Made by a program: the position numbers and the translations under genes
NCBI RefSeq assembly: GCF_001553625.1
Contig: NZ_CP014230.1
Coordinates: forward strand, 992,001 to 1,056,000
Source: Desulfomicrobium orale DSM 12838
GTDB taxonomy: Bacteria; Desulfobacterota; Desulfovibrionia; Desulfovibrionales; Desulfomicrobiaceae
Direction of reading: 5' to 3'
DNA length: 64,000 nucleotides
Shown here: piece by piece, positions 1-64,000 of the stretch
Layout of the letters: the number at the start of each line of letters is the position of its first letter
How positions within the stretch are numbered: the stretch's first letter is position 1
The notes under the pieces: model-generated
What the model was told of the DNA's origin: nothing
The model's database searches: none
What the model saw: only the letters and a program-made list of their open reading frames with translations

Positions 1-33
1 AACGTGTTCAGGACCAAAGGGGAGGGCGCATGA
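1..33 (+). CDS. C-terminal end of an upstream gene (partial)
   Basis: The first 33 bases read in frame as a ten-residue tail (NVFRTKGEGA) followed by TGA. That stop overlaps the ATG of the next gene in an ATGA junction, the same arrangement used between the following genes. In korABCD operons a small 2[4Fe-4S] ferredoxin subunit (KorD) often sits at this position, so this may be its end. The identity is inference from context only; ten residues carry no family signal. Confidence 0.35.
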   Translation, partial: NVFRTKGEGA

Positions 34-1094
34 GCGAGCCCCGCATCTTCATCAAGGGAAACGAAGCCATCGCCCGGGGCGCTCTGGCCGCCGGGGTGCA
101 GTGTTATTTCGGCTACCCCATTACTCCGCAGAATGACATTCCAGAGTTCATGTCCTCGGCTATCGTGGAGGCGGGCGGGCAGTTCGTCCAGGCCGAGAGC
201 GAGGTGGCCGCGGCCAACATGCTCATGGGCGCGGCGGCCTGCGGCGTGCGTGCGTTGACCTCTTCGTCCAGCCCTGGCGTGTCCCTGAAGCAGGAAGCCA
301 TTTCCTACATGGCCGGCAGCGAGATTCCCGGCGTCATCGTGAACATGAGCCGCGGCGGCCCCGGTCTGGGAGACATCGGGCCGTCCCAGGGCGACTATTT
401 CCAGGCCGTCAAGGGCGGCGGCCACGGCGACTACCACCTGCTGGTGCTGGCTCCGGGCACAGTCCAGGAAGCCTACGACCTGACCATCAAGGCCTTCGAG
501 CTGGCCTTCGCCTACCGTAATCCGGTCATGATTCTGGGCGACGCCATCATCGGCCAGATGAAGGAGCCCGTGGTGCCCTGGAAGCCCGAAAATCTGGACC
601 AGGCCGAAGGGCAGAGCTGGGGGCTCTGCGGAGCCAGGGGACGTGAGCCGCGGCTTTTGAAGTCCCTGTTTCTGGACGACGGGGCCCTGGCCGGGCAGAA
701 CCTGAAGCTGGCCGCCAAGTATGAGGCCATGCAGGCCGAGTCCGACCAGGAAATGTTTCTGACCGACGACGCCGAACTCGTCGTGGTGGCCTTCGGATCC
801 ATCGGCCGCATTGTCAAAAGCGCCGTGCGCAAGCTCCGCGCCCGGGGACACAGAGTCGGGCTGGTTCGCCCCATCACCCTGTTTCCCTTTCCTTCGGCCG
901 TACTGCTGGATCTGGCCCGTCAGGGCAAACGCTTCCTGACCATCGAGCACAACATGGGGCAGATGGTGGAAGACGTGCGTCTGGCCATCCGCACCGTGGC
1001 CGACTCGGCCTTCCACGGCCAGCTGCCCGGCAATCTGCCCACCCCGGACGATTTCGAGGAACCCATTCTGAAGGCTCTGGAGGAAAGAGCATGA
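30..1094 (+). CDS. korA: 2-oxoacid:ferredoxin oxidoreductase, alpha subunit
   Basis: Alpha subunit of a thiamine-diphosphate 2-oxoacid:acceptor oxidoreductase, which converts a 2-oxoacid plus CoA to acyl-CoA and CO2 and reduces ferredoxin in the cytoplasm. The 354 residues match the KorA/VorB type: the family block GYPITPQNDIPEF lies near residue 28 and a pyrimidine-binding-like domain fills the N-terminal half. GGGGAGG precedes the ATG. The gene overlaps korB by 4 bp and is followed by korC, so the three subunits are translationally coupled. Substrate choice (2-oxoglutarate or branched-chain oxoacids) cannot be settled from sequence. 2-Oxoglutarate is favoured because sulfate reducers use this enzyme biosynthetically. 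Confidence 0.88.
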   Translation: MSEPRIFIKGNEAIARGALAAGVQCYFGYPITPQNDIPEFMSSAIVEAGGQFVQAESEVAAANMLMGAAACGVRALTSSSSPGVSLKQEAISYMAGSEIPGVIVNMSRGGPGLGDIGPSQGDYFQAVKGGGHGDYHLLVLAPGTVQEAYDLTIKAFELAFAYRNPVMILGDAIIGQMKEPVVPWKPENLDQAEGQSWGLCGARGREPRLLKSLFLDDGALAGQNLKLAAKYEAMQAESDQEMFLTDDAELVVVAFGSIGRIVKSAVRKLRARGHRVGLVRPITLFPFPSAVLLDLARQGKRFLTIEHNMGQMVEDVRLAIRTVADSAFHGQLPGNLPTPDDFEEPILKALEERA

Positions 1095-1852
1095 GCCAGG
1101 AAACCCGCGTCACCAATTATCCCGAGGTTCTCACGGACCGGCCCACCCACTACTGTCCGGGCTGCCACCACGGCACGGCCCATCGTCTGGTGGCCGAGGC
1201 CCTGACGGATCTGGGACTGGTCGAGGACACCATTCTCATCGGCTCCATCGGCTGTTCGGTGTTCATCTACAATTATCTGTCTCTGGACGCCATAGAAGCC
1301 CCCCACGGCCGGGCTCCGGCGGTGGCCACGGGAGTCAAGCGCGCCCGGCCGGATAAAACCGTGTTCACCTACCAGGGCGACGGCGATCTGGCCTCCATCG
1401 GCATGGCTGAGATCATGCACTGTGCCAACCGGGGGGAGAACATCACCACCATTTTCGTCAACAACACCGTGTACGGCATGACCGGCGGACAGATGGCTCC
1501 CACCACCCTGGTCGGGCAGAAAACCACCACCTGTCCCGGCGGGCGCTGCCGCGAGAACGAAGGCATGCCCATCCGCATGACCGAAATCATCGCCTCTCTG
1601 GGCGGCGTGGCCTACGCCGAACGCGTGGCTGTGAACAACGTGAAGAACATCCGCAAGGCGCGCAAAGCAGTGGCCAGGGCCTTTGAATGCCAGACAAAAA
1701 ATCTGGGTTTTTCTTTCGTCGAAATTCTGGCGACCTGTCCCACCAACTGGCATATGACGCCTCTGGCGGCCAACAAGCGGGTGGAAACGGAGATGATACC
1801 CTATTTTCCGCTGGGCGTTTACAAGGACGTGCTGGCCGGGGAGGAAAAATGA
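1091..1852 (+). CDS. korB: 2-oxoacid:ferredoxin oxidoreductase, beta (ThDP-binding) subunit
   Basis: The 253-residue catalytic subunit binds thiamine diphosphate and the [4Fe-4S] cluster of the oxidoreductase. Visible motifs are CPGCHHG near residue 23 (cluster cysteines), the ThDP-binding GDGDLASIG around residue 95, and FVNNTVYGMTGGQ, which closes the cofactor pocket. It starts at an ATGA overlap with korA and ends in another ATGA overlap with korC, giving an alpha-beta-gamma order. Length is normal for stand-alone KorB/VorA-type subunits. The product works only as part of the complex. Confidence 0.9.
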   Translation: MSQETRVTNYPEVLTDRPTHYCPGCHHGTAHRLVAEALTDLGLVEDTILIGSIGCSVFIYNYLSLDAIEAPHGRAPAVATGVKRARPDKTVFTYQGDGDLASIGMAEIMHCANRGENITTIFVNNTVYGMTGGQMAPTTLVGQKTTTCPGGRCRENEGMPIRMTEIIASLGGVAYAERVAVNNVKNIRKARKAVARAFECQTKNLGFSFVEILATCPTNWHMTPLAANKRVETEMIPYFPLGVYKDVLAGEEK

Positions 1853-2409
1853 GCGTGTATCAGGATGCCATCATCGCCGGATTCGGCGGACAGGGAGTCA
1901 TGCTCATCGGGAACCTGCTGGCCTGCGCGGGCATGGATGCCGGGCTCAACGTGACCTACATCCCGGTTTACGGCCCGGAAATGCGCGGGGGCACGGCCAA
2001 CTGCACGGTTGTCATTTCCGACGACGTGGTGGGTTCGCCCATCATCCGCTCTCCCTTGAGCCTCATCGTCATGAACGGCCCGTCTCTGGACAAGTTTCAG
2101 CCCTGCCTGCAGGACGGCGGGGTCATGATTCTGAACTCCTCCCTCATCGACCCGGCCAAGGCCGAAAAGGACCGGGTCCGGGTTTTCGCCGTTCCTGTCA
2201 ACGAGATCGCCGATAGGCTCGGTAACACGCGCATGGCCAACATGGTCGCTCTGGGCGCTTACGCGCAGGCCACGGGCATCGTGCCGGTCAAGCGCATTCA
2301 GGACAGCCTCGGTTCGGTCATTTCAAACCACTACAGCCATATGATTCCCAAAAACGCCGCCGCCCTCCAGGCCGGAGCCGACTACGCGGCCGAGCACGGC
2401 AGCATGTGA
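1849..2409 (+). CDS. korC: 2-oxoacid:ferredoxin oxidoreductase, gamma subunit
   Basis: The gamma subunit (186 residues) begins [17 protein letters not shown], the glycine-rich block typical of the pyruvate/ketoisovalerate oxidoreductase gamma domain. [12 protein letters not shown] follows near residue 43, also a family signature, and contacts CoA in related enzymes. The ATG at 1849 overlaps the korB stop (ATGA). Longer in-frame starts inside korB exist but have no better ribosome site. It is the last gene of the operon and is followed by a strong hairpin. Confidence 0.9.
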
Positions 2410-2455
2410 CACAAGCGTGCCCCGCACCCGTAATCTGCACCTCATCAGGAAAAGG

Positions 2456-2483
2456 AAAAGCCGCGGAAGAATCCGCGGCTTTT
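2456..2483. terminator. bidirectional intrinsic terminator
   Basis: A perfect 11 bp stem (AAAAGCCGCGG / CCGCGGCTTTT) with a 6-base loop. It has A-rich and T-rich flanks on both sides, so it can terminate korC from the left and modA from the right. The two genes converge here. Confidence 0.85.
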
Positions 2484-2530
2484 CGCATTTTTCATGACCG
2501 CCGAAATGTGCGGCCTTTGCCGACCCTGTC

Positions 2531-3280
2531 TTATGGGCGGGTGAATCCGTATTTGCTCAGGATGGCCTGTCCTTCAGGGCTTTGCACAAACTGGATGAAG
2601 GCCTGTCCGGCGTCCTGCCTGGAAGATTTCTGCAGCAGGGCAATGGGATAGGTGATGGGCTTATGCCCCGTCACGGTAGCCGCCACCCTGACCTTGTCCG
2701 CGCGCTGGGCCGCATCCGTGGCGTAGACCAGTCCGGCCTGGACTTCGCCGCGGGACACATAATCCAGAGCCTGGCGCACGCTTTCGGCCAGAACGAACTT
2801 GGGAGTGAGGGTCTCGTACAGACCGGCGGCGGTCAGGGCCGCCTTGGCGTAGCGCCCGGCCGGAACGGAATCGGGGTTGCCGATGGCGATGAGCTTGACC
2901 TCTTTTTGCTCCATGTCCTTGGGATCGGACAAGGGCAGGCCGTTTTCGGAGGGAACGATCAGGACCAGCGCGTTGCCGGCAAAATTTGTCCGGGATTTCG
3001 CGTCGATGAGGCTTGCCGCCTTGTCCATGGTTTCCTGGTCGGCCGAGGCGAAGACATCCACGGGCGCGCCCTGCTCCATCTGTTTGAGGAGGGCTCCCGA
3101 GGCCGCGAAATTGAAGACCAGGGTGGTGCCGGGGTTGGCCTTCTCGAAAGGCTCCTTCATTTCACCGAAGGCGTTGGTCAGGCTGGCCGCCGCCGAGACG
3201 ACCAGATCCGCCGCGTGGAGGGGAAGGGCGAAGAGCAGAAGGGCTGCGAGCAGAGCGGCATGGATGGAAAAGCGTTTCAT
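2531..3280 (-). CDS. modA: molybdate ABC transporter substrate-binding protein
   Basis: The periplasmic molybdate/tungstate-binding protein has 249 residues. The start is the ATG at 3280, preceded by AGGAGGTCCTC, and it opens with a Sec signal peptide (MKRFSIHAALLAALLLF, cleaved after LHA). The mature part starts ADLVVSAAASLTNAF, the oxyanion-binding serine/alanine block of ModA; FAASGALLKQMEQGAPVDVF is the second ligand segment. An in-frame upstream extension lacks a ribosome site and would bury the signal peptide. No modB or modC lies beside it: the neighbours are the convergent korC and pgeF. The permease must be encoded elsewhere. Confidence 0.9.
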   Translation of the reverse strand: MKRFSIHAALLAALLLFALPLHAADLVVSAAASLTNAFGEMKEPFEKANPGTTLVFNFAASGALLKQMEQGAPVDVFASADQETMDKAASLIDAKSRTNFAGNALVLIVPSENGLPLSDPKDMEQKEVKLIAIGNPDSVPAGRYAKAALTAAGLYETLTPKFVLAESVRQALDYVSRGEVQAGLVYATDAAQRADKVRVAATVTGHKPITYPIALLQKSSRQDAGQAFIQFVQSPEGQAILSKYGFTRP

Positions 3281-3386
3281 GAGGACCTCCTGATTATACG
3301 GGTTGCGAAGTCTTCCCTGTGATCCGGGAGAGCCTGTTTTGACAACATGGTCACGCATCCGTGAGAAATGGGGACAGACGCGGTTC

Positions 3387-4124
3387 TTATTCCTTCCAGA
3401 TGACGCCTGTCTGGCGGCCCGTCACATGGTCCCGGCGATAGGAAAAGAACTGTCCGGACGAAGCCGTGCACAGGTCGATGGAGAAGATGTTCCGGGCCGG
3501 AATGCCCGCGCCCATGAGCTGGTTCCGGGTCAGGGTCCATAAATCCATGCGCCGGGTTTGCGGGTTGAAGCAGGAACGGAACGTGGGCGGCCATTCGGAG
3601 CTGAAATTGACGAACTCGCTTTTGCCCGGTCCCAGGCTCGGCCCGCGCACGGCCAGTACATGGGCCGGGTCCACTCCGTATCCGGCGCAGAAGCGCCGTA
3701 CTGCGTTGCCCGGGAAATTGCCCGCGTTGCCGCGCCAGCCGCAGTGCAGGGCCGCCACATGGAGGCCGTCCTCGTCCGTCAGCAGGATGGCCTGACAGTC
3801 GGCCGTCTTGATGACCAGTCCGTGCCCGGATTGTCCGGTGCACAGCCCGTCTCCCTGCAGTACCGGCGCGCTGAAGAAATCATCCTCCAGGTTCATGTGC
3901 ATGTCCTGTCCGTGGACCTGGACCAGCTCCTGCCAGGCCGCAAGACCCAGGGCGCGGCGCAGCTCTTCCCGGTTGGCGCGCACGGCTTCTTCGTCGTCGC
4001 CCACTTCCAGAGACATGTTGGCCTGGGCGAACCGGCCCTGACTTTTGCCGCCTCGGCGGGTGGTGAAAACGCAGCGCACGTTGTCCACGCCGGGAAACCG
4101 GAATTCCAGCAGTTCCAGGCTCAT
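3387..4124 (-). CDS. pgeF: laccase-domain purine nucleosidase/oxidase (PgeF/YfiH family)
   Basis: This 245-residue member of the Cu/Zn laccase-domain family (COG1496) carries the expected metal-ligand segments: QVHGQDM near residue 88, KTADCQ around residue 128 and ALHCGWRGNAGNF near residue 146. Family members act on purine nucleosides or correct mis-loaded peptidoglycan precursors (PgeF in E. coli). The role here is inferred from homology only. Its ATG overlaps the stop of the upstream cyclo-ligase gene by 4 bp, so the two are co-translated. Confidence 0.82.
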   Translation of the reverse strand: MSLELLEFRFPGVDNVRCVFTTRRGGKSQGRFAQANMSLEVGDDEEAVRANREELRRALGLAAWQELVQVHGQDMHMNLEDDFFSAPVLQGDGLCTGQSGHGLVIKTADCQAILLTDEDGLHVAALHCGWRGNAGNFPGNAVRRFCAGYGVDPAHVLAVRGPSLGPGKSEFVNFSSEWPPTFRSCFNPQTRRMDLWTLTRNQLMGAGIPARNIFSIDLCTASSGQFFSYRRDHVTGRQTGVIWKE

Positions 4125-4711
4125 GAATCCTCCCTGAAATGGCGGGTGATGGAAAATTCCGGTGTGAGGACGATATCCGCCGGGCGGTCCCAGGGCTCCA
4201 CGGGCAGCGCGTCCGTGATCTGAAAATCATAGGCCAGGCCGATGATCAGCACCGGCGCGTCCACAGAGGCCAGAAAGCGGTCATAGTAGCCGCCGCCGAA
4301 TCCCAGGCGGAAACCCCGGCGGTCGAAGGCCAGAGCAGGAAGCAGAATGACATCCGGAGCGGATGGGCAGAAAGGCGTGTCCGGCCGGGGTTCCATCAGG
4401 CCGAACGCGCCGGGGGCGATGTCGGCACGGGAGCGGATCTGGTGGATATCCATGAGGCCGGGCTCGCCAGGGCGGCAGCGCGGGGCCAGAACAGAGCGGT
4501 TTTCCGCCGGCAGCCGGTCCAGAAGCGGCCAGGTATCCACCTCGCCTTTGGCGGACAGGTAGAGAAGGACGGACCGGGCCGCGCGGACTTCGGCCAGCTC
4601 CAGCAGCTTCTCCCTGATCCGGGCGCTGTCCGCTGCCGCCAGCTTTGCCGGATAGGTCTGGCGAAGCCGCAGGAAGCGTTCACGCAGAGCGGTTTTTCCG
4701 GGGCCTTGCAT
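4121..4711 (-). CDS. 5-formyltetrahydrofolate cyclo-ligase
   Basis: Converts 5-formyl-THF to 5,10-methenyl-THF with ATP, recovering folate from the storage form. The 196-residue product has the family pattern: KTALRERFLRLRQTYPAKL near the start, YLSAKGEVDTWPLL, and the C-terminal LPALAFDRRGFRLGFGGGYY that forms the nucleotide and substrate site. I chose the ATG at 4711 because it gives the usual length and has AAAGGAG upstream. An in-frame ATG at 4819 would add 36 unconserved residues. It overlaps pgeF by 4 bp. Confidence 0.86.
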   Translation of the reverse strand: MQGPGKTALRERFLRLRQTYPAKLAAADSARIREKLLELAEVRAARSVLLYLSAKGEVDTWPLLDRLPAENRSVLAPRCRPGEPGLMDIHQIRSRADIAPGAFGLMEPRPDTPFCPSAPDVILLPALAFDRRGFRLGFGGGYYDRFLASVDAPVLIIGLAYDFQITDALPVEPWDRPADIVLTPEFSITRHFREDS

Positions 4712-4869
4712 GAGTCCGTAGGCTCCTTTACTGATGATGTGCGGGGATTCATTTCCTTCCGGCAGAGCCAGGAAAGCTGTCCGGAACATGCCGCTCCGGT
4801 CCCCGGATTTCGAAGACATGAGCGGGAATGCCGCGCCGGTTTCGTAAACAACTTCAGGGTAGGTGGCAA

Positions 4870-5544
4870 ATGAGCGACGCCAAAAGATTCTGGATAGCCT
4901 TCGGAGATATTCACCAGCGGGTCGCCGCCGTGGACCGCGTGGAAGATCTGGCTCAGGCCAGCGGCGTGCTGCTGAACGGGGATCTGACCAATATCGGCTC
5001 GCGCGAGGACGCGATTCATGTTCTGGATGCCGTGGCGCGCAAGAATCCGCGCATTTTCGCCCAGGTGGGCAACATGGACACGGCTCTGGTGGAGCGGGTG
5101 CTGACGGAGCGTGAAGTCAATGTCCACGCCCGCGTGACGGATCTTGGCGGCGGAGTCGGCCTTGCCGCCGTGGGCCGCTCCACGCCCACGCCCTTCGGCA
5201 CGCCCTCGGAAGAGAGCGAGGAACAGATCTGCCAGTGGGTGCACGGGGTGCTCAAGGAGGCGGCGGGCTTTGCCCAGGTCATCCTCATGGTCCACACGCC
5301 GCCCAAAGGCGAAGTGGTGGACAGGCTTTTTTCCGGCGGCCATGTGGGCAGCCCCGGCATCCGCGCCCTTATCGAACGCTATCAGCCCGCCGTGGTGGTC
5401 ACGGGGCACATTCACGAGGGCTTCGGCGAGGAGATGATCGGCCGTTCCCATGTGCTCAATCCGGGCAGCTTCGCCGACGGCGGCTATGTGCGCATCGAGG
5501 AGACCGCCGCTGGTCTGGCCGCCAGCCTGAGGAAGGTGGCGTGA
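4870..5544 (+). CDS. metallophosphoesterase family protein
   Basis: A 224-residue calcineurin-like phosphoesterase. All metal-ligand blocks are present in order: GDIHQR (residue 11), GDLTNIG (about 38), GNMD (about 66), VHTPPKG (about 143) and GHIHEG (about 183). These form a dinuclear metal centre that hydrolyses phosphoester bonds. The YfcE/MJ0936-like size suggests a small cytoplasmic phosphodiesterase, but the substrate cannot be predicted. The ATG at 4870 is preceded by AGGGTAGGTGG. Its stop overlaps the GTG start of xthA. Confidence 0.82.
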   Translation: MSDAKRFWIAFGDIHQRVAAVDRVEDLAQASGVLLNGDLTNIGSREDAIHVLDAVARKNPRIFAQVGNMDTALVERVLTEREVNVHARVTDLGGGVGLAAVGRSTPTPFGTPSEESEEQICQWVHGVLKEAAGFAQVILMVHTPPKGEVVDRLFSGGHVGSPGIRALIERYQPAVVVTGHIHEGFGEEMIGRSHVLNPGSFADGGYVRIEETAAGLAASLRKVA

Positions 5545-6314
5545 GCATCCGGCTTTTTTCCTGGAATGTGAATGGGTTCCGGGCAGTGCTGGGCAAGGGT
5601 TTCGGCGACTGGCTCGCCGGAGCGGCTCCGGATGTGCTCGGTTTGCAGGAGGTGAAGGCGGAGGAAGGGCAGATCGGCGAGGCCCGGCATTTTCCGGGGT
5701 ATGCCTGCGTCTGGAACGCCGCCAGAACCAAAAAGGGCTATTCCGGCACGGCCTGCTACACCCGTCATGAACCCCTGGCCGTACATCGCGGCCTGCCCGA
5801 CGAGCGCTACCGGGGGGAAGGACGGGTCATCCGTCTGGAGTTCGAGCACTTCCATTTTTTCAACATCTATTTTCCCAACGGCCAGATGAGCCAGAACCGG
5901 CTGGACTTCAAGATGGGCTTTTACGACGCCTTCCTGGCCCACGCCGAGGATCTGCGCCGGAGCAAGCCCATCGTGGTCTGCGGGGATTTCAACACCGCCC
6001 ACCGCGAGATCGACCTCAAAAATCCCAAGGCCAACGAAAACACTTCCGGCTTCCTGCCGGTGGAACGGGCCTGGATGGACCGCTTCATCGGACACGGCTA
6101 CGTGGATACCTTCCGCCATTGCCGAGGCGACGTGACCGGAGCCTATTCCTGGTGGAGCTACAGGCACGGCGCTCGCTCGCGCAATGCCGGATGGCGCATC
6201 GACTATTTTTTCGTGTCCGAGGAACTGCGCCCTCTGATCACGGACGCCTGGATCGACGCCGATGTCCAGGGTTCCGACCACTGCCCGGTGGGTCTTGAAC
6301 TGGACCTGCCGTGA
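5541..6314 (+). CDS. xthA: exodeoxyribonuclease III
   Basis: The 257-residue AP endonuclease/3'-exonuclease of base-excision repair belongs to the EEP superfamily. Landmarks are LFSWNVNGFRA (residue 4), LQEVKAEEG with the metal-binding glutamate (about 35), CGDFNTAH (about 145), RIDYFFVSEEL (about 219) and the catalytic GSDHCPV near the end. Translation starts at a GTG that overlaps the previous stop (GTGA). Upstream in-frame sequence lies inside the phosphoesterase gene and is not family-like. It overlaps rtcB by 4 bp. Confidence 0.92.
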   Translation: MSIRLFSWNVNGFRAVLGKGFGDWLAGAAPDVLGLQEVKAEEGQIGEARHFPGYACVWNAARTKKGYSGTACYTRHEPLAVHRGLPDERYRGEGRVIRLEFEHFHFFNIYFPNGQMSQNRLDFKMGFYDAFLAHAEDLRRSKPIVVCGDFNTAHREIDLKNPKANENTSGFLPVERAWMDRFIGHGYVDTFRHCRGDVTGAYSWWSYRHGARSRNAGWRIDYFFVSEELRPLITDAWIDADVQGSDHCPVGLELDLP

Positions 6315-7729
6315 AATCTTCCCGCCCATCCCGGAAAGGCGCTGAACCCCTGCTGAATCCGGCCGCTCTGGGCATTCCTTCAGGCCTTGAATCTGTGGCC
6401 CTGGCCTGCGCCCGGGAGCTGGCAGCGGAGGGCATGCCCGGCAAGGCTTTGCGGCGGCTGTTCGTCCGGCTTGTGGAGACTCCGGCCTTTTTTACCGATC
6501 ATCCCGTTCTGGGCCGCCTGGCGGCCATGCTCCAGAGCCGGTCCGCGCCCGGCAGAAATTTTTCGGACCCCGTGCCGGAGCCGGGACATTCGGCGCCGTG
6601 GCGGGCCTTTGGCGAAGGACTGGACGCCGGGGCCCGGGAACAGATGAATCACGGCTGCTCGCTTCCCGTGGCAGTGGCCGGAGCCCTCATGCCCGACGCC
6701 CATATGGGTTACGGCCTGCCCATCGGCGGGGTGCTGGCCGTGGAAAACGCGGTCATTCCGTATGGTGTGGGCATGGACATTGCCTGCCGCATGAGGATGA
6801 CCGTGTACGCCGAAGACCCCGGCATGCTTCATGTCCGGGCCGACGATCTGGCCGAGGCTCTGGAGCGGGAGACGCGCTTCGGCGTGGGTGCGGCCTTCCA
6901 TCATCCCCGGAATCATCCGGTCATGACCGAGGACTGGGATTTTTCTCCCGTGACCCGGAAAATGAAGGACACGGCCTGGAAGCAGCTCGGCACCAGCGGG
7001 TCGGGCAATCATTTTGTGGAATGGGGCGTACTCGATGGACCCCGCGGGCTGGGAGAACTCGGGCCGGGCAGATATCTGGCGCTGCTCTCACACAGCGGCA
7101 GCCGGGGTGCGGGCGGGGAGGTGGCCAGGCATTATTCCGCCCTGGCGCGGGCCATGCGCCCCGGATTGCCGAAGGGTCTGGCCCATCTGGCCTGGCTCGG
7201 CCTGGATACGGATGAGGGCCGGGAGTACTGGGCCGCCATGCAGCTCATGGGTCGCTACAGCGCGGCCAACCACGCCCTCATTCACGCCGCCGTATCCGGC
7301 AGCCTTGGGCTTTGCGCGGCGTGGAGCGTGGAAAACCACCACAATTTCGCCTGGGAAGAGGTTCATGGCGGGCAGCGCGTCATCGTGCACCGCAAGGGCG
7401 CGACACCGGCCGGTGCGGGCGTTCTGGGCGTCATTCCGGGAACCATGATCCATCCGGCCTTCGTCGTGGAAGGGCTGGGCAATCCGCTGTCGCTGGAGTC
7501 CGCGGCCCACGGGGCCGGGCGGGCCATGAGCCGGCAGGAGGCCGCCCGGCGTTTCCGGCGCAGGGATATGGAAGAGGTTCTGCGCCGGGCCGGAGTACGC
7601 CTTCTTTCCGCCGGAGTGGACGAGGCGCCCATGGCCTACAAGGACATCCGCACCGTCATGGCCGCTCAGCGCGAGCTGGTCCGCATCCGGGGCACGTTCA
7701 CTCCGCGTATTGTGAAAATGGCGGGATAG
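6311..7729 (+). CDS. rtcB: RtcB family RNA-splicing ligase
   Basis: RtcB joins RNA 2',3'-cyclic phosphate (or 3'-phosphate) ends to 5'-OH ends using GTP and Mn2+. The 472-residue protein keeps the active-site blocks: the metal cysteine in YGVGMDIACRM (about residue 160), GTSGSGNHFVEW (about 228), SHSGSRG (about 260), HRKGATP (about 362), and the guanylylated histidine in SAAHGAGR (about 400). The first 110 residues are a poorly conserved extension before the RtcB core. It starts in an ATGA overlap with xthA and ends 9 bp before the convergent nadB. No terminator is visible between them. Confidence 0.85.
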   Translation: MKSSRPSRKGAEPLLNPAALGIPSGLESVALACARELAAEGMPGKALRRLFVRLVETPAFFTDHPVLGRLAAMLQSRSAPGRNFSDPVPEPGHSAPWRAFGEGLDAGAREQMNHGCSLPVAVAGALMPDAHMGYGLPIGGVLAVENAVIPYGVGMDIACRMRMTVYAEDPGMLHVRADDLAEALERETRFGVGAAFHHPRNHPVMTEDWDFSPVTRKMKDTAWKQLGTSGSGNHFVEWGVLDGPRGLGELGPGRYLALLSHSGSRGAGGEVARHYSALARAMRPGLPKGLAHLAWLGLDTDEGREYWAAMQLMGRYSAANHALIHAAVSGSLGLCAAWSVENHHNFAWEEVHGGQRVIVHRKGATPAGAGVLGVIPGTMIHPAFVVEGLGNPLSLESAAHGAGRAMSRQEAARRFRRRDMEEVLRRAGVRLLSAGVDEAPMAYKDIRTVMAAQRELVRIRGTFTPRIVKMAG

Positions 7730-7738
7730 GGACCGGGG

Positions 7739-9325
7739 TCAGTCCTTGCGGAAGTGGCAGCCCCGGCTGTTTTTGTTGCGCAGGGCCGATGTGGTCACGA
7801 TGTACGCCGTCTGGCAGCCGTGAAAGAGATCCACGGATTCCTTGCAGATGCGGATGGCCTTGTAAAAGGAGTGGAGCCTTTTGTTCAGATTGCGGAGATC
7901 CTCGAAGGCCCGTTCCAGACGCGGGGTGGTACGCACGATGCCCATGTAATTCCACATGGTGCTGCGGATGGTGTTCCAGTCCTGATGGATGAGGGCGGGG
8001 TCTTCGGTCTGGGTCTTTCCCGAGGTGACCCAGGCAGGCATGGAATCCTGCAGGCGCCGGGAAAGGCCGCACGACGCTTCGTCGTACCGCCCGGCGATGT
8101 CCTCGGCCGCGCTCATCCCCCACAGCAGTCCTTCGAGAAGAGATGTCGAGGCCAGACGGTTGGCTCCGTGCACGCCGGTGCACGCGACTTCTCCAGCCGC
8201 GTACAGCCCGTCCAGAGTGGTCCGTCCCCGTCTGTCCACCAGCACGCCGCCGCAGGAATAGTGCGCCGCCGGAACCACCGGAATGGGCTCTTTCGTCATG
8301 TCGACCCCGATTTCCATGCATTTGGCGTAGATGGTCGGAAAGCGCTTGCGCAGGTCTTGATCCGTGTAGTTGGCCGCGTCCAGAAATACGCAGTCCTCGC
8401 CGGTCGTGAGCATCTCGTCCACAATGGCTCTGGCCACGATATCACGCGGAGCCAGCTCCAGCCGGTCGTCGTAGCGGGTCATGAAGCGTTCGCCTCTGGT
8501 GTTCAGGAGTCTTGCCCCTTCGCCGCGAACCGCCTCGGAGATGAGAAACTTGCGGTCGGCGCGGTGGAACAGTGAGGTGGGATGGAACTGGATGTACTCC
8601 AGATTCATGACCGTGGCTCCGGCGCGGTGAGCCATGGCCAGGCCGGAGCCGATGGAGGCCGAGGAGTTGGTCGTGTGCAGGAAAATCTGACCCAGCCCGC
8701 CGGTGCACAGAATGGTGAAATCCGCCATGATGATGTCGGATTCGCCCGTTTCCGCGTTGAAGACGTAGGCTCCCACGCACTGGTTGCTGAGCTGGTAGCG
8801 GAACTCCAGCCGGGTGGACTGGTGCCGGGTGGCCAAAAGGTCGATGGCCGTGCGGTTGTACAGAATACGGATATTGTCGTGTTCCTGCACCGCGCGGCCC
8901 AGGCTGTCCTGAATGGCGCGGCCCGTGTAGTCGGCGCAGGCCAGGATGCGGTGCACGGAATGGCCGCCCTCCCTGGTCAGAAAGCAGTCGCCGTTTGCCG
9001 TGCGTTCGAAGGGAACGCCGACCCGCTCGAAGAGTATCCGTTCCACGGCTTTCGGGCCGTCTTCGCACAGATAGCGCACCGCCTCGGCATAATTGTATTC
9101 GGCTCCCGCGACGGTGATGTCCCTGGCCAGAAGTTCCGGGCTGTCGTTCGGGCCGGTATAGATGATGCCCCCCTGGGCCAGGGCCGTGTTGCCGCTGTCC
9201 AGAGCCGGACCGGAACTGATCAGAGTCACCTCGTGTCCCCGGTCGGCCAGACACAGGGCAGCGGTGCATCCGGCGATGCCGGAGCCGATGATGAGAACTT
9301 CGGTTTTCAGGCGGGAATAGGGCAT
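7739..9325 (-). CDS. nadB: L-aspartate oxidase
   Basis: First step of de novo NAD synthesis: the FAD enzyme oxidises L-aspartate to iminoaspartate, using fumarate as acceptor in anaerobes. The 528-residue protein opens with the dinucleotide-binding GSGIAGCTAALCLADRGH (residue 13). It has EAVRGEGARLLN and HRxGAT-type flavin contacts mid-protein, and SCGGVLVDRRGRTTLDGLYAAGEV near residue 355, typical of the succinate dehydrogenase/NadB family. It is the last gene of nadC-nadA-nadB. AGGG lies upstream of its ATG. Confidence 0.94.
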   Translation of the reverse strand: MPYSRLKTEVLIIGSGIAGCTAALCLADRGHEVTLISSGPALDSGNTALAQGGIIYTGPNDSPELLARDITVAGAEYNYAEAVRYLCEDGPKAVERILFERVGVPFERTANGDCFLTREGGHSVHRILACADYTGRAIQDSLGRAVQEHDNIRILYNRTAIDLLATRHQSTRLEFRYQLSNQCVGAYVFNAETGESDIIMADFTILCTGGLGQIFLHTTNSSASIGSGLAMAHRAGATVMNLEYIQFHPTSLFHRADRKFLISEAVRGEGARLLNTRGERFMTRYDDRLELAPRDIVARAIVDEMLTTGEDCVFLDAANYTDQDLRKRFPTIYAKCMEIGVDMTKEPIPVVPAAHYSCGGVLVDRRGRTTLDGLYAAGEVACTGVHGANRLASTSLLEGLLWGMSAAEDIAGRYDEASCGLSRRLQDSMPAWVTSGKTQTEDPALIHQDWNTIRSTMWNYMGIVRTTPRLERAFEDLRNLNKRLHSFYKAIRICKESVDLFHGCQTAYIVTTSALRNKNSRGCHFRKD

Positions 9326-9405
9326 GGCGGTTTCCCTGTGCAGAGGAGCATGTTGCGCGGGTTCCGGTCCCGCGTTTCGGTTTGGAAGCCGTTTTCCGTT
9401 CCGGC

Positions 9406-10419
9406 TTACCGGCAGATGCGCAGCATGCGGTCCAGAGCCAGCCGGGCCGGTTCCGCGATGCTTTCGTCAACGCGGACGGGAGGCATCCGGTCCAGATTTT
9501 TCAGGAGGCGCAGCAGTTTTTCTTCCGTCACTTTGCCCATATTGGAACACAGGACGTCGCGTAGGGGGCGGATGGTCTTTCCGGGGTGCATGGCCTGCAG
9601 GCGGTTCACCAGATTCCATTCCGTGCCGATAAACAGAGTGCTCCCGTCGGGGGCGGCTTCGGTTTCCCGGATGAGAAATGTCGTGGAGCCCGCGCCATCC
9701 GCCATGTTCACCACCTCCGGATTGCATTCCGGATGCACCAGAATCCGGGCTTCGGGGTGCTCCCGGCGGATTTTTCCGATCCGCTCCGGATGGAATTTGG
9801 CGTGAATGGCGCACAGGCCGGGCCACAGGTACAGGCTGCGCGAAGGCTCGGCCGGGCGGACTTTCCGGCCTTTGTCGCGCACATCCAGACGCATGATCCG
9901 GGATTCGTCCAGCCCCAGAATATTGGCCGTATTTTTGCCGAGATTGGCGTCGGGCAGAAAGAGTACGCCGTCGCCCTGATCCAGAGCCCAACGCAGCATG
10001 ACCGGCGCGTTGGCCGAGGTGCATACGCTGCCGCCATGCCGTCCGCACAGGGCTTTCACCGCGGCGGAGGAATTGACGTAGGTCAGCGGGATGATCCGCG
10101 CACCGTTCGCGGTCAGGCGGCGGAGCACCTCTTCCGCCAGAGGGGCCGGGGCCATTTCGGCCATGACGCAGCTGGCCGTGACATCCGGGGTGTGCACCTC
10201 CTGCCCGTCCAGAGCCAGAATGGCCGCTGTTTCGGCCATGAAATGCACGCCGCAGAAAACGATATACTTGGCCTCCAGTCCGTCGATACGCCGGGCCAGT
10301 TCCAGGGAATCACCCAGAATGTCGGCGTGGCGGACAATGGAATCGTTCTGGTAGTGATGGGCGAGAATGCGGAGTCTGTCTCCCAGTCCGGCCCTGATGC
10401 GGGCGAGTTCGTCTTTCAT
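9406..10419 (-). CDS. nadA: quinolinate synthase A
   Basis: Condenses iminoaspartate with dihydroxyacetone phosphate to quinolinate using a [4Fe-4S] cluster. In the 337-residue product the three cluster cysteines are visible in FCGVHFMAET (about residue 52), TASCVMAEM (about 78-90) and HPECNPEVV (about 225). ILAHHYQ near residue 20 binds substrate. The ATG at 10419 overlaps the nadC stop, so the coding start is fixed by coupling rather than by longer upstream frames. It forms an operon with nadC and nadB. Confidence 0.95.
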   Translation of the reverse strand: MKDELARIRAGLGDRLRILAHHYQNDSIVRHADILGDSLELARRIDGLEAKYIVFCGVHFMAETAAILALDGQEVHTPDVTASCVMAEMAPAPLAEEVLRRLTANGARIIPLTYVNSSAAVKALCGRHGGSVCTSANAPVMLRWALDQGDGVLFLPDANLGKNTANILGLDESRIMRLDVRDKGRKVRPAEPSRSLYLWPGLCAIHAKFHPERIGKIRREHPEARILVHPECNPEVVNMADGAGSTTFLIRETEAAPDGSTLFIGTEWNLVNRLQAMHPGKTIRPLRDVLCSNMGKVTEEKLLRLLKNLDRMPPVRVDESIAEPARLALDRMLRICR

Positions 10420-11279
10420 GTCCGCTCCTGATGGAGGCGCATGGAGAAGTCCGCTGTGGCGGCGGAATGGGTGATGGCTCCGGCGGAAATATAAGTGGGC
10501 CCCAGGGCGGCCAGTTCTCCCACCGTGTCCAGCGTCACGTTGCCGCTGATTTCCGATTCGATATGCGCCGGAATGAGGGCCAGAGCCCGGGCGGCCGTGG
10601 GCAGGTCCATGTTGTCGAGCATGATGCGCTGCGGCGAGAGGCTCACGGCTTCGCGCACATGATCGAGGGTCCGGCACTCGATTTCCAGCGGCGGGCAGGG
10701 ATCGTATGCCCGCCGCAGGGCTTCCACGGCCAGAGTGATGGAGCCCGCCTGATCGATATGATTGTCCTTGAGCATGAGCATGTCTTCGAGATTCAGACGG
10801 TGATTGTGTCCACCGCCCGTGCGTACGGCGTATTTCTCCAGATACCGCTGCCCCGGCGTGGTCTTGCGGGTATCCAGAATGCGTACGCCCGTGCCTTCGA
10901 TGGCCCGGGCAAAGCGCCGGGCGGTATTGGCCACGCCCGACAGGTGGCCGATGAAATTCATGATCACCCGCTCGGCCTTAAGCAGAACCCGTGCCGGGGC
11001 GCTGATCCGGGCCGCTTTCTGCCAGCGGACGAGGACGTCTCCGTCCGCCGCAAGCAGGCTTATCCGGTATTCGGTACAGTGCATGCGGTCCAATACGATG
11101 GCGATGAGGGGCAGACCGGCCACGATGGTGTCTTCTTTGGCCACAATCACCGCGTGCAGCAGTGAGTCCGGGGGAAACAGCGCATCGGAGGTGAGGTCGC
11201 GCCCGTCCTCCTCCAGTGCGAGATCGACGAGCCGGTGCAGCATATCAAGCCGCTCGGCGTTGAAAAATGAAGTGAACAT
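10416..11279 (-). CDS. nadC: nicotinate-nucleotide pyrophosphorylase (carboxylating)
   Basis: Quinolinate phosphoribosyltransferase makes nicotinate mononucleotide from quinolinate and PRPP. The 287 residues include the family core TRKTTPGQRYLEKYAV near residue 137, GGGHNHRLNLEDMLMLKDNH shortly after, and ECRTLDHVREA plus MLDNMD around 200-220. It is the first gene of the NAD operon and is transcribed leftward into nadA. Confidence 0.95.
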   Translation of the reverse strand: MFTSFFNAERLDMLHRLVDLALEEDGRDLTSDALFPPDSLLHAVIVAKEDTIVAGLPLIAIVLDRMHCTEYRISLLAADGDVLVRWQKAARISAPARVLLKAERVIMNFIGHLSGVANTARRFARAIEGTGVRILDTRKTTPGQRYLEKYAVRTGGGHNHRLNLEDMLMLKDNHIDQAGSITLAVEALRRAYDPCPPLEIECRTLDHVREAVSLSPQRIMLDNMDLPTAARALALIPAHIESEISGNVTLDTVGELAALGPTYISAGAITHSAATADFSMRLHQERT

Positions 11280-11315
11280 GGATCCGCCGTGTGTATCCTC
11301 ATCCGCTGAGGCGTG

Positions 11316-11684
11316 TCAGGCGCAGCAGTAAACCGTGTCGAAGTATGCCGGAGAGAAAAAATTCCGGAAGGGAATGATCGTTTCGAATTCGAGCCCGAAG
11401 GAGTAGGTCCCCATACAGGATGTCGGATCGACCTGTTCCCAGCGCACCGTGCCATACATGCTGGATATTCCTTCCATCCCGGCTATGCTGGACTCTGGCA
11501 GGAGCAGGGTGATTTCATCAGCGGGCCAGAACAGATAATCCGACTCGATAAGGGCTCCCGTACGGCTCACATTGATGATGCGGGCCGTGCGGGGCGACTG
11601 AAGTACCCTGTTGCGGGAGATGATCTGGCAGGGTTGCAGACAGGCGTAGCGTATCCACTTTCTGCCGGGCCTTTCGTGTTTCAT
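11316..11684 (-). CDS. PilZ-domain-like protein
   Basis: A 122-residue cytoplasmic protein resembling a stand-alone PilZ domain: an RKWIRY element near residue 8, then NVSRTGALIESD around residue 45, which looks like the (D/N)xSxxG motif that binds cyclic-di-GMP. The start at 11684 has AGGAAG upstream; an ATG nine codons earlier does not. It sits just upstream of nadC on the same strand and probably has no metabolic tie to it. C-di-GMP binding is inferred, since the first arginine motif is only partly recognisable. Confidence 0.6.
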   Translation of the reverse strand: MKHERPGRKWIRYACLQPCQIISRNRVLQSPRTARIINVSRTGALIESDYLFWPADEITLLLPESSIAGMEGISSMYGTVRWEQVDPTSCMGTYSFGLEFETIIPFRNFFSPAYFDTVYCCA

Positions 11685-11795
11685 GGAAACTTCCTGACAC
11701 CTATCTTTCATGATTCATTGGCTACGGTTACGAAGCCGGATAAACCCGATCACGAAAAAAGAAAAGCCTCTGGACCAGCCGCATGCCGGACGACG

Positions 11796-12536
11796 CTACT
11801 CACGATATATATAGCTGCCAATATCGCAGTTGAATCTGTATTTGTCTCCTCTGTATATGGAGTGTGTGAACTCAACAGCCCTTCCATTGTCGCTATATAC
11901 AGTCCCTTCAGCCCAGATGCATGCGCACGTAGCGTCTATTTTGAGGGCTTTTTGTTCGTGCTCAGCAGGGATTACGGCCCCGAGTTCCTGTCTTGAGCGC
12001 ATCAGATTCATTCCATATTCCTCTCTGATCAGTTTATATATCATATTGTTTGTATTTTTTTTCAGTATATCCGGAAAAAGTTCTTCCGGTAAATAGCATC
12101 TTTCCAGGACAAGGGGCATGTCATTCGCAAGCATCAGTCTTTTCAGATAGACTATCTGGCTCCCGACATTTACTTCGAGCTTTTCAGATATGTATTCATC
12201 AGCCTCTTTTATTACTGCTATCAATGTTTTATACCTTGGAGTAAGTCCTGCTTTGACAATATCTTCATAGTATGAGGATATTTCTTTGAGTGATCTGGTG
12301 AGTACAGGAGTTTTTTCCGAGAGAAGAAATGTCCCTTTTCCGCGAATACGGATGAGCATATGATTGCTTACAAGCAAATCAATCGCCTGCCTGACGGTCA
12401 TTCTGTGGACATTGAATTTTTTGGCAATGTCTATTTCATTTGGAATTTTGTCTCCAGGGAGAAATTTTTTATTCTTTATTTGGCCTGAGAGCCAATTGTA
12501 AATCATTATGTATTTTGATTCGCGTTTTGTATTCAT
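11796..12536 (-). CDS. GntR-family transcriptional regulator (HutC/UTRA type)
   Basis: A 246-residue regulator with an N-terminal winged helix (LPGDKIPNEIDIAKKFNVHR about 27-47, then RGKGTFLL) and a C-terminal UTRA ligand-binding domain (YLKRLMLANDMPLVLERCYLP about 130). The gene is clearly AT-richer than its neighbours, with many ATA, TTA and AGT codons, which suggests recent acquisition. It lies downstream of xsc on the same strand, separated by a terminator, and is the obvious candidate regulator of xsc. The effector could be a sulfonate or its breakdown product; this is inference. Confidence 0.85.
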   Translation of the reverse strand: MNTKRESKYIMIYNWLSGQIKNKKFLPGDKIPNEIDIAKKFNVHRMTVRQAIDLLVSNHMLIRIRGKGTFLLSEKTPVLTRSLKEISSYYEDIVKAGLTPRYKTLIAVIKEADEYISEKLEVNVGSQIVYLKRLMLANDMPLVLERCYLPEELFPDILKKNTNNMIYKLIREEYGMNLMRSRQELGAVIPAEHEQKALKIDATCACIWAEGTVYSDNGRAVEFTHSIYRGDKYRFNCDIGSYIYRE

Positions 12537-12597
12537 GATGCGCTAATTTCTGGAATCTGCCTTTACTGTTTTTTTACGGTTGCCGGATTTTAAAACG

Positions 12598-12631
12598 AAA
12601 CACCCCCGAAAGCGGGCTTCCGGGGGTGTTT
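12598..12631 (-). terminator. intrinsic terminator after xsc
   Basis: A strong stem (AACACCCCCG / CGGGGGTGTT) with a 12-base loop lies 20 bases past the xsc stop. On the minus strand it is followed by a TTTCG/TTTTAAAA stretch. It separates xsc from the regulator gene. Confidence 0.8.
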
Positions 12632-12650
12632 GATGATGATAACGGGGGAA

Positions 12651-14429
12651 CTAGCCCTTCTGAGGACGCATGTCTTCTTTCTTGATTCCAGCAACGACGA
12701 CGGGCTTCTTCATGGCGTCGCGGCGGAAAGGCTCGCCCAGTTCCTGGTTCAGGATGACTTCGATGAAGGTGGTCTTCTTGTTCTCCATCTGGTCTTTCAC
12801 CGCCTGGGTCAGGGCCTCGCTCAGAGCTTCAGGAGTTTTCACCTGCACGCCCTTCATGCCGCAGGCTTCGGCGATCTTGGCGTAGCTCACATCGCGATCC
12901 TGCTCGGTGCCGACAAAGTTGTCATCGAACCACAGAGTGGAGTTACGCTTTTCCGCGCCCCACTGGTAGTTGCGGAAGATGACCATGGTGATGGCCGGCC
13001 ACCAGTCGCGTCCGCAGGTGGTCATTTCGTTCATGGAAATGCCGTAAGCTCCGTCGCCGGCAAAACCGATGACCGGAACGTCGGGGCAGGCAATCTTGGC
13101 GCCGAGGATGGCGGGGAAGCCGTATCCGCAGGGGCCGAACAGGCCGGGGGCCAGATATTTGCGGCCTTCCTCGAAGGTCGGGTAGGCGTTGCCGATGGCG
13201 CAGTTGTTACCGATGTCGGAAGAGGTGATGGCGCCCTTGGGCATGACCTTCATGATGGCGCGCCAAGCCATACGCACGGACATGAGGTTGGGGTCCTTCT
13301 TGCGGGCACGTTCGTTCCACGTGGTGCCCGGATCGTCGGCTTCGTGATCCATGGTCTCCAGTTCCTTGGCCCAGCGTTCCTTGGCGTCCTTGGCCAGAGC
13401 CTCGCGCTCCTTGCGGCCCGCATCGCCGGCGGTTTTATCCAGCGCGTTCAGGATGCCCATGGCGACCTTGCCCGCGTCGCCCTGAATACCGACGGTCACA
13501 GCCTTGGTCAGGCCGATGCGGTCGGCGTTAATGTCCACCTGGATGATCTTGGCGGTTTTAGGCCAGTAGTCGAAGCCGCCGTAGCTGGGCAGGGTGGAGA
13601 AGGGGTTCAGGCGGGTGCCCAGGCAGAGCACCACGTCAGCCTTGGAGACGATTTCCATGGCAGCCTTGGAGCCGTTGTAGCCCAGCGGGCCCATGGACAG
13701 CGGATGGGAACCGGGGAAGGCGTCGTTGTGCTGGTAGTTGCAGCAGACAGGGGCGCTCAGGCGTTCGGCCAGCTTTTTGGAAGCCTCGATGGCATTGCCC
13801 AGAATGACGCCCGCGCCGTTCAGGATGACCGGGAACTTGGCGGCGGAGAGCAGCTTGGCCGCTTCAGCGATGGCTTCGGCACCGCCGGCGGGACGCTCGA
13901 AGCGTACGATCTGGGGCAGTTCGATGTCCACGACCTGGGTGAACATGTCGCGGGGAATGTTGATCTGGGCCGGAGCGGAGCAACGGCGGGCCTGTTCGAT
14001 GACACGGTTCAGAACTTCAGCCACGCGGGAAGGATCGCGCACTTCTTCCTGATAGCAGACCATATCCTTGAAGGCGGCCATCTGCTCGATTTCCTGGAAT
14101 CCGCCCTGGCCGATGGTCTTGTTGGCGGCCTGCGGGGTCACCAGAAGCAAGGGGGTGTGGTTCCAGTAGGCGGTTTTGACCGGAGTGACAAAGTTGGTGA
14201 TACCGGGGCCGTTCTGGGCGACAATCATGGACATTTTGCCGGAGGCGCGGGTGAAGCCGTCAGCCATCATGCCTGCGTTGCCTTCGTGGGCGACATCCCA
14301 GAAGGTGATACCGGCTTTCGGAAAGAGATCCGAAATCGGCATGAACGCGGAGCCGATAATGCCGAAGGCATGTTCGATGCCCTGCATCTGCAAAACTTTC
14401 ACAAATGCTTCTTCTGTGGTCATTTTCAT
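12651..14429 (-). CDS. xsc: sulfoacetaldehyde acetyltransferase
   Basis: A ThDP enzyme that cleaves sulfoacetaldehyde with phosphate to acetyl phosphate and sulfite. The 592 residues have the three-domain ThDP layout: an N-terminal catalytic glutamate region (GITFWDVAHEGNAGMMADGF about 40), a middle domain, and the ThDP motif GFAGDGAYGISMNEM about 455. The family-typical FGIIGSAFMPISD near residue 22 and NSTLWFDDNFVGTE near 505 separate Xsc from acetolactate synthase. AGGAGG lies 8 bases before the ATG. Sulfite released in a sulfate reducer can feed dissimilatory reduction, while acetyl phosphate gives ATP. No taurine aminotransferase or transporter gene is adjacent. Confidence 0.92.
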   Translation of the reverse strand: MKMTTEEAFVKVLQMQGIEHAFGIIGSAFMPISDLFPKAGITFWDVAHEGNAGMMADGFTRASGKMSMIVAQNGPGITNFVTPVKTAYWNHTPLLLVTPQAANKTIGQGGFQEIEQMAAFKDMVCYQEEVRDPSRVAEVLNRVIEQARRCSAPAQINIPRDMFTQVVDIELPQIVRFERPAGGAEAIAEAAKLLSAAKFPVILNGAGVILGNAIEASKKLAERLSAPVCCNYQHNDAFPGSHPLSMGPLGYNGSKAAMEIVSKADVVLCLGTRLNPFSTLPSYGGFDYWPKTAKIIQVDINADRIGLTKAVTVGIQGDAGKVAMGILNALDKTAGDAGRKEREALAKDAKERWAKELETMDHEADDPGTTWNERARKKDPNLMSVRMAWRAIMKVMPKGAITSSDIGNNCAIGNAYPTFEEGRKYLAPGLFGPCGYGFPAILGAKIACPDVPVIGFAGDGAYGISMNEMTTCGRDWWPAITMVIFRNYQWGAEKRNSTLWFDDNFVGTEQDRDVSYAKIAEACGMKGVQVKTPEALSEALTQAVKDQMENKKTTFIEVILNQELGEPFRRDAMKKPVVVAGIKKEDMRPQKG

Positions 14430-15018
14430 TGGAGAACCTCCTTTCTTGGCCTCGTTGAAGGTTGTTGCCGCCGACGGGTGGCATATTCGATATCCGGGGG
14501 ATGGCTCGGAACCATTCCCTGACGAGGCGGTCGAGCCATTTTCTTCCCTGCCCTTTGAACTGAGTGTATTACTAGCCTATCTCGCGGGCAATGACTAGAC
14601 CTGATTGTGATAAATTTCATGGGAGGACTGTTCTCCTCTGATAATCCATTATTTTTTAGTGGGTTACCCGGGCCTATGGCTCATTGGAATAAAAGATGAG
14701 AATGGAGGCGGGATTATATTGTCGAAAAGAAGGCACGGGCGCACCGGTCATAGAGCATGGCAACCCTGCGCCAGCCCTCGGTCCCGCCGGGCACGATTAT
14801 TTGTCCCGATGCTTGTAAAAATGCTGATCAGAAAAGGTGGGCTGTTTTCGGCTCGTTATGATGACTTTCAGATCATCGACGCGTGCGATGCCATGTAAAA
14901 GAGGGAAAAAGGTATGATGCGCTCAACTCGCCGGCAGAAAGAGAAAAGTAGGTTTGTTGCATCCTCGAGACTTTGGCGCACCACAACTTTTTTGCTTCCT
15001 TTATAACGAGGCCTGAGG
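14430..15018. other. intergenic region upstream of xsc
   Basis: About 590 bases between xsc and hemC without a convincing gene. It must hold the leftward xsc promoter and any GntR operator. The half nearest hemC is AT-rich. I see no clear palindrome of the FarR/HutC type and no transfer-RNA-like fold. Short open frames here have atypical composition and no ribosome sites. Confidence 0.6.
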
Positions 15019-15948
15019 CTAGGGGCAGACCGGGTATACTTGCGCCAGAATTTCCCGGCCTCCGGCGGCAAGCACTTCCTGGGCCACGGCGGCACCCAGT
15101 TCAGCCGGACTGCCGGCCGGTCCACTGCCCTGTTTGCGGATGATCCGCTCGCCGCACAGATCGCCGACCAGGCCGGTCAGGTGGATGATGTCATCCGAAA
15201 GCTCCGCGAAACCAGCAATGGGTACCTGACATCCGCCATCCAGGGCGAACAGGAAGGCGCGTTCGGCCGCCACGCAAATCCGCGACGGAGCGTGGTCCAG
15301 AAAACCCAACAGGTCGTCCAGATCCGGGCGGTCTTCCCGGTATTCGATTCCCAGCGCGCCCTGCGCCACCGCCGGATAAAATTCCGGAGGGGTCAGTTCG
15401 GCCATGTACGGCGCGGTCAGTCCCAGACGCCTCAATCCGGCCATGGCTACGATGATGGCGTCAAATTCGCCGCGCATGAGCTTGTCCACCCGCGTATCCA
15501 GATTGCCCCGCAGAGACTCGATCCGCGCATCACGGCGCAGAGCCGCAAACTGCGTCTGGCGGCGCAGGCTGCTCGTGCCGACCTTTGCTCCGGCGGGCAG
15601 AGCCGCGATATTTTCGTACCGTGCGCTCAGAAAACAGTCCGCAGGCGTCTCGCGTTCCGGGATGATCCCGAGCTTCAGTCCGGCGGGCAGCTGGGCGGGC
15701 ACATCTTTCATGGAATGCACCGCAATGTCCGCCTCACCGGCCAGAAGGGCCTCCTCGATTTCCTTCACGAAAAGCCCCTTGCCGCCGATTCTGGCCAGGG
15801 GCACGTCTAGAATCTTGTCGCCCTTGGTCTTGATGATGCACAGCTCCACATCCAGGCCGGGGTGGGCCGCACGGAGCAGAGCGGAGATATGATCGGCCTG
15901 CCACAGAGCCAGCTTGCTGCCACGAGTGGCGATACGCATGGTCTTCAT
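15019..15948 (-). CDS. hemC: porphobilinogen deaminase (hydroxymethylbilane synthase)
   Basis: Polymerises four porphobilinogens to hydroxymethylbilane in tetrapyrrole synthesis. The 309-residue protein begins [18 protein letters not shown], the family N-terminus, and has [12 protein letters not shown] (cofactor-binding arginines, about 133) and the dipyrromethane-cofactor cysteine region near [13 protein letters not shown] (about 240). The ATG at 15948 has AGGAAAGGG upstream; a much longer in-frame extension overlaps fmdB and is spurious. The downstream pathway genes hemB and ahb lie 36 kb away. Confidence 0.95.
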
Positions 15949-15958
15949 GGGCCCTTTC

Positions 15959-16201
15959 CTAGCCGCAGGTGGAGCAGCTGCCGCCGGAGCAGCCCCGGCA
16001 TCCGCCCTGACCACGGGTGGTGATGGCGCTGGCGCTGGGTGAGCCCGAGACAATGGGGCCTCCAGTCCGGAACACCCCGCGGGACATGAGTTTGGTCGTG
16101 TTCGCACTGCCGCAGGCCGGGCAGGCGGGGTCGCTTCCGTCCAGAACGACTTCCTCGAACTCCTTGTCGCAGGAATTACAGACGTATTCGAAGATGGGCA
16201 T
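15959..16201 (-). CDS. FmdB-family zinc-ribbon protein
   Basis: An 80-residue protein starting [16 protein letters not shown] with a second CPACGS pair near residue 28, the two CxxC knuckles of the FmdB/YfcA zinc ribbon. The C-terminal tail is glycine and cysteine rich ([15 protein letters not shown]), which is common in deltaproteobacterial members. Its function is unknown; an early link to formamidase regulation gave the family its name. It lies 10 bp before hemC and 12 bp after gmhA, so these are probably one transcript. Confidence 0.8.
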
Positions 16202-16213
16202 GATGTCTCCTTG

Positions 16214-16849
16214 TCAGACCGTCTCGGGCGTGTCTCCCGCAAAGGGTTCGAGTTCGGTCACGGCTTCAAAAAGATAATGGTCTACCAGCCAGCACAGCAT
16301 GTGCCCGATGGCGGAATGAATTTCCTGCACGAGAGGTGTGCTGCTCTCCGGCACGACCAGAGAATACCGGCAATGTGCGGTCATGAAACCGCCGTTTCCT
16401 CCGCCCAGTCCTACAGTGATCAGCCCTATCTCCCGCGCCACGCGCAGGGCTTCGCACACGTTCGCACTGTTGCCTGAAGTGGAAATGCCGACCAGTACAT
16501 CACCCGGACGGCCCAGAGCCTGCACCTGCTTGCTGAAAATCTGCTCGAACGCGTAGTCGTTGCCAATGGCCGTCATTGCCGACGAGTCCGTGGTCAGGGC
16601 GATGGCCGGCAGTGGCGGGCGCTCCATCAGGAAGCGGTTGACCAGCTCCGCCGCGAAATGCTGGGCATCGGCCGCGCTGCCTCCATTGCCGCAAAAAAGA
16701 ATCTTGCCGCCGTCCATCAGGCTCCGGGCCATGATTCTGGCTGTTTCGGCAACGAGTCCGGCATTCTCCGCGAAAAAGCTTTCGCGCAGTCTGGCGCCTG
16801 CGTGGGCATGGTTCATGATTATCTGCTGAACTTTGTCCGTCATCCGCAT
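16214..16849 (-). CDS. gmhA: sedoheptulose-7-phosphate isomerase
   Basis: Isomerises sedoheptulose 7-phosphate to D-glycero-D-manno-heptose 7-phosphate, the first step to the LPS inner-core heptose. The SIS domain shows [21 protein letters not shown] (about 45-66), [14 protein letters not shown] (about 83) and [12 protein letters not shown] (about 118). The start at 16849 gives 211 residues and has AAGGTG upstream. The frame stays open further upstream, with an AGGAGG-ATG about 47 codons earlier. That spacing is too tight and the added residues are not conserved, so I reject the longer form. The 265 bases upstream hold no other gene. Confidence 0.9.
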
Positions 16850-17114
16850 CGTTGCACCTTGATTGGAGCGACATTGTCCGGGCTTGGCGCACAACGAAAA
16901 TCCGCCGGCTGGCTCCGTATGCCGACTCCGCAGCGGGCCGCATAAAAAGCCTGCCTCACCGGAGTATCTGGCTGTGTAAGTTTCCATTCCTCCTTTGGCA
17001 AGGCATTCTTCCCCCACGGGAAGGCAGACGTCGCGCCCATAGAACGCGAAACGGGCGCTCATCTTCAGGATAAGCACCCGCATGTAAACGTCGATGGAGC
17101 ATGCCGGAATACGG

Positions 17115-17540
17115 TCATGGCAGCATGAAGTCGCGAATGACCATGGCGCCGGTCACGGCCTCGATCAGCGCCAGCACCACGGCCAAAGCGTTGAACCCGG
17201 CATGGACCAGAGGGAGATACATCCGTTGTTTTTTGTTGCGGTCCATGATGGCTCCGGTGATGTACCCGCCGGCGATACAGGGCATCATGGCCTGTCCGGC
17301 CCAGTAGTGCGAGCCCGTGATGCCGTTGTCGCCCCACTGGGAACTGACCGCGTACTGTCCCAGAACGAGTCCGCACATCCACAGGATATGCGCGTACTTG
17401 CCGTATATGACATGCTGTTTCCAGGCGAACGGACCTTTTTGCCCGAGATGATTCGCCCGGAAACGAATCCAGCCCAGATGCAGAGCGTAAAGAGCCAGAC
17501 CCGTGGCCACAAGTTGCAGCAGAGGATGAATCCAGAGCAT
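17115..17540 (-). CDS. DUF4079-like integral membrane protein
   Basis: A 141-residue, mostly hydrophobic protein with about four membrane helices and conserved histidines (HPLLQ near 5, LHLGW near 20, KQHVIYGKYAHILW near 41, HAGFNAL near 112). The spacing resembles membrane cytochrome-b-like proteins of the DUF4079 family, which carry HP and GKxxH motifs. It directly follows two small cytochrome c genes on the same strand, so a role in quinone-cytochrome electron transfer is likely. Haem binding is inferred from the histidines and the context. Confidence 0.65.
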   Translation of the reverse strand: MLWIHPLLQLVATGLALYALHLGWIRFRANHLGQKGPFAWKQHVIYGKYAHILWMCGLVLGQYAVSSQWGDNGITGSHYWAGQAMMPCIAGGYITGAIMDRNKKQRMYLPLVHAGFNALAVVLALIEAVTGAMVIRDFMLP

Positions 17541-17593
17541 AACGCCTCCCCGACAAGCGGCGGACGCATGTCGCGTCCGCCATACAATTTCGA

Positions 17594-17899
17594 TCAGAAG
17601 GATGCCGAGTGTACGATCAGGGCCTCAACCTCTTCATCGGAAAAGGGTTTCATGGCCCGCTCCATGACCGTCTTTTTCACTCCACCGTAAGTCCCGGCCT
17701 TGTAGCCGACCAGAGCGGTCCTGATTTCCTCTTCCGACATGTCCTTGACGGACTTCGTCATGCCCGATGCCAGCTTGGCTCCGTCCGCACCATGACAGCC
17801 TTTGCACGATTTGGCGTACAGGGCGGCACCATCCGCGCCCGCAACGGCCATGGAAACAAATATGAAAATGCCCAGTAACGATCCCAAGAGATATTTCAT
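17594..17899 (-). CDS. monohaem cytochrome c (periplasmic)
   Basis: A 101-residue small class I cytochrome c. The signal peptide (MKYLLGSLLGIFIFVSMAVA) is followed by ADGAALYAKSCKGCHGADGAK with one CxxCH haem site at about 32-36. The likely axial methionine is in RAMKPFSDEEV near residue 83. The ATG at 17899 is preceded by GGAGGATGATGAA. It is the second of two consecutive cytochrome genes, 20 bp after the first and 53 bp before the membrane protein. Confidence 0.85.
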   Translation of the reverse strand: MKYLLGSLLGIFIFVSMAVAGADGAALYAKSCKGCHGADGAKLASGMTKSVKDMSEEEIRTALVGYKAGTYGGVKKTVMERAMKPFSDEEVEALIVHSASF

Positions 17900-17919
17900 T
17901 TCATCATCCTCCAGCGGTG

Positions 17920-18198
17920 CTACTTGGCGCACACCATGTTCCGGTTGGCTTCGACGGCCAGAAAGGCCCCCATCGCGTCAACTTCCCCGGCAGTCAGCAG
18001 ATCTTTCTGGTAGTCCACCATCCGCTGCACCGAGTCCTTCCACCACTTGACGTCATTGCTTTTCACCACGCAGACTTTTTCCATGTCATGACAGCTCAGA
18101 CAGCGGTCTGCGATCAGGACCTTCATATCTTCTCCAGCCATGGCCGTTCCAAACAGCAGACAGGCCGGGAGAAGCACCGCCAGTGCGTATTTTCCCAT
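17920..18198 (-). CDS. small monohaem cytochrome c
   Basis: A 92-residue exported protein with a signal peptide (MGKYALAVLLPACLLFGTAMA) and one CLSCH haem-binding motif at about 34-38. The remainder is helical and includes a WWKDSVQRMVDY stretch; several methionines could be the sixth ligand. AGAGGTTC-type sequence lies upstream. It leads a three-gene unit of cytochrome, cytochrome and membrane protein, which suggests a small periplasmic electron shuttle docked to a membrane partner. Confidence 0.8.
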   Translation of the reverse strand: MGKYALAVLLPACLLFGTAMAGEDMKVLIADRCLSCHDMEKVCVVKSNDVKWWKDSVQRMVDYQKDLLTAGEVDAMGAFLAVEANRNMVCAK

Positions 18199-18482
18199 AA
18201 GTAGAACCTCCGTATAGAATTTACAGGCGGAACTCCTCTAGCCAAGTCTCGGGGAAAATCAACGGTCCCGGGAGGGAAGACGGCGGCCAGAAATCGTTGG
18301 TCCGAATTATTCCCGCCAATCCTGAAATTACCCACGGAGCTGAAGCGCAATCCCATACTCCATGCTTCTTCAGGGTCACTCCGCGTGTTCTGCGCGGAAC
18401 ACAGAAAATTTGGCCGCCATGCCGGTAATCGGCGCGGACACAGGCTTGCATCTTGATTCGGAATCTGCTTGAAGCACTCCTT

Positions 18483-19049
18483 ATGGGAAGCACCTACTCC
18501 AACATCACCCTTAAGGGCCCTGAAGCACGGGATATTTTACAGGAACTCGGCAATCAGGGCCGATCAGCCTTTGTCTCGCCCACCGAAGACGGCCTGACCA
18601 CCGTCTATGAGATGGACAGTGACGAAAGCGGAGAGAACGTCCTTACCTGCCTTGCCGAGGATCTGTCCGGCTGTTTCGGCTGTCCGGCTCTGGCTGTACA
18701 GGTCGTGGACGACGACGTCTTCAGGTACTGGCTGTATGTGGACGGCGAGCTGTCCGACTCCTACAGGTCGCCGTCGGTATCAGGGCAGTCGGAAGAGGGT
18801 GAAATACGCGGCGGCAATCCGGAGACGCTCATCCAGCACTTCAACCTCGACGCCTCTGCTGAAGAAGTGGCCGACGTCCTGCACTGTTGCGACCAGGACT
18901 GCGGTTTTTCCCTGCCCACAGACCGTCACCTGAGCCTGGCGGAACTGCTCGAATTGCCGTTGTGTTCGGTTGGTTTCGGATTTTGCGATCTGGATTCCGG
19001 CGAATATCCGGAAGAGCTGGAAGACGATCTGCTCCGCATTGACGGCTGA
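18483..19049 (+). CDS. unrecognised acidic cytoplasmic protein
   Basis: A 188-residue protein beginning MGSTYSNITLKGPEARDILQ. It is strongly acidic, with runs such as DESGEN and a C-terminal EYPEELEDDLLRIDG, and has a cysteine group (CLAEDLSGCFGCP about 57-70, and LHCCDQDCGF about 133). No signal peptide or membrane segment is present. I do not recognise the family. The start is uncertain: a TTG 30 bases upstream is possible and neither has a good ribosome site. It stands alone, facing away from the cytochrome unit across about 280 bases of non-coding DNA. Confidence 0.6.
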   Translation: MGSTYSNITLKGPEARDILQELGNQGRSAFVSPTEDGLTTVYEMDSDESGENVLTCLAEDLSGCFGCPALAVQVVDDDVFRYWLYVDGELSDSYRSPSVSGQSEEGEIRGGNPETLIQHFNLDASAEEVADVLHCCDQDCGFSLPTDRHLSLAELLELPLCSVGFGFCDLDSGEYPEELEDDLLRIDG

Positions 19050-19191
19050 TTTTTCGCTCCCGTCGCACATCCGTATCAACCTTTTGGCCCCGCAACAGCT
19101 CCAAATCTGATCAGCTCGTCATGTTGTCCATTTGACAATTCCATTCCTCTGTCAGGGTACCATCTGCCGCATGGACAGGGGCTTCCATGCA

Positions 19192-20224
19192 CTACACCAG
19201 CGAGTTCAGGTAGGCGTCGCTGTCGTCAATGCCCAGCTCAATCCACATGGGCAGGTGGTCGCTCATGCGGTAGGTGCGCCAATCCTGAAAGCTGCGGCCG
19301 GGTTTTTCAGCCCGGTCAGCGGCGTAGGCTGATTCATCGTCCAGTCTATAGACATGCTCGAAGAAGTCGAACACGCCTGCGCGGCCAGTGGGCCTCAAAC
19401 GAGCCAGGCGTTTGTAGTAGGCAATCTGATCGTAGTGTTTGTTTTTGGGGACATTCGATCCGGGGATGCTGTTCAATTCTTCGGGCACGATGAACCCAGC
19501 CTTTGTGATGGCCTCCAGCGTCACGTCTTTACGGTTAAAGATATTGAAATCGCCGAGCAGGATGAGATTGTCAGGCGGTGGCGGCGAACCGGGCTTGTAC
19601 TGTGGCGCGCCGCTTGGCGGCGTTTTTGGCAATTGTCTGGCTGAAAGCCGTGATTTCGGACAGTCGGCGCGGGTCCACAGCCACGCCTTTGCCGTAGTAG
19701 ATATGAACTGTGGCCAGAGTCAGGTAGGCCCATCCCGGCCGAAATCCCGCGATATAGGGCGAGCGTGCCAGCTGCACGGGCTCTTCCGGCGCATCTTGAT
19801 CTTTGGGCAACACCAGCTCGGCAGCCAAGCCGGTAAAGGTGACTTTTCTGCGGTCATACAGGTACGCCATGCGTTCGGCATTGCCGGATATTCCCAGCGT
19901 CACGTCGGTCACGAGGAAATCCCAGTCACTCCCCAACAGTTGGCAGAGCCTCTGCAAGGGATACAGACCGTCGCGCACCTCCTGGATGGCGATGAGATCG
20001 AAGCGATTCAGAATTTCGGCAAGGTAGTAAGGCTCTTCTTCGCGATAGCCGTATTTGCCGGAGTCGAATTCCCGGATGTTCCAGGTGGCCAGCAGCGGCG
20101 TATCGCTTGCCGTTCGGGTGGGAAGCTCCTGGGCAAGCGCCAGCCGGAGACGCTGCAAACCCTCAATGGTCCGTCTGCGTACCGCGGCATCCTTGATTTG
20201 CTTCAATCCGGCGTAATACGTCAT
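19192..20224 (-). pseudogene. endonuclease/exonuclease/phosphatase family gene, frameshifted
   Basis: Two overlapping frames together make one EEP-fold protein. The upstream frame (20224 to 19571) carries PLLATWNIREFDSGKYG and DLIAIQEVRD, the N-terminal metal-binding blocks. The downstream frame (from about 19632 to 19192) carries NLILLGDFNIFNRKD and MSDHLPMW, the catalytic Asp-Asn and Asp-His blocks. The frame changes within 19571-19632. All catalytic motifs are intact, so a single indel separates this from a full gene of about 340 residues. It could be real decay or a base-calling error. Confidence 0.7.
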
Positions 20225-20540
20225 GTCCTTGCCGCCTTTCAGATCTTGCGAGACATTTAAAGTCCAGCTGTTTCAGGCTGTTACCTGGATTGGACCAGCA
20301 AGTTGTTTGCCCATGCAGGCCGATTCCATAAATCGGCACCAGAAGAGTGAGCGAATACATGCCCCATTATTTCGCACAATCCGGCCAGCTTTTTCAAGGA
20401 AGTCTTTTGAAGCCTCGTTCCCAGCGGGATGTCGGCGCGGCCTGTTACGCTAAAAATATCTTTTGGCTCAAGCTGCACATCTTTTTTCCATCTCATAGCT
20501 ATAGAGATGCGGAGGCATTCTCTCTTCAGGCGGGACCAAA
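20225..20540. other. non-coding stretch between nuclease-family gene and tRNA-Ala
   Basis: About 315 bases. Short open frames on both strands lack ribosome sites and recognisable motifs. The only clear signal is the tRNA terminator at the right edge. Confidence 0.5.
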
Positions 20541-20579
20541 CCAAAAGAAAACGGGTCACCCTTTTCAGGATAACCCGTT
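20541..20579 (-). terminator. intrinsic terminator after tRNA-Ala
   Basis: The stem AACGGGT / ACCCGTT lies 11 bases past the tRNA 3' end on the minus strand and is followed by TTCTTTT. Confidence 0.7.
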
Positions 20580-20589
20580 GGTTTCTTTG

Positions 20590-20665
<76 letters not shown>

Positions 20666-20678
20666 GCTTCAGAAAAAA

Positions 20679-20708
20679 ATATTTGACCTAAGTTTTTGGA
20701 GTTGTCAA
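20679..20708 (-). promoter_or_regulatory. sigma-70 promoter of tRNA-Ala
   Basis: Reading leftward, a perfect TTGACA (20708-20703) is followed after 18 bases by AAATAT (20684-20679), about 14 bases before the tRNA 5' end. Confidence 0.65.
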
Positions 20709-20842
20709 TCGCAAAATTGCTTTTTGGGTTGCAATCAGTGGCCGCCCGTCTCCGACTTTCCCTCCAGCATTATCGCCGCCTATGAGGCAAGGGCCTCGTT
20801 CTCGTGTCCCCATCGGAGTCACATCGATAGCGGAAAATGTGG

Positions 20843-21217
20843 TCATAGCGTGATAGCGTCCTGAAGACGCTCCAGAACCAGCCGTTCCATGGCCGGATCG
20901 TTCTCCAGGGTCGGCTGCAGCACAAAGTCCAGATGTGGGTATCGCCTTTCGAGTTCGGCCAGCAGGGCGGGGATGTCTTTTTCGATGTGCACGCCATTAT
21001 AAAGAAAATAGGGCATGATTACGATACGGCCGCACCCATGGCTCTCTAGAATCTGGACCTGGGTGGGTAAATCCGGCTGCCCCAAGGAAAAAAAAGCGGG
21101 CACGACTACCACTTGGGGCAGGCTCCCGGCCACCCGACGGACCATTTCCTCAAACTGCCGCGCAGCTTCTCTGCGTCGGCTGCCATGCCCCAGAACGATC
21201 ATGCCTGTTTTTTTCAT
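20843..21217 (-). CDS. cbiX: CbiX-type sirohydrochlorin cobaltochelatase/ferrochelatase (short form)
   Basis: A 124-residue single-domain chelatase starting MKKTGMIVLGHGSRRREA. The HGSR histidine binds metal and substrate; VVPAFFSLGQPDLP and MPYFLYNGVHIEKDIP (with the second histidine, about 77) complete the site. Such CbiX-S proteins act as homodimers and insert Co2+ (or Fe2+/Ni2+) into sirohydrochlorin. The gene lies downstream of a tiny His-rich gene on the same strand with a terminator-like hairpin between them. The metal cannot be deduced from sequence. Confidence 0.85.
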   Translation of the reverse strand: MKKTGMIVLGHGSRRREAARQFEEMVRRVAGSLPQVVVVPAFFSLGQPDLPTQVQILESHGCGRIVIMPYFLYNGVHIEKDIPALLAELERRYPHLDFVLQPTLENDPAMERLVLERLQDAITL

Positions 21218-21230
21218 GCCCACCCACAAA

Positions 21231-21257
21231 AAAGCCGCCCACCTGCAGGCGGGCGGC
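21231..21257 (-). terminator. hairpin between the His-rich gene and cbiX
   Basis: The stem GCCGCCC / GGGCGGC has an inner CCTGCAGG. On the minus strand it is followed by TTTTTT. It lies between the His-rich stop and the cbiX start, so it is a terminator or attenuator that would let the small gene be expressed more than cbiX. Confidence 0.65.
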
Positions 21258-21265
21258 TGATGTTT

Positions 21266-21427
21266 TTAGTGCTTGTGATCCTCGTGTACCGGAGTTTCTC
21301 CGTCGTGGGAATGCTCCTTTTCGTGATCATGGGGATGACTGTGGATCATATCCCCATGCCTGTGTTCATGGTCATGACTGACCACTGTGGCCTTCTTGCC
21401 TCTCATGCATCCACAACCTTTGCACAT
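21266..21427 (-). CDS. 53-residue His-rich metal-binding peptide
   Basis: A small gene: ATG at 21427 with AGGAGGAG just upstream, stop TAA at 21266-21268. The protein begins MCKGCGCMRGKK, with three cysteines in a CxxCxC pattern. It continues with a tail holding 13 histidines, mostly HxH pairs (SHDHEHRHG, then IHSHPHDHEKEHSHDG and VHEDHKH). There is no signal peptide, so it is cytoplasmic. The composition is that of nickel/zinc/cobalt storage or chaperone peptides. It precedes cbiX and diverges from zraP across a shared dyad, so a metal buffer or metallochaperone for the chelatase is likely. I know no named family for it. Confidence 0.75.
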   Translation of the reverse strand: MCKGCGCMRGKKATVVSHDHEHRHGDMIHSHPHDHEKEHSHDGETPVHEDHKH

Positions 21428-21457
21428 ATCTCCTCCTGTGTTCATTTCGGGGTAGCT

Positions 21458-21471
21458 GCTTCAACTGTACC
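21458..21471 (-). promoter_or_regulatory. possible sigma-54 promoter of the His-rich gene
   Basis: On the minus strand CGGTAC and AAGCAG place GG and GC exactly 10 bases apart, as in -24/-12 elements. The -12 box is imperfect. It ends about 30 bases before the ATG. Confidence 0.3.
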
Positions 21472-21514
21472 GAAAGTTAATCCTTCCTGCCGTGAAGGCA
21501 AGGGATACATATGA

Positions 21515-21542
21515 TTTGCACATATTGAAAGAAATGTGCAAA
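21515..21542. promoter_or_regulatory. upstream activator dyad (candidate ZraR-like site)
   Basis: A perfect 9 bp inverted repeat, TTTGCACAT-N10-ATGTGCAAA. It lies 73-100 bases upstream of the -24/-12 promoter of zraP and about 90 bases upstream of the divergent His-rich gene. That is the normal position for an enhancer-binding protein, and one is encoded three genes downstream. Confidence 0.65.
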
Positions 21543-21614
21543 AATAAGCGCAAAAGGTAAGAATGCCTCAAGGCCAAGAAAATGTAATATCCTAATATAG
21601 CAGGATTTCCGGTT

Positions 21615-21632
21615 TTGGCACAGGCCGTGCTA
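21615..21632 (+). promoter_or_regulatory. sigma-54 promoter of zraP
   Basis: TTGGCACAGGCCGTGCTA: the -24 element TTGGCAC is perfect, and GG and GC are separated by exactly 10 bases. The expected transcript start is near 21642, 47 bases before the zraP ATG. It fits control by the sigma-54-dependent regulator at 23975-25330. Confidence 0.75.
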
Positions 21633-21688
21633 AATGTTTTGTGAACCAGCGAAACCAACCTTCCTCCAGGAAAACAGACAGGAGCATC

Positions 21689-22207
21689 ATGAAAATCAGA
21701 ATTCTTCTCTTCACCATGCTGGCCTTGGCCGTGGCCGCAGGCGCCTATGCGCACCGAGGCGGAGGCTGCCCCGGTCAAAGAGGCCACGCCGCCAAAGATT
21801 GCTCTTCACCAAAAGAATGCCTTGATCAGGCCCGCTGTGGGGGGCAAAATGGACACGGCGGCCATTACCAGGGCTTCATGGCTGACCTGACTCCGGAACA
21901 GCAGGAAAAAGTACGTAAAGCCACCGACAAGCATCACGAAGAACTCTTTGCGCTTCAGAAAGAACTGAAGAACAAGGAGCAGGCTCTGGACTCTCTCTTT
22001 GCCGCGACTCCGGCGGATAAAGCCGCTGTGCAGAAGCTTGTCAAGGAGATCAACATGCTGCAGTCCAAGAAGACGGAATTGAACGCCGCTTACAGACTGG
22101 AATTGACAGAAATTACGGGCAAACCGCTCCCCTCGGCTTCCTACGGAAGCGGTTGCTCGGAAGGCAGAGGACACAGGCCTTGCCCCCAGGGCGGCCCCAC
22201 AACCTGA
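21689..22207 (+). CDS. ZraP-like periplasmic metal-binding/chaperone protein (Spy/CpxP superfamily)
   Basis: A 172-residue exported protein. The start at 21689 follows AGGAGCATC, and a signal peptide (MKIRILLFTMLALAVAAGAYA) precedes a His/Cys/Gly-rich segment (HRGGGCPGQRGH, CGGQNGHGGHYQGF). The helical core has LTPEQQEKV at about 66 and a second helix pair (LVKEINMLQSKKTELN), the Spy/CpxP/ZraP layout. ZraP binds zinc and acts as an envelope chaperone that represses its own two-component system. It is followed by the matching kinase and sigma-54 regulator and preceded by a -24/-12 promoter. Confidence 0.8.
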   Translation: MKIRILLFTMLALAVAAGAYAHRGGGCPGQRGHAAKDCSSPKECLDQARCGGQNGHGGHYQGFMADLTPEQQEKVRKATDKHHEELFALQKELKNKEQALDSLFAATPADKAAVQKLVKEINMLQSKKTELNAAYRLELTEITGKPLPSASYGSGCSEGRGHRPCPQGGPTT

Positions 22208-22241
22208 TCAGTTTCTCAACTTCTCTCCCTCCCTTGTACCT

Positions 22242-22276
22242 GGCAAAGGCCGCATCCCCTGCGGCCTTTGCCTTTT
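22242..22276 (+). terminator. intrinsic terminator after zraP
   Basis: A 13 bp perfect stem (GGCAAAGGCCGCA / TGCGGCCTTTGCC) with a 5-base loop, followed by TTTT. It lies between zraP and the kinase gene, so kinase and regulator expression by read-through would be lower. Confidence 0.85.
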
Positions 22277-22287
22277 AGAGGATATTC

Positions 22288-24000
22288 GTGAAGATCGTCC
22301 TGCCATCCGGAAGCAGCCGCACCATTGCTATCGCCACGCTGGCCGTCCTTGTCCTCGGCCTGGCCCTCAGTTTCTCCACTTGGCGCAATCTGCGCCAACA
22401 GCAGGAATCCTACCGGGAGCATGCTCTGGAAAACGCCCACAGCATCGCGGCGGGGATCGAAATCAATCTGCGGCGGGAGCTTCGTCTGCCGTCCATGATC
22501 GATCCTTCGGGCACGGCGGCCCTGCTGCATCGTACACTGGCCCGAGATTTCCTGCGGGAGTACATCAGGCGCACGGATGCGCGGTTCATCGGCCTGTATA
22601 ATCCGCTGGGGCATATTCTCCTGTCTTCGCACAGCGATCCGAAGTCATTGCAGGAACAGCTGCCGACCATTGCCTGGGAACGCATGAACGCGGGCGAGTG
22701 GAGCGGAGAAATGAATTTCGAGGGGCAGCCCATCATGGTGCTGGGACGCATCAGCCATCTGGCCATGAACATTCTGTGTCATGACGGCAACTGTCCGCCG
22801 GACGCCCAGCAGCCTCTTTTACTCGTGGGTGTGGACATGACCCGGCACCTGAAAGGTTTCGAGAAATACCGGCATACAGCCATCTTGCAGACCGGATATA
22901 TTCTGGCCGTGACCATTCTGTTCTGGGTACTGCTCATGGCCGTCCTGCGGCGCGCGGAGCAGGGCCGCCGCCTGCAACGTCTGGAATCTTTCAACGCCCG
23001 CCTTCTGGACAACATGCCCGATGCGCTGCTGACCTTGTCCGCCGATGGAGTCATCATGGCCGCCAATCCGGCGGCACTGACTCTGATGGGGAACCAGGAG
23101 GTGGTGGGACAGGGCTTTGCCCATGCTTTTGAAGCCCTGGGTATGGCGGCTCCATGCTGCCCCGAACAGGGCTGGAGCACGCTTCGCGCCGGGGGCAGGC
23201 ATCTGGAGGTCCTGCAGCTGGCCCTCAAGGATGGCTCCGGACAGATTCTGGTTCTTATCCGCGACCGCACGGAACTGGCCAGTCTGGAGCGGGAGCTGCA
23301 CCGTAACGAAAAGCTGGCCGCCATTGGCCGCATGGCTGCCGGTGTGGCCCATGAAATCCGCAATCCTCTTTCGGCTCTGCGCGGCTTCGCCCAGTTTTTT
23401 TCGAAAAAACTGGCTGGCCGCGAGCCCGAAGAGCTTTACGCCCGGACCATGGTTCAGGAAGCGGACCGCCTGAACCGGGTCATCACGGATTTACTTTTTC
23501 TGGCCCGGCCCCGCCAGCTGGATTTTGTCCAGGCCGCTCTTGAGGATGTCTTCGAGGAGACAAAAAACTTGCTGTCCATGGATTTGCAGGCCAGAAACTG
23601 CATTTTGGAGTATGACGTACGTGCTGGTACTGTTTTCGCGGATCGGGACGCCCTGAAGCAGGCTCTCATCAATCTGGTCATGAACAGTGTTTTCGCCATG
23701 CCGGAAGACGGCGGAAAAATTGTTCTGCGCAGTCTGCCCGGGCATGCGGGCGTATGTCTCCAGGTGGAAGACAGCGGCCGGGGCATGAGCACTGAAGAAC
23801 GCGAGCACGCTCTGGAGCCCTTCTTCACCACCAGAAACCAGGGCACGGGCCTGGGTCTCGCCATTGTACACGCCATCATGCAGGAGCATGGTGGGACCAT
23901 TTCCATCGAAACCAGTCCCGGAAACGGCACCACCGTATCCCTTCTTTTTCCGCAACCCCATGAGGAACCCGAAGATGCCCCATACTGTTCTGGTCATTGA
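22288..24000 (+). CDS. sensor histidine kinase (ZraS/HydH-like)
   Basis: A 570-residue membrane kinase. Helix 1 (about 11-30) and helix 2 (about 205-225) enclose a periplasmic domain with a possible metal site, LCHDGNCPPD, near 168. A PAS domain (LLDNMPDALLTLSADGV, about 238), a HisKA H-box (AGVAHEIRNPLSALRGF, about 352) and an HATPase domain (N box LVMNSVFAM, then GRGMSTEE and GTGLGLAIVH) follow. It starts at GTG with AGAGGATA upstream. Its 3' end overlaps the regulator gene by 26 bp. The ZraP neighbour suggests it senses envelope zinc or a similar metal. Confidence 0.85.
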   Translation: MKIVLPSGSSRTIAIATLAVLVLGLALSFSTWRNLRQQQESYREHALENAHSIAAGIEINLRRELRLPSMIDPSGTAALLHRTLARDFLREYIRRTDARFIGLYNPLGHILLSSHSDPKSLQEQLPTIAWERMNAGEWSGEMNFEGQPIMVLGRISHLAMNILCHDGNCPPDAQQPLLLVGVDMTRHLKGFEKYRHTAILQTGYILAVTILFWVLLMAVLRRAEQGRRLQRLESFNARLLDNMPDALLTLSADGVIMAANPAALTLMGNQEVVGQGFAHAFEALGMAAPCCPEQGWSTLRAGGRHLEVLQLALKDGSGQILVLIRDRTELASLERELHRNEKLAAIGRMAAGVAHEIRNPLSALRGFAQFFSKKLAGREPEELYARTMVQEADRLNRVITDLLFLARPRQLDFVQAALEDVFEETKNLLSMDLQARNCILEYDVRAGTVFADRDALKQALINLVMNSVFAMPEDGGKIVLRSLPGHAGVCLQVEDSGRGMSTEEREHALEPFFTTRNQGTGLGLAIVHAIMQEHGGTISIETSPGNGTTVSLLFPQPHEEPEDAPYCSGH

Positions 24001-25330
24001 CGACGAACCAGCCCATCGCCTCATGGTCCGGGTTGTCCTCGGCGACGCCGGTTTCAGGGTACTGGAGGCCGACAACGGCGCCACCGGGCTGAACATTTTG
24101 CGCATCAAATCCGTGGATGTGGTGCTGCTGGACATGCGCATGCCCGGCATGAGCGGACTTGAGGTGTTGCAGCGGCTGCGCGAGGGCGGGACCTTTCCGC
24201 CGGTGATCATGCTCACGGCCTTCGGCAATGTGGGCAGCGCCGTGGAGGCCATGAAGACCGGGGCCTTCGACTACCTGAGTAAACCCGCGGACAACGACGA
24301 ACTGCTGGCCGTGGTGCAGAAAGCCGCCGAACACGCCAGTCTGAGGCGGGAGAACAGAGAGCTTAAAAAGCAGATCGGCCGGATGCGCGAAACGCGGATC
24401 ATTGGCGACAGCCCGGATATGCGCGCCGTTGTGGAGCTCATCGAACAGGTGGGGCCAAGCGAGGCCAATGTGCTGATCCTGGGCGAATCCGGCACGGGCA
24501 AGGAACTGGTGGCGCAGATGCTGCACGAGCACAGTCACCGTAAAAACGGTCCGCTGGTCAAGGTCAATTGTGCGGCCCTTCCTGAAAACCTGCTGGAAAG
24601 CGAGCTCTTCGGCTACGTCAAGGGAGCCTTTACCGGCGCGGCCCAGGACAAGCCCGGCCGTTTCCAGCTGGCCGAGGGCGGAACGCTTTTTCTGGATGAA
24701 ATAGGCGAGTTGCCCCTGACTCTTCAGGCTAAAATCCTGCGGGCCCTGCAGGAGCGTGTGGTGGAGCCTCTGGGCGGCATAGCACCCGTCAGCGTGGATG
24801 TGCGTTTCATCGCAGCCACCAATCGTCGGCTGCCGGACATGATCGAAAAGGGAACCTTCCGGGAAGATCTCTATTACCGGCTGAATGTTCTGGAGATACG
24901 TATCCCGCCTCTGCGGGAGCGGCTGGAGGACATCCCCTTGCTGGCAGACTATCTGCTGCGCAAGCTCGGGCAGAAAAACAGCAAGCCCCTGCGCTCCGTC
25001 AGCCGCGAATTTCTGGACGCCCTGATGCGGCACGAGTGGAAGGGCAATGTGCGCGAGCTGGAAAACGTGCTGGAGCGTTCCCTCATTCTGTGCCGTGACG
25101 ACATCCTCGACGTGCGGGACCTGCCGGATCACCTGCGGGCTCCGGCCGAATCGGCTGCGTCTTCATCGTCTGCCCTTAAGGAGAGCCCTCTGGAAACGGC
25201 GGAACGAAACGCTCTGGAAGATACCTTGCGCAAATGCGGCGGCCACCGGGAGCGCACGGCCAAGGCTCTGGGCATCAGCCGCCGCACCCTGCAATACCGT
25301 CTCAAAAAATACGGCCTGACCACCAGATAG
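23975..25330 (+). CDS. sigma-54-dependent response regulator (ZraR/NtrC-like)
   Basis: A 451-residue regulator with receiver, AAA+ and Fis domains. The receiver has DDEPAH, the phosphorylated aspartate in VVLLDMRMPGMSG (about 53) and KPADND. The AAA+ domain shows Walker A GESGTGKE (about 170), the sigma-54-contacting GAFTGA loop (about 220) and Walker B TLFLDEIGE. The C-terminal Fis-type helix-turn-helix (RTAKALGISRRTLQYRL) ends the protein. The start was chosen at MPHTVLVIDDE, which aligns with receiver domains. It likely binds the dyad at 21515-21542. Confidence 0.92.
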   Translation: MPHTVLVIDDEPAHRLMVRVVLGDAGFRVLEADNGATGLNILRIKSVDVVLLDMRMPGMSGLEVLQRLREGGTFPPVIMLTAFGNVGSAVEAMKTGAFDYLSKPADNDELLAVVQKAAEHASLRRENRELKKQIGRMRETRIIGDSPDMRAVVELIEQVGPSEANVLILGESGTGKELVAQMLHEHSHRKNGPLVKVNCAALPENLLESELFGYVKGAFTGAAQDKPGRFQLAEGGTLFLDEIGELPLTLQAKILRALQERVVEPLGGIAPVSVDVRFIAATNRRLPDMIEKGTFREDLYYRLNVLEIRIPPLRERLEDIPLLADYLLRKLGQKNSKPLRSVSREFLDALMRHEWKGNVRELENVLERSLILCRDDILDVRDLPDHLRAPAESAASSSSALKESPLETAERNALEDTLRKCGGHRERTAKALGISRRTLQYRLKKYGLTTR

Positions 25331-25449
25331 CGCTACTTCCCGGCCATTCGGGGCATGCGGTCAGGCTGCCCCTTCATCCCCTTCTATTCTTTCCGTTTGC
25401 AGAGATCGGGGAAAGATACGTCTAAATATATGATATGAGGATGGGCTGA

Positions 25450-26129
25450 CTATATCCCCATCAGTATCCCGAGAAGCAGCGCCAGTCCCGCCGTAATCTG
25501 CGCCTTATGGATACGCAGAGACAATATTGCTCCGGTACAGGCGGCGGCCCACAGAAAGGGCCAGGTGGGCTGGAAGCCTGCCCCGAGCCAGAAGCCCACC
25601 GTTTTGAGTATCAGAAGCGGCGGCAGAACACACAGCAGAAAAAGTCCGGAATACAGCAGAAAAAGTTCTGCGAGAGCCCGGCGGGTCAATGTCTGCGGTG
25701 TCATGGAATGGACCGGGTGACGGCGGTTCCATGAAATGACCGCATTGTAACTCAGGTTCTGGCGTTTCCGGTAGAGTTGCTCCAGCCATGCACCAAAATA
25801 AGCCAGAGGGAGGGAGCAGACGATAGCCAGAGTGATGATGCGCATGTCCGCTTCCGGCAGGCATGCCGCGATGGTCAGCACGATGCTCAGGGCCAGAAGA
25901 CTTTGCGGCGGGATGAATGTCCCGGCGGGGAACAGATCCAGCCAAAGCAGCTCGAAGAAGATTCCGGCGCCCAGAGCTGGCTGGATTTGCCAGGTGAAAA
26001 GAGCCCACAGGGCGGCCGCGAAAAGGGGGCGGTGTACGAAGCCCAGATCAAAGGCGAAGCGGGTCAGGGAAAGGAGGGCAAAAAAAAACCGCTGCCCGAC
26101 AAAACGAGAATATCGTGTGTTGTAATCAT
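25450..26129 (-). pseudogene. mannose/sorbose-type PTS IIC component, frameshifted at a T9 tract
   Basis: The membrane permease subunit of a mannose-family phosphotransferase system. The natural start is the ATG at 26129, in an ATGA overlap with the IIB stop. The first 16 codons (MITTHDILVLSGSGFF) run into nine T residues (26080-26088 on the complement) and then stop. One extra T would join them to a long hydrophobic frame (FALLSLTRFAFDLGFVHRPL to LLLGILMGI at 25450), giving about 226 residues with several helices. Either phase variation or slippage at the tract, a base-calling error, or true decay explains this. The IIC call rests on order and hydrophobicity. Confidence 0.65.
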
Positions 26130-26593
26130 AGAGCCGTCACCTTGGGCGTGGCGGTAGGCACACAGCGGAAATCGATCTCCACGCCCTGATTCGTGAAGTA
26201 TTGCAGACAGTTCCTGTCATCCTGGCTGAGCGCGATATGCTCGCAGATCTGCTCCTTGCCCGGCCCGTAATGCAGATTGCCGAGGTTCAGCACCTGAAAT
26301 ACCGCTCCGGCCAGGTACGCGGCCCTGGCGTCGGCACAGTCGGCGAACAGGACCAGTACATGCTCGTCGGGAGAAGAAATCCGGGTGCGGCGCAACGTAT
26401 CGGCCGTATCGGAAACCGGACAGCACAGAAACGTGATGTCGCTCGGCACCGCCAGACTCATGATTTCCCGGCGCAGTTCGTCTCCGGCCAGTTCGTTGTT
26501 GGCGACCATCAGGATTCTGGCCCGGAGATAGGGCAGCCAGGCGGCGATGACCTGTCCATGCACCAGACGGTTGTCAATGCGGAACCATTCCAT
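26126..26593 (-). CDS. mannose/sorbose-type PTS IIB component
   Basis: A 155-residue cytoplasmic phosphocarrier that passes phosphate from IIA to the sugar. The phosphorylated histidine sits in IDNRLVHGQVIAAWLP (about residue 12), the classic IIB(Man) signature. LNLGNLHYGPG near 104 is also family-typical. Stop and start overlaps link it to IIA (3 bp gap) and IIC (ATGA). The sugar is unknown. In Desulfovibrio this cluster sits beside rapZ and ptsN and may work in regulation as much as transport. Confidence 0.88.
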   Translation of the reverse strand: MEWFRIDNRLVHGQVIAAWLPYLRARILMVANNELAGDELRREIMSLAVPSDITFLCCPVSDTADTLRRTRISSPDEHVLVLFADCADARAAYLAGAVFQVLNLGNLHYGPGKEQICEHIALSQDDRNCLQYFTNQGVEIDFRCVPTATPKVTAL

Positions 26594-26596
26594 GGC

Positions 26597-27004
26597 CTAG
26601 CTCTCCACTTTGCGGGAAAGCACTTCTCCGGCCACCACGATACCCTGAATGCCCGCATTTTTGGCTTCCAGGGCCAGTTGGGCGAGATCCTGCTCGCGCA
26701 TGCCCAGAATCCGGAGCAGCATGGGCAGGTTCACGCCCGTCAGCACATCGACTTTTCCCTCCTGCAACAGGGACAGGCTGATATTCGACGGCGTGCCTCC
26801 GAACATGTCCGTCAGGATGATCACTCCGTTTCCGGAATCCATCTTTTTCACGGTGCTCTTCAGTTGTCCCAGAACACCGCCCACATCCACCGCGCCTTCC
26901 ACGGCCACATGCGCACACTGTTCCTGAGGACCCAGGATGGTCTGGGCCGCTTCGAGCAGATATTTACCGAACTGTCCGTGGGTCACCACAATCACGCCGA
27001 CCAT
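26597..27004 (-). CDS. mannose-type PTS IIA component
   Basis: A 135-residue IIA domain. The start at 27004 follows AGGAGG; MVGVIVVTHGQFGKYLLEAA includes the phosphorylated histidine at residue 9. ILTDMFGGTPSNIS near 66 and the closing helices match IIA(Man). It receives phosphate from HPr and passes it to the adjacent IIB. It is located 11 bp downstream of rapZ. Confidence 0.9.
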   Translation of the reverse strand: MVGVIVVTHGQFGKYLLEAAQTILGPQEQCAHVAVEGAVDVGGVLGQLKSTVKKMDSGNGVIILTDMFGGTPSNISLSLLQEGKVDVLTGVNLPMLLRILGMREQDLAQLALEAKNAGIQGIVVAGEVLSRKVES

Positions 27005-27015
27005 TATTCCTCCTG

Positions 27016-27900
27016 TCACCCCAGGCTGAAATGACGATGTTCCACTGTCACCGCATAGTCCCGGCTGCGCAGATGGGCGAGAACAGCCTCCGTCACGGCT
27101 ACGGAGCGGTGGCGGCCGCCCGTGCAGCCGAAGGCCATGGTCAGCCGGTATCGCCCCTCGGACGAGTACAGCGGCAGAGTGAAATCCAGAAACTCCAGGA
27201 GCCGCCGCAGGTATTCCCGCCCCGGCTCCTGATCCAGCACAAATTGCGCGATGGGTTCGTCCTTACCGGACATGGGGCGCAGTGCTTCGTCAAAATAGGG
27301 ATTGGGCAGAAAGCGCAGATCCATGACCATGTCCGCTTCGGCCGGAACGCCGTATTTGAAGCCGAAGGAAATGAGATGCACGCGCATGCCCTGATTGCGG
27401 GAGGTCAGGTTGCGCCATTTCTTCTGGATCACCCGGCGCAGATCGTGGATGGAATGATCCGATGTGTCCACCACCAGATCGGCCTGAGCGCGAATGGGAC
27501 GCAGGATTTCCCGCTCCCTGCCGAGGGCCGTTTCCAATCCTGACACGTCGGCCAGGGGGTGCGGGCGGCGGGTGGTCGCGTAGCGGCGCAGCAGGGTCTG
27601 GTCCGAAGCGTCCAGAAAAATCAGGGCCGGGTGGACGGAGAATTTTTCCATGTCCTTCAGCGCTTCCCGCCATTGCCCGGCGAAGTCGGCCTGGCGCAGG
27701 TCCATGCCCAGGGCAAGGCCGGAATATTCCTTGGCCATGGACTGCAGAAAAAATTCCACAAGAGCCGGGGCCATGCGCACCGGCAGCCCGTCCACGCAGA
27801 AAAAGCCCATGTCCTCGAAGACATCCAGAGCCGTGCTTTTCCCGGAGCCGGACATGCCGGACACGATGACCACGTTTTTTTGTTCAGGCACGGACAGCAT
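27016..27900 (-). CDS. rapZ: RapZ, nucleotide-binding RNase adapter protein
   Basis: A 294-residue RapZ/YvcJ protein with a Walker A motif (VSGMSGSGKSTALDVFED about 13-30), a DASDQTLLRRY segment (about 98), and the C-terminal RNA/ligand-binding part with FGFKYGVPAEADMVMDLRFL (about 178) and FGCTGGRHRSVAVTE (about 260). In enterobacteria it targets GlmZ to RNase E and senses glucosamine 6-phosphate. In this lineage only the family assignment is safe. Its place after ptsN matches the rpoN-hpf-ptsN-rapZ order of proteobacteria. Confidence 0.93.
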   Translation of the reverse strand: MLSVPEQKNVVIVSGMSGSGKSTALDVFEDMGFFCVDGLPVRMAPALVEFFLQSMAKEYSGLALGMDLRQADFAGQWREALKDMEKFSVHPALIFLDASDQTLLRRYATTRRPHPLADVSGLETALGREREILRPIRAQADLVVDTSDHSIHDLRRVIQKKWRNLTSRNQGMRVHLISFGFKYGVPAEADMVMDLRFLPNPYFDEALRPMSGKDEPIAQFVLDQEPGREYLRRLLEFLDFTLPLYSSEGRYRLTMAFGCTGGRHRSVAVTEAVLAHLRSRDYAVTVEHRHFSLG

Positions 27901-27912
27901 GACGTTTCTCCG

Positions 27913-28362
27913 CTACACGGTCTGCAGCAGTTCCCACAGGCCTCCTTCGTCCGGAGCGGCAAGGAAGGCTTGGCGGAAGGCTTCTTCCTTGAGGCGGCGG
28001 GAGATGGCGGCCAGAAGCTTCAGATGCAGGCCGGCCACATTGGCCGGGGCCAGAACCATGAAAAATATGAACGCGGGTTCGCGGTCCAGACTGGCGAAGT
28101 CCACGCCGCTTCGGCTGCGGCCCACCACGACAAACACTTCCTCCAGACAGCCCATCTTGCCGTGAGGAATGGCAATGCCGTCCCCGATGCCGGTAGTGCC
28201 GAGTGTCTCCCTGTCCATCAGGACCCCGGCCGCGCGTTCGAGGTCGAGGCCGGGAGCCCTGTGCACCAGCGGGGAAACGAGTTCGGCCAGAACCTCTGAT
28301 TTGGTCCTGGCCGAAAGGTCGGAGATGATCAGATCCCTGTGCAGATAATCCGCAAGCTTCAT
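27913..28362 (-). CDS. ptsN: nitrogen-regulatory PTS IIA component
   Basis: A 149-residue EIIA(Ntr)/fructose-type IIA domain. The phosphorylated histidine is in GDGIAIPHGKMG (about 60-70), with the start MKLADYLHRDLIISDL typical of PtsN. It regulates rather than transports: the phosphorylation state affects potassium transport and sigma-54 functions in other proteobacteria. It lies between hpf and rapZ in the conserved rpoN block. Confidence 0.92.
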   Translation of the reverse strand: MKLADYLHRDLIISDLSARTKSEVLAELVSPLVHRAPGLDLERAAGVLMDRETLGTTGIGDGIAIPHGKMGCLEEVFVVVGRSRSGVDFASLDREPAFIFFMVLAPANVAGLHLKLLAAISRRLKEEAFRQAFLAAPDEGGLWELLQTV

Positions 28363-28365
28363 TCC

Positions 28366-28905
28366 CTATACCCCGGGGTCGATAAGGCCGAAACCGCCGC
28401 CCTTGCGCCGGTAGATGACGTTGACCCGCTCATTTTCCGCATTCAGGAACACCAGAAATTCGTCATCCGTGTTTTCCAGCTGCATGGCGGCTTCTTCCTC
28501 CACCATGGGTTTGGGCGAGTAGCGGTCCATTCGCTGAATATCGGGTCTGGCCCGGTCGCCCCGGTCCTCGTCGAAGCCGGCGGCATCCATGCGTGCGGAA
28601 TCGGTGCCCCTGCGTCTGGACTTGTCCTTGTCGCGGATTTTGCGCATCTGGGCTTCGAGCTTGTCCCAGACCATGTCCACAGTGGAGTACATGTCCCCGC
28701 TGTCTTCCCGGGCGGAAATATGCACGTTCCTGCCCGTCAGCACCACGTCGGCGATGTGCCGGAATTTTTCCACTTCGAGGTTGACCTGCAACTCGGCGTT
28801 TTCGGTTCCGGTCATGAATTTACCCAGCTTGCCGAAGCGGTCCCTGGCGTATTTCCGAAGGTGGTCGGATGGATCGAAGTTCTTGAAATTGAAGGTAATT
28901 TCCAT
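28366..28905 (-). CDS. hpf: ribosome hibernation promoting factor, long form
   Basis: A 179-residue long HPF. The N-terminal domain (MEITFNFKNFDPSDHLRKYA) binds the 30S A/P sites. The C-terminal domain (KPMVEEEAAMQLENTDDEFL to VIYRRKGGGFGLIDP) mediates 100S dimer formation. The ATG at 28905 is preceded by AGGAGAGTTCTT. The length shows the long form used outside gamma-proteobacteria. It follows rpoN directly. Confidence 0.93.
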   Translation of the reverse strand: MEITFNFKNFDPSDHLRKYARDRFGKLGKFMTGTENAELQVNLEVEKFRHIADVVLTGRNVHISAREDSGDMYSTVDMVWDKLEAQMRKIRDKDKSRRRGTDSARMDAAGFDEDRGDRARPDIQRMDRYSPKPMVEEEAAMQLENTDDEFLVFLNAENERVNVIYRRKGGGFGLIDPGV

Positions 28906-28965
28906 AAGAACTCTCCTGCTGAGTCGGGGATATCCCTCGCGTCCGGACTCCACGGGCGAAAGGGT

Positions 28966-30396
28966 TTAAAAAATCTGTCTGCGCTTGGAGGACGATTCGA
29001 TGCCAAGTACCGCCCGGTATTTGGCCACGGTCCGCCGGGCAATGTTCACATCCAGCTTTTCTTTCAATACGGCCGCGATCTTTTCGTCGCTGTAAGGCTT
29101 TCTGGGATTTTCCTCGCTGACCATCTTCTTGATGACGGCCCGGATGGATTCCGAGCCGACCTGGGTGCCGTCATCCATTTCCAGAGCGGAGTTGAAGAAG
29201 AATTTCAACTCGAAAATGCCGTGGGGGGTGGCTACATATTTGTTGGTCGTGATCCGGCTCACGGTGGATTCGTGCACCTCGATATCGTCGGCGACATCCT
29301 TCAGAATAAGCGGCTTGAGTCTGGTCACTCCATGCTCGAAAAAATCGAGCTGGAAGCGGATGATGCTTTCAACCACCTTGTACAGGGTTTTCTGCCTCTG
29401 GTGCAAGCTCTTCATCAGCCACATGGCCGAACGCATCTTGTCGTGCAGATATTCCCGCTCCGCCCCCTTGGCCGTCAGGTTCATGTCCTCCATGTAGTAG
29501 GGACTGAGCTGAAGGCGGGGCAGGCCGTCGTCATTCATGACAATGACGAAATCATTTTCGTATTCGTACACAAAAACGTCGGGGCTGACATAGACCGTGC
29601 TTTCGCTGCCGTAACTGGCCCCCGGCAGGGGATCCAGAGACTGGATGATGTCCAGATAGACTTTCAGATCCTCCAGCTGGATTCGAAATTTACGCAGCAG
29701 GGGTTTGTAGCGGCGTTTTTCAATATCTTCCAGATGGTCGCCCACCAGAGAGAGTAAGATAGGATCATCATGTTCCTGTACGTCCAGCTGCACCAGCAGA
29801 CATTCTCTGGGGGAACGCGCGGCCACTCCCACGGGATCGAAACGCTGAATGTGATACAGGACGGCTTCCACCTGGGCCGGAGAAAATCCGTTTTCGGCGG
29901 CAATCTCCTCGGCAGAGGCCTCCAGGTAGCCCTGAGAGTCCAGGTTGCCGATGATGGCTTCGCCAATGGCCTTTTCTTCCTCGGTGATATTGGACAGCCG
30001 AAGCTGCCACAGGAGGTGTCCTTCCAGAGACGGTTTGCCCGCGAGCCGGGCCTCGTAGGAGGTCATTTCCTCGAGAGCTTCCGTCTCCTTGAACTGCGCC
30101 TGTTTGGCGGTGCTGGAAAAATCGCCCAGATAGTTTTCCCAGTCCGCGTTGTGGACAAGGTCCGCTTCTTCAAAAGTGAACTCCCGTGGATCGTCGCCTG
30201 CCGAATCCGGAATTTCCGCCTCTTCGGAGATCTCCCTGGGAGCCTCTTCGAGCATGGGGTTTTCCAGCATTTCCTGCTGTACGGCTTCCAGCAGTTCAAA
30301 ACGCGACAGTTGCAGCAGTTTGATGGCCTGCTGCAACTGGGGCGTCATGACCAGCTGCTGGGTCAGCTTGAGATTCTGACGGAGTTCAAGACCCAT
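28966..30396 (-). CDS. rpoN: RNA polymerase sigma-54 factor
   Basis: The 476-residue sigma-54. Region I is glutamine/leucine rich (LRQNLKLTQQLVMTPQLQQA), the acidic region II spans about 50-90, and the core-binding domain follows. The C-terminal RpoN box near 450 reads ARRTVAKYRAVLGI, which contacts the -24 element. It serves the -24/-12 promoter seen before zraP. It is followed by hpf, ptsN and rapZ and preceded by lptB, the order usual in proteobacteria. Confidence 0.96.
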   Translation of the reverse strand: MGLELRQNLKLTQQLVMTPQLQQAIKLLQLSRFELLEAVQQEMLENPMLEEAPREISEEAEIPDSAGDDPREFTFEEADLVHNADWENYLGDFSSTAKQAQFKETEALEEMTSYEARLAGKPSLEGHLLWQLRLSNITEEEKAIGEAIIGNLDSQGYLEASAEEIAAENGFSPAQVEAVLYHIQRFDPVGVAARSPRECLLVQLDVQEHDDPILLSLVGDHLEDIEKRRYKPLLRKFRIQLEDLKVYLDIIQSLDPLPGASYGSESTVYVSPDVFVYEYENDFVIVMNDDGLPRLQLSPYYMEDMNLTAKGAEREYLHDKMRSAMWLMKSLHQRQKTLYKVVESIIRFQLDFFEHGVTRLKPLILKDVADDIEVHESTVSRITTNKYVATPHGIFELKFFFNSALEMDDGTQVGSESIRAVIKKMVSEENPRKPYSDEKIAAVLKEKLDVNIARRTVAKYRAVLGIESSSKRRQIF

Positions 30397-30509
30397 ATTC
30401 GTACATTTTCACCTTACCGTGCATAGCCGGTTTACATGAAATTATCCTCAATGAATCTGCCACAGAACGCGGGCTCTGGCAATCTTCGGGAATTTTGGAA
30501 AAGACTTTT

Positions 30510-31232
30510 TCACAGGGAAAAGCCCTCGCCCAGGTACACTTTGCGCGCTCTGGAATCGTCCACAATCTCTCTTGGGGTTCCGGACAGAATGATCTGGCCG
30601 TCGTAGACCAGATAGGCCCGGTCGCAGATCTGCAGGGTTTCCCGAACATTGTGGTCGGAAATGAGCACGCCGATGCCCCGTTCCCGCAGTCCCTGGATGA
30701 TGAGCTGGATATCGTCCACGGCCAGAGGGTCTATGCCGGCGAAAGGTTCATCCAGCAAAATGAACTTGGGATTCTGGATAAGGGCCCGGGCGATCTCCAG
30801 CCTTCGCCGTTCTCCTCCCGAGAGATAGGCCGCCGGCTGATTCTCTAGCCTGGTGATGCCCAGTTCCTCCAGCAATCTGTCCGCGGCTCGCTTCTGATCG
30901 GCTGGGGACAGGCCGGAGTATTCCAGAATGATCTGCAGGTTCTGGCGTACGGTCAGCTTGCGGAAAATGGAGCTTTCCTGAGGCAGATAGCTCATGCCCT
31001 GGCGGGCGCGTCTGTGCAGGGGCCAGCGGGTGATGTCCAGTCCGTCCAGCACGACCTGTCCACGCGTAGGTCGTATGATCCCGGCCAGCATGTAGAAGGT
31101 GGTTGTTTTTCCCGCACCGTTGGGGCCAAGAAGGCCCAGTACCTCACCCTGGCGGACCTCAAGCCGGATGTCGCGGACCACATCCCGGGTTCCGTAACGC
31201 TTGGCCAGATCCAGTCCGGTCAGGCAACTCAC
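30510..31232 (-). CDS. lptB: LPS export ABC transporter ATP-binding protein
   Basis: A 240-residue cytoplasmic ATPase that drives lipopolysaccharide extraction with LptFG. It has Walker A GPNGAGKTTTFYML (about 37), signature LSGGERRRLEIARAL (about 137) and Walker B FILLDEPFAGIDPLAV (about 157). GPNGAGKTT plus YLPQESSIFRKLTV is the LptB pattern. It overlaps lptA by 4 bp. LptFG are not in this window. Confidence 0.95.
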   Translation of the reverse strand: MSCLTGLDLAKRYGTRDVVRDIRLEVRQGEVLGLLGPNGAGKTTTFYMLAGIIRPTRGQVVLDGLDITRWPLHRRARQGMSYLPQESSIFRKLTVRQNLQIILEYSGLSPADQKRAADRLLEELGITRLENQPAAYLSGGERRRLEIARALIQNPKFILLDEPFAGIDPLAVDDIQLIIQGLRERGIGVLISDHNVRETLQICDRAYLVYDGQIILSGTPREIVDDSRARKVYLGEGFSL

Positions 31233-31744
31233 CGCTTGCCCCCGGGCTTGTTGTCGGGGGTGATGAAAATAGCTTCCACCCGTTTTTTCCCCCCGATGAC
31301 CTCGCTGCGGTTCTCCTCGATGTAGAGCTTGATCACTTCGCCCTGGATGGTGTTCGGTCCTTCCCGCAGCACGGGATCGCCCTCCAGAGTCAGCAGATCG
31401 GATTTGGCTTCGTAGGTGGCCTTGCCGCAGGTGCCAGACCTGTCCCTGTCGGCCTTGATGCGCACATTGCCTTGGGCCACGATCCTTTTGATGGAGGATT
31501 GCTGGTCCATGACGGGCTGCTTGTTTGCGGGGGGCGACGATGCGGATTTTTCCAGCAGTACCGTCAGCGTGTCGGACCAGAGTTCAATGTCTTCACGGAT
31601 GACATGTACCGCCCCGGAAAAGACCACCTGATCGTTCTTCTGGGAATACCGCATGGAGTCAGAAGTGATCTTGACCGGCACGGACCGGGCGGCCAGGGCC
31701 GGGCAGGAAAGGCCGACAAACAGAAGCAGAAGGAAAATGCGCAT
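31229..31744 (-). CDS. lptA: LPS transport periplasmic protein LptA (OstA-like)
   Basis: A 171-residue periplasmic bridge protein. Signal peptide MRIFLLLLFVGLSCPALA, then a beta-jellyroll OstA domain (PVKITSDSMRYSQKNDQVVFSGAVHV near 23) with regular TYEAKSDLLTLEGDPVLREG repeats. It links LptC at the inner membrane to LptDE at the outer membrane. The position between lptC and lptB supports the call, because LptA sequences are poorly conserved. Confidence 0.88.
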   Translation of the reverse strand: MRIFLLLLFVGLSCPALAARSVPVKITSDSMRYSQKNDQVVFSGAVHVIREDIELWSDTLTVLLEKSASSPPANKQPVMDQQSSIKRIVAQGNVRIKADRDRSGTCGKATYEAKSDLLTLEGDPVLREGPNTIQGEVIKLYIEENRSEVIGGKKRVEAIFITPDNKPGGKR

Positions 31745-31759
31745 AGACCATCCGTTTTT

Positions 31760-32293
31760 TCAGTTCAGAAGCATCCGGACATTGCCTGTGGCCAGAATTT
31801 CATCGGATTCCAGAAAATAAGTCATGGCGTCGGACCGGACCTGCATGTTCCGCCCGGCCAGGTCCACGCCGCCGGCCATGGCCAGCTTCCGTTCCGCGCC
31901 GAGATAATCCAGCGTTTCCGCGTGCATCAGGTATTCGCCGCGCGTGGCATTTACGCCGTCCCACATCCGGGCCCTGTCTTCCTTTTGCCAGACCTGCCCC
32001 TTTGGAGCCGCGACCTGTACGGGAATGTCCTCGTCTTCGCCCCAGTAGGTGATCACGGGGGCGTTCAGGCTCAGTTCCTTTCCGGCATCGGCGTAGTCGG
32101 CTCCGGCGGCACGGAGGCTCCAGAGCTTTCTGCCGTCCCTGCCCTGGCTCAGCTCCACTCCTTCCAGACTCAGTTCCACGTCCAGCTTTCCGGCGGCGTC
32201 CGGACTCGGGCGTTCGGGCCATACATATTTGCCGAGGATGCCCAGGCCTGCGAGCAGCAGGACGGCGGCCAGCACGGCGGCAAGGCGCTTCAC
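31760..32293 (-). CDS. lptC: LPS export protein LptC
   Basis: A 177-residue bitopic inner-membrane protein. One N-terminal helix (LAAVLAAVLLLAGLGILGKYV) is followed by a periplasmic jellyroll (ELSLEGVELSQGRDGRKLW, then LDYLGAERKLAMAGGVDLAG). I start it at the GTG overlapping the kdsC stop (GTGA), with GGGAG upstream. An earlier GTG 21 bases upstream is possible. It completes the kdsC-lptC-lptA-lptB order. Confidence 0.85.
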   Translation of the reverse strand: MKRLAAVLAAVLLLAGLGILGKYVWPERPSPDAAGKLDVELSLEGVELSQGRDGRKLWSLRAAGADYADAGKELSLNAPVITYWGEDEDIPVQVAAPKGQVWQKEDRARMWDGVNATRGEYLMHAETLDYLGAERKLAMAGGVDLAGRNMQVRSDAMTYFLESDEILATGNVRMLLN

Positions 32294-32803
32294 GCCTGGG
32301 TCCACTCCCGCCACAGGGATTCCAGTCTGCCCTGGGCCTCCAGAATGAATTCCAGGGCCTCGCGCACAGCCCCCTGCCCGCCGCGAGCCGTCGACGTCCA
32401 GGCTGCGAGGCGCAGGATTTCCGGTCTGGCGTTGGCCACGGCCATGGGCAGTCCCACCAGGGACATGGGTGCCGCGTCCACCCAGTCATCGCCGATATAG
32501 GCCGCATGTTGAAGGGGAATGCCTGAATTTTCCGAGATCTGGCGCAGGAAGGGAGCCTTGCGATGCTGGCCGGGATAATAATGCCGGATGCCGAGCTCCG
32601 CCACCCGGCCGGCCACGGCCGGAGAATCGAGCCCGGTGATGACGGCGAATTCGAGCCCGGCCCGTGCGGCCATCTTGATGCCGAGCCCGTCCTGCACGTT
32701 GAAGCGCTTCATCACGCCGCCCGTGGAATCGTAGTACAGGCCGCCGTCCGTCAGCACGCCGTCCACGTCCAGCACCACGAGGCGCACGTTTCTGGCAGCG
32801 TGT

Positions 32804-32814
<11 letters not shown>
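32290..32814 (-). CDS. kdsC: 3-deoxy-manno-octulosonate-8-phosphatase
   Basis: A 174-residue C0-type HAD phosphatase that removes phosphate from KDO-8-phosphate. The catalytic motif is [17 protein letters not shown] (about 13), followed by [12 protein letters not shown] (motif II) and [12 protein letters not shown] (motif IV, about 117). It overlaps kdsA by 11 bp and lptC by 4 bp, forming a KDO/LPS operon. Confidence 0.94.
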
Positions 32815-35252
<2,438 letters not shown>

Positions 35253-35483
35253 CGCGGTCCCATCCGGCTGAAAGTTTGTCTGCCGTTTGTTGGTAAAACA
35301 AATGGGGCTCCTTCCCGGCCGCCCCATCTCGTATACTATGCCGCGAGCATTTCTGGCAACGGATGTGCCGCTTGTCAAGGGATGGCCAAGGACGGCGAGG
35401 ATTGGAGAATTTTCGGGCTTGCGCCTGCCATGACCGGCCTGTAGTGATTGCCCCGATTGAGAAATGTGGTCGCGGAGGGATTG

Positions 35484-36293
35484 ATGGCGAACGTGAAGAC
35501 CCTGGTGGTCACCGGCCATGGGACGAATTGCGAGCGGGAATGCGCTTTTGCCGCGGATCAGGCCGGTTCGGACCAGACCGTCATTGCGCATTTTTCCGAC
35601 CTGACCTCGGACAGAATCTGCCTGGCCGACTACAACTTCCTGATTCTGCCCGGAGGCTTCCTTGACGGCGACGATCTTGGCTCGGCCCAGGCCGCGGCGC
35701 TGCGCTGGCGGCATATACGCACCCGCCGGGGTGCTCCGCTGATGGACGAATTGCGCCGCTTTCTGGACGGAGGCGGACTGATTCTGGGCATCTGCAACGG
35801 TTTCCAGCTGCTGGTGAAGCTTGGGCTTCTGCCCGCTCTGGGCGGCGCATATTTCACCCGTCAGGTATCCTTGAGCCACAACGACTCCGCCAGATACGAG
35901 GACCGCTGGGTCACCTTGAAAATAAATTCCGCTTCGCCCTGCGTGTTCACCAGGGGGCTCGATTATCTGTATGTCCCCGTGCGCCACGGCGAAGGCAAGC
36001 TGGTCCCCGGCGATGAGACTATTCTGGACCGCCTGCGGGAGGAAAATCTCATTACCCTGCAATACGTTGACCCGCAGACGAAAGAAGTGACGCAGGCGTA
36101 TCCGGCCAATCCCAACGGCTCTCCGCTGGGCATTGCGGGGCTGACTGATCCTTCGGGACGGATTCTGGGGCTCATGCCGCACCCGGAAGCGTACACGCAT
36201 CCGACCAACCATCCCCGGTGGACCAGGGGAGAAACCTCCGTTCTGGGCACGGCCCTGCTTCAGGGCGGAGTGGATTATCTGCGCGGCAGATGA
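35484..36293 (+). CDS. purQ: phosphoribosylformylglycinamidine synthase, glutamine amidotransferase subunit (PurQ-like)
   Basis: A 269-residue class I glutaminase that supplies ammonia for FGAM synthesis in purine biosynthesis. It begins [19 protein letters not shown]. The oxyanion and nucleophile segments are [13 protein letters not shown] (about 55) and [18 protein letters not shown] with the catalytic cysteine (about 105). HPEAY near the end supplies the catalytic histidine and glutamate. GGAGGGA precedes the ATG. It is longer than the small PurQ of Bacillus and matches the form seen in Desulfovibrio. It diverges from pyrG over 230 bases. Confidence 0.86.
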
Positions 36294-36323
36294 GCGGGGC
36301 GCGGGAGCGTTGACAGGGACGGT

Positions 36324-36851
36324 ATGACTTTCTATCAATCGTCTCCGCCTGCCGGGCCGGAAGCGCATCTGACCTGGGAACCGTTCATGCACGAAGCCTT
36401 GCGTCTTGCGGATATGGCGGAGCAACGCGGGGATATCCCCGTGGGTGCGGTAGTGGTGGACGCCTTCGGACGCGTTCTGGGCAGGGGAGAAAACCGGACT
36501 ATCCACGGGACCGACCCCACCGCCCACGCTGAAATCCTGGCTTTGCGCGATGCCTGCGCCAGAGCGGGCAACCACCGTCTGCCGGGCATGGTTCTGGTGG
36601 CGACTCTGGAGCCCTGCATCATGTGCGTGGGGGCCGTCATTCAGGCCCGGCTGGCTGGAGTGGTTTACGCCGCCCGGGATCCCAAGGCGGGGTGCCTGGA
36701 AAGCTGTCTGGAAGGAGCGTCCCTGCCGTGGAGCAATCATCATTTCTGGATTTTCGGCGGGGTGCTGCGGGATGAATGCAGCGCCAGACTGAGCGGATTT
36801 TTTCAGCGGCGCCGTGAGGAAAAACGTCTTTTCAAACATGCGGAGAGGTAG
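36324..36851 (+). CDS. tadA: tRNA-specific adenosine deaminase
   Basis: A 175-residue zinc deaminase that makes inosine at the wobble position of tRNA-Arg(ACG). [10 protein letters not shown] (about 69) holds the zinc histidine and catalytic glutamate, and [10 protein letters not shown] (about 94) the two zinc cysteines. An N-terminal extension of about 18 residues precedes the usual start, and a later ATG is possible. Its last 10 bases, including the stop, are also the first bases of tRNA-Ser. Confidence 0.92.
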
Positions 36852-36937
36852 CGAAGTCCGGTCGTAACGCGCCCGACTCGAAATCGGGTTACGGACTCAT
36901 AATCCGTACGTGGGTTCGAATCCCACCCTCTCCGCCA
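36842..36937 (+). tRNA. tRNA-Ser (anticodon CGA)
   Basis: Acceptor GGAGAGG pairs with CCTCTCC, discriminator G, and CCA is encoded. D arm GCG...CGC; anticodon arm CCCGA-CTCGAAA-TCGGG with anticodon CGA, reading UCG. The long variable arm (TACGGA / TCCGTA) is typical of serine tRNAs, and the T arm is GTGGG-TTCGAAT-CCCAC. The 5' end overlaps the tadA stop codon. The folate/ABC island begins just downstream. Confidence 0.95.
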
Positions 36938-36949
36938 TTTCTTGCCGAC

Positions 36950-36993
36950 AAAGTCCGGAGCGCGTCGAAAACTGCCGCGCTTCGGACTTTTTT
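36950..36993 (+). terminator. intrinsic terminator after tRNA-Ser
   Basis: The stem AAAGTCCGGAGCGCG / CGCGCTTCGGACTTT has one mismatch and is followed by TTT. It lies 12 bases past the tRNA 3' end. Confidence 0.8.
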
Positions 36994-37107
36994 GATAGGA
37001 AGCGCTTTTTTTCCTTCTCCTTGCCGTCGCGACTTGTCCGCCCTTACCTGCGGTAAGAATCTCGTGACGTAGTTTGTAAATTCATCAGCAGCTCGTATGA
37101 GAATATC

Positions 37108-37968
37108 TTAGCCCTTGATATAAGCGAAAGCGTTATGGGCATGGATGGATTCGTGGCTTTCCACTCTGACATGAAACGAGGAAACAAGCGGATGCACTGT
37201 AAGTGAAGCCGCAACACAACGAGCCACATCTTCCACAAAGCAGGGATGCGCGAAGGCGTACTCTGTTACAAATTTTTCATCCGCACGCTTGAGTAGACTA
37301 TACACAGGTGAAGAACCGGCCTCTTCCGCCAGTTCGATCAAATCTTCTATCCAGATATAGCCGCTCATGCGGGACGAAATATGTATCTCGGCTCGCTGGC
37401 TGTGCGCACCTTCATCGCTGATGGCCTTGGAACAGGGGCAGACCGTCATCACAGGCACGGTCACGGCAAGAGTGAAAGGGGCAAAGGAGCTTGTTTCCCG
37501 GCTTGTCTCGTCTATTTCACCCGAAAGGGTACAATGGTATGTCATTGTCGTCCGGATGCCCGATACCGGTGTGGTACGGACCAGAAAATAGGGGAAGGAA
37601 AAAGCTAGGTAGGCACGGTCTGCTTTGAGGCGTGCACAGGTTTCTCGCATCAGGCGCAGGGCCAGTGGGTAATCAAGTGTCGACGTCTCACCGCCAGATC
37701 TACGCAACATTCCCTGCAGGGTCTCCACAAAGCGGCTCATATGGGTACCCTTGGCTTCTGCCGGGAGATCCACGCTAAGGGTAATTTCGGCCACTGTGCA
37801 CTGGGCTTCAACATAGTCGCGCTGTCTAACCAGAATGGGCATGGTCATGTTGCGAATACCAACGCGATTGATGTGCAGTGGAATGCTAGGGGCTTGGCTC
37901 TGCACGTCAGCCAGAGGAGGAAGCTGCTGCTTTTGGCTCTGCAATGGCACGGAAGAGGGGGCGTCCAT
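37108..37968 (-). CDS. folE2: GTP cyclohydrolase FolE2 (type IB)
   Basis: Makes 7,8-dihydroneopterin triphosphate from GTP, the entry step to folate (and queuosine). The 286 residues show LADVQSQAPSIPLHINRVGI at the start and the catalytic VPVMTVCPCSKAISDEGAHS (about 184-205) with the active cysteine and histidine. HPCFVEDV near 240 completes the site. This form does not need zinc. The start is uncertain: the ATG at 37968 lacks a good ribosome site, and a TTG nine codons earlier is possible. It is the last gene of the leftward transporter-panB operon, which ties it to folate supply. Confidence 0.85.
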   Translation of the reverse strand: MDAPSSVPLQSQKQQLPPLADVQSQAPSIPLHINRVGIRNMTMPILVRQRDYVEAQCTVAEITLSVDLPAEAKGTHMSRFVETLQGMLRRSGGETSTLDYPLALRLMRETCARLKADRAYLAFSFPYFLVRTTPVSGIRTTMTYHCTLSGEIDETSRETSSFAPFTLAVTVPVMTVCPCSKAISDEGAHSQRAEIHISSRMSGYIWIEDLIELAEEAGSSPVYSLLKRADEKFVTEYAFAHPCFVEDVARCVAASLTVHPLVSSFHVRVESHESIHAHNAFAYIKG

Positions 37969-38021
37969 GGAAAATGTATGGGGCGGCTGCCTCAATGACT
38001 GACAACCACCCCATGAAATTA

Positions 38022-38897
38022 TTATTTGTTCCAGTCCATGGCCTTCTTAAATTCTGCAAGCACTTCCGGCTTCATGAAAACTGTATGCTCGGGGCCGGGG
38101 TAGGTATGGTTCTGCACATCGTCCATGTATTCCTTGTAGACACGCTCCATGATGGGGATGAGATCTTCGTAGATCTTGGAGTGACGTGGAACGTGCGGTT
38201 CATAAAGGTGGAAGAGGTCGGAGCCGATGATATGAACACCGTCGGCCTTGTTGCCCGACCCTAGGCTGATGACTGGTATGGGCAAAGTCTCGGTGAGATA
38301 TTCACAAACTTCCGAGGTGCAGACCTCGCACATGATGGAGAAGCAGCCCGCATCCACCATGGCCAGGGCGTCGTCGATGAGTTCCTTGGCGCGGTCGACG
38401 GTTTTGCCCTGCGCGGTGAAGCCGCCCAGCTGGGGCATGCGCATAGGCGTAATGCCAATGTGTCCCTGCACGGGGATGCCCGCCTTGACGATGGCTTCGA
38501 TATTCTTGCAATGGTGCTGATTGCCCTCACATTTCATCACTTCGGCATTGGCGCGGTGCACAAACTGGGCAGCGTTGTCCACAGCCTGCTGGGGAGACAG
38601 ATGGAAGCTCATATAGGGCATGTCCACCATGCGTAGCCCATACTGTGAACCGCGATCCACGGCTTGGGCCATGAGCATGACTTCCTCGAAAGTCACGGCC
38701 GTGGTGTTGGGATGGCCAAAAAGCACCATGCCACCCGTATCGGAAACGCACAGGATATCTACGCCAAGCCTGTCGGCCACGCGGGCGTTGGCGTAATCGT
38801 AGACGGCCAGCTGGGTAATCTGTTCACCCTTGAGCTTTTTCTGGAACAGTTGGGGAATGGTGACCTTCTTGCGCTTGATAGAGGTGGCTTCAGACAT
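38022..38897 (-). CDS. ketopantoate hydroxymethyltransferase (PanB) homologue
   Basis: PanB transfers the methylene group of 5,10-methylene-THF to an alpha-keto acid (or releases it in reverse). The 291 residues follow PanB and keep its metal and catalytic residues: the aspartate in CVSDTGG (about 51), the aspartate in MVDMPYM, the lysine and glutamate in VMKCEGN (about 118), the histidine in QGHIGITP, and the glutamate of CEVCT. The substrate loops differ (T for S after the first aspartate, GNQHHCKN). AAGGAG precedes the ATG. No panC or panD is nearby; ABC transporter, folE2, folD and fhs are. A specialised one-carbon exchange on an imported keto acid is more likely than pantothenate synthesis. 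Confidence 0.78.
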   Translation of the reverse strand: MSEATSIKRKKVTIPQLFQKKLKGEQITQLAVYDYANARVADRLGVDILCVSDTGGMVLFGHPNTTAVTFEEVMLMAQAVDRGSQYGLRMVDMPYMSFHLSPQQAVDNAAQFVHRANAEVMKCEGNQHHCKNIEAIVKAGIPVQGHIGITPMRMPQLGGFTAQGKTVDRAKELIDDALAMVDAGCFSIMCEVCTSEVCEYLTETLPIPVISLGSGNKADGVHIIGSDLFHLYEPHVPRHSKIYEDLIPIMERVYKEYMDDVQNHTYPGPEHTVFMKPEVLAEFKKAMDWNK

Positions 38898-38955
38898 GTC
38901 GTTTCTCCTTTGTTGTGCCGCGGCTTCTTGACGAGGCGGGGCGTGGTGTCTGTGG

Positions 38956-39825
38956 TCAATTGGCCGGGCCATTCTGGGTACTGTCTTCGTTCTGCTGCTG
39001 GTGTTCGTAGGCCTCAAGGAAGTCTTGTACGGCCCGACTGCCGCTACTGAAAGCCTTGAGGGCCTCCTCATGGAGGGTCTCAAGCGCTTCGCGTTTGTAT
39101 TCCTGACAGTTGCGATTGAGCAGCATCTCTTTCTTGCGAGGACGTGGCAGGGCTATGTCCATGATATGCACGATGCGCCCGGGCTGGTTGCTCATGATCA
39201 GGATGCGGTCAGCCATAAAAATGGCTTCATCGATTTCGGAGGTGATGAAGAATACCGTACCCTGTCGCTCTTCCAGCAATGAGCAGAAATATTCCTGCAT
39301 CAGTTCGCGCGTCATGGCGTCCAACCCGCGGAAGGGCTCATCCAAGATCATCACTTGCGGGTTGTTCACCAGCATCCGGGCCAGTTCGCCACGCCGCTGC
39401 ATACCGCCGGAAAGGTGGGAGGGGTATTTGTGCCCAAACTCTTGCAAGCCCACTTTTTCCAGCATGGCTTCCACCATAGCTCTAATTTCCTGATTGTTAC
39501 CGGTCTTCTTGGCGCGCGGGCCAAAGGCCACATTGGAGTAGGTCGTCATCCAGGGAAAGAGGGCTGTTTCCTGAAAGACCACCAGCCTGTCTCCGCCGGG
39601 CCCTTTGACCTGCCTGCCACCCATCAGGATGCGGCCCGCATCGGGTTCTTCATAGCCTGCCAGCAGATTAACCAGTGTGCTCTTGCCGCAGCCGGAAGGG
39701 CCAATCAGTACTGTTATTTTGTGCTCTTCCAGTACGAAGGAGCAATCTTTTAAGGTTTGCTTTTCTGTATAGCCAAATCCATAGTATTTGGTGACGCCCT
39801 CAATGACCATTTCGTCTTTTTTCAT
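38956..39825 (-). CDS. NitT/TauT-type ABC transporter ATP-binding protein (second copy)
   Basis: A 289-residue ATPase, with Walker A GPSGCGKSTLVNLLAG (about 42), signature LSGGMQRRGELARM (about 148) and Walker B VMILDEPFRGLD (about 170). The GxPFRGLDAMTRELMQ pattern is typical of the SsuB/TauB/NrtD group. The long C-terminal tail (about 260-289) is glutamine and asparagine rich and unusual. The start was set at MKKDEMVIEG, with AAGAGAA upstream. It pairs with the permease at 39855-40646. It differs from the other ATPase of the operon in its signature (LSGGM here, LSSGM there). Confidence 0.88.
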   Translation of the reverse strand: MKKDEMVIEGVTKYYGFGYTEKQTLKDCSFVLEEHKITVLIGPSGCGKSTLVNLLAGYEEPDAGRILMGGRQVKGPGGDRLVVFQETALFPWMTTYSNVAFGPRAKKTGNNQEIRAMVEAMLEKVGLQEFGHKYPSHLSGGMQRRGELARMLVNNPQVMILDEPFRGLDAMTRELMQEYFCSLLEERQGTVFFITSEIDEAIFMADRILIMSNQPGRIVHIMDIALPRPRKKEMLLNRNCQEYKREALETLHEEALKAFSSGSRAVQDFLEAYEHQQQNEDSTQNGPAN

Positions 39826-39854
39826 TTCTCTTGCCACTGAAGTCTTCCTTATTT

Positions 39855-40646
39855 TTAGAACGTGCGCCGCCAGGGCATACACCAGTCGCCCAGCATACGA
39901 ATGCAGGAGCTGGAGATGTAGCCCGCTATGCCGATGCTGACCATGCCGATGACGATTTGCGGATAATTGCCACCCACATAGGAGGACCAAGTCAGATAGC
40001 CCAGACCCGACCTTCCGGCCAGCATTTCGGCGGCCACCACCACTTCCCAGGTGATGCCCATACCTACGGTCATGCCAGTGAAAATGCTGGGCAAGGTGGC
40101 CGGCAAGATGATCTTGCAGAAGATGTCCCAGTTACGTGCGCCCAGCGAGATGGCGGCGCGGCCAAGGCGCACATCTACATTGCGCGCGCCGCCCAGCACA
40201 TTGATGACCACGGTATAGAAGGCTCCGAGGAAAATGACGAAGGTGATGCTCATCTCCGTGGTCGGCCAGAACAGGATGGAAATAGGGACCCAGGCCAGTG
40301 GCGGGATGGGCCGCAGGATTTCGAAGGGAGGGAAGGCCAGACCGAAGATGATGCGGCTGGAAGCCATGGCCAGGCCCAGCGGAATGCCCACCACCTGCGC
40401 CAACAGAAAGCCTTTGAGCACACGGGCAAAGCTGCTACCCCAGTCACCCCAGTAGGAGGCGGCGAAGATGAGGTCAAAGAAGACCCCTATGACTTCCGAG
40501 GGAGCGGGCAAAGCCTGCAACATGGGTAGTTTGTAGGCCCGGCCAAGCTCCCAAAGCAGACCCGCCAAAATGATGGAGGTGGCTCCGCGTCGGAATTTAG
40601 GGCTCTTGATCTGTTCGAGTACGGGTATCTTGCGGTTCTTGCTCAT
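39855..40646 (-). CDS. NitT/TauT-type ABC transporter permease (second copy)
   Basis: A 263-residue inner-membrane permease with about six helices. The EAA loop near 115-160 holds PPFEILRPIPPLAWVPISILF, the classic SsuC/TauC coupling motif, and GARNWDIFCKIILPATLPSI is the cytoplasmic docking segment. It lies 29 bp upstream of its ATPase and 11 bp downstream of the other ATPase gene. Substrates of this family include sulfonates, nitrate, thiamine precursors and other small anions; the ligand here is unknown. Confidence 0.88.
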   Translation of the reverse strand: MSKNRKIPVLEQIKSPKFRRGATSIILAGLLWELGRAYKLPMLQALPAPSEVIGVFFDLIFAASYWGDWGSSFARVLKGFLLAQVVGIPLGLAMASSRIIFGLAFPPFEILRPIPPLAWVPISILFWPTTEMSITFVIFLGAFYTVVINVLGGARNVDVRLGRAAISLGARNWDIFCKIILPATLPSIFTGMTVGMGITWEVVVAAEMLAGRSGLGYLTWSSYVGGNYPQIVIGMVSIGIAGYISSSCIRMLGDWCMPWRRTF

Positions 40647-40657
40647 CCGATACCTCC

Positions 40658-41485
40658 CTAGGCAAGTTCACGTTCGCCACTTTCAAAGGCTTTTCTGGCT
40701 TCTTCGTGTACAGCCTCCACTACAAGGTTCTTGAGTTCGAAGTAGCGTTCGGAGGTGCGCACCTTGAAGTCGCGTGGGCGGGGGATATCCACATCGATCA
40801 TCTGCTTCACCCGGCAGGGGCGCGTGGTCATGATGACCACCTTATTACCCAGGAGGATGGCTTCTTCCAAATCGTGAGTGATGAAAAAGATGGTTTTACA
40901 GACCCGGTCATAGACCCGTAGGAGGAATTCGTGCATGATGCCTTTGGTCATGGCGTCCATGGCGCGAAAGGGTTCGTCCAGCAGGAGTACCTTGGGGTCA
41001 TTCATCAGGGCGCGGGCAATCTCGACCCGTCGTCGCATGCCCGAGGAAAGCGAATCCGGGTAGTTGTTGATTGTGTCTTGCAAGCCTAACTCGTTCAAAA
41101 GCTCAAGGGCGCGTTTGCTGGCCGATGCTTCGCTTTCACCCTGTACCACAGGGCCAAACATGGTGTTTTCGAGCACAGTGTACCAAGGGAAGAGTGCGCC
41201 GTTTTGAAAAACCACCACGCGGTCGGCTCCAGGCGGGGTAAGCATCTCTGGGCTGCACAGGAGTTTGTCGTCCAAATATATTTCGCCGCCGGTGATGCCG
41301 TGAAAACCGGCAATGGCATTGAGTAGCGTGGTTTTGCCGCAGCCCGACGGTCCCACCACCATACAGAATTCACCTGCTTCCAGTTCCAGAGAGCAATCGT
41401 CTACGGCACAGATGTTGAGGCCGTCGGGGTCATAGACCTTGCTGGCGTGACGGATGCTGATCTTACCTTCTTTTGCGGTATTCAT
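40658..41485 (-). CDS. NitT/TauT-type ABC transporter ATP-binding protein (first copy)
   Basis: A 275-residue ATPase: Walker A GPSGCGKTTLLNAIAG (about 42), signature LSSGMRRRVEIARAL (about 150) with a serine in place of the usual glycine, and Walker B VLLLDEPFRAMDAMTKG (about 173). The C-terminal tail contains a short coupling region. It lies 3 bp from the upstream permease and 11 bp from the downstream one, so two full permease/ATPase pairs alternate in this operon. Confidence 0.88.
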   Translation of the reverse strand: MNTAKEGKISIRHASKVYDPDGLNICAVDDCSLELEAGEFCMVVGPSGCGKTTLLNAIAGFHGITGGEIYLDDKLLCSPEMLTPPGADRVVVFQNGALFPWYTVLENTMFGPVVQGESEASASKRALELLNELGLQDTINNYPDSLSSGMRRRVEIARALMNDPKVLLLDEPFRAMDAMTKGIMHEFLLRVYDRVCKTIFFITHDLEEAILLGNKVVIMTTRPCRVKQMIDVDIPRPRDFKVRTSERYFELKNLVVEAVHEEARKAFESGERELA

Positions 41486-41488
41486 GCC

Positions 41489-42355
41489 TTACCTCACCGT
41501 CCAGCGCATGAGCTGATTGCCTGCAATACGGATCAGGGCGCTGCAGAAATAGCCGATGAGTCCCAGCGTCATCATGCCGATGACAATGACCGGGTACTGA
41601 CTGAGAACGTATGAATCCCAGATGAGATAGCCTAGGCCGTATTCGCCGGAGAGCATCTCCGCTGCCACCAGAGAGAACCAAGCCACGCCCATGCTGATTT
41701 GTAGACCCGTAAAGATGAAGGGCAAGGCTCCCGGTACCACTACTCGGCGAAAGACATCCCTGGGCTTGGCACCCAAACAGCGGGCCGCGCGGAAATAAGC
41801 TTCATCAATGGAGTCAACGCCTAGCAGAGTGTTGAGCACCGTGGCGAAAAATGACGCTAGGCAGGCCAAAAAGATAATAGGGGTTTCGCGTCCAGTGAAC
41901 ATCAGGATGGCCAGCGGAACCCAGGCTAGAGTGGGGATGGGCCGCAGCAGCTCCAACGGGGGAAAAGCGTAATCGCGTATTTTGCGGTTCCAGCCCATGA
42001 AGAGTCCCAACGGTACACCAAGGCAGGTGGCGATGGTGAAGGCCGCCAGGATGCGCAGACAGCTCCACATGATGTGCTGATAGAAATGCGAAGTGAAGAG
42101 ACTCGTGCCGTACACCGGGTCGGTAGAAATGAACTCTGTCCAGCAGATGACGGGACCTGGCAATTTCTCGAAAAGCGGCACTTTGAGATATTCGGTCAGT
42201 AGCCACCAAAGCAGCACGACGCCTACAATGCCTGCCGCACCCATGCTCAGGCGGGAGCGCATCTCCCTGTCAGAAAGATTATGTCGGATGATCTCACCCA
42301 GGCTGTGTTTCTGCGCTTGCGGGGGGGGACTAGCAGAAATTTTGTTGGTAGGCAT
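41489..42355 (-). CDS. NitT/TauT-type ABC transporter permease (first copy)
   Basis: A 288-residue permease with an N-terminal helix near 40-58 and about five further helices. The EAA region contains PPLELLRPIPTLAWVPLAILM (about 130) and GAKPRDVFRRVVVPGALPFI (about 190). It is preceded by the substrate-binding protein and followed closely by its ATPase. It resembles the second permease in layout but is clearly different in sequence. That suggests divergent duplication or a heterodimeric channel. Confidence 0.88.
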   Translation of the reverse strand: MPTNKISASPPPQAQKHSLGEIIRHNLSDREMRSRLSMGAAGIVGVVLLWWLLTEYLKVPLFEKLPGPVICWTEFISTDPVYGTSLFTSHFYQHIMWSCLRILAAFTIATCLGVPLGLFMGWNRKIRDYAFPPLELLRPIPTLAWVPLAILMFTGRETPIIFLACLASFFATVLNTLLGVDSIDEAYFRAARCLGAKPRDVFRRVVVPGALPFIFTGLQISMGVAWFSLVAAEMLSGEYGLGYLIWDSYVLSQYPVIVIGMMTLGLIGYFCSALIRIAGNQLMRWTVR

Positions 42356-42433
42356 CTGGCGTGTACCTCCTGCGCTTGAGGTGCCGGGTGTGGCAGCGGG
42401 GCAGGAAACCCCGCCGCCACACGGTGGACGGGA

Positions 42434-43543
42434 CTACTTCTTGGGCCCGTCGTAGATATTTTTGGGGATGATCACTCCCATCGGGGTGGTCACATTCATT
42501 TCAGCGGCCACCGCGCGGGCGATGGAATCGTCGATGGCACCTTCGGGAGCTTTCCCCACGTTGATGACCTTGGTTTCGTGCAGGAATGTATAGGTAGAAT
42601 CCAAGAGCTCATGCACGGGCTTGGTGAAGACAAAGGGCTTGGTATCGCGTTCGGGCGCGCCGCCACATTCGGTGGGAATGGCACCGTACAGCGAGAACCA
42701 GCTCATCAACGGGGTGAGGCCGGTGGCCTGCTTGGCAACGATGTTGCCCACTTCTTCCCAGTTGGCCGGATCCATCAGGAAGCGTTGGGCCTCTAGTTCG
42801 GCCTTCAGCCAGCCTTTGGCGATTTCGGGATACTGCTTCACAAAATCGGCGCGCATGGCGATGAAGCCCGCATCAGGGGTGTTGTAGTTGTAGCCGGTGG
42901 CCACAACGCGGGCGACACCTTCACCGGCTAGGTCGCCGATGCGACTGACGGTAGGCTCCCACAGCACGGCGGCGTCAATCTTCTTGACGCGGAAGTTGGT
43001 GGCGATGACTTCCAACGACTGATTCAAAATCTGCTTGGGCTTGATGCCGGTCTTCTGCATGACGGTACGCAGGAAGCGTTCGGCACAGCTACCTTTGGGG
43101 GTGGCCACGGTCTTGCCGTCAAGCCACCTTACGGCTTCTTCAGGGCTGGTGAACTTGGGTGCGTCGGGGCGCACCATAATGACGTTGCAGCGCTGTCCGG
43201 CAGAAAGACCCAGACTGGCCACCAGCTTGATGGGGGCGATGTTGGTCTTGGTGGTACAGACCACGGCGGGCATGTCACCTAAGTAGCCGATGACCTGCTT
43301 GCCGGCTACCATGGAATTCACGATGATAGAACCTTGGAGGGCCCCTTCAAATTGCACTTCGGTGCCCGCAGGCAGGTATTTTTTCCACAGTTCCTTGTCA
43401 CGGATGACAGCGGCGGAATAAGAAATGGTGTCATAGGGCTGGTAGCCTACCACGATCTTTTCCGCTGCCGAAGCATTGGGAGTTGTCAGCATAGGGGGAA
43501 AAACCAGAGCCAGGGCCAAGGTGAGAAGATGAAGCAGTTTCAT
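42434..43543 (-). CDS. NitT/TauT-type ABC transporter substrate-binding protein
   Basis: A 369-residue periplasmic binding protein with a Sec signal (MKLLHLLTLALALVFPPMLT, cleaved near ASA-AE). The mature N-terminus is KIVVGYQPYDTISYSA. VRWLDGKTVATPKGSCAERF near 139 resembles the ligand-gating segment of SsuA/ThiY-type proteins. A cysteine pair (CNVIM, SCAERF) could form a disulfide. It is the only binding protein in the operon and must serve both permease pairs. The ligand is unknown. Confidence 0.85.
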   Translation of the reverse strand: MKLLHLLTLALALVFPPMLTTPNASAAEKIVVGYQPYDTISYSAAVIRDKELWKKYLPAGTEVQFEGALQGSIIVNSMVAGKQVIGYLGDMPAVVCTTKTNIAPIKLVASLGLSAGQRCNVIMVRPDAPKFTSPEEAVRWLDGKTVATPKGSCAERFLRTVMQKTGIKPKQILNQSLEVIATNFRVKKIDAAVLWEPTVSRIGDLAGEGVARVVATGYNYNTPDAGFIAMRADFVKQYPEIAKGWLKAELEAQRFLMDPANWEEVGNIVAKQATGLTPLMSWFSLYGAIPTECGGAPERDTKPFVFTKPVHELLDSTYTFLHETKVINVGKAPEGAIDDSIARAVAAEMNVTTPMGVIIPKNIYDGPKK

Positions 43544-43599
43544 GCAGACCTCCTCAAAGGTTTGGTGTTGTCATTGCCCCGGGACGGAGCTTTATTACT

Positions 43600-43720
43600 G
43601 TGATACCACTTATGCGCTTTCCGGAAATTTTTAACAGTCGCGGTATCACCCAAACTGCAAGGACTGAATGCCATCTTTCTGCAGCAGTATTACGCAGGAA
43701 AATGGGGGGAGATTACCCAT
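43600..43720 (-). promoter_or_regulatory. promoter region of the transporter-panB operon with a NarL-type heptamer
   Basis: A widely spaced inverted repeat GTGATACC / GGTATCAC (43600-43607 and 43642-43649) and a TACCCAT heptamer at 43714-43720, 171 bases upstream of the binding-protein start. TACCCAT fits the NarL consensus TACYYMT. The same heptamer occurs in the same orientation upstream of fhs. Function is inferred. Confidence 0.4.
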
Positions 43721-43738
43721 GTTCTGGCGAAAAATGCG

Positions 43739-43767
43739 AAGGCCGCCGCAATGCTTGCGACGGCCTT
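43739..43767 (-). terminator. intrinsic terminator after focA
   Basis: The stem AAGGCCG / CGGCCTT with an inner CGCAA / TTGCG is followed on the minus strand by CGCATTTTT. It splits the island into an fhs-folD-focA unit and a transporter-panB-folE2 unit. Confidence 0.7.
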
Positions 43768-43794
43768 GAGGAGGAAAAGGAACGATATCGTGTT

Positions 43795-44625
43795 TCAGGG
43801 GATGTCCTGCCCATAGGCAAGGGCATAGGCCCCGGCTACGAAAATGGCTCCTCCCACGATATTGCCCAGGGTGACGAAACACATGTTCCGAGTTAAAGCC
43901 ATGACGCCGAGGGCTTCGACTATACCGGGCTCAAGGCCTGAGGCCGCCAGCGTGGGTGGGTCCAGCACGGCCAGCAGGCCCGCGCTCAAATAATACATAT
44001 TGGCTACTGAATGTTCGTAGCCACTGGTCACGAAAAGCCAGATGGGGAAAAAGAGCAGAAAAGCCTTGTGTGCCGCCTTTTCAGAACGAGAGGCCAGCCA
44101 TATCGCCAAGCATACCAGCCAGTTGCAGAAGATGCCCAGGATGAGGGCCTCCAGCCCCCCAAGCTTAGCCTTATCCACGGCTGTTTTGATGATGGCCGTC
44201 GCTACCTGCCCTTTGCCGGAGACGAACAGACCTGAAAGGAAGAGGAGCCCGGCCACAAGTACGGCCCCTGTAAAGTTTCCCAGATAGACCAGCAACCAGT
44301 TGCGTAACATGTCGACGGGGTTGAGCAGCTTGCGCCGCACGGCCTCCGTCATCATGCAGTTACCGGTAAACAATTCCCCTCCTCCCACGATGATGAGTAT
44401 AAGCCCCACCGGGAAGAGCAGTCCTGCCACGCACCGTCCGAGACCGTAGCTATCGGGCGAGGCGAGCAGATTACAGGCCGCTACAGTAGAAGCAAAACCC
44501 GCAAGGGCAATATAAGCCCCACCCAGCATGGCCAAAAGCCATATCCGAGTTGTGGGCAGGAGCGCCTTGGCTTGCATGGTTTTCCCCAGGCGTTCAAGGC
44601 TGATGGCAAGAGGCGGTGTGGCCAT
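43795..44625 (-). CDS. focA: formate/nitrite transporter (FocA/NirC) family channel
   Basis: A 276-residue pentameric channel protein with about six helices. Family markers are LAMLGGAYIALAGFASTVA near 29, the repeated GGGELFTGNCMM (about 80) and SGYEHSVANMYYLSAGLLA (about 200). These are the two half-helix motifs whose histidine and surrounding residues gate formate. GGAGGG precedes the ATG, and the first 32 bases lie inside the end of folD. Being beside fhs and folD, it most likely moves formate for the one-carbon system. Confidence 0.88.
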   Translation of the reverse strand: MATPPLAISLERLGKTMQAKALLPTTRIWLLAMLGGAYIALAGFASTVAACNLLASPDSYGLGRCVAGLLFPVGLILIIVGGGELFTGNCMMTEAVRRKLLNPVDMLRNWLLVYLGNFTGAVLVAGLLFLSGLFVSGKGQVATAIIKTAVDKAKLGGLEALILGIFCNWLVCLAIWLASRSEKAAHKAFLLFFPIWLFVTSGYEHSVANMYYLSAGLLAVLDPPTLAASGLEPGIVEALGVMALTRNMCFVTLGNIVGGAIFVAGAYALAYGQDIP

Positions 44626-45520
44626 CTTGACCCTCCAGATGCTTCCAGGCTGAGCGCATGGTGTTCTTCATGAGCATGGCGATGGTCATGGGGCCTACTC
44701 CACCGGGTACAGGAGTTATCTTGCCTGCTACGGCCGAGGCCGCCTCGAAGTCCACATCGCCAGAAAGGACGGCCTTGCCGGTCTTTTGGTTGAAGCCCAG
44801 CCGGTTTACGCCCACGTCGATGACTGTGGCTCCGGGTTTGATCCAGTCCGGTCTGACTAATCCCGCCGACCCGGCGGCCACAATGAGCACATCGGCCCGG
44901 CGGCAATGCGAGGCCAAATCCTTGGTGCCGGTGTGAGTCAAGGTTACAGTGGCGTTGCCTCCGCGTCCCTTATGCCCCAGCATCACGGCAATGGGCCTGC
45001 CCACGATGTTGGAGCGGCCTACCACCACTACTTCGGCTCCATTCAGCTGCACTCCCGTGCGTATCAGTATTTCTTGGATACCTGCCGGGGTGCAAGGCAA
45101 AAAGGTCACAGCCTCGCCACCGATGAACAGTCTGCCCAGATTCATAGGGTGGAAGCCATCCACGTCCTTGTCAGGATCAATAGCCAGAAGCACCCGCCTC
45201 TCATCAATATGCTTGGGCAGGGGCAGCTGGACCAGGATGCCGTGGATGGCAGGGTCGGCATTGTAGTGCTCGATGAGCGCCAATAGATCTGCCTCGCTAA
45301 TGTCGGCTGGACGGTTGTCTTGCACTTCATGGAAGCCCAGAGAATGCGCGGTCTTGACCTTGCGGCTCACATAGCTGGCCGAAGCCGGGTTGTCCCCCAC
45401 AAGGATAGTCACCAAGCCTGGGGCTTGGCCATGCTTGGCTCGCATCTGGGCAACTTCGACTCGCAGCTCTTCTAATATGTTTTGACTGAGTGCCAGACCA
45501 TCGATGATCGTCGCTGTCAT
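44594..45520 (-). CDS. folD: methylene-THF dehydrogenase / methenyl-THF cyclohydrolase
   Basis: Interconverts 5,10-methylene-THF, methenyl-THF and 10-formyl-THF with NADP. The 308-residue protein has SYVSRKVKTAHSLGF (about 48, with the catalytic lysine), ILVQLPLPKHIDE and DVDGFHPMNLGRL (about 120). The nucleotide loop is VVVGRSNIVGRPIA (about 165) and the C-terminus has ITPVPGGVGPMTIAMLMKNT. It begins at 45520 with AGGAGAGG upstream, 11 bp after fhs. The last ten codons overlap focA. This may be a second copy, since a housekeeping folD would normally sit in the core genome. Confidence 0.94.
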   Translation of the reverse strand: MTATIIDGLALSQNILEELRVEVAQMRAKHGQAPGLVTILVGDNPASASYVSRKVKTAHSLGFHEVQDNRPADISEADLLALIEHYNADPAIHGILVQLPLPKHIDERRVLLAIDPDKDVDGFHPMNLGRLFIGGEAVTFLPCTPAGIQEILIRTGVQLNGAEVVVVGRSNIVGRPIAVMLGHKGRGGNATVTLTHTGTKDLASHCRRADVLIVAAGSAGLVRPDWIKPGATVIDVGVNRLGFNQKTGKAVLSGDVDFEAASAVAGKITPVPGGVGPMTIAMLMKNTMRSAWKHLEGQDGHTASCHQP

Positions 45521-45531
45521 CTCTTCCTCTC

Positions 45532-47304
45532 CTAGAAGATACCGCTGACGCGGCCGGTTTCGGTGTCCACATCCACCCGCCGGAAAGAGGGATTGGAACC
45601 TGTGCCTGGCATTAGGCTGATACTGCCCGCCACAGGCACCACGAAGCCCGCGCCGCCGTAAATAAGCACGTCGCGCACATGCAGGCGCCAATCCTCAGGC
45701 ACGCCTTTACGGCTGGGATCGTCGGATAGGGAGAGATGGGTCTTGACCATGCAGAGACCGAGTTTCATGGCGTCGTCGCGTTTTTGGATGCTCGTAAGCT
45801 TTTTTTCAGCCTCGGCACTGAAGTCTACCCCATTGGCCCCGTAGATTTCGCGGGCTACCAATTCGATGCGTTCCTTGAAGGGCATCTCCCAGTCGTAGAG
45901 CGGGACAAACTTGGTCTTCTCGGCGCAGGCGTCGACGACAGCCTCGGCTAGTTCCAGTGCGCCCTCGCCACCGTGCTCCCAGTGGGTGGAAAGCGCCACC
46001 CGCGCACCTTCGGCTTCGCAGAGTTCGCGGATTTTAACTATTTCGGCTTTAGTATCGGTGACGAAGGCATTGATGCAGACCACCGGCGATACGCCGGATT
46101 TCTTCACTGTGCGGATGTGATGTAGAAGGTTACAGCAACCTTTTTCCACAAAGCCCACATGTTCCTTGGAATATTCCGATGGTAGCGGACGGCCGGGTAC
46201 GGGTAGGGGGGCGCCGCCGTGGCTTTTCAGCGCGCGTACTGTGGTCACGATAACGGCGGCATCTGGAGTGAGCCCGCTGTAATGGCATTTAAGGTTCCAG
46301 AATTTCTCGTAACCAATGTCCGCCCCAAAGCCAGATTCAGTCACATGATATTCGCTGAGCTTCAGCCCGATACGGTCCGCGATGACCGAGCTCTGACCAA
46401 TGGCGATATTAGCGAAAGGGCCGGCATGTACGAAGACCGGCTGGCCTTCGATAGTCTGGATGATGTTGGGGTTGATGGCCTCCATCATCCAGGCGGTCAT
46501 AGCGCCATCCACTTCCAAGTCGGCGGTGGTGACGGGTTTGCCGTCGCGATCATAGGCCACGATAATTTTTCCCATGCGACGGCGCATGTCGGCCAAGTCC
46601 TTAACGATGGCCAAGATGGCCATGACTTCGCTCGAAACGGCGATATCAAAGCGCGAACGCATCATAAAGCCGTCACTCTTGCCGTTGATACCGTCGATGC
46701 CGATAATGACGTTACGCAGGGCTTGGCAGCAGAAGTCGATGACCCAGCCCATGTTGACATTGGCGGGGTCGATGTTCAGGCGCGGCATTTTGGAAAGAGA
46801 CAGCAATTTTTCATCATTGTAGTTGCGTTCATGCTGCATGCGTGAGGTCAGGGCTACCATGGCCAGATTGTGAGCATTCATGACGGCGTTGATGTCGCCG
46901 GTAAAACCCAGAGAATACTGGGTGAGCGGGATGCACTGGGAAAGGCCACCGCCTGCGGCCGAGCCCTTGACGCCCATGGTGGGGCCACCCGAAGGCTGCC
47001 GGATGGCGGCGCTAGAGCGCTTGCCCCGCCGTCCTAAGCCCTGCACAAGACCGATGGTAGTCGTGGATTTACCCTCGCCAAGGGGGGTAGGGGTGATGGC
47101 GGTCACATCCACGTATTTGCCGTTGGGTCGGTCACCTAGCCGATCCAGCACAGCGCGGAAATCCACCTTGCCCATATAGTGACCGTAGGGCAGGAGCTCG
47201 TTTTTTTCCAAGCCCAGAACTTCGGCGATGTGGTGGATAGTTTTCATGTTTTTTTCAGCTTCCCAGGCTATTTCCCAGTCGGCATGTTTTTTGGGATCGA
47301 GCAT
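45532..47304 (-). CDS. fhs: formate-tetrahydrofolate ligase
   Basis: ATP + formate + THF gives 10-formyl-THF; in reverse it yields ATP and formate. The 590-residue protein starts [19 protein letters not shown]. The ATP site is [20 protein letters not shown] (about 72), and [21 protein letters not shown] with [10 protein letters not shown] follows. The C-terminus ([20 protein letters not shown]) is complete. AAGGAGACATC precedes the ATG. It leads the leftward fhs-folD-focA unit. Its upstream region is shared with the divergent sensor operon and carries NarL-type heptamers. Confidence 0.95.
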
Positions 47305-47480
47305 GATGTCTCCTTGGCGCAAAAAGTCCGGTTTGGCCACCTGGGCGGCGGAACCCCTGTAAAGGATGCTGCCGCCACAGTAGGACGCTGCGGCTTTGGC
47401 AAACCAGTCGGTAATGCCCCCAAAATGTACAAGAAGAGGCCGATGTTCCGAGGTAGACTCTGGAACCGCCCATGCGAATA

Positions 47481-47511
47481 TACCCCCATACAGTAGGGGT
47501 AAGATACCCAT
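47481..47511. promoter_or_regulatory. NarL-type heptamer cluster between the divergent fhs and sensor operons
   Basis: TACCCC at 47481 and GGGGTA at 47496 form a dyad. AGGGGTA (47495-47501; its complement TACCCCT fits TACYYMT) and TACCCAT (47505-47511; fits TACYYMT) form a second dyad, GGGTA-AGA-TACCC. It lies 70 bases upstream of the binding-protein start and about 180-200 bases upstream of fhs. The regulator at 50848-51495, which is NarL/FixJ type, is the obvious candidate to bind here. I infer function from motif and position. Confidence 0.45.
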
Positions 47512-47580
47512 AGCATCTTGAGCAAAAGCGTGCTTGATTATAGATACTTCCTGCTTGCGGAATCTATGGGGCATAAGCAT

Positions 47581-48564
47581 ATGACTATAAGATTTGCGCA
47601 TAAGATTGCTTTTTTTCGCCTTGCAGCGTTGTCCGTCGGTTTGGCGATGCTGCCTCTCTATCTGCTCTGGCCTGTTTCACCTGCTCCCCCCACCGATGCC
47701 GAGATCAACCTGCCCACCTATGGTTCCGCTCCCCCTCTGCGGCAGGAACTGCCCATCTACCGCTTTGCTGTACATCCTCTGCACAATCCTCAGCGACTCT
47801 TTGTCAACTTCCAACCCATCATTGATATCATCAACCGCGAAGCCAAGGACTTCAGCGTACGCCTCATTGCTGCACGCGATTACCAAAGTTTTGAGAAGCG
47901 GATCCTCATGCAGGAATTCGACCTGATTCTGGGTAATCCGCTCCAAACTGTCTGGAGCCTCGGATACGGCTACCGAGTGGTTGGCAAGATGGGTGATGAC
48001 GATCGCTTCTACGGTATCATCATCGCTCGTGATGACTTTGTCCCGACCAACGCTGCCGCCCTTGTCGGCTACAACATGGTTTTCCCTGCACCCACAGCTC
48101 TTGCCGCCACCTTAATGCCTAGACTCTATCTGCATGAACAGGGGGCTGATTTCTCTCAGATAAACATCATCTACAGTGGCTCGCAGGAGTCCGCCATCAT
48201 GAATGTCTATCTGGGCAAGGCCGATCTGGCTGGCACTTGGCCCATGCCTTGGGAGCTTTTCCTCAAGGAACGACCAGAGCTGGGTCGCAGGCTACATGTG
48301 GTTTGGCGTACGCCTCCGCTTGTCAACAACGGTATCGCTATCCGTACCAGCATGCCCGAAGCGCATGTACAGCACATTATGAATATCCTGTTGGGTCTTC
48401 CGGCCTCGCCGGAAGGGCGCGCCATCCTGCAACGCCTGTCCATCTCGGGTTTTAAAGCCAGTAATAACGACGATTATGTAAAGCCGGTACGAAATTTCAT
48501 GGAGTGCTATCGCAAGGCCTTCCCCAATGAGGAGCAGTATCTGGATGAACGCCAGCAGTCCTGA
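47581..48564 (+). CDS. PhnD-like periplasmic binding protein (sensor partner)
   Basis: A 327-residue exported or membrane-anchored binding protein of the PhnD/TAXI type. A hydrophobic N-terminus ([19 protein letters not shown]) is followed by [26 protein letters not shown] and [24 protein letters not shown], the usual first lobe of phosphonate-type binding proteins. No transporter genes accompany it. It is followed by a kinase and a regulator, so it probably delivers the signal ligand to the kinase. The start is uncertain: an ATG 15 bases upstream is also possible. It overlaps the kinase gene by 20 bp. Confidence 0.75.
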
Positions 48565-50020
48565 CCAGCCCTACTCCATCAGTATCAGGAACAAGCTTAT
48601 CCTCAGCATGACGCTTGTGCATTTGGTGCTCATGGGCTTTTTTGTGGGCGATACCTTTTTCAGGCAGCGGGAATTTCTGTTACATGAAGATCGCAGCTCT
48701 GCGCTCAATTTTGCCAGCCTCATGGCCGAGAACGTGCTTTCCTGGGTGCTGGCAGAAGACTTGATGGGTATGGATGAAGTTTTGCAGGCCAGTGCTCAGC
48801 TGACTAAGGCCGGTTATGCCTGTGTGATAGACACCTCGGGCCAAGTGCTGGCCCATACCGAAAAAAGTCGGGTGGGGAGTTTTTTGAACGATGCCGAATC
48901 GGTTGCGTTGTTGCGCAGCTCTAAGCTGGAGGCGCACATCTGGCGCAGCGCTCCCTCCTGTACTCATGCGGCGGCTCCACTTATCACCCAGAGCAACCAT
49001 GTGGGCTGGGTATTAGTGGGCATGGACCTGCAGGGGACGGCAAGTTATCTGCGCTCATTGCGTGACAAGGGCATACTCTATACCTTAGGAGCGATGCTCA
49101 TTGGCGGCTTTACAGCGGTGCTACTTTCACGTCTCATTTTCCGCCAGTTGGATGCAATTATGGAGGGCATCAGCCGTCTCTACAGTGATACTTTTTTGCC
49201 CATTTCGGTTTTTTCGGGGGACGAGCTAGGGCATATGGCCAAGGCCCTGAATCAGGCATCGGCCTATCTGCAGACCAGCCGCAGTGAACTCAAGCGCGAA
49301 GTGGCCGAACGTATGGAAGCCGAAAAGCAGATCCGTTACCTCACTCGCCGCCTAGTGGATGGCAACGAGGAAGAGCGCAAGCGCCTCGGCCACGACCTGC
49401 ATGATGAATTTGGCCAGAGTGTGACAGGGCTACTCTTTGGTCTGCATTCACTTAAGACGATGCTCAAACGTGACGATGCCGAAGCCCTCGACCTGTGTGA
49501 GCAGATGATTGACCAAGCCAAAAGTTTTGGCGACAGCATCCGCCGTACGGCGGCTGGGCAGTTTCCGGTGGTGCTAGAGCGCCTAGGGCTGGCGACTGAG
49601 GCTCCGGCTTTGCTGGGCGAGATGGCCGAACGTCATAGTGGCATCCGACTGATCTATACAGTGGATCTGCCTGAACGACGGCTGCACCAACGTATCGAAG
49701 TGACTTGTTATCGCATCTTGCAGGAAGGGCTTTCCAATATCGTACGTCACTCTAAGGCTACAGAAGCTCGGATAGAGCTTTCCGTACGGGATGACAGGGT
49801 TTATCTGTATTTGGGCGACAATGGCAGGGGCTTTGACGCCGAAAGTCTTTTGGACCAGACCCACGAATATAGCGGCATTGGCCTTTTGGGTATGCGCGCC
49901 CGCGTGCTGGCCGTGGAAGGAGATATGAAGGTGGTTTCGCGCCCAGGCGAGGGCTGTGTCATTATCGTCTTTTTACCGCTGCTCTATCGAGATACTAGGG
50001 TGTGTTTGCAAACTTTATAA
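48545..50020 (+). CDS. sensor histidine kinase (NarX/DegS-like HisKA_3 type), IS-altered C-terminus
   Basis: A 491-residue membrane kinase: helix 1 (about 20-38), a periplasmic sensor domain, helix 2 (about 178-200), a HAMP-like segment (LFRQLDAIM to DELGHMAKAL) and a coiled coil. The HisKA_3 phosphorylation site is EEERKRLGHDLHDEFGQSVTG (about 278-298), and an HATPase with NIVRHSKATEARIELS and GLLGMRARV follows. The IS insertion at codon 484 changed the last residues to RVCLQTL. Without it the frame would read KN-stop after LLYRDT. The domain core is untouched, so the kinase is probably active. It overlaps the upstream binding protein. Confidence 0.85.
   Translation: MNASSPDQPYSISIRNKLILSMTLVHLVLMGFFVGDTFFRQREFLLHEDRSSALNFASLMAENVLSWVLAEDLMGMDEVLQASAQLTKAGYACVIDTSGQVLAHTEKSRVGSFLNDAESVALLRSSKLEAHIWRSAPSCTHAAAPLITQSNHVGWVLVGMDLQGTASYLRSLRDKGILYTLGAMLIGGFTAVLLSRLIFRQLDAIMEGISRLYSDTFLPISVFSGDELGHMAKALNQASAYLQTSRSELKREVAERMEAEKQIRYLTRRLVDGNEEERKRLGHDLHDEFGQSVTGLLFGLHSLKTMLKRDDAEALDLCEQMIDQAKSFGDSIRRTAAGQFPVVLERLGLATEAPALLGEMAERHSGIRLIYTVDLPERRLHQRIEVTCYRILQEGLSNIVRHSKATEARIELSVRDDRVYLYLGDNGRGFDAESLLDQTHEYSGIGLLGMRARVLAVEGDMKVVSRPGEGCVIIVFLPLLYRDTRVCLQTL
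49998..50014 (+). repeat. left terminal inverted repeat of the IS
   Basis: 17 bp, preceded by target TA at 49996-49997. It is a perfect match, reversed, to 50802-50818. Confidence 0.92.
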
Positions 50021-50048
50021 CCAGCGTGGTTTGGTGTAGCTTTTGGAC

Positions 50049-50803
50049 ATGTGTTATACCGATATTTCCGATGAAACCTGGCAACGGCTTGAGCCCGTTC
50101 TGCCGCTTGAGGGTTCGCCCAAAGGCGGCCGTCCGGCCAAAGATAAACGAACATTCATAAATGCAATCATCTGGCTGCTGCGCACCGGGGCTCCCTGGAG
50201 GGCCCTGCCGAAAGAGTATGGGTCATGGAATGCCGTGTATTCCCGCTTTCGGCGTTGGCAGATAAAAGGATCCTGGAAAGCAGTCTTTCTCGCTCTGGCG
50301 TCTGACCCCGATCTCGAAGCGGTGATGATTGACGGTACGTACATCCATGCCCACAAACATTCGGCTGGCGCAAAAGGGGGCAGCACAGACAAGCTCTGGG
50401 CCGCAGTCGCGGAGGTTTTACCTCCAAGCTGCATGCACAGGTAGACGCGCTCGGCAATCCTGTATCGTTTTTCCTTACAGGAGGTGAATGTGCGGATGTC
50501 AGTGTTGCGCCACAATTACTCGAAGGGGTTTGCAATTGTACTGTTATTGCCGATAAAGGTTATGACAGCGAGCCATTGGTTCAACTCCTTGAAGCAAAAG
50601 GCTGTACCGTAGTTATTCCTCCACGCTCAAATCGTAAAACACCTCGTCGGTATGATCGGCATCTTTATAAGGAACGGCACCTTGTTGAATGCTTTTTCAG
50701 TAAAATCAAAGAGTACCGCAGAGTGGCAACACGTTATGAAAAGCTTGCCCAGACTTTTCTTTCTTTCGTTTACCTGGCAGCTTCAATGATTTGGATCAAA
50801 TAG
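50049..50803 (+). CDS. IS427-type transposase (two frames, -1 frameshift)
   Basis: Reading from the ATG at 50049, the first frame encodes the N-terminal domain (MCYTDISDETWQRLEPVLPL) through MIDGTYIHAHKHSAGAKGG, where the DDE domain begins. At AAAAGGGGG (50372-50380) a -1 shift would give QHRQALGRSRGGF and then the DDE domain with VIADKGYDSEPLVQLL and a catalytic glutamate near HLVECFFSKIKEYRR, ending at 50803. In IS5-family elements this A/G-rich site directs programmed -1 frameshifting. The second frame alone would lack the start. The protein is intact if the shift works. Confidence 0.8.
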
Positions 50804-50818
50804 TTTGCAAACACACCC
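50802..50818 (-). repeat. right terminal inverted repeat of the IS
   Basis: 17 bp AGTTTGCAAACACACCC, followed by target TA at 50819-50820. Confidence 0.92.
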
Positions 50819-50847
50819 TAAAAACTGAGTGGTTGCTTGGAGGCGGT

Positions 50848-51495
50848 ATGAGCGACAGGATCCGGGTAATGATCGCCGACGATCACGCTATCGTCCGGGC
50901 AGGGGCCAGCCGTCTCATCAAGGGCGAGCCCGACATGGAAGTCGTCGGCGAGGCCTGTCACGGCGGCGAAGTACTGGAGAGAGCTCGTAAGCTGAGACCA
51001 CATGTGCTGGTACTGGATATTTCTATGCCGGGTATCTCGGGCATTGAACTTGTACCGGAGCTGCGTCGTCTTCTGCCAACCATGCAGATTGTGCTCTTTT
51101 CCATGCACAGACGCGAGGTGCTCTTGCAGCAGGCGCTTAGAGAGGGCGTGCGGGGCTATGTGCTCAAGGCCTCGGCTGTAGAAGATATTCTCTCGGCCAT
51201 CAGGGCCGTGCATAAGGGGCAGTACTTTCTGAGCCCTGAAATTGAGACCGACATGATCAGCGGCTATCTCGGCCGAGGTCAAGGCAAGGAATGTGACGGC
51301 CTATCCGAGCGGGAGCTGGAGGTCCTGATCATGGTTGCATCCGGCCTGACCACCAAGCAGATAGCCAAAAAGCTTTTCCTCAGCCCCCGCACGGTGGAAA
51401 AGCACCGCGCCTCTTTCATGCAGAAGCTACACCTCAAAAATATTTATGAGCTTATCCAGTATGCCCTGCAGAAGGGTCTTATATTACATTCGTGA
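50848..51495 (+). CDS. NarL/FixJ-type response regulator
   Basis: A 215-residue regulator. The receiver has MIADDHAIVRAG (phosphoacceptor pocket) and VLVLDISMPGISG with the phosphorylated aspartate (about 55). The LuxR helix-turn-helix reads LSERELEVLIMVASGLTTKQ and IAKKLFLSPRTVEKHR (about 150-185). GGAGGCGG precedes the ATG. It follows the kinase in the original operon, and an IS now separates them by 821 bases. Its expression therefore depends on read-through or on a promoter inside the IS. It is the likely regulator of the two folate/ABC operons. Confidence 0.9.
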   Translation: MSDRIRVMIADDHAIVRAGASRLIKGEPDMEVVGEACHGGEVLERARKLRPHVLVLDISMPGISGIELVPELRRLLPTMQIVLFSMHRREVLLQQALREGVRGYVLKASAVEDILSAIRAVHKGQYFLSPEIETDMISGYLGRGQGKECDGLSERELEVLIMVASGLTTKQIAKKLFLSPRTVEKHRASFMQKLHLKNIYELIQYALQKGLILHS

Positions 51496-51565
51496 TATAC
51501 TGGCATGTACTGTAGATGCACCCAAGTCTGGACCACCGGATTGAGCCCTGATAAGGTAGGCAAAT

Positions 51566-51595
51566 TTGAAAGATAGCAGCTTTTTCGCATAACAT
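51566..51595 (+). promoter_or_regulatory. sigma-70 promoter of hemB
   Basis: TTGAAA (51566-51571), an 18-base spacer, then TAACAT (51590-51595), 65 bases before the hemB ATG. The region is AT-rich, and it is also the right boundary of the island. Confidence 0.45.
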
Positions 51596-51659
51596 ATTAA
51601 AATAAATCTATTTTATTTTTCCTGGATATATCTTCTCCAACATTTAAGGATGTGATCCT

Positions 51660-52637
51660 ATGTATGCATTTCATCGCGGTCGCAGACTTCGTTCTTCCCG
51701 CACCATGCGCAACCTGGTCCGGGAAACCCGTTTATCGAATGAGGATCTGATCCAGCCTTATTTTGTGGTGGAGTCCGACCCCGGCCTGCGGCGCGAAATT
51801 CCATCCATGCCCGGCCAGTTCCAGCTGGGGCTCGACGAACTGATGATTGAAGTGGGCGGCGCGGTGGACGCCGGCCTGAAGGCCCTCATTCTTTTCGGCG
51901 TGCCCAGGCACAAGGACCCCGAGGGCTCTCAGGCGGGAGCCGATGACGGCATCGTGCAGCAGGCCATCCGGCGGATCAAGGACAACTGGCCGGAAGTCAT
52001 GGTCGTGGCCGATACCTGCCTGTGTGAATACACCTCCCACGGGCATTGCGGTCTGGTGACGCCGCAGGGAGAGATCGAAAACGACTCTACTTTGGAACTG
52101 CTGGCCGCCGCCGCCGTTTCCCAGGCCCGGGCCGGGGCTGACATCATCGCGCCATCGGACATGATGGACGGCCGCGTGGCGGCCATCCGGACCGCCCTGG
52201 ACAAGGCCGGTTTCCAGAACACGCCCATCATGTCCTATGCCGTGAAATACGCTTCGTCCTTTTACGGCCCGTTCCGCGATGCGGCCGAGGGCGCGCCCAG
52301 ATTCGGCAATCGCAAAACCTATCAGATGGATCCGGCCAACGCCCGCGAAGGTCTGCGCGAAGCGGCGGCGGACATTGACGAGGGTGCGGACATCATCATG
52401 GTCAAACCCGGCCTGCCGTATCTGGACATCATCCGGCAGGTCCGGGACAGTTTCGACGTGCCCGTGGGCGCGTATCAGGTCAGCGGCGAGTACAGCCAGA
52501 TCAAGGCCGCGGCCATGAACGGCTGGATCGACGAAACCGCTGTGGCCCTGGAAAGCCTCATCGGGCTCAAACGGGCCGGGGCGGACCTCATTCTCACATA
52601 TTTCGCGCAGGATCTGCTCGAGGCGGGGCATTTCTGA
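51660..52637 (+). CDS. hemB: porphobilinogen synthase (delta-aminolevulinate dehydratase)
   Basis: Condenses two 5-aminolevulinate molecules to porphobilinogen, an early tetrapyrrole step. The 325-residue protein starts [20 protein letters not shown]. Catalytic lysines are in [18 protein letters not shown] (about 194) and [10 protein letters not shown] (about 246). The metal site resembles the CxCxxH type ([14 protein letters not shown] about 118), and [12 protein letters not shown] is present. AAGGAT lies upstream of the ATG. It overlaps the AhbD-like gene by one base. Confidence 0.95.
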
Positions 52638-53785
52638 TGGCCGGGCATCCGCACCAGACGGCCCATCCTCACGGACCGGGCGGGCACCCGCATGGAACGG
52701 GGCAGGGCATGGTCAGAACCCTGGCCGACGGCACTCCGGCCTGCAAGCTCATTGCCTGGGAAGTGACCAGATCCTGCAATCTGGCCTGCAAGCACTGCCG
52801 GGCGGAAGCCCATCTGGAGCCCTACGAGGGCGAGCTGAGCAATGCCGAAGCCAAGGCCCTCATCGACACTTTTCCGGAGGTGGGCACTCCCATCATCATT
52901 TTCACCGGCGGCGATCCCATGATGCGTCCGGATGTGTACGAGCTCATGCGCTACGCCACGGACAAGGGCCTGCGCTGCGTCATGTCTCCCAACGGGACGC
53001 TGATCACTCCGGAAACCGCGGTCCTTATCCGCGAGGCCGGGGTCAAACGATGTTCCATCTCCATAGACGGCCCGGACGCGGCCAGTCATGACGACTTTCG
53101 CGGTGTACCCGGCGCCTTCGATGCTTCCATGCGCGGCATCCGCCATCTGAAGGAGGCCGGGCTGGAGTTTCAGATCAACACGACCGTCACCCGCGCCAAT
53201 CTGGGCAGTTTCAGGCAGATTTTCGACCTGTGCGAGCGGCTGGGCGCGGCGGCCTGGCATATTTTCCTGCTGGTACCCACGGGCCGGGCCGCAAAGCTCG
53301 GCGCGGAGGTGATCACGGCCGGGGAGTACGAAGACGTGCTGAACTGGTTCTACGATTTCCGCAAGACCACGAAAATGCATCTCAAGGCCACCTGTGCCCC
53401 GCATTATTACCGCATCATGCGCCAGCGGGCCAGGGAGGAAGGCGTACCCGTCACTCCCGAAAATTTCGGATTGGACGCCATGACCCGCGGCTGTCTGGGC
53501 GGCACGGGCTTCTGCTTCATCTCCCATGTGGGGCAAGTGCAGCCCTGCGGCTATCTGGAGCTGGACTGCGGTAACGTCCGCGACACCCCCTTTCCGGAGA
53601 TCTGGCGCTCTTCCAGACAGTTCAGGCAGTTCCGCAGCCAGAAGGAATACGAGGGCAAGTGCGGGGTCTGCGAATACCACAGGGTCTGCGGCGGCTGCCG
53701 GGCCAGGGCCCATTCCATGAACGACAACTACATGGCCGAGGAGCCCCTGTGCACCTATCTGCCCCGCAAGGCCGCGGAGGAATGA
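52637..53785 (+). CDS. ahbD: radical SAM heme-pathway enzyme, AhbD-like
   Basis: A 382-residue radical SAM/SPASM enzyme. After an unusual His-rich N-terminus (AGHPHQTAHPHGPGGHPHG) comes the SAM cluster motif TRSCNLACKHCRAE (about 49). FTGGDPM and MSPNGTLIT are further SAM contacts. The C-terminal SPASM region has CLGGTGFCFISHVGQVQPCG (about 279-298) and GKCGVCEYHRVCGGCRA (about 337-353). AhbD oxidatively decarboxylates Fe-coproporphyrin III to heme in the siroheme-based pathway. Placement beside hemB, as in Desulfovibrio, favours AhbD. AhbC, which removes acetate side chains, is the alternative. Confidence 0.8.
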   Translation: MAGHPHQTAHPHGPGGHPHGTGQGMVRTLADGTPACKLIAWEVTRSCNLACKHCRAEAHLEPYEGELSNAEAKALIDTFPEVGTPIIIFTGGDPMMRPDVYELMRYATDKGLRCVMSPNGTLITPETAVLIREAGVKRCSISIDGPDAASHDDFRGVPGAFDASMRGIRHLKEAGLEFQINTTVTRANLGSFRQIFDLCERLGAAAWHIFLLVPTGRAAKLGAEVITAGEYEDVLNWFYDFRKTTKMHLKATCAPHYYRIMRQRAREEGVPVTPENFGLDAMTRGCLGGTGFCFISHVGQVQPCGYLELDCGNVRDTPFPEIWRSSRQFRQFRSQKEYEGKCGVCEYHRVCGGCRARAHSMNDNYMAEEPLCTYLPRKAAEE

Positions 53786-54243
53786 TGGACGCCCACGACA
53801 AGAAAATTCTGGATATCATACAGACCAGATTCCCGCTGGAAAGCCGCCCTTACGCCGCCATCGGCGAACAGGTGGGGCTGACCGAGGCCGAAACCCTGGC
53901 CAGGGTCCGGGCACTCACGGAAAAAGGAGTCATCCGCCGCATCGGGGCCAATTTCCAGTCGGCCCGGCTGGGCTGGCACTCCACCCTGTGCGCGGCCCGC
54001 GTGCCCGAGGATCGCATGGAAGAATTCAGTGCCGAGGTGAACCGGCTGCCCGGCGTGACCCACAGCTATCTGCGCGCCCATCGCCAGAATTTCTGGTTCA
54101 CTTTCATCGGGCCGTCCTGGGAGAATGTGCAGGAGACTCTGGCCGCAATCACCCGAAAGACCGGCATCGCCATTTTGAACCTGCCCGCCGACAAGGTGTA
54201 CAAAATTCAAGTGGACTTCAAAATGGGGGACCGGGAGGAATAA
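53785..54243 (+). CDS. ahbB: siroheme decarboxylase subunit, AhbB-like (Lrp/AsnC family)
   Basis: A 152-residue Lrp/AsnC-type protein. The N-terminal helix-turn-helix (LDIIQTRFPLESRPYAAIGE, then LTEAETLARVRAL) is followed by a RAM-like domain with VIRRIGANFQSARLGWHST and PGVTHSYLRAHRQNFWFTF. In AhbA/AhbB this fold decarboxylates siroheme to 12,18-didecarboxysiroheme instead of binding DNA. The second ATG of an ATGATG at the ahbD stop is preferred for spacing (GGAGG). The partner subunit is not in view. The A/B assignment is uncertain. Confidence 0.72.
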   Translation: MDAHDKKILDIIQTRFPLESRPYAAIGEQVGLTEAETLARVRALTEKGVIRRIGANFQSARLGWHSTLCAARVPEDRMEEFSAEVNRLPGVTHSYLRAHRQNFWFTFIGPSWENVQETLAAITRKTGIAILNLPADKVYKIQVDFKMGDREE

Positions 54244-54905
54244 TGCGCCGATTCATCCTGTCTCCGTCGCTGCTGTCGGCGGATTTCGGCAACCTGCGGG
54301 GCGAGCTTGAGGCTCTGGAAGCGGCTGGGCTTGAGTGGGTGCATTGGGATGTCATGGACGGTCTGTTCGTGCCCAACATCACCTTCGGCCCGCCGGTCAT
54401 CAAGGCTTTGCGGGCTTCGTCCAAGCTTTTTTTCGATGTGCATCTGATGATCGACCATCCCGAACGCTACATCCGGGAGTTCGCCGACGCCGGAGCCGAC
54501 CTGCTCTGCGTGCACGCCGAAACCGGCGTGCATCTGGAACGCACCATCAGCGCCATCCGCGAGGCGGGCATGCAGACCGGTCTGGCCCTCAATCCGGCCA
54601 CGCCCCTGAACGTCGCCGAATATCTGCTGCCGCAGCTGGACATGGTGCTCGTCATGAGCGTCAATCCGGGCTTCGGCGGCCAGAAGTTCATTCCTTTCTG
54701 CAAGGAGAAAATCGCCGCTCTTTCAAAGATGATCCGGGAGAGAGGCCTGTCCACTCTGATCCAGGTGGACGGCGGCGTGACTCTGGACAATGCCCGCGAG
54801 CTGTCGGATCTGGGTGCGGACGTGCTGGTCTCGGGTTCGGCGTTTTTCGGACATCCGCCATATGCCGGAAGATATCAGGATTTTCAGAGAAAAATGGAAA
54901 GCTGA
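54243..54905 (+). CDS. rpe: ribulose-phosphate 3-epimerase
   Basis: Interconverts ribulose 5-phosphate and xylulose 5-phosphate. The 220-residue TIM barrel begins ILSPSLLSADFGNLRGEL and has WVHWDVMDGLFVPNITFGPP (about 29-48) with the metal-binding histidine/aspartate. DVHLMIDHPERYI, MSVNPGFGGQKFIP (about 140) and VDGGVTLDN complete the pattern. The ATG overlaps the ahbB stop by one base. Confidence 0.95.
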   Translation: MRRFILSPSLLSADFGNLRGELEALEAAGLEWVHWDVMDGLFVPNITFGPPVIKALRASSKLFFDVHLMIDHPERYIREFADAGADLLCVHAETGVHLERTISAIREAGMQTGLALNPATPLNVAEYLLPQLDMVLVMSVNPGFGGQKFIPFCKEKIAALSKMIRERGLSTLIQVDGGVTLDNARELSDLGADVLVSGSAFFGHPPYAGRYQDFQRKMES

Positions 54906-55012
54906 TCCGCCTATGCGTCTGACATGCATCCCGGCCGAAAATGGAGCCGCATCCCCAGCGTATCCGGGCAGGGCCGCGCCACTGATTCAAATGTGAGACC
55001 CCGCCGCCGCTC

Positions 55013-55693
55013 CTAAAAGAGAGACAAGGGCACGATGACCGCAAGGGACGGCAGCAGGCTGGAGAGGCGGATGGTCGTGACACCCAGCAGGTTGATGCCG
55101 ATGCCCAGCACCAGCACGCCGCCTGTGGCGGTGAGTTGGGCGATGAGATATTCCGAAAACCAGGGCTGGAAGAAACCGGCGAAGACCGTCAGCGTTCCCT
55201 GATAGAGAAGTACCGGAACAGCCGCGAAGAGCACGCCGGAACCGTATGTCGAGGCCAGGGCGATGGCGGCGAAGCCGTCCAGGAGGGATTTGGTGAACAG
55301 GATGGAATGATCGCCCCGGATGCCTTCGTCAAAGGAGCCCAGTATGGCCATGGCTCCGATGCAGTAGATGAGCGAGGCGTTGACCAGCCCCTCCACGAAC
55401 CGGGCATTGCCCGAGTGCAAAAGAGCCTTGAGCCGCCCGGCCAGTGCGGAGAAACGCTCCTCCAGCCGGAGATACTCGCCGAGGATGCCGCCCATCAGCA
55501 CGCTCAGGGCCACGGGCAGAAAATTTTCTCCCCGCAGGGCCATCTGCATGCCGATGACCACGACACAAAGCCCCAGCCCCTGAAAGACGATTCTGCGCAT
55601 GTTCTCGGGCAACCGGCCGTGCAGCAGAAGCCCGACGACCGCCCCGATGACAATGGCCAGGGCGTTGACCACCGACCCCAAAGGAAAAATCAT
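55013..55693 (-). CDS. DUF554-family membrane protein
   Basis: A 226-residue, strongly hydrophobic protein with about seven membrane helices. It starts MIFPLGSVVNALAIVIGAVV and has family-typical blocks: GLGLCVVVIGMQMAL (about 40), MGGILGEYLRLEERF (about 67), and the C-terminal GGVLVLGIGINLLGV. Function is unknown; YqgA/YdfK relatives are also uncharacterised. It converges with rpe across 107 bases. Confidence 0.85.
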   Translation of the reverse strand: MIFPLGSVVNALAIVIGAVVGLLLHGRLPENMRRIVFQGLGLCVVVIGMQMALRGENFLPVALSVLMGGILGEYLRLEERFSALAGRLKALLHSGNARFVEGLVNASLIYCIGAMAILGSFDEGIRGDHSILFTKSLLDGFAAIALASTYGSGVLFAAVPVLLYQGTLTVFAGFFQPWFSEYLIAQLTATGGVLVLGIGINLLGVTTIRLSSLLPSLAVIVPLSLF

Positions 55694-55778
55694 GCCGTAC
55701 GCTCCGGCATGAGCCGCTCATTAGGGGTGCCAGCGAAAAAGACGCATCCGGAAACGGCGGCGTGGCGGACGGGAGGCG

Positions 55779-57590
55779 TCATCCCGAATACCGTTCCAGT
55801 TTCTTCTTATAGGCCATGATGCCGTTGACCAGCCCTCTGGCCATGGCCGTGAGGTATTCGTCGGAATCAAGGTGCGCCGCTTCCTTCGGATTGGTCAGGT
55901 AACCGAGTTCCACCAGGACGGATGGCATCCGGGCTCCGGTCAGCACATAGAAAAACGCGCCCTTGGAGCCGTGGCTGGATATCTTGTACCGGGGCCCCAC
56001 GCCGCGCATGACTTCCTTTTCCACCAGGGCGGCCATCTGGCGGGATTCATTGATTTTGGAATTGAGCATCAGGTCCGAAAGGATGAACTGCATGTCGCTG
56101 ATTTTCTTCGCCGAAACTCCGTTCTCCCGCGCGGCGACGCGCACGGCCTGGGCGTCTGTTGCCAGGTTCAGATAATAGACCTCCAGTCCGTGAATCCTCG
56201 GGTCCTTGTAGGCGTTGCAGTGGATGGAGATGAACAGGTCCGCGCCTTTGGCGTTGGCCAGGGCCGTTCGTTCCTCCAGCGGGATGAACTTGTCCGTGGT
56301 CCGCGTGTAGAGCACCTTGAAGCCCTGAGCCTGGAGCATGTTGCCCATGATTCTGGCCATGCGCAGATTGACGTCCTTCTCCCGCACGCCGTTGGCGATG
56401 GCTCCCGGATCCTTTCCTCCGTGACCGGCATCGATCATGACGGTGCGCACTTTCAGCCCGAGCTGTTCCATGAGGGAGCCGGAATACTTCTTCTGTTTTG
56501 CGCTGGGCACCAGGGCCGGCTGGCCGGATTTCGATGCCCGAGCGTCAGCCGCACCCCCCCGCTTCCCGCCTTTCTGGGAGCCTTTGGCGGCCGTCTCTTC
56601 TCTGGCTGGAGCAGATTTCTGTTCGCGCTGAAGCTCTTCCAGCGTGTCCCGCACATGGTCCGTTCCGGCGGCGTCCGGGCCGGACTCTCCGGCTCCGGAG
56701 TCCGCATAGACGTCGATGACCACCCGGTACGGGTCCGGCAGGGCGAAAACCCGGTAATTGCCCGCCCGCAAAAGGTCCACCGTGACAAGGGTGCGGCCGC
56801 CGCCTTCGCCCACACGGATCTGGGCCAGAGTGCCGTCCCCCACGTTGCGTGCACGCATGACATCCGCGGCCACCGTCGTCCCCGGGAGGGAGATGCGCAG
56901 CTCCTTGTTTCCTCCCTGTTCTTCGAGGGTACGCTCGTAGGCGACCTCCCGGTCCAGATCCAGCACCACCCGCGTATATTCCTGGCCCGACCAGTGCCGA
57001 ATGCCGTTCAGCCGGGCGGGCGTCCCGCCGGAGCGGGCGGATTTCGCCGAAGCTTTCTTGCCGGCCTGGACGGTGTCCTTTTTCCCGCTTTTCCCGCCCA
57101 GGGTTTCCAGATGCTTTCTGGCTTCAGGGGCCATGTCCCCTTTGGGGTAATGGTCGATCACATCCTGGAAAATTTTCCGGGCCGCGTCCGTATCCCCGGC
57201 CTGCTCCAGCATGATCAGCCCCTTCCGGTACAGGGAGTCGTCGGCCCAGGAGTGCCTGGGAAAAGCCTTGAGCATCCGGTCGAAGGCGGCCAGGGCGTTC
57301 TGGCGGTCGGCTTTCAGGAAAGACCGCTTGCCCAGCTCTTCATGGCAGCGGCCCAGGAAATACATGCACTTGGGAGCACTTTCCCCCCGCGCGTCCCCGC
57401 CCAGGGATTTCTCGAAAAACGCCGCCGTTCCGAGCCATTCGTCCCGCAGGGCGGCCCGTTTTTCATTGGCCAGTAAAGCCTTGAAGGAGGACAGGCCGCG
57501 CTGGTAATCCTCGCGGGCTCCGGCCTGGGCCGCCGCGGCCAGCGCGCAGACAACGGCCGCCATCCAGAAAACTCTAAGAAATGTTCGCAT
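55779..57590 (-). CDS. N-acetylmuramoyl-L-alanine amidase with AMIN domain and TPR-like repeats
   Basis: A 603-residue exported cell-wall hydrolase. A signal peptide (MRTFLRVFWMAAVVCALAAA) leads to TPR-like helices (about 25-155) and a basic Lys/Ser-rich linker. An AMIN domain (WSGQEYTRVVLDLDREVAYE about 198) follows, then a low-complexity linker and an Amidase_3 domain with MIDAGHGGKDPG, REKDVN and FISIHCNA (about 385-460). These hold the zinc histidines and catalytic glutamate. It probably splits septal peptidoglycan and localises by its AMIN domain. The N-terminal TPR-like addition is not usual in AmiC. Confidence 0.88.
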   Translation of the reverse strand: MRTFLRVFWMAAVVCALAAAAQAGAREDYQRGLSSFKALLANEKRAALRDEWLGTAAFFEKSLGGDARGESAPKCMYFLGRCHEELGKRSFLKADRQNALAAFDRMLKAFPRHSWADDSLYRKGLIMLEQAGDTDAARKIFQDVIDHYPKGDMAPEARKHLETLGGKSGKKDTVQAGKKASAKSARSGGTPARLNGIRHWSGQEYTRVVLDLDREVAYERTLEEQGGNKELRISLPGTTVAADVMRARNVGDGTLAQIRVGEGGGRTLVTVDLLRAGNYRVFALPDPYRVVIDVYADSGAGESGPDAAGTDHVRDTLEELQREQKSAPAREETAAKGSQKGGKRGGAADARASKSGQPALVPSAKQKKYSGSLMEQLGLKVRTVMIDAGHGGKDPGAIANGVREKDVNLRMARIMGNMLQAQGFKVLYTRTTDKFIPLEERTALANAKGADLFISIHCNAYKDPRIHGLEVYYLNLATDAQAVRVAARENGVSAKKISDMQFILSDLMLNSKINESRQMAALVEKEVMRGVGPRYKISSHGSKGAFFYVLTGARMPSVLVELGYLTNPKEAAHLDSDEYLTAMARGLVNGIMAYKKKLERYSG

Positions 57591-57812
57591 CCTTGTTCCA
57601 TGTAAATTCAAGTCAGGTTCCACGTCTCCCAAGGGCACGAGATAACGTAACCTACAGACAATCTTGGACATTCGATAACGGCTCCATGTACTTGTAACTG
57701 GCCTGCCTTCGCAATAGCGGACATGCTGCTTTCACCAGACAGGAGAAACTCCGCTTGGCCCGGATGCTCGCGGAAGTCTGAGGTTGGCAATGGCGAGTGG
57801 AGGGCAAGATCT

Positions 57813-60800
57813 TCATCCCTCACCACCAAAATCCATGGCATCCGTTGCCGGAATGCTGTCGTAAATGACCTTGGACAGCACAGCAAAGGCCTTATCCTCA
57901 AAGGCTTTGTCGTCCATATAGCGAGAAACGATTTTATCGTTCTCGTTCATGCGTTGCAGCATCAGATCTTCCAGCATCTGGCGCAGTCCCAGCTGGAATT
58001 TGTCAAAAGGGTTGGCCCGCCGCAGGCGGATCACTTCCGGAGTATTGGCGGCCTTCTCCTTGATCTGCTCGAAGAACAGCCGGTCTTCCTCGGTAAAGTT
58101 GGTGCCGAAGCGGTCGTTCAGCACCTCGATGATTTCGGAAAGCGGCGCCTTCTCCTCCCTGGCCTTTCCAGTGCCCACATCCGTAGGACTCTTCACGCCG
58201 TATTCACCATTGTCCTCGCGCAACTCGATGGCTCCGGAAAAGATCCGTTGCAGACGGTAGTACTGCAGGTCCACCTCGTCGCCCAGTTTGACGACACTGG
58301 TATCGCGTTCCAGCGACAGGTGCGGCAGCAGGAACCGGCCAAAGCTGTAGAGCATCTCCAGGTCGGGATCAGCATAGGGGATGATCTGACTCAAAAAACT
58401 GTACACTTTGACGTAACCGCTCAGCTTGTCGCGGAATTCACTGCGCTGCTCCTCGTCTTTCATCGCCTTGAAGCGATCCACCGCCGGTTGCAGGTGCCGC
58501 TGCAGACAGGCATGGTCGGCGGGGTTTTGTTTGCCCGGCGTACGATAGAAGATGCGGGCAAAGGCCTCCACCTCGTTTGCGTGGTAAATCTGAAAGGCGT
58601 CCAGCTCGTGCTTGAGCTGTTCGAGCTGGGCGGGATCGGAGCTTTCCTGCAGGCTGGTGGCGTCGTAATAAGGTTTGAAAGCGCGGTAGATGTCCTCGGC
58701 CTCGTTGGCGAAGTCGAGCACAAAGGGCGCCTCCTTGCCCGGCGCCATGCGGTTGAGGCGCGACAGGGTCTGCACCGCCTGCACCCCGTCCAGCCGCTTG
58801 TCCACGTACATGGCCACGAGCAAAGGCTGGTCGAAGCCGGTCTGGTACTTGTTGGCCACCAAGAGCACCTGGTAATCAGGCGAGGCAAATCGTCCGGGCA
58901 GCTGTTTTTCGCTGATCGGTTTGCCGCTCACTACATCGGTGTTCATCCCCGATTCGGTATATTCCAGGCCGGTTTCCGGATCGCGCACCGTGCCGCTGAA
59001 GGCCACCAGCGGCCGGATATCGTCATAACCTCGCTCGCCGATATAGCGCTGGAAGGCCTCCATATACTTCACTGCCTGCAAACGCGAACCAGTCACCACC
59101 ATGGCCTTGGCCCGACCGCCCAAATGGATGCGCACATGGCTGCGGAAGTGTTCGACGATCACCTCGATCTTCTGGGCGATATTGGTCGGATGCAGCACCA
59201 GAAATCTGGCCAATGCCCGCGCCGCCTTTTTTTTCGGAAGGTCGGGGTCGTCCTCCACCGCTTTGACCAGCTTGAAATAGGTTTTGTAGGTCGTGTAGTT
59301 CTGCAGCACATCGAGGATGAACCCCTCTTCGATGGCTTGCCGCATGCTGTAGAGGTGGAAAGGTTCCGGCTTGCCGCTTGAGCCGACGCGCCCAAACAGC
59401 TCCAGCGTCTTGCCCTTGGGGGTGGCGGTGTAGGCGAAAAAGCTCAAGTTTTGCTGCCGGCCGCGCGAAGCCATCACCTCGTTCAGGCGATCCTCCCAGT
59501 CCATTTCTCCGTCGTCACCGCTGCTCCCCATGTTCGCGCCCAGAATCGCCTTCAGCTCCCGCGCCGTCTCGCCGGTCTGGGAGGAGTGCGCCTCATCCAC
59601 GATCACCGCGTAGCGGCGCTTGCCGATCTCCGCTGCCCAGGCCGTTGCCTGCACCCTGGCCGCATCATCCGGTGCATCCGAGTCCCCGGCTCCGGCAACG
59701 TGGAGCAGACCGCGCAGTACAAACGGAAATTTCTGCAGGGTGGTGACGACGATCCTGGTGCCGTCGATCAATGCCTCGGCCAGTTGCCTTGAATCCTGAT
59801 CAATGGCCCTGACCACTCCCTGGGCGTGTTCGATCTGGTAGATGGCGTCCTGCAACTGACGGTCGAGCACCTGCCGGTCGGTGATGACGATTACGCAGTC
59901 GAACACCTTGCGGTCGTCGATATCGTGCAGGCTGGCCAGGCGGTGCGACAGCCAGGAGATGGAGTTGGTCTTGCCGCTGCCTGCCGAATGCTGGATCAGA
60001 TAGTTCTGCCCCGGTCCCTCGGCGCGGGCGGCGGCGATCAGCTTACGGGTGGAGTCAAGCTGGTGATAGCGCGGGAAGATCATCGTCTCCCTGGTCACCA
60101 TGCGGCTGCCGCCCTTGCCGTCTTCAAGCTTTTCCTGCTTCTTCTCAAGAAAAACGAAGTGGCCGAGAATGTCGAGGAAGCTTTCGCGCTCCAGCACCTC
60201 TTCCCAGAAATAGCCGCTGCGGTAGCCGGAAGGGTGCTGCGGGTTGCCCGCGCCGCACTGCACCCCGCCGGGATGACTGCCGCGATTGAAGGGCAGAAAA
60301 AAGGTCTTGTCCCCGGCCAGCCGGGTGGTCATGTGCACCTCGTCCGGATCGGCGGCAAAGTGCGCCAGCGCCCGCTGCTTGAACGCAAACAGCGGCGCGC
60401 GCGGATTGCGGTCTTCCCTGTACTGCCGTACTGCGTTGCGCCAGCTCTGTCCGGTCCAGGGATTCTTCAGCTCGCAGGTCGCCACCGGCAGGCCGCCCAC
60501 GGCGAAAAGCAGATCAACAGTGGCGTGATCGCCCGGATGGCAGGGCGCCTGACGGGTGACGGTGAGCAGGTTGGCCCGGTAGTGCGCCAGCACCTCTTCA
60601 TTCAGACCGTGGGCGGGTTTGAAGTAGGCCAGCCGAAAGGTCTTGCCGTAGAATTTGAAGCCGTGGCGCAGCACATGGAGTGTCCCCTTGATGGCCAGTT
60701 CCCTGACCAGAGCGGCCAACAGCATCGCCTCCAGTTGCTCTCCGTGCTGGGTGCGCATCATCTCCCACAGCTGCGGCTGGGTGGCGGCGATAAAATCGGT

Positions 60801-60923
60801 GATCGCCTGCGGGAACAGCGCCCGCTCTTTGTCCCAGCCATCCACACCGGCCTGCTGCCAGCCTTTGGCCAGCAGCATCCGCTCCACGTAGGACTCGAAG
60901 GCTTTTTCGGTGGTCTGGGACAT
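57813..60923 (-). CDS. hsdR: type I restriction enzyme, R subunit
   Basis: The 1036-residue motor/nuclease subunit. The N-terminal PD-(D/E)xK nuclease block has VATCELKNPWTGQSWRNAVR (about 148). The helicase has Walker A IQHSAGSGKTNSISWLS (about 308), DEAH box VIVDEAHSSQTGE (about 442), and motif VI SRLNRMAPGKEAPF. It cuts DNA after ATP-driven translocation when bound to HsdM and HsdS. It is the third gene of a leftward hsdS-fic-hsdR order. hsdM would be to the right, beyond the window. Confidence 0.95.
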   Translation of the reverse strand: MSQTTEKAFESYVERMLLAKGWQQAGVDGWDKERALFPQAITDFIAATQPQLWEMMRTQHGEQLEAMLLAALVRELAIKGTLHVLRHGFKFYGKTFRLAYFKPAHGLNEEVLAHYRANLLTVTRQAPCHPGDHATVDLLFAVGGLPVATCELKNPWTGQSWRNAVRQYREDRNPRAPLFAFKQRALAHFAADPDEVHMTTRLAGDKTFFLPFNRGSHPGGVQCGAGNPQHPSGYRSGYFWEEVLERESFLDILGHFVFLEKKQEKLEDGKGGSRMVTRETMIFPRYHQLDSTRKLIAAARAEGPGQNYLIQHSAGSGKTNSISWLSHRLASLHDIDDRKVFDCVIVITDRQVLDRQLQDAIYQIEHAQGVVRAIDQDSRQLAEALIDGTRIVVTTLQKFPFVLRGLLHVAGAGDSDAPDDAARVQATAWAAEIGKRRYAVIVDEAHSSQTGETARELKAILGANMGSSGDDGEMDWEDRLNEVMASRGRQQNLSFFAYTATPKGKTLELFGRVGSSGKPEPFHLYSMRQAIEEGFILDVLQNYTTYKTYFKLVKAVEDDPDLPKKKAARALARFLVLHPTNIAQKIEVIVEHFRSHVRIHLGGRAKAMVVTGSRLQAVKYMEAFQRYIGERGYDDIRPLVAFSGTVRDPETGLEYTESGMNTDVVSGKPISEKQLPGRFASPDYQVLLVANKYQTGFDQPLLVAMYVDKRLDGVQAVQTLSRLNRMAPGKEAPFVLDFANEAEDIYRAFKPYYDATSLQESSDPAQLEQLKHELDAFQIYHANEVEAFARIFYRTPGKQNPADHACLQRHLQPAVDRFKAMKDEEQRSEFRDKLSGYVKVYSFLSQIIPYADPDLEMLYSFGRFLLPHLSLERDTSVVKLGDEVDLQYYRLQRIFSGAIELREDNGEYGVKSPTDVGTGKAREEKAPLSEIIEVLNDRFGTNFTEEDRLFFEQIKEKAANTPEVIRLRRANPFDKFQLGLRQMLEDLMLQRMNENDKIVSRYMDDKAFEDKAFAVLSKVIYDSIPATDAMDFGGEG

Positions 60924-60981
60924 GGAGACCTTCCTTTTCTTTTACTTGGCGGACATCTTAGTTAAGGAAAACGCATTTCCC

Positions 60982-62115
60982 TTAACTAACAAACAGCTTA
61001 AGGTAACGATCAAAGACGTAGATACGGCTACGCTGCTGGCCCGTGACCTCAGTCAAGATATTTAATTTTATGAGAGAGTTGATGGCAGCATTGGCCGTCG
61101 GTGTCGAGACTTCCAAAGTTTCCGCTACATCGGCGGCGCTGACAATAGGCTTTCGGTAGAGCAGGTTCAGAGCTGATCGTACGGTCGGCGCACGCTTGCC
61201 CAACCCCAGCACGGCCTGTTCCACTTCGGTGCGCAGAGTTAGAATCTGACTGAATATCTCTCGGCCCTTGGTGGCGGTCTGGGCGACGCCATTGAGGAAA
61301 AATCGTACCCAATGGATCAAATCGTTACTGACGCGGACCTGCATCAGAGCATCGTAGTAGCTGGCCCGGTTGCGCTCGAAGAAGTCGGAGAGATAGAGCG
61401 ATGGCTTGGCCAACAGACCGTGGCTGACCAGATAGAGCGGAATCAGCAGACGGCCGATACGACCGTTGCCGTCCAAAAACGGATGAATGGTCTCGAACTG
61501 ATAATGGCTGATGGCCGCGCGTACCAGATGCGGCACTGCAATCTCCTCGTTATGCCAGAATTTCTCCAGATCACCCATCAATTCCGTCACCCCATCATGG
61601 TGGGGCGGGATAAAAGTGGCATCGCTCAAGTTGGAACCGCCGATCCAGTTCTGGCTGGTGCGGAATTCGCCCGGTTGTTTGTGTTCCCCCCGCACCCCCT
61701 GCATGAGGATGGCATGGGTCTGTTTGAGCAGCCGGTTGGAGAGCGGGAGGGTTTGCAGTTTGGCGATGGCTGTGTTGACCGCTTCAATGTAGTTGTGCAC
61801 TTCCCGCCAGTCATCGCGCTTTTCCGGCCGGATTTGTTCTTCGGGCATCAGGGCTTCGTCGATGCCGGTCTGGGTGCCCTCGATCTTGCTGGAGGTCTGG
61901 GCCTCCTTGAGAACATGCATTTCGATGAACAGGTCGACATCCGGCACGATCAGAGAAAAAGCGTTCAACTCACCTAAGGCGCGGGTGGCCTGCTCCAGCA
62001 GGGTGTTTATGGTGGGGTCTTCCCAGGTCCACTCGTGATTAACAGGCACAGGTTCGAAGCTTTTGTACTGGTAACGCTTCTTCCATTGACCAGCCTTGAA
62101 TGTTTCGAACTTCAT
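60982..62115 (-). CDS. Fic-family AMP transferase (class II)
   Basis: A 377-residue Fic protein. The Fic motif HPFLDGNGRIGR (about 216) holds the catalytic histidine and the phosphate-binding NGR. The inhibitory motif TSSKIEGTQ near 75 fits the (S/T)xxxE(G/N) rule, so it is autoinhibited in class II fashion. The C-terminal segment (SAADVAETLEVSTPTANAAI) is a winged helix. It sits inside a restriction-modification operon, with a 4 bp overlap with hsdS and 58 bp before hsdR. It may be a defence partner or toxin. Targets are unknown. Confidence 0.9.
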   Translation of the reverse strand: MKFETFKAGQWKKRYQYKSFEPVPVNHEWTWEDPTINTLLEQATRALGELNAFSLIVPDVDLFIEMHVLKEAQTSSKIEGTQTGIDEALMPEEQIRPEKRDDWREVHNYIEAVNTAIAKLQTLPLSNRLLKQTHAILMQGVRGEHKQPGEFRTSQNWIGGSNLSDATFIPPHHDGVTELMGDLEKFWHNEEIAVPHLVRAAISHYQFETIHPFLDGNGRIGRLLIPLYLVSHGLLAKPSLYLSDFFERNRASYYDALMQVRVSNDLIHWVRFFLNGVAQTATKGREIFSQILTLRTEVEQAVLGLGKRAPTVRSALNLLYRKPIVSAADVAETLEVSTPTANAAINSLIKLNILTEVTGQQRSRIYVFDRYLKLFVS

Positions 62116-63401
62116 GTGCTGACCTCTTGGCTGGTACAGCTCCGCACATCGATTTTGCCCGTCACGGCGGCGGTGATGAGCGCGGCGCGGTATTCCTGCA
62201 AGCGGCTGATGAGCAGTTCGATCTTCTCCACCAGCCGGTCAATTTTGGCCGTTTCGCGGTCAAGGTAGGTGGAGATGGCGGTTTGTTCGGGGAGAGGAGG
62301 AACTGGCGCAAATTCGGCTCGCACTCTGGTTCCCGTGATTAGCGGTTGGGCAGTTTTATCGGCTATCTCATTCAGATTTCTTGTACGGAGTACAGATGCC
62401 AGATATTTGAGGTCAAAAGTGTTTCGTTGGACGGTTAAAACCAGTGAGTTATCTGTAATCCACGCAGAATAATTGATTTCGTGGACATTTCCACAAAGAG
62501 CTCCCACACGCCCAACAGCGAGAACTGGAGTATTTGAATTGGCTGAAGAGCAATAACCCATAATGCCATTCCCCCCTATTACTGGGATGTTGGCATCTAC
62601 ACTTTTTTCGGGAGAAACCTCGAAGGTGGGTATGCCGTCTCCACTTTTTGTTCTGATCCGCCATTTCAGTGCCGTCACCTCCCACCCTTCCGGCACCTGC
62701 CCCAGCCATTCAATGCCGGAATCCTTGAAGCGGGTGTGGGGTTCAAGGCCGAATGCGCGGGCCACTGATGCAGGCAGGCCACGGGTGACGGTGCGGGAGA
62801 TGAGTACTGTGCGTTTCTCCTTAAGCAGCGCAATCAGCCGCCGCTTCTTCGCCACCAGCGTGTCGATCCTCCCTGTCTCCCGGTCGAGAAAATCGGCAAT
62901 GGCGGTCTGTTCGGGGAGAGGGGGAACTGGCAATAGACAGTTGCCGATAAAATCCCAGTTGGTGCGTGGCATCTTCGACCCATAAGTGGACGAATCAACT
63001 AGCTCGATGAAGCCATCCGTCAATAGCCAATAAAGCAAGGCTCTCCGATCAAAACCCTCACTTTCGATCACCAGCAATTCGGTCGAACATAGCCCATCAA
63101 AATCAGGATTATATGCCTTGCCTAAGTATGGCCGGAGTTTGCCGAACAGGGTATTTTTCGCAGTGAATCGATTGGCAACACCAGATGGAACAATATCACG
63201 ATCAATGGGCAGCAGCTTTCCTGTCCATGATTCAATGTTTTCCATGCCAATATACGGAACGGGGCTCTCCTCGTCGGCCTCAACTTTTCTGTCATTCAGA
63301 TGGGCAGCCTTTTTCAGCCGCTTCACCTCCCAATGCTCCGGAACCTGCCCCAGCCACTGGACGCCGCTCTCTTTATATTCGGGATAGACCGGATACCTCA
63401 T
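62112..63401 (-). CDS. hsdS: type I restriction enzyme, specificity subunit
   Basis: A 429-residue specificity subunit with two target-recognition domains. The repeat GVQWLGQVPEHWEVKRLK (about 13) and GIEWLGQVPEGWEVTALK (about 229) opens each half. PVPPLPEQTAIADFLDRETG and PVPPLPEQTAISTYLDRETA start the two coiled-coil spacers (about 157 and 369). The two halves recognise the two parts of a split DNA target. The target sequence cannot be predicted. It lies upstream of fic with a 4 bp overlap. Confidence 0.94.
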   Translation of the reverse strand: MRYPVYPEYKESGVQWLGQVPEHWEVKRLKKAAHLNDRKVEADEESPVPYIGMENIESWTGKLLPIDRDIVPSGVANRFTAKNTLFGKLRPYLGKAYNPDFDGLCSTELLVIESEGFDRRALLYWLLTDGFIELVDSSTYGSKMPRTNWDFIGNCLLPVPPLPEQTAIADFLDRETGRIDTLVAKKRRLIALLKEKRTVLISRTVTRGLPASVARAFGLEPHTRFKDSGIEWLGQVPEGWEVTALKWRIRTKSGDGIPTFEVSPEKSVDANIPVIGGNGIMGYCSSANSNTPVLAVGRVGALCGNVHEINYSAWITDNSLVLTVQRNTFDLKYLASVLRTRNLNEIADKTAQPLITGTRVRAEFAPVPPLPEQTAISTYLDRETAKIDRLVEKIELLISRLQEYRAALITAAVTGKIDVRSCTSQEVST

Positions 63402-63704
63402 GCCAGTCCCTTTTTCTGTCGGCGAAAGGCACGAGACTCACGGAAAAGAGCATTCCTTTTCGTGTCGTTCCGTGTTTTCCGTGGACCCATTTCCGCTTTG
63501 ATCCAGCTCAGGACGCCCCCCTCAGTCAAACAGCCATCAAATAAACCCCTTGAGGATAACTCATTGTTATTTCGACAGTTAATGCCGTCCCACCTCATCA
63601 AGAAGGGGTCATCCATCAAATGACCGTCAAATAAAATTTGCCTGTTCATCTGGTCCGTCCTGGCAGGTATTTGAGGAAGTAGGGAGATTGATCATCCAGC
63701 ATAT
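63402..63704. other. spacer upstream of hsdS
   Basis: About 300 bases between the end of the next gene and hsdS. A leftward 83-codon open frame (63398-63649) overlaps the hsdS start in an ATGA junction. Its predicted protein is low in hydrophobics, with a basic arginine run, and matches no family I know. It is probably non-coding. A minor direct repeat, CCATCAAAT, occurs at 63534 and 63612. I see no promoter or terminator to name with confidence. Confidence 0.4.
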
Positions 63705-64000
63705 TCATGGCGTGAGTTCTTGATAGAGCCAACCGCGCACTTCCGCTTTTGCCTTGAGGAGTTTGGCTTTTTTTTCGGTTGCGCTCTTGCCGTAGGCGGA
63801 AAAATCGATCAGCACATGTTCCGGAAAAGAGGCTGGATCTGGCGTCACGGGCAGGTCGAGCGCCCTGCATTCTGCCATGGATACAGCCAGCACACCGCTG
63901 CTGCCCAGCTTGAGGGTCTTGGTGTAATGCTCAAAGGCATCGGCCGGGGTAATCTGGTCGCCGTCGTAGACGGAGAGCTTCTGTTCATCCTTGGGTGTGG
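63705..64000 (-). CDS. unrecognised protein of the restriction locus (C-terminal part, cut by window edge)
   Basis: Open through the right edge: 98 codons are visible, ending AEVRGWLYQELTP-stop at 63705. The visible part has PADAFEHYTKTLKLGSSG, SMAECRALDLPVTPDPAS and a lysine-rich helix (KKAKLLKAKAEV). The frame continues into unseen sequence, so an apparent start at GTG 63893 is not the true one. It is upstream of hsdS and could be an accessory gene between hsdM and hsdS. I cannot assign a function. Confidence 0.55.
   Translation of the reverse strand, partial: TPKDEQKLSVYDGDQITPADAFEHYTKTLKLGSSGVLAVSMAECRALDLPVTPDPASFPEHVLIDFSAYGKSATEKKAKLLKAKAEVRGWLYQELTP

Follow-up and report, generated by a model that had tools for sequence, protein, structure and literature searches.

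A PanB-like protein of Desulfomicrobium orale as a candidate hydroxymethyltransferase of C1-sulfonate breakdown

Introduction

In this study we examine a gene at 38022-38897 (minus strand) of a 64,000-nucleotide stretch of the Desulfomicrobium orale DSM 12838 genome, called the window below. Its product has the fold and the catalytic residues of the ketopantoate hydroxymethyltransferase PanB, and its context of sulfonate and folate genes is well supported. At the level of the pathway, we are quite confident that the protein belongs to one that joins a C1 sulfonate and tetrahydrofolate (THF). The reaction that we propose, with somewhat less than even confidence, is the transfer of the hydroxymethyl group of hydroxymethanesulfonate (HMS, HOCH2SO3-) to THF, which would give 5,10-methylene-THF and sulfite.

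In the sulfur cycle, methanesulfonate (MSA) is abundant. The oxygenases that attack it are expected to yield HMS first, and HMS also forms spontaneously as an adduct when formaldehyde meets sulfite. A paralogue of PanB whose gene accompanies that of the MSA monooxygenase component MsmA is a direct and testable candidate for the C1 step of MSA breakdown. If the proposal is true, many genes annotated as '3-methyl-2-oxobutanoate hydroxymethyltransferase' do not belong to vitamin synthesis, and anaerobes could draw carbon, energy and sulfite from HMS.

Identity and Fold

The open reading frame runs from an ATG at 38897, with AAAGGAG upstream of it, to a stop ending at 38022, and encodes 291 amino acids. 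By sequence and by fold the product is a member of the PanB family (EC 2.1.2.11), which it also resembles in length. It matches PF02548 with 271.5 bits (cut-off 28.7) and exceeds the PanB equivalog model TIGR00222 by about one bit (208.8 against 207.55), while it stays below the cut-off of the subfamily model NF001452 (249.6 against 272). The structure prediction suggested in the initial annotation resulted in an AlphaFold2 model with a pLDDT of 84.3, in which the TIM-barrel fold of PanB is present. The best match is 1oy0, with a Z of 30.1 and an rmsd of 1.8 Å over 247 residues, and the second solved PanB, 1m3u, gives a Z of 26.9. The next-best structural families, of the isocitrate lyase/PEP mutase kind, are found at a Z of about 18, well under the PanBs.

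Elsewhere in the genome of the window, a single contig of 2.78 Mb, a canonical PanB (382 bits) is encoded, with panC beside it. This canonical PanB shares 47% identity with E. coli PanB; the PanB-like protein is 30% identical to the former and 31% to the latter. PF02548 matches were found in all 48 carrier genomes searched, and most of these have at least one extra canonical-scoring copy. No pan genes adjoin the PanB-like gene in the window, and none occur in the orthologous loci, where the neighbours are sulfonate and THF genes. Because a canonical panB-panC pair is present elsewhere in the genome, and most carriers likewise have a canonical copy, a role in pantothenate synthesis is very unlikely. 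A second ketopantoate hydroxymethyltransferase for the synthesis of vitamin B5 and CoA would agree with the PanB fold and with the passing of PF02548 and, by one bit, of TIGR00222. However, the panB-panC pair in the same genome, the loci devoid of pan genes, the missed NF001452 cut-off and the 15 fixed site differences described below make this alternative barely credible, and the first and the last of these are our grounds for discarding the pantothenate isozyme.

Residues of the Active Site

For the residue comparison, 74 members of the PanB-like clade were aligned with 48 canonical PanBs, and the numbering of E. coli PanB (1m3u) is used throughout. Y25, D45, D84, K112, E114, H136 and E181 are invariant in 74/74 clade members and in 48/48 canonical PanBs. 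We take the last six to be the metal ligands and catalytic residues of the E. coli enzyme. The conserved catalysis noted in the initial annotation thus holds across the whole clade.

The substrate loops, which had been described as altered (CVSDTGG, GNQHHCKN and GHPNTTAVTF), do differ from those of canonical PanB, and the analysis of specificity-determining positions that had been recommended was carried out. Counting a position as fixed differently when at least 90% of the clade has one residue and at least 90% of the canonical PanBs another, we find 15 such positions, 11 of them at 100%, but none at all when the canonical set is split at random or by taxonomy. The changes include T23A, L42C, G44S, G116N, Q142M, G201S, I202L, Q211V, L213I, V214I and F229H; L42, G44, G201, I202, Q211, L213, V214, F229 and others that are fixed in canonical PanBs have all been replaced in the clade. 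S46T is nearly fixed, and position 212 is always His, as compared to Ile or Val in canonical PanB. Residues 42, 46, 202, 212 and 214 presumably line the keto-acid pocket in the E. coli structure, and several of the fixed changes (L42C, G44S, I202L and V214I, together with His212) are probably located there. Judged from the alignment, catalysis appears to have been kept in the clade and the substrate side rebuilt. The additional cysteines that had been noticed are in part a property of the clade, namely C50, C123 and C185 (74/74) and C190 (60/74), while C130, C193 and C198 are confined to the window protein or to subgroups.

Two further groups of relatives were seen. A sister subfamily (L133:1706-2545, minus strand, and L136:3990-4829, plus strand; support for the grouping 0.999) keeps K112, E114, H136 and E181 and has lost the metal aspartates, D45 being replaced by Asn and D84 by His. 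One of its members lies about 15 kb from MsmA and the other adjoins a sulfonate-type binding protein. In a divergent PF02548 group of carrier genomes (L134:2399-3187 and L135:4063-4842, both minus strand), E181 is changed to Thr, E114 to Asp and H136 to Gln.

Orthologous Loci and Methanesulfonate Genes

Orthologues that are 69-81% identical to the window protein were found in 75 loci, mostly of beta-, gamma- and alphaproteobacteria, with a few of actinobacteria. All open reading frames of these loci were clustered, and the neighbours could then be counted. The most frequent are a TauE/SafE exporter (52 loci), genes of nitrate/sulfonate-type ABC transporters (48) and a GcvT-like protein (39), followed by the Rieske oxygenase set with MsmA (33), LysR (29), FolD (15), SoxC (14) and Fhs (10). 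The surroundings are those of MSA degradation and comprise msmABCD, genes of sulfonate ABC transporters, TauE/SafE, SoxCD, GcvT-like protein, FolD and Fhs. In 27 of the 33 cases, those with an intact motif region, the Rieske alpha subunit shows the CXH-X26-CXXH motif, whose spacer has been reported to be specific to the MSA monooxygenase MsmA (PMC4433239).

The proven MSA degrader Filomicrobium strain Y provides a comparison. The 20.3-kb msm segment given in Table 1 of the same paper contains LysR, TauE/SafE, GcvT, a '3-methyl-2-oxobutanoate hydroxymethyltransferase', SoxC, SoxD, ABC and msm transport genes, and the PanB-annotated ORF was labelled only 'C1-moiety transfer' (PMC4433239, 2015). 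The gene order of one clade locus (L076) is the same as in this segment, and it is by this order that we assign the Filomicrobium ORF to the clade. Filomicrobium Y is an aerobic MSA degrader with MsmABCD, whereas no MsmA was found in the genome of the window.

Where no MsmA was visible near the PanB-like gene, the whole genome was searched at a threshold of at least 50% identity. MsmA was found in 29/40 further carriers, in some as fragments and in several on the contig of the PanB-like gene. Overall, 62/73 assessable carrier genomes have MsmA and in 11/73 none was found, some of these genomes being incomplete. The link was also seen in 250 genomes sampled evenly from the betaproteobacterial order of a Polynucleobacter genome (G082), in which the PanB-like gene occurs in 6 and MsmA-like proteins in 10, with all six carriers among the ten (Fisher p 6.6e-10). 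In two of the four genomes with MsmA only, the contig is cut short, inside a PanB-like gene in one (L138) and inside msmD in the other (L137); the p value was left uncorrected for the former and is in this respect conservative.

In the actinobacterial carriers without MsmA (L042:3347-4447, L089:6332-7441, and L092), an amidohydrolase-fold protein and Rieske proteins are encoded near the PanB-like gene. The best PDB match of the amidohydrolase-fold protein is 8sm9, and it is also related to PtmU3 (6omp). These proteins may represent a different oxygenase that serves this pathway. TauE- and GcvT-like genes are also near the PanB-like gene in L042.

The Island in the Window

The PanB-like gene lies in an island from about 37.1 to 51.5 kb, in which the third-position GC is 0.57-0.77, mostly 0.60-0.72, as compared to 0.73-0.81 in the flanking genes. 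The minus-strand genes run from Fhs to FolE2. The latter, a GTP cyclohydrolase of folate synthesis identified by profile search (37108..37995), has, at 0.57, a lower third-position GC than any other gene measured and is probably part of the island. Beyond the PanB-like gene are found an ABC transporter ATPase of nitrate/taurine type (38956..39825), a permease of SsuC/TauC/NtrB type (39855..40646), a second ATPase, of taurine/nitrate type (40658..41485), a second permease, of SsuC/TauC type (41489..42355), and a periplasmic binding protein of the SsuA/TauA family, NMT1-like (42434..43543). Together they form a sulfonate-type ABC importer (38956-43543), although its SsuA-family and TauC/NtrB-type matches are all below the equivalog cut-offs. 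The binding protein is 48% identical to those of the MSA-type loci. Next come a FocA-type formate/nitrite channel (43795..44577), identified by profile search and without a counterpart in 15 other genomes of the genus, and the THF-linked C1 genes at 44594-47304, namely FolD, the methylene-THF dehydrogenase/cyclohydrolase (44594..45520), and Fhs, the formate-THF ligase (45532..47304).

Divergent from these, on the plus strand, are the genes of a PhnD-type periplasmic binding protein (47518..48564), a sensor histidine kinase with sCache and HisKA_3 domains (48527..50020) and a LuxR-type response regulator (50791..51495). A contig of a metagenome-assembled genome labelled Desulfobacteraceae (L026) has, in the order of the window, the PhnD-type protein, the kinase, the binding protein, permease, ATPase, permease, ATPase and the PanB-like protein. 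The identities to the window are 51% for the PhnD-type protein, 41% for the kinase, 70% for the binding protein, 71% for the permease at 39855..40646 and 66% for the ATPase at 38956..39825, and no THF genes were found near the PanB-like gene on this contig. The genes at 47518-51495, some of which have counterparts in L026, probably encode a sensor dedicated to the imported substrate.

Elsewhere in the genome of the window, dsrA is present (604 bits). There is a single GcvT, canonical-scoring and at another place, which rules out a GcvT-like partner gene. No formaldehyde-activating enzyme Fae was found in this genome.

Proposed Reaction and Alternatives

The substrate of the PanB-like enzyme is one that we infer from the gene company. 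The initial annotation had expected a changed keto acid or another nucleophile, and the second of these guesses fares better than the first, since a C1 sulfonate and sulfite are what the neighbouring genes indicate. We propose that a metal-dependent hydroxymethyltransferase with the PanB fold may have been turned from synthesis to breakdown. HMS, the presumed substrate, would chelate the metal through its hydroxyl and one sulfonate oxygen, much like a 2-oxo acid, and its C1 unit would pass to THF with sulfite as the putative leaving group. In the aerobic carriers, MsmABCD would hydroxylate MSA to HMS, and the sulfite from the splitting of HMS would be exported by TauE/SafE or oxidised by SoxCD.

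In the DsrAB-bearing bacterium of the window, HMS itself would instead be imported by the sulfonate-type transporter; we favour direct uptake because nothing was found in the genome to make HMS from MSA. The methylene-THF would be converted via FolD and Fhs to formate, which would yield ATP and reducing power; the formate would leave by the FocA channel and the sulfite would feed DsrAB. Such an O2-independent C1-sulfonate route, in which the carbon supplies electrons and ATP and the sulfite serves as electron acceptor, is conceivable, but we hold it with considerable reserve. Against the proposed reaction, it should be noted that Fhs and FolD, which are found in only part of the loci, may also run reductively, that L026 has no THF genes near its PanB-like gene, and that no MsmA was found in 11/73 carriers.

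For the flavin enzyme MsuD, an MSA oxygenase, a 1-hydroxyalkanesulfonate intermediate has been proposed, and hydroxymethanesulfonic acid may decompose without an enzyme (PMC8234197). The condensation of free formaldehyde with THF is far too slow for growth (PMC7073904). Transfer from HMS to THF by a PanB-derived enzyme would solve both this problem and the handling of HMS. On the other hand, HMS itself was not seen in any record, which counts against this reading. Among the papers listed in our search, none was relevant to the degradation of HMS or to the use of MSA by sulfate reducers, though this does not prove that no such work exists.

One alternative is that the protein is a formaldehyde-activating enzyme, which would condense free formaldehyde from the decay of HMS with THF to methylene-THF and would not handle the sulfonate. 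The gene company is the same, and free formaldehyde fits the aerobic loci equally well as HMS does. The slowness of the spontaneous condensation also speaks for it, and PanB has been weighed as a candidate side catalyst (PMC7073904); M. tuberculosis PanB is reported to use formaldehyde in a reaction that needs no THF (Sugantino 2003, as cited in PMC7770189). The proposed function would be analogous to that of Fae (PF08714), which attaches a C1 unit to a pterin cofactor and is absent from most carriers, being found in 8/50 carrier genomes searched; this absence speaks for the transfer from HMS as well. Fae occurs in 2/4 genomes that have MsmA and no PanB-like gene, four genomes being too few to judge. 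Fae belongs to an unrelated family and is tetrahydromethanopterin-linked. However, a formaldehyde-activating enzyme leaves unexplained why the window has a sulfonate-type importer and no formaldehyde-making enzyme. The GcvT-like protein that many loci encode could also load THF in place of the PanB-like enzyme, which weighs against this function and against the transfer from HMS alike. GcvT and the THF aminomethyltransferases of the DMSP demethylase type also capture C1 units from small substrates onto THF, although their fold is unrelated to that of the PanB-like protein. We consider the formaldehyde-activating function unlikely, but to be taken seriously.

The same chemistry might also act on another imported hydroxymethyl compound or sulfonate, in which case the enzyme would have a different activity in the MSA loci. 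The identity of just 48% between the binding protein of the window and those of the MSA-type loci would be consistent with this, as would the existence of carriers without MsmA, among them the actinobacteria that have the amidohydrolase-fold protein instead. The enzymes themselves are nevertheless 69-81% identical and share all of the site changes, which argues for one common substrate, and TauE- and GcvT-like genes are still present in actinobacterial loci. This option is quite unlikely in our view.

Finally, a C1 assimilation aldolase would use formaldehyde or methylene-THF to hydroxymethylate a 2-oxo acid, for instance pyruvate, and direct the resulting 2-oxo acid to biomass. PanB itself natively works in this direction, and the residues that chelate the 2-oxo acid are kept. 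However, the loci have no conserved downstream transaminase or reductase, the company in the window (FolD, Fhs, FocA and the importer) is dissimilatory, and there are fixed changes at positions that presumably face the side chain of the keto acid. We judge the aldolase decidedly unlikely, and prefer the transfer from HMS to THF.

Origin of the Gene

In the phylogenetic tree, the PanB-like protein of L026 is the sister of that of the window (support 0.97), and the two are placed inside a mostly betaproteobacterial group (support 0.99). The simplest history is a transfer, without the oxygenase, from a lineage of MSA degraders. In the bacterial family of the window no close orthologue was found, the best match being 37% identical, and among 395 sampled genomes of the phylum there is none except in the window's own genome. 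Together with the 30% identity to the host's canonical PanB, this rules out a recent duplication of the host panB.

Matches in plasmid records are all below 60% identity, and those among the matches listed are annotated panB; matches in annotated phage records are likewise all below 60%. A viral contig of 141.7 kb (IMG/VR 3300010885_039075, L144) has a member of the PanB-like clade at 4986-5861, 71-75% identical and with the same motifs. Its neighbours are phage-type genes (dCMP deaminase, exonuclease and QueD-like), and the phage may carry the PanB-like gene as an auxiliary metabolic gene.
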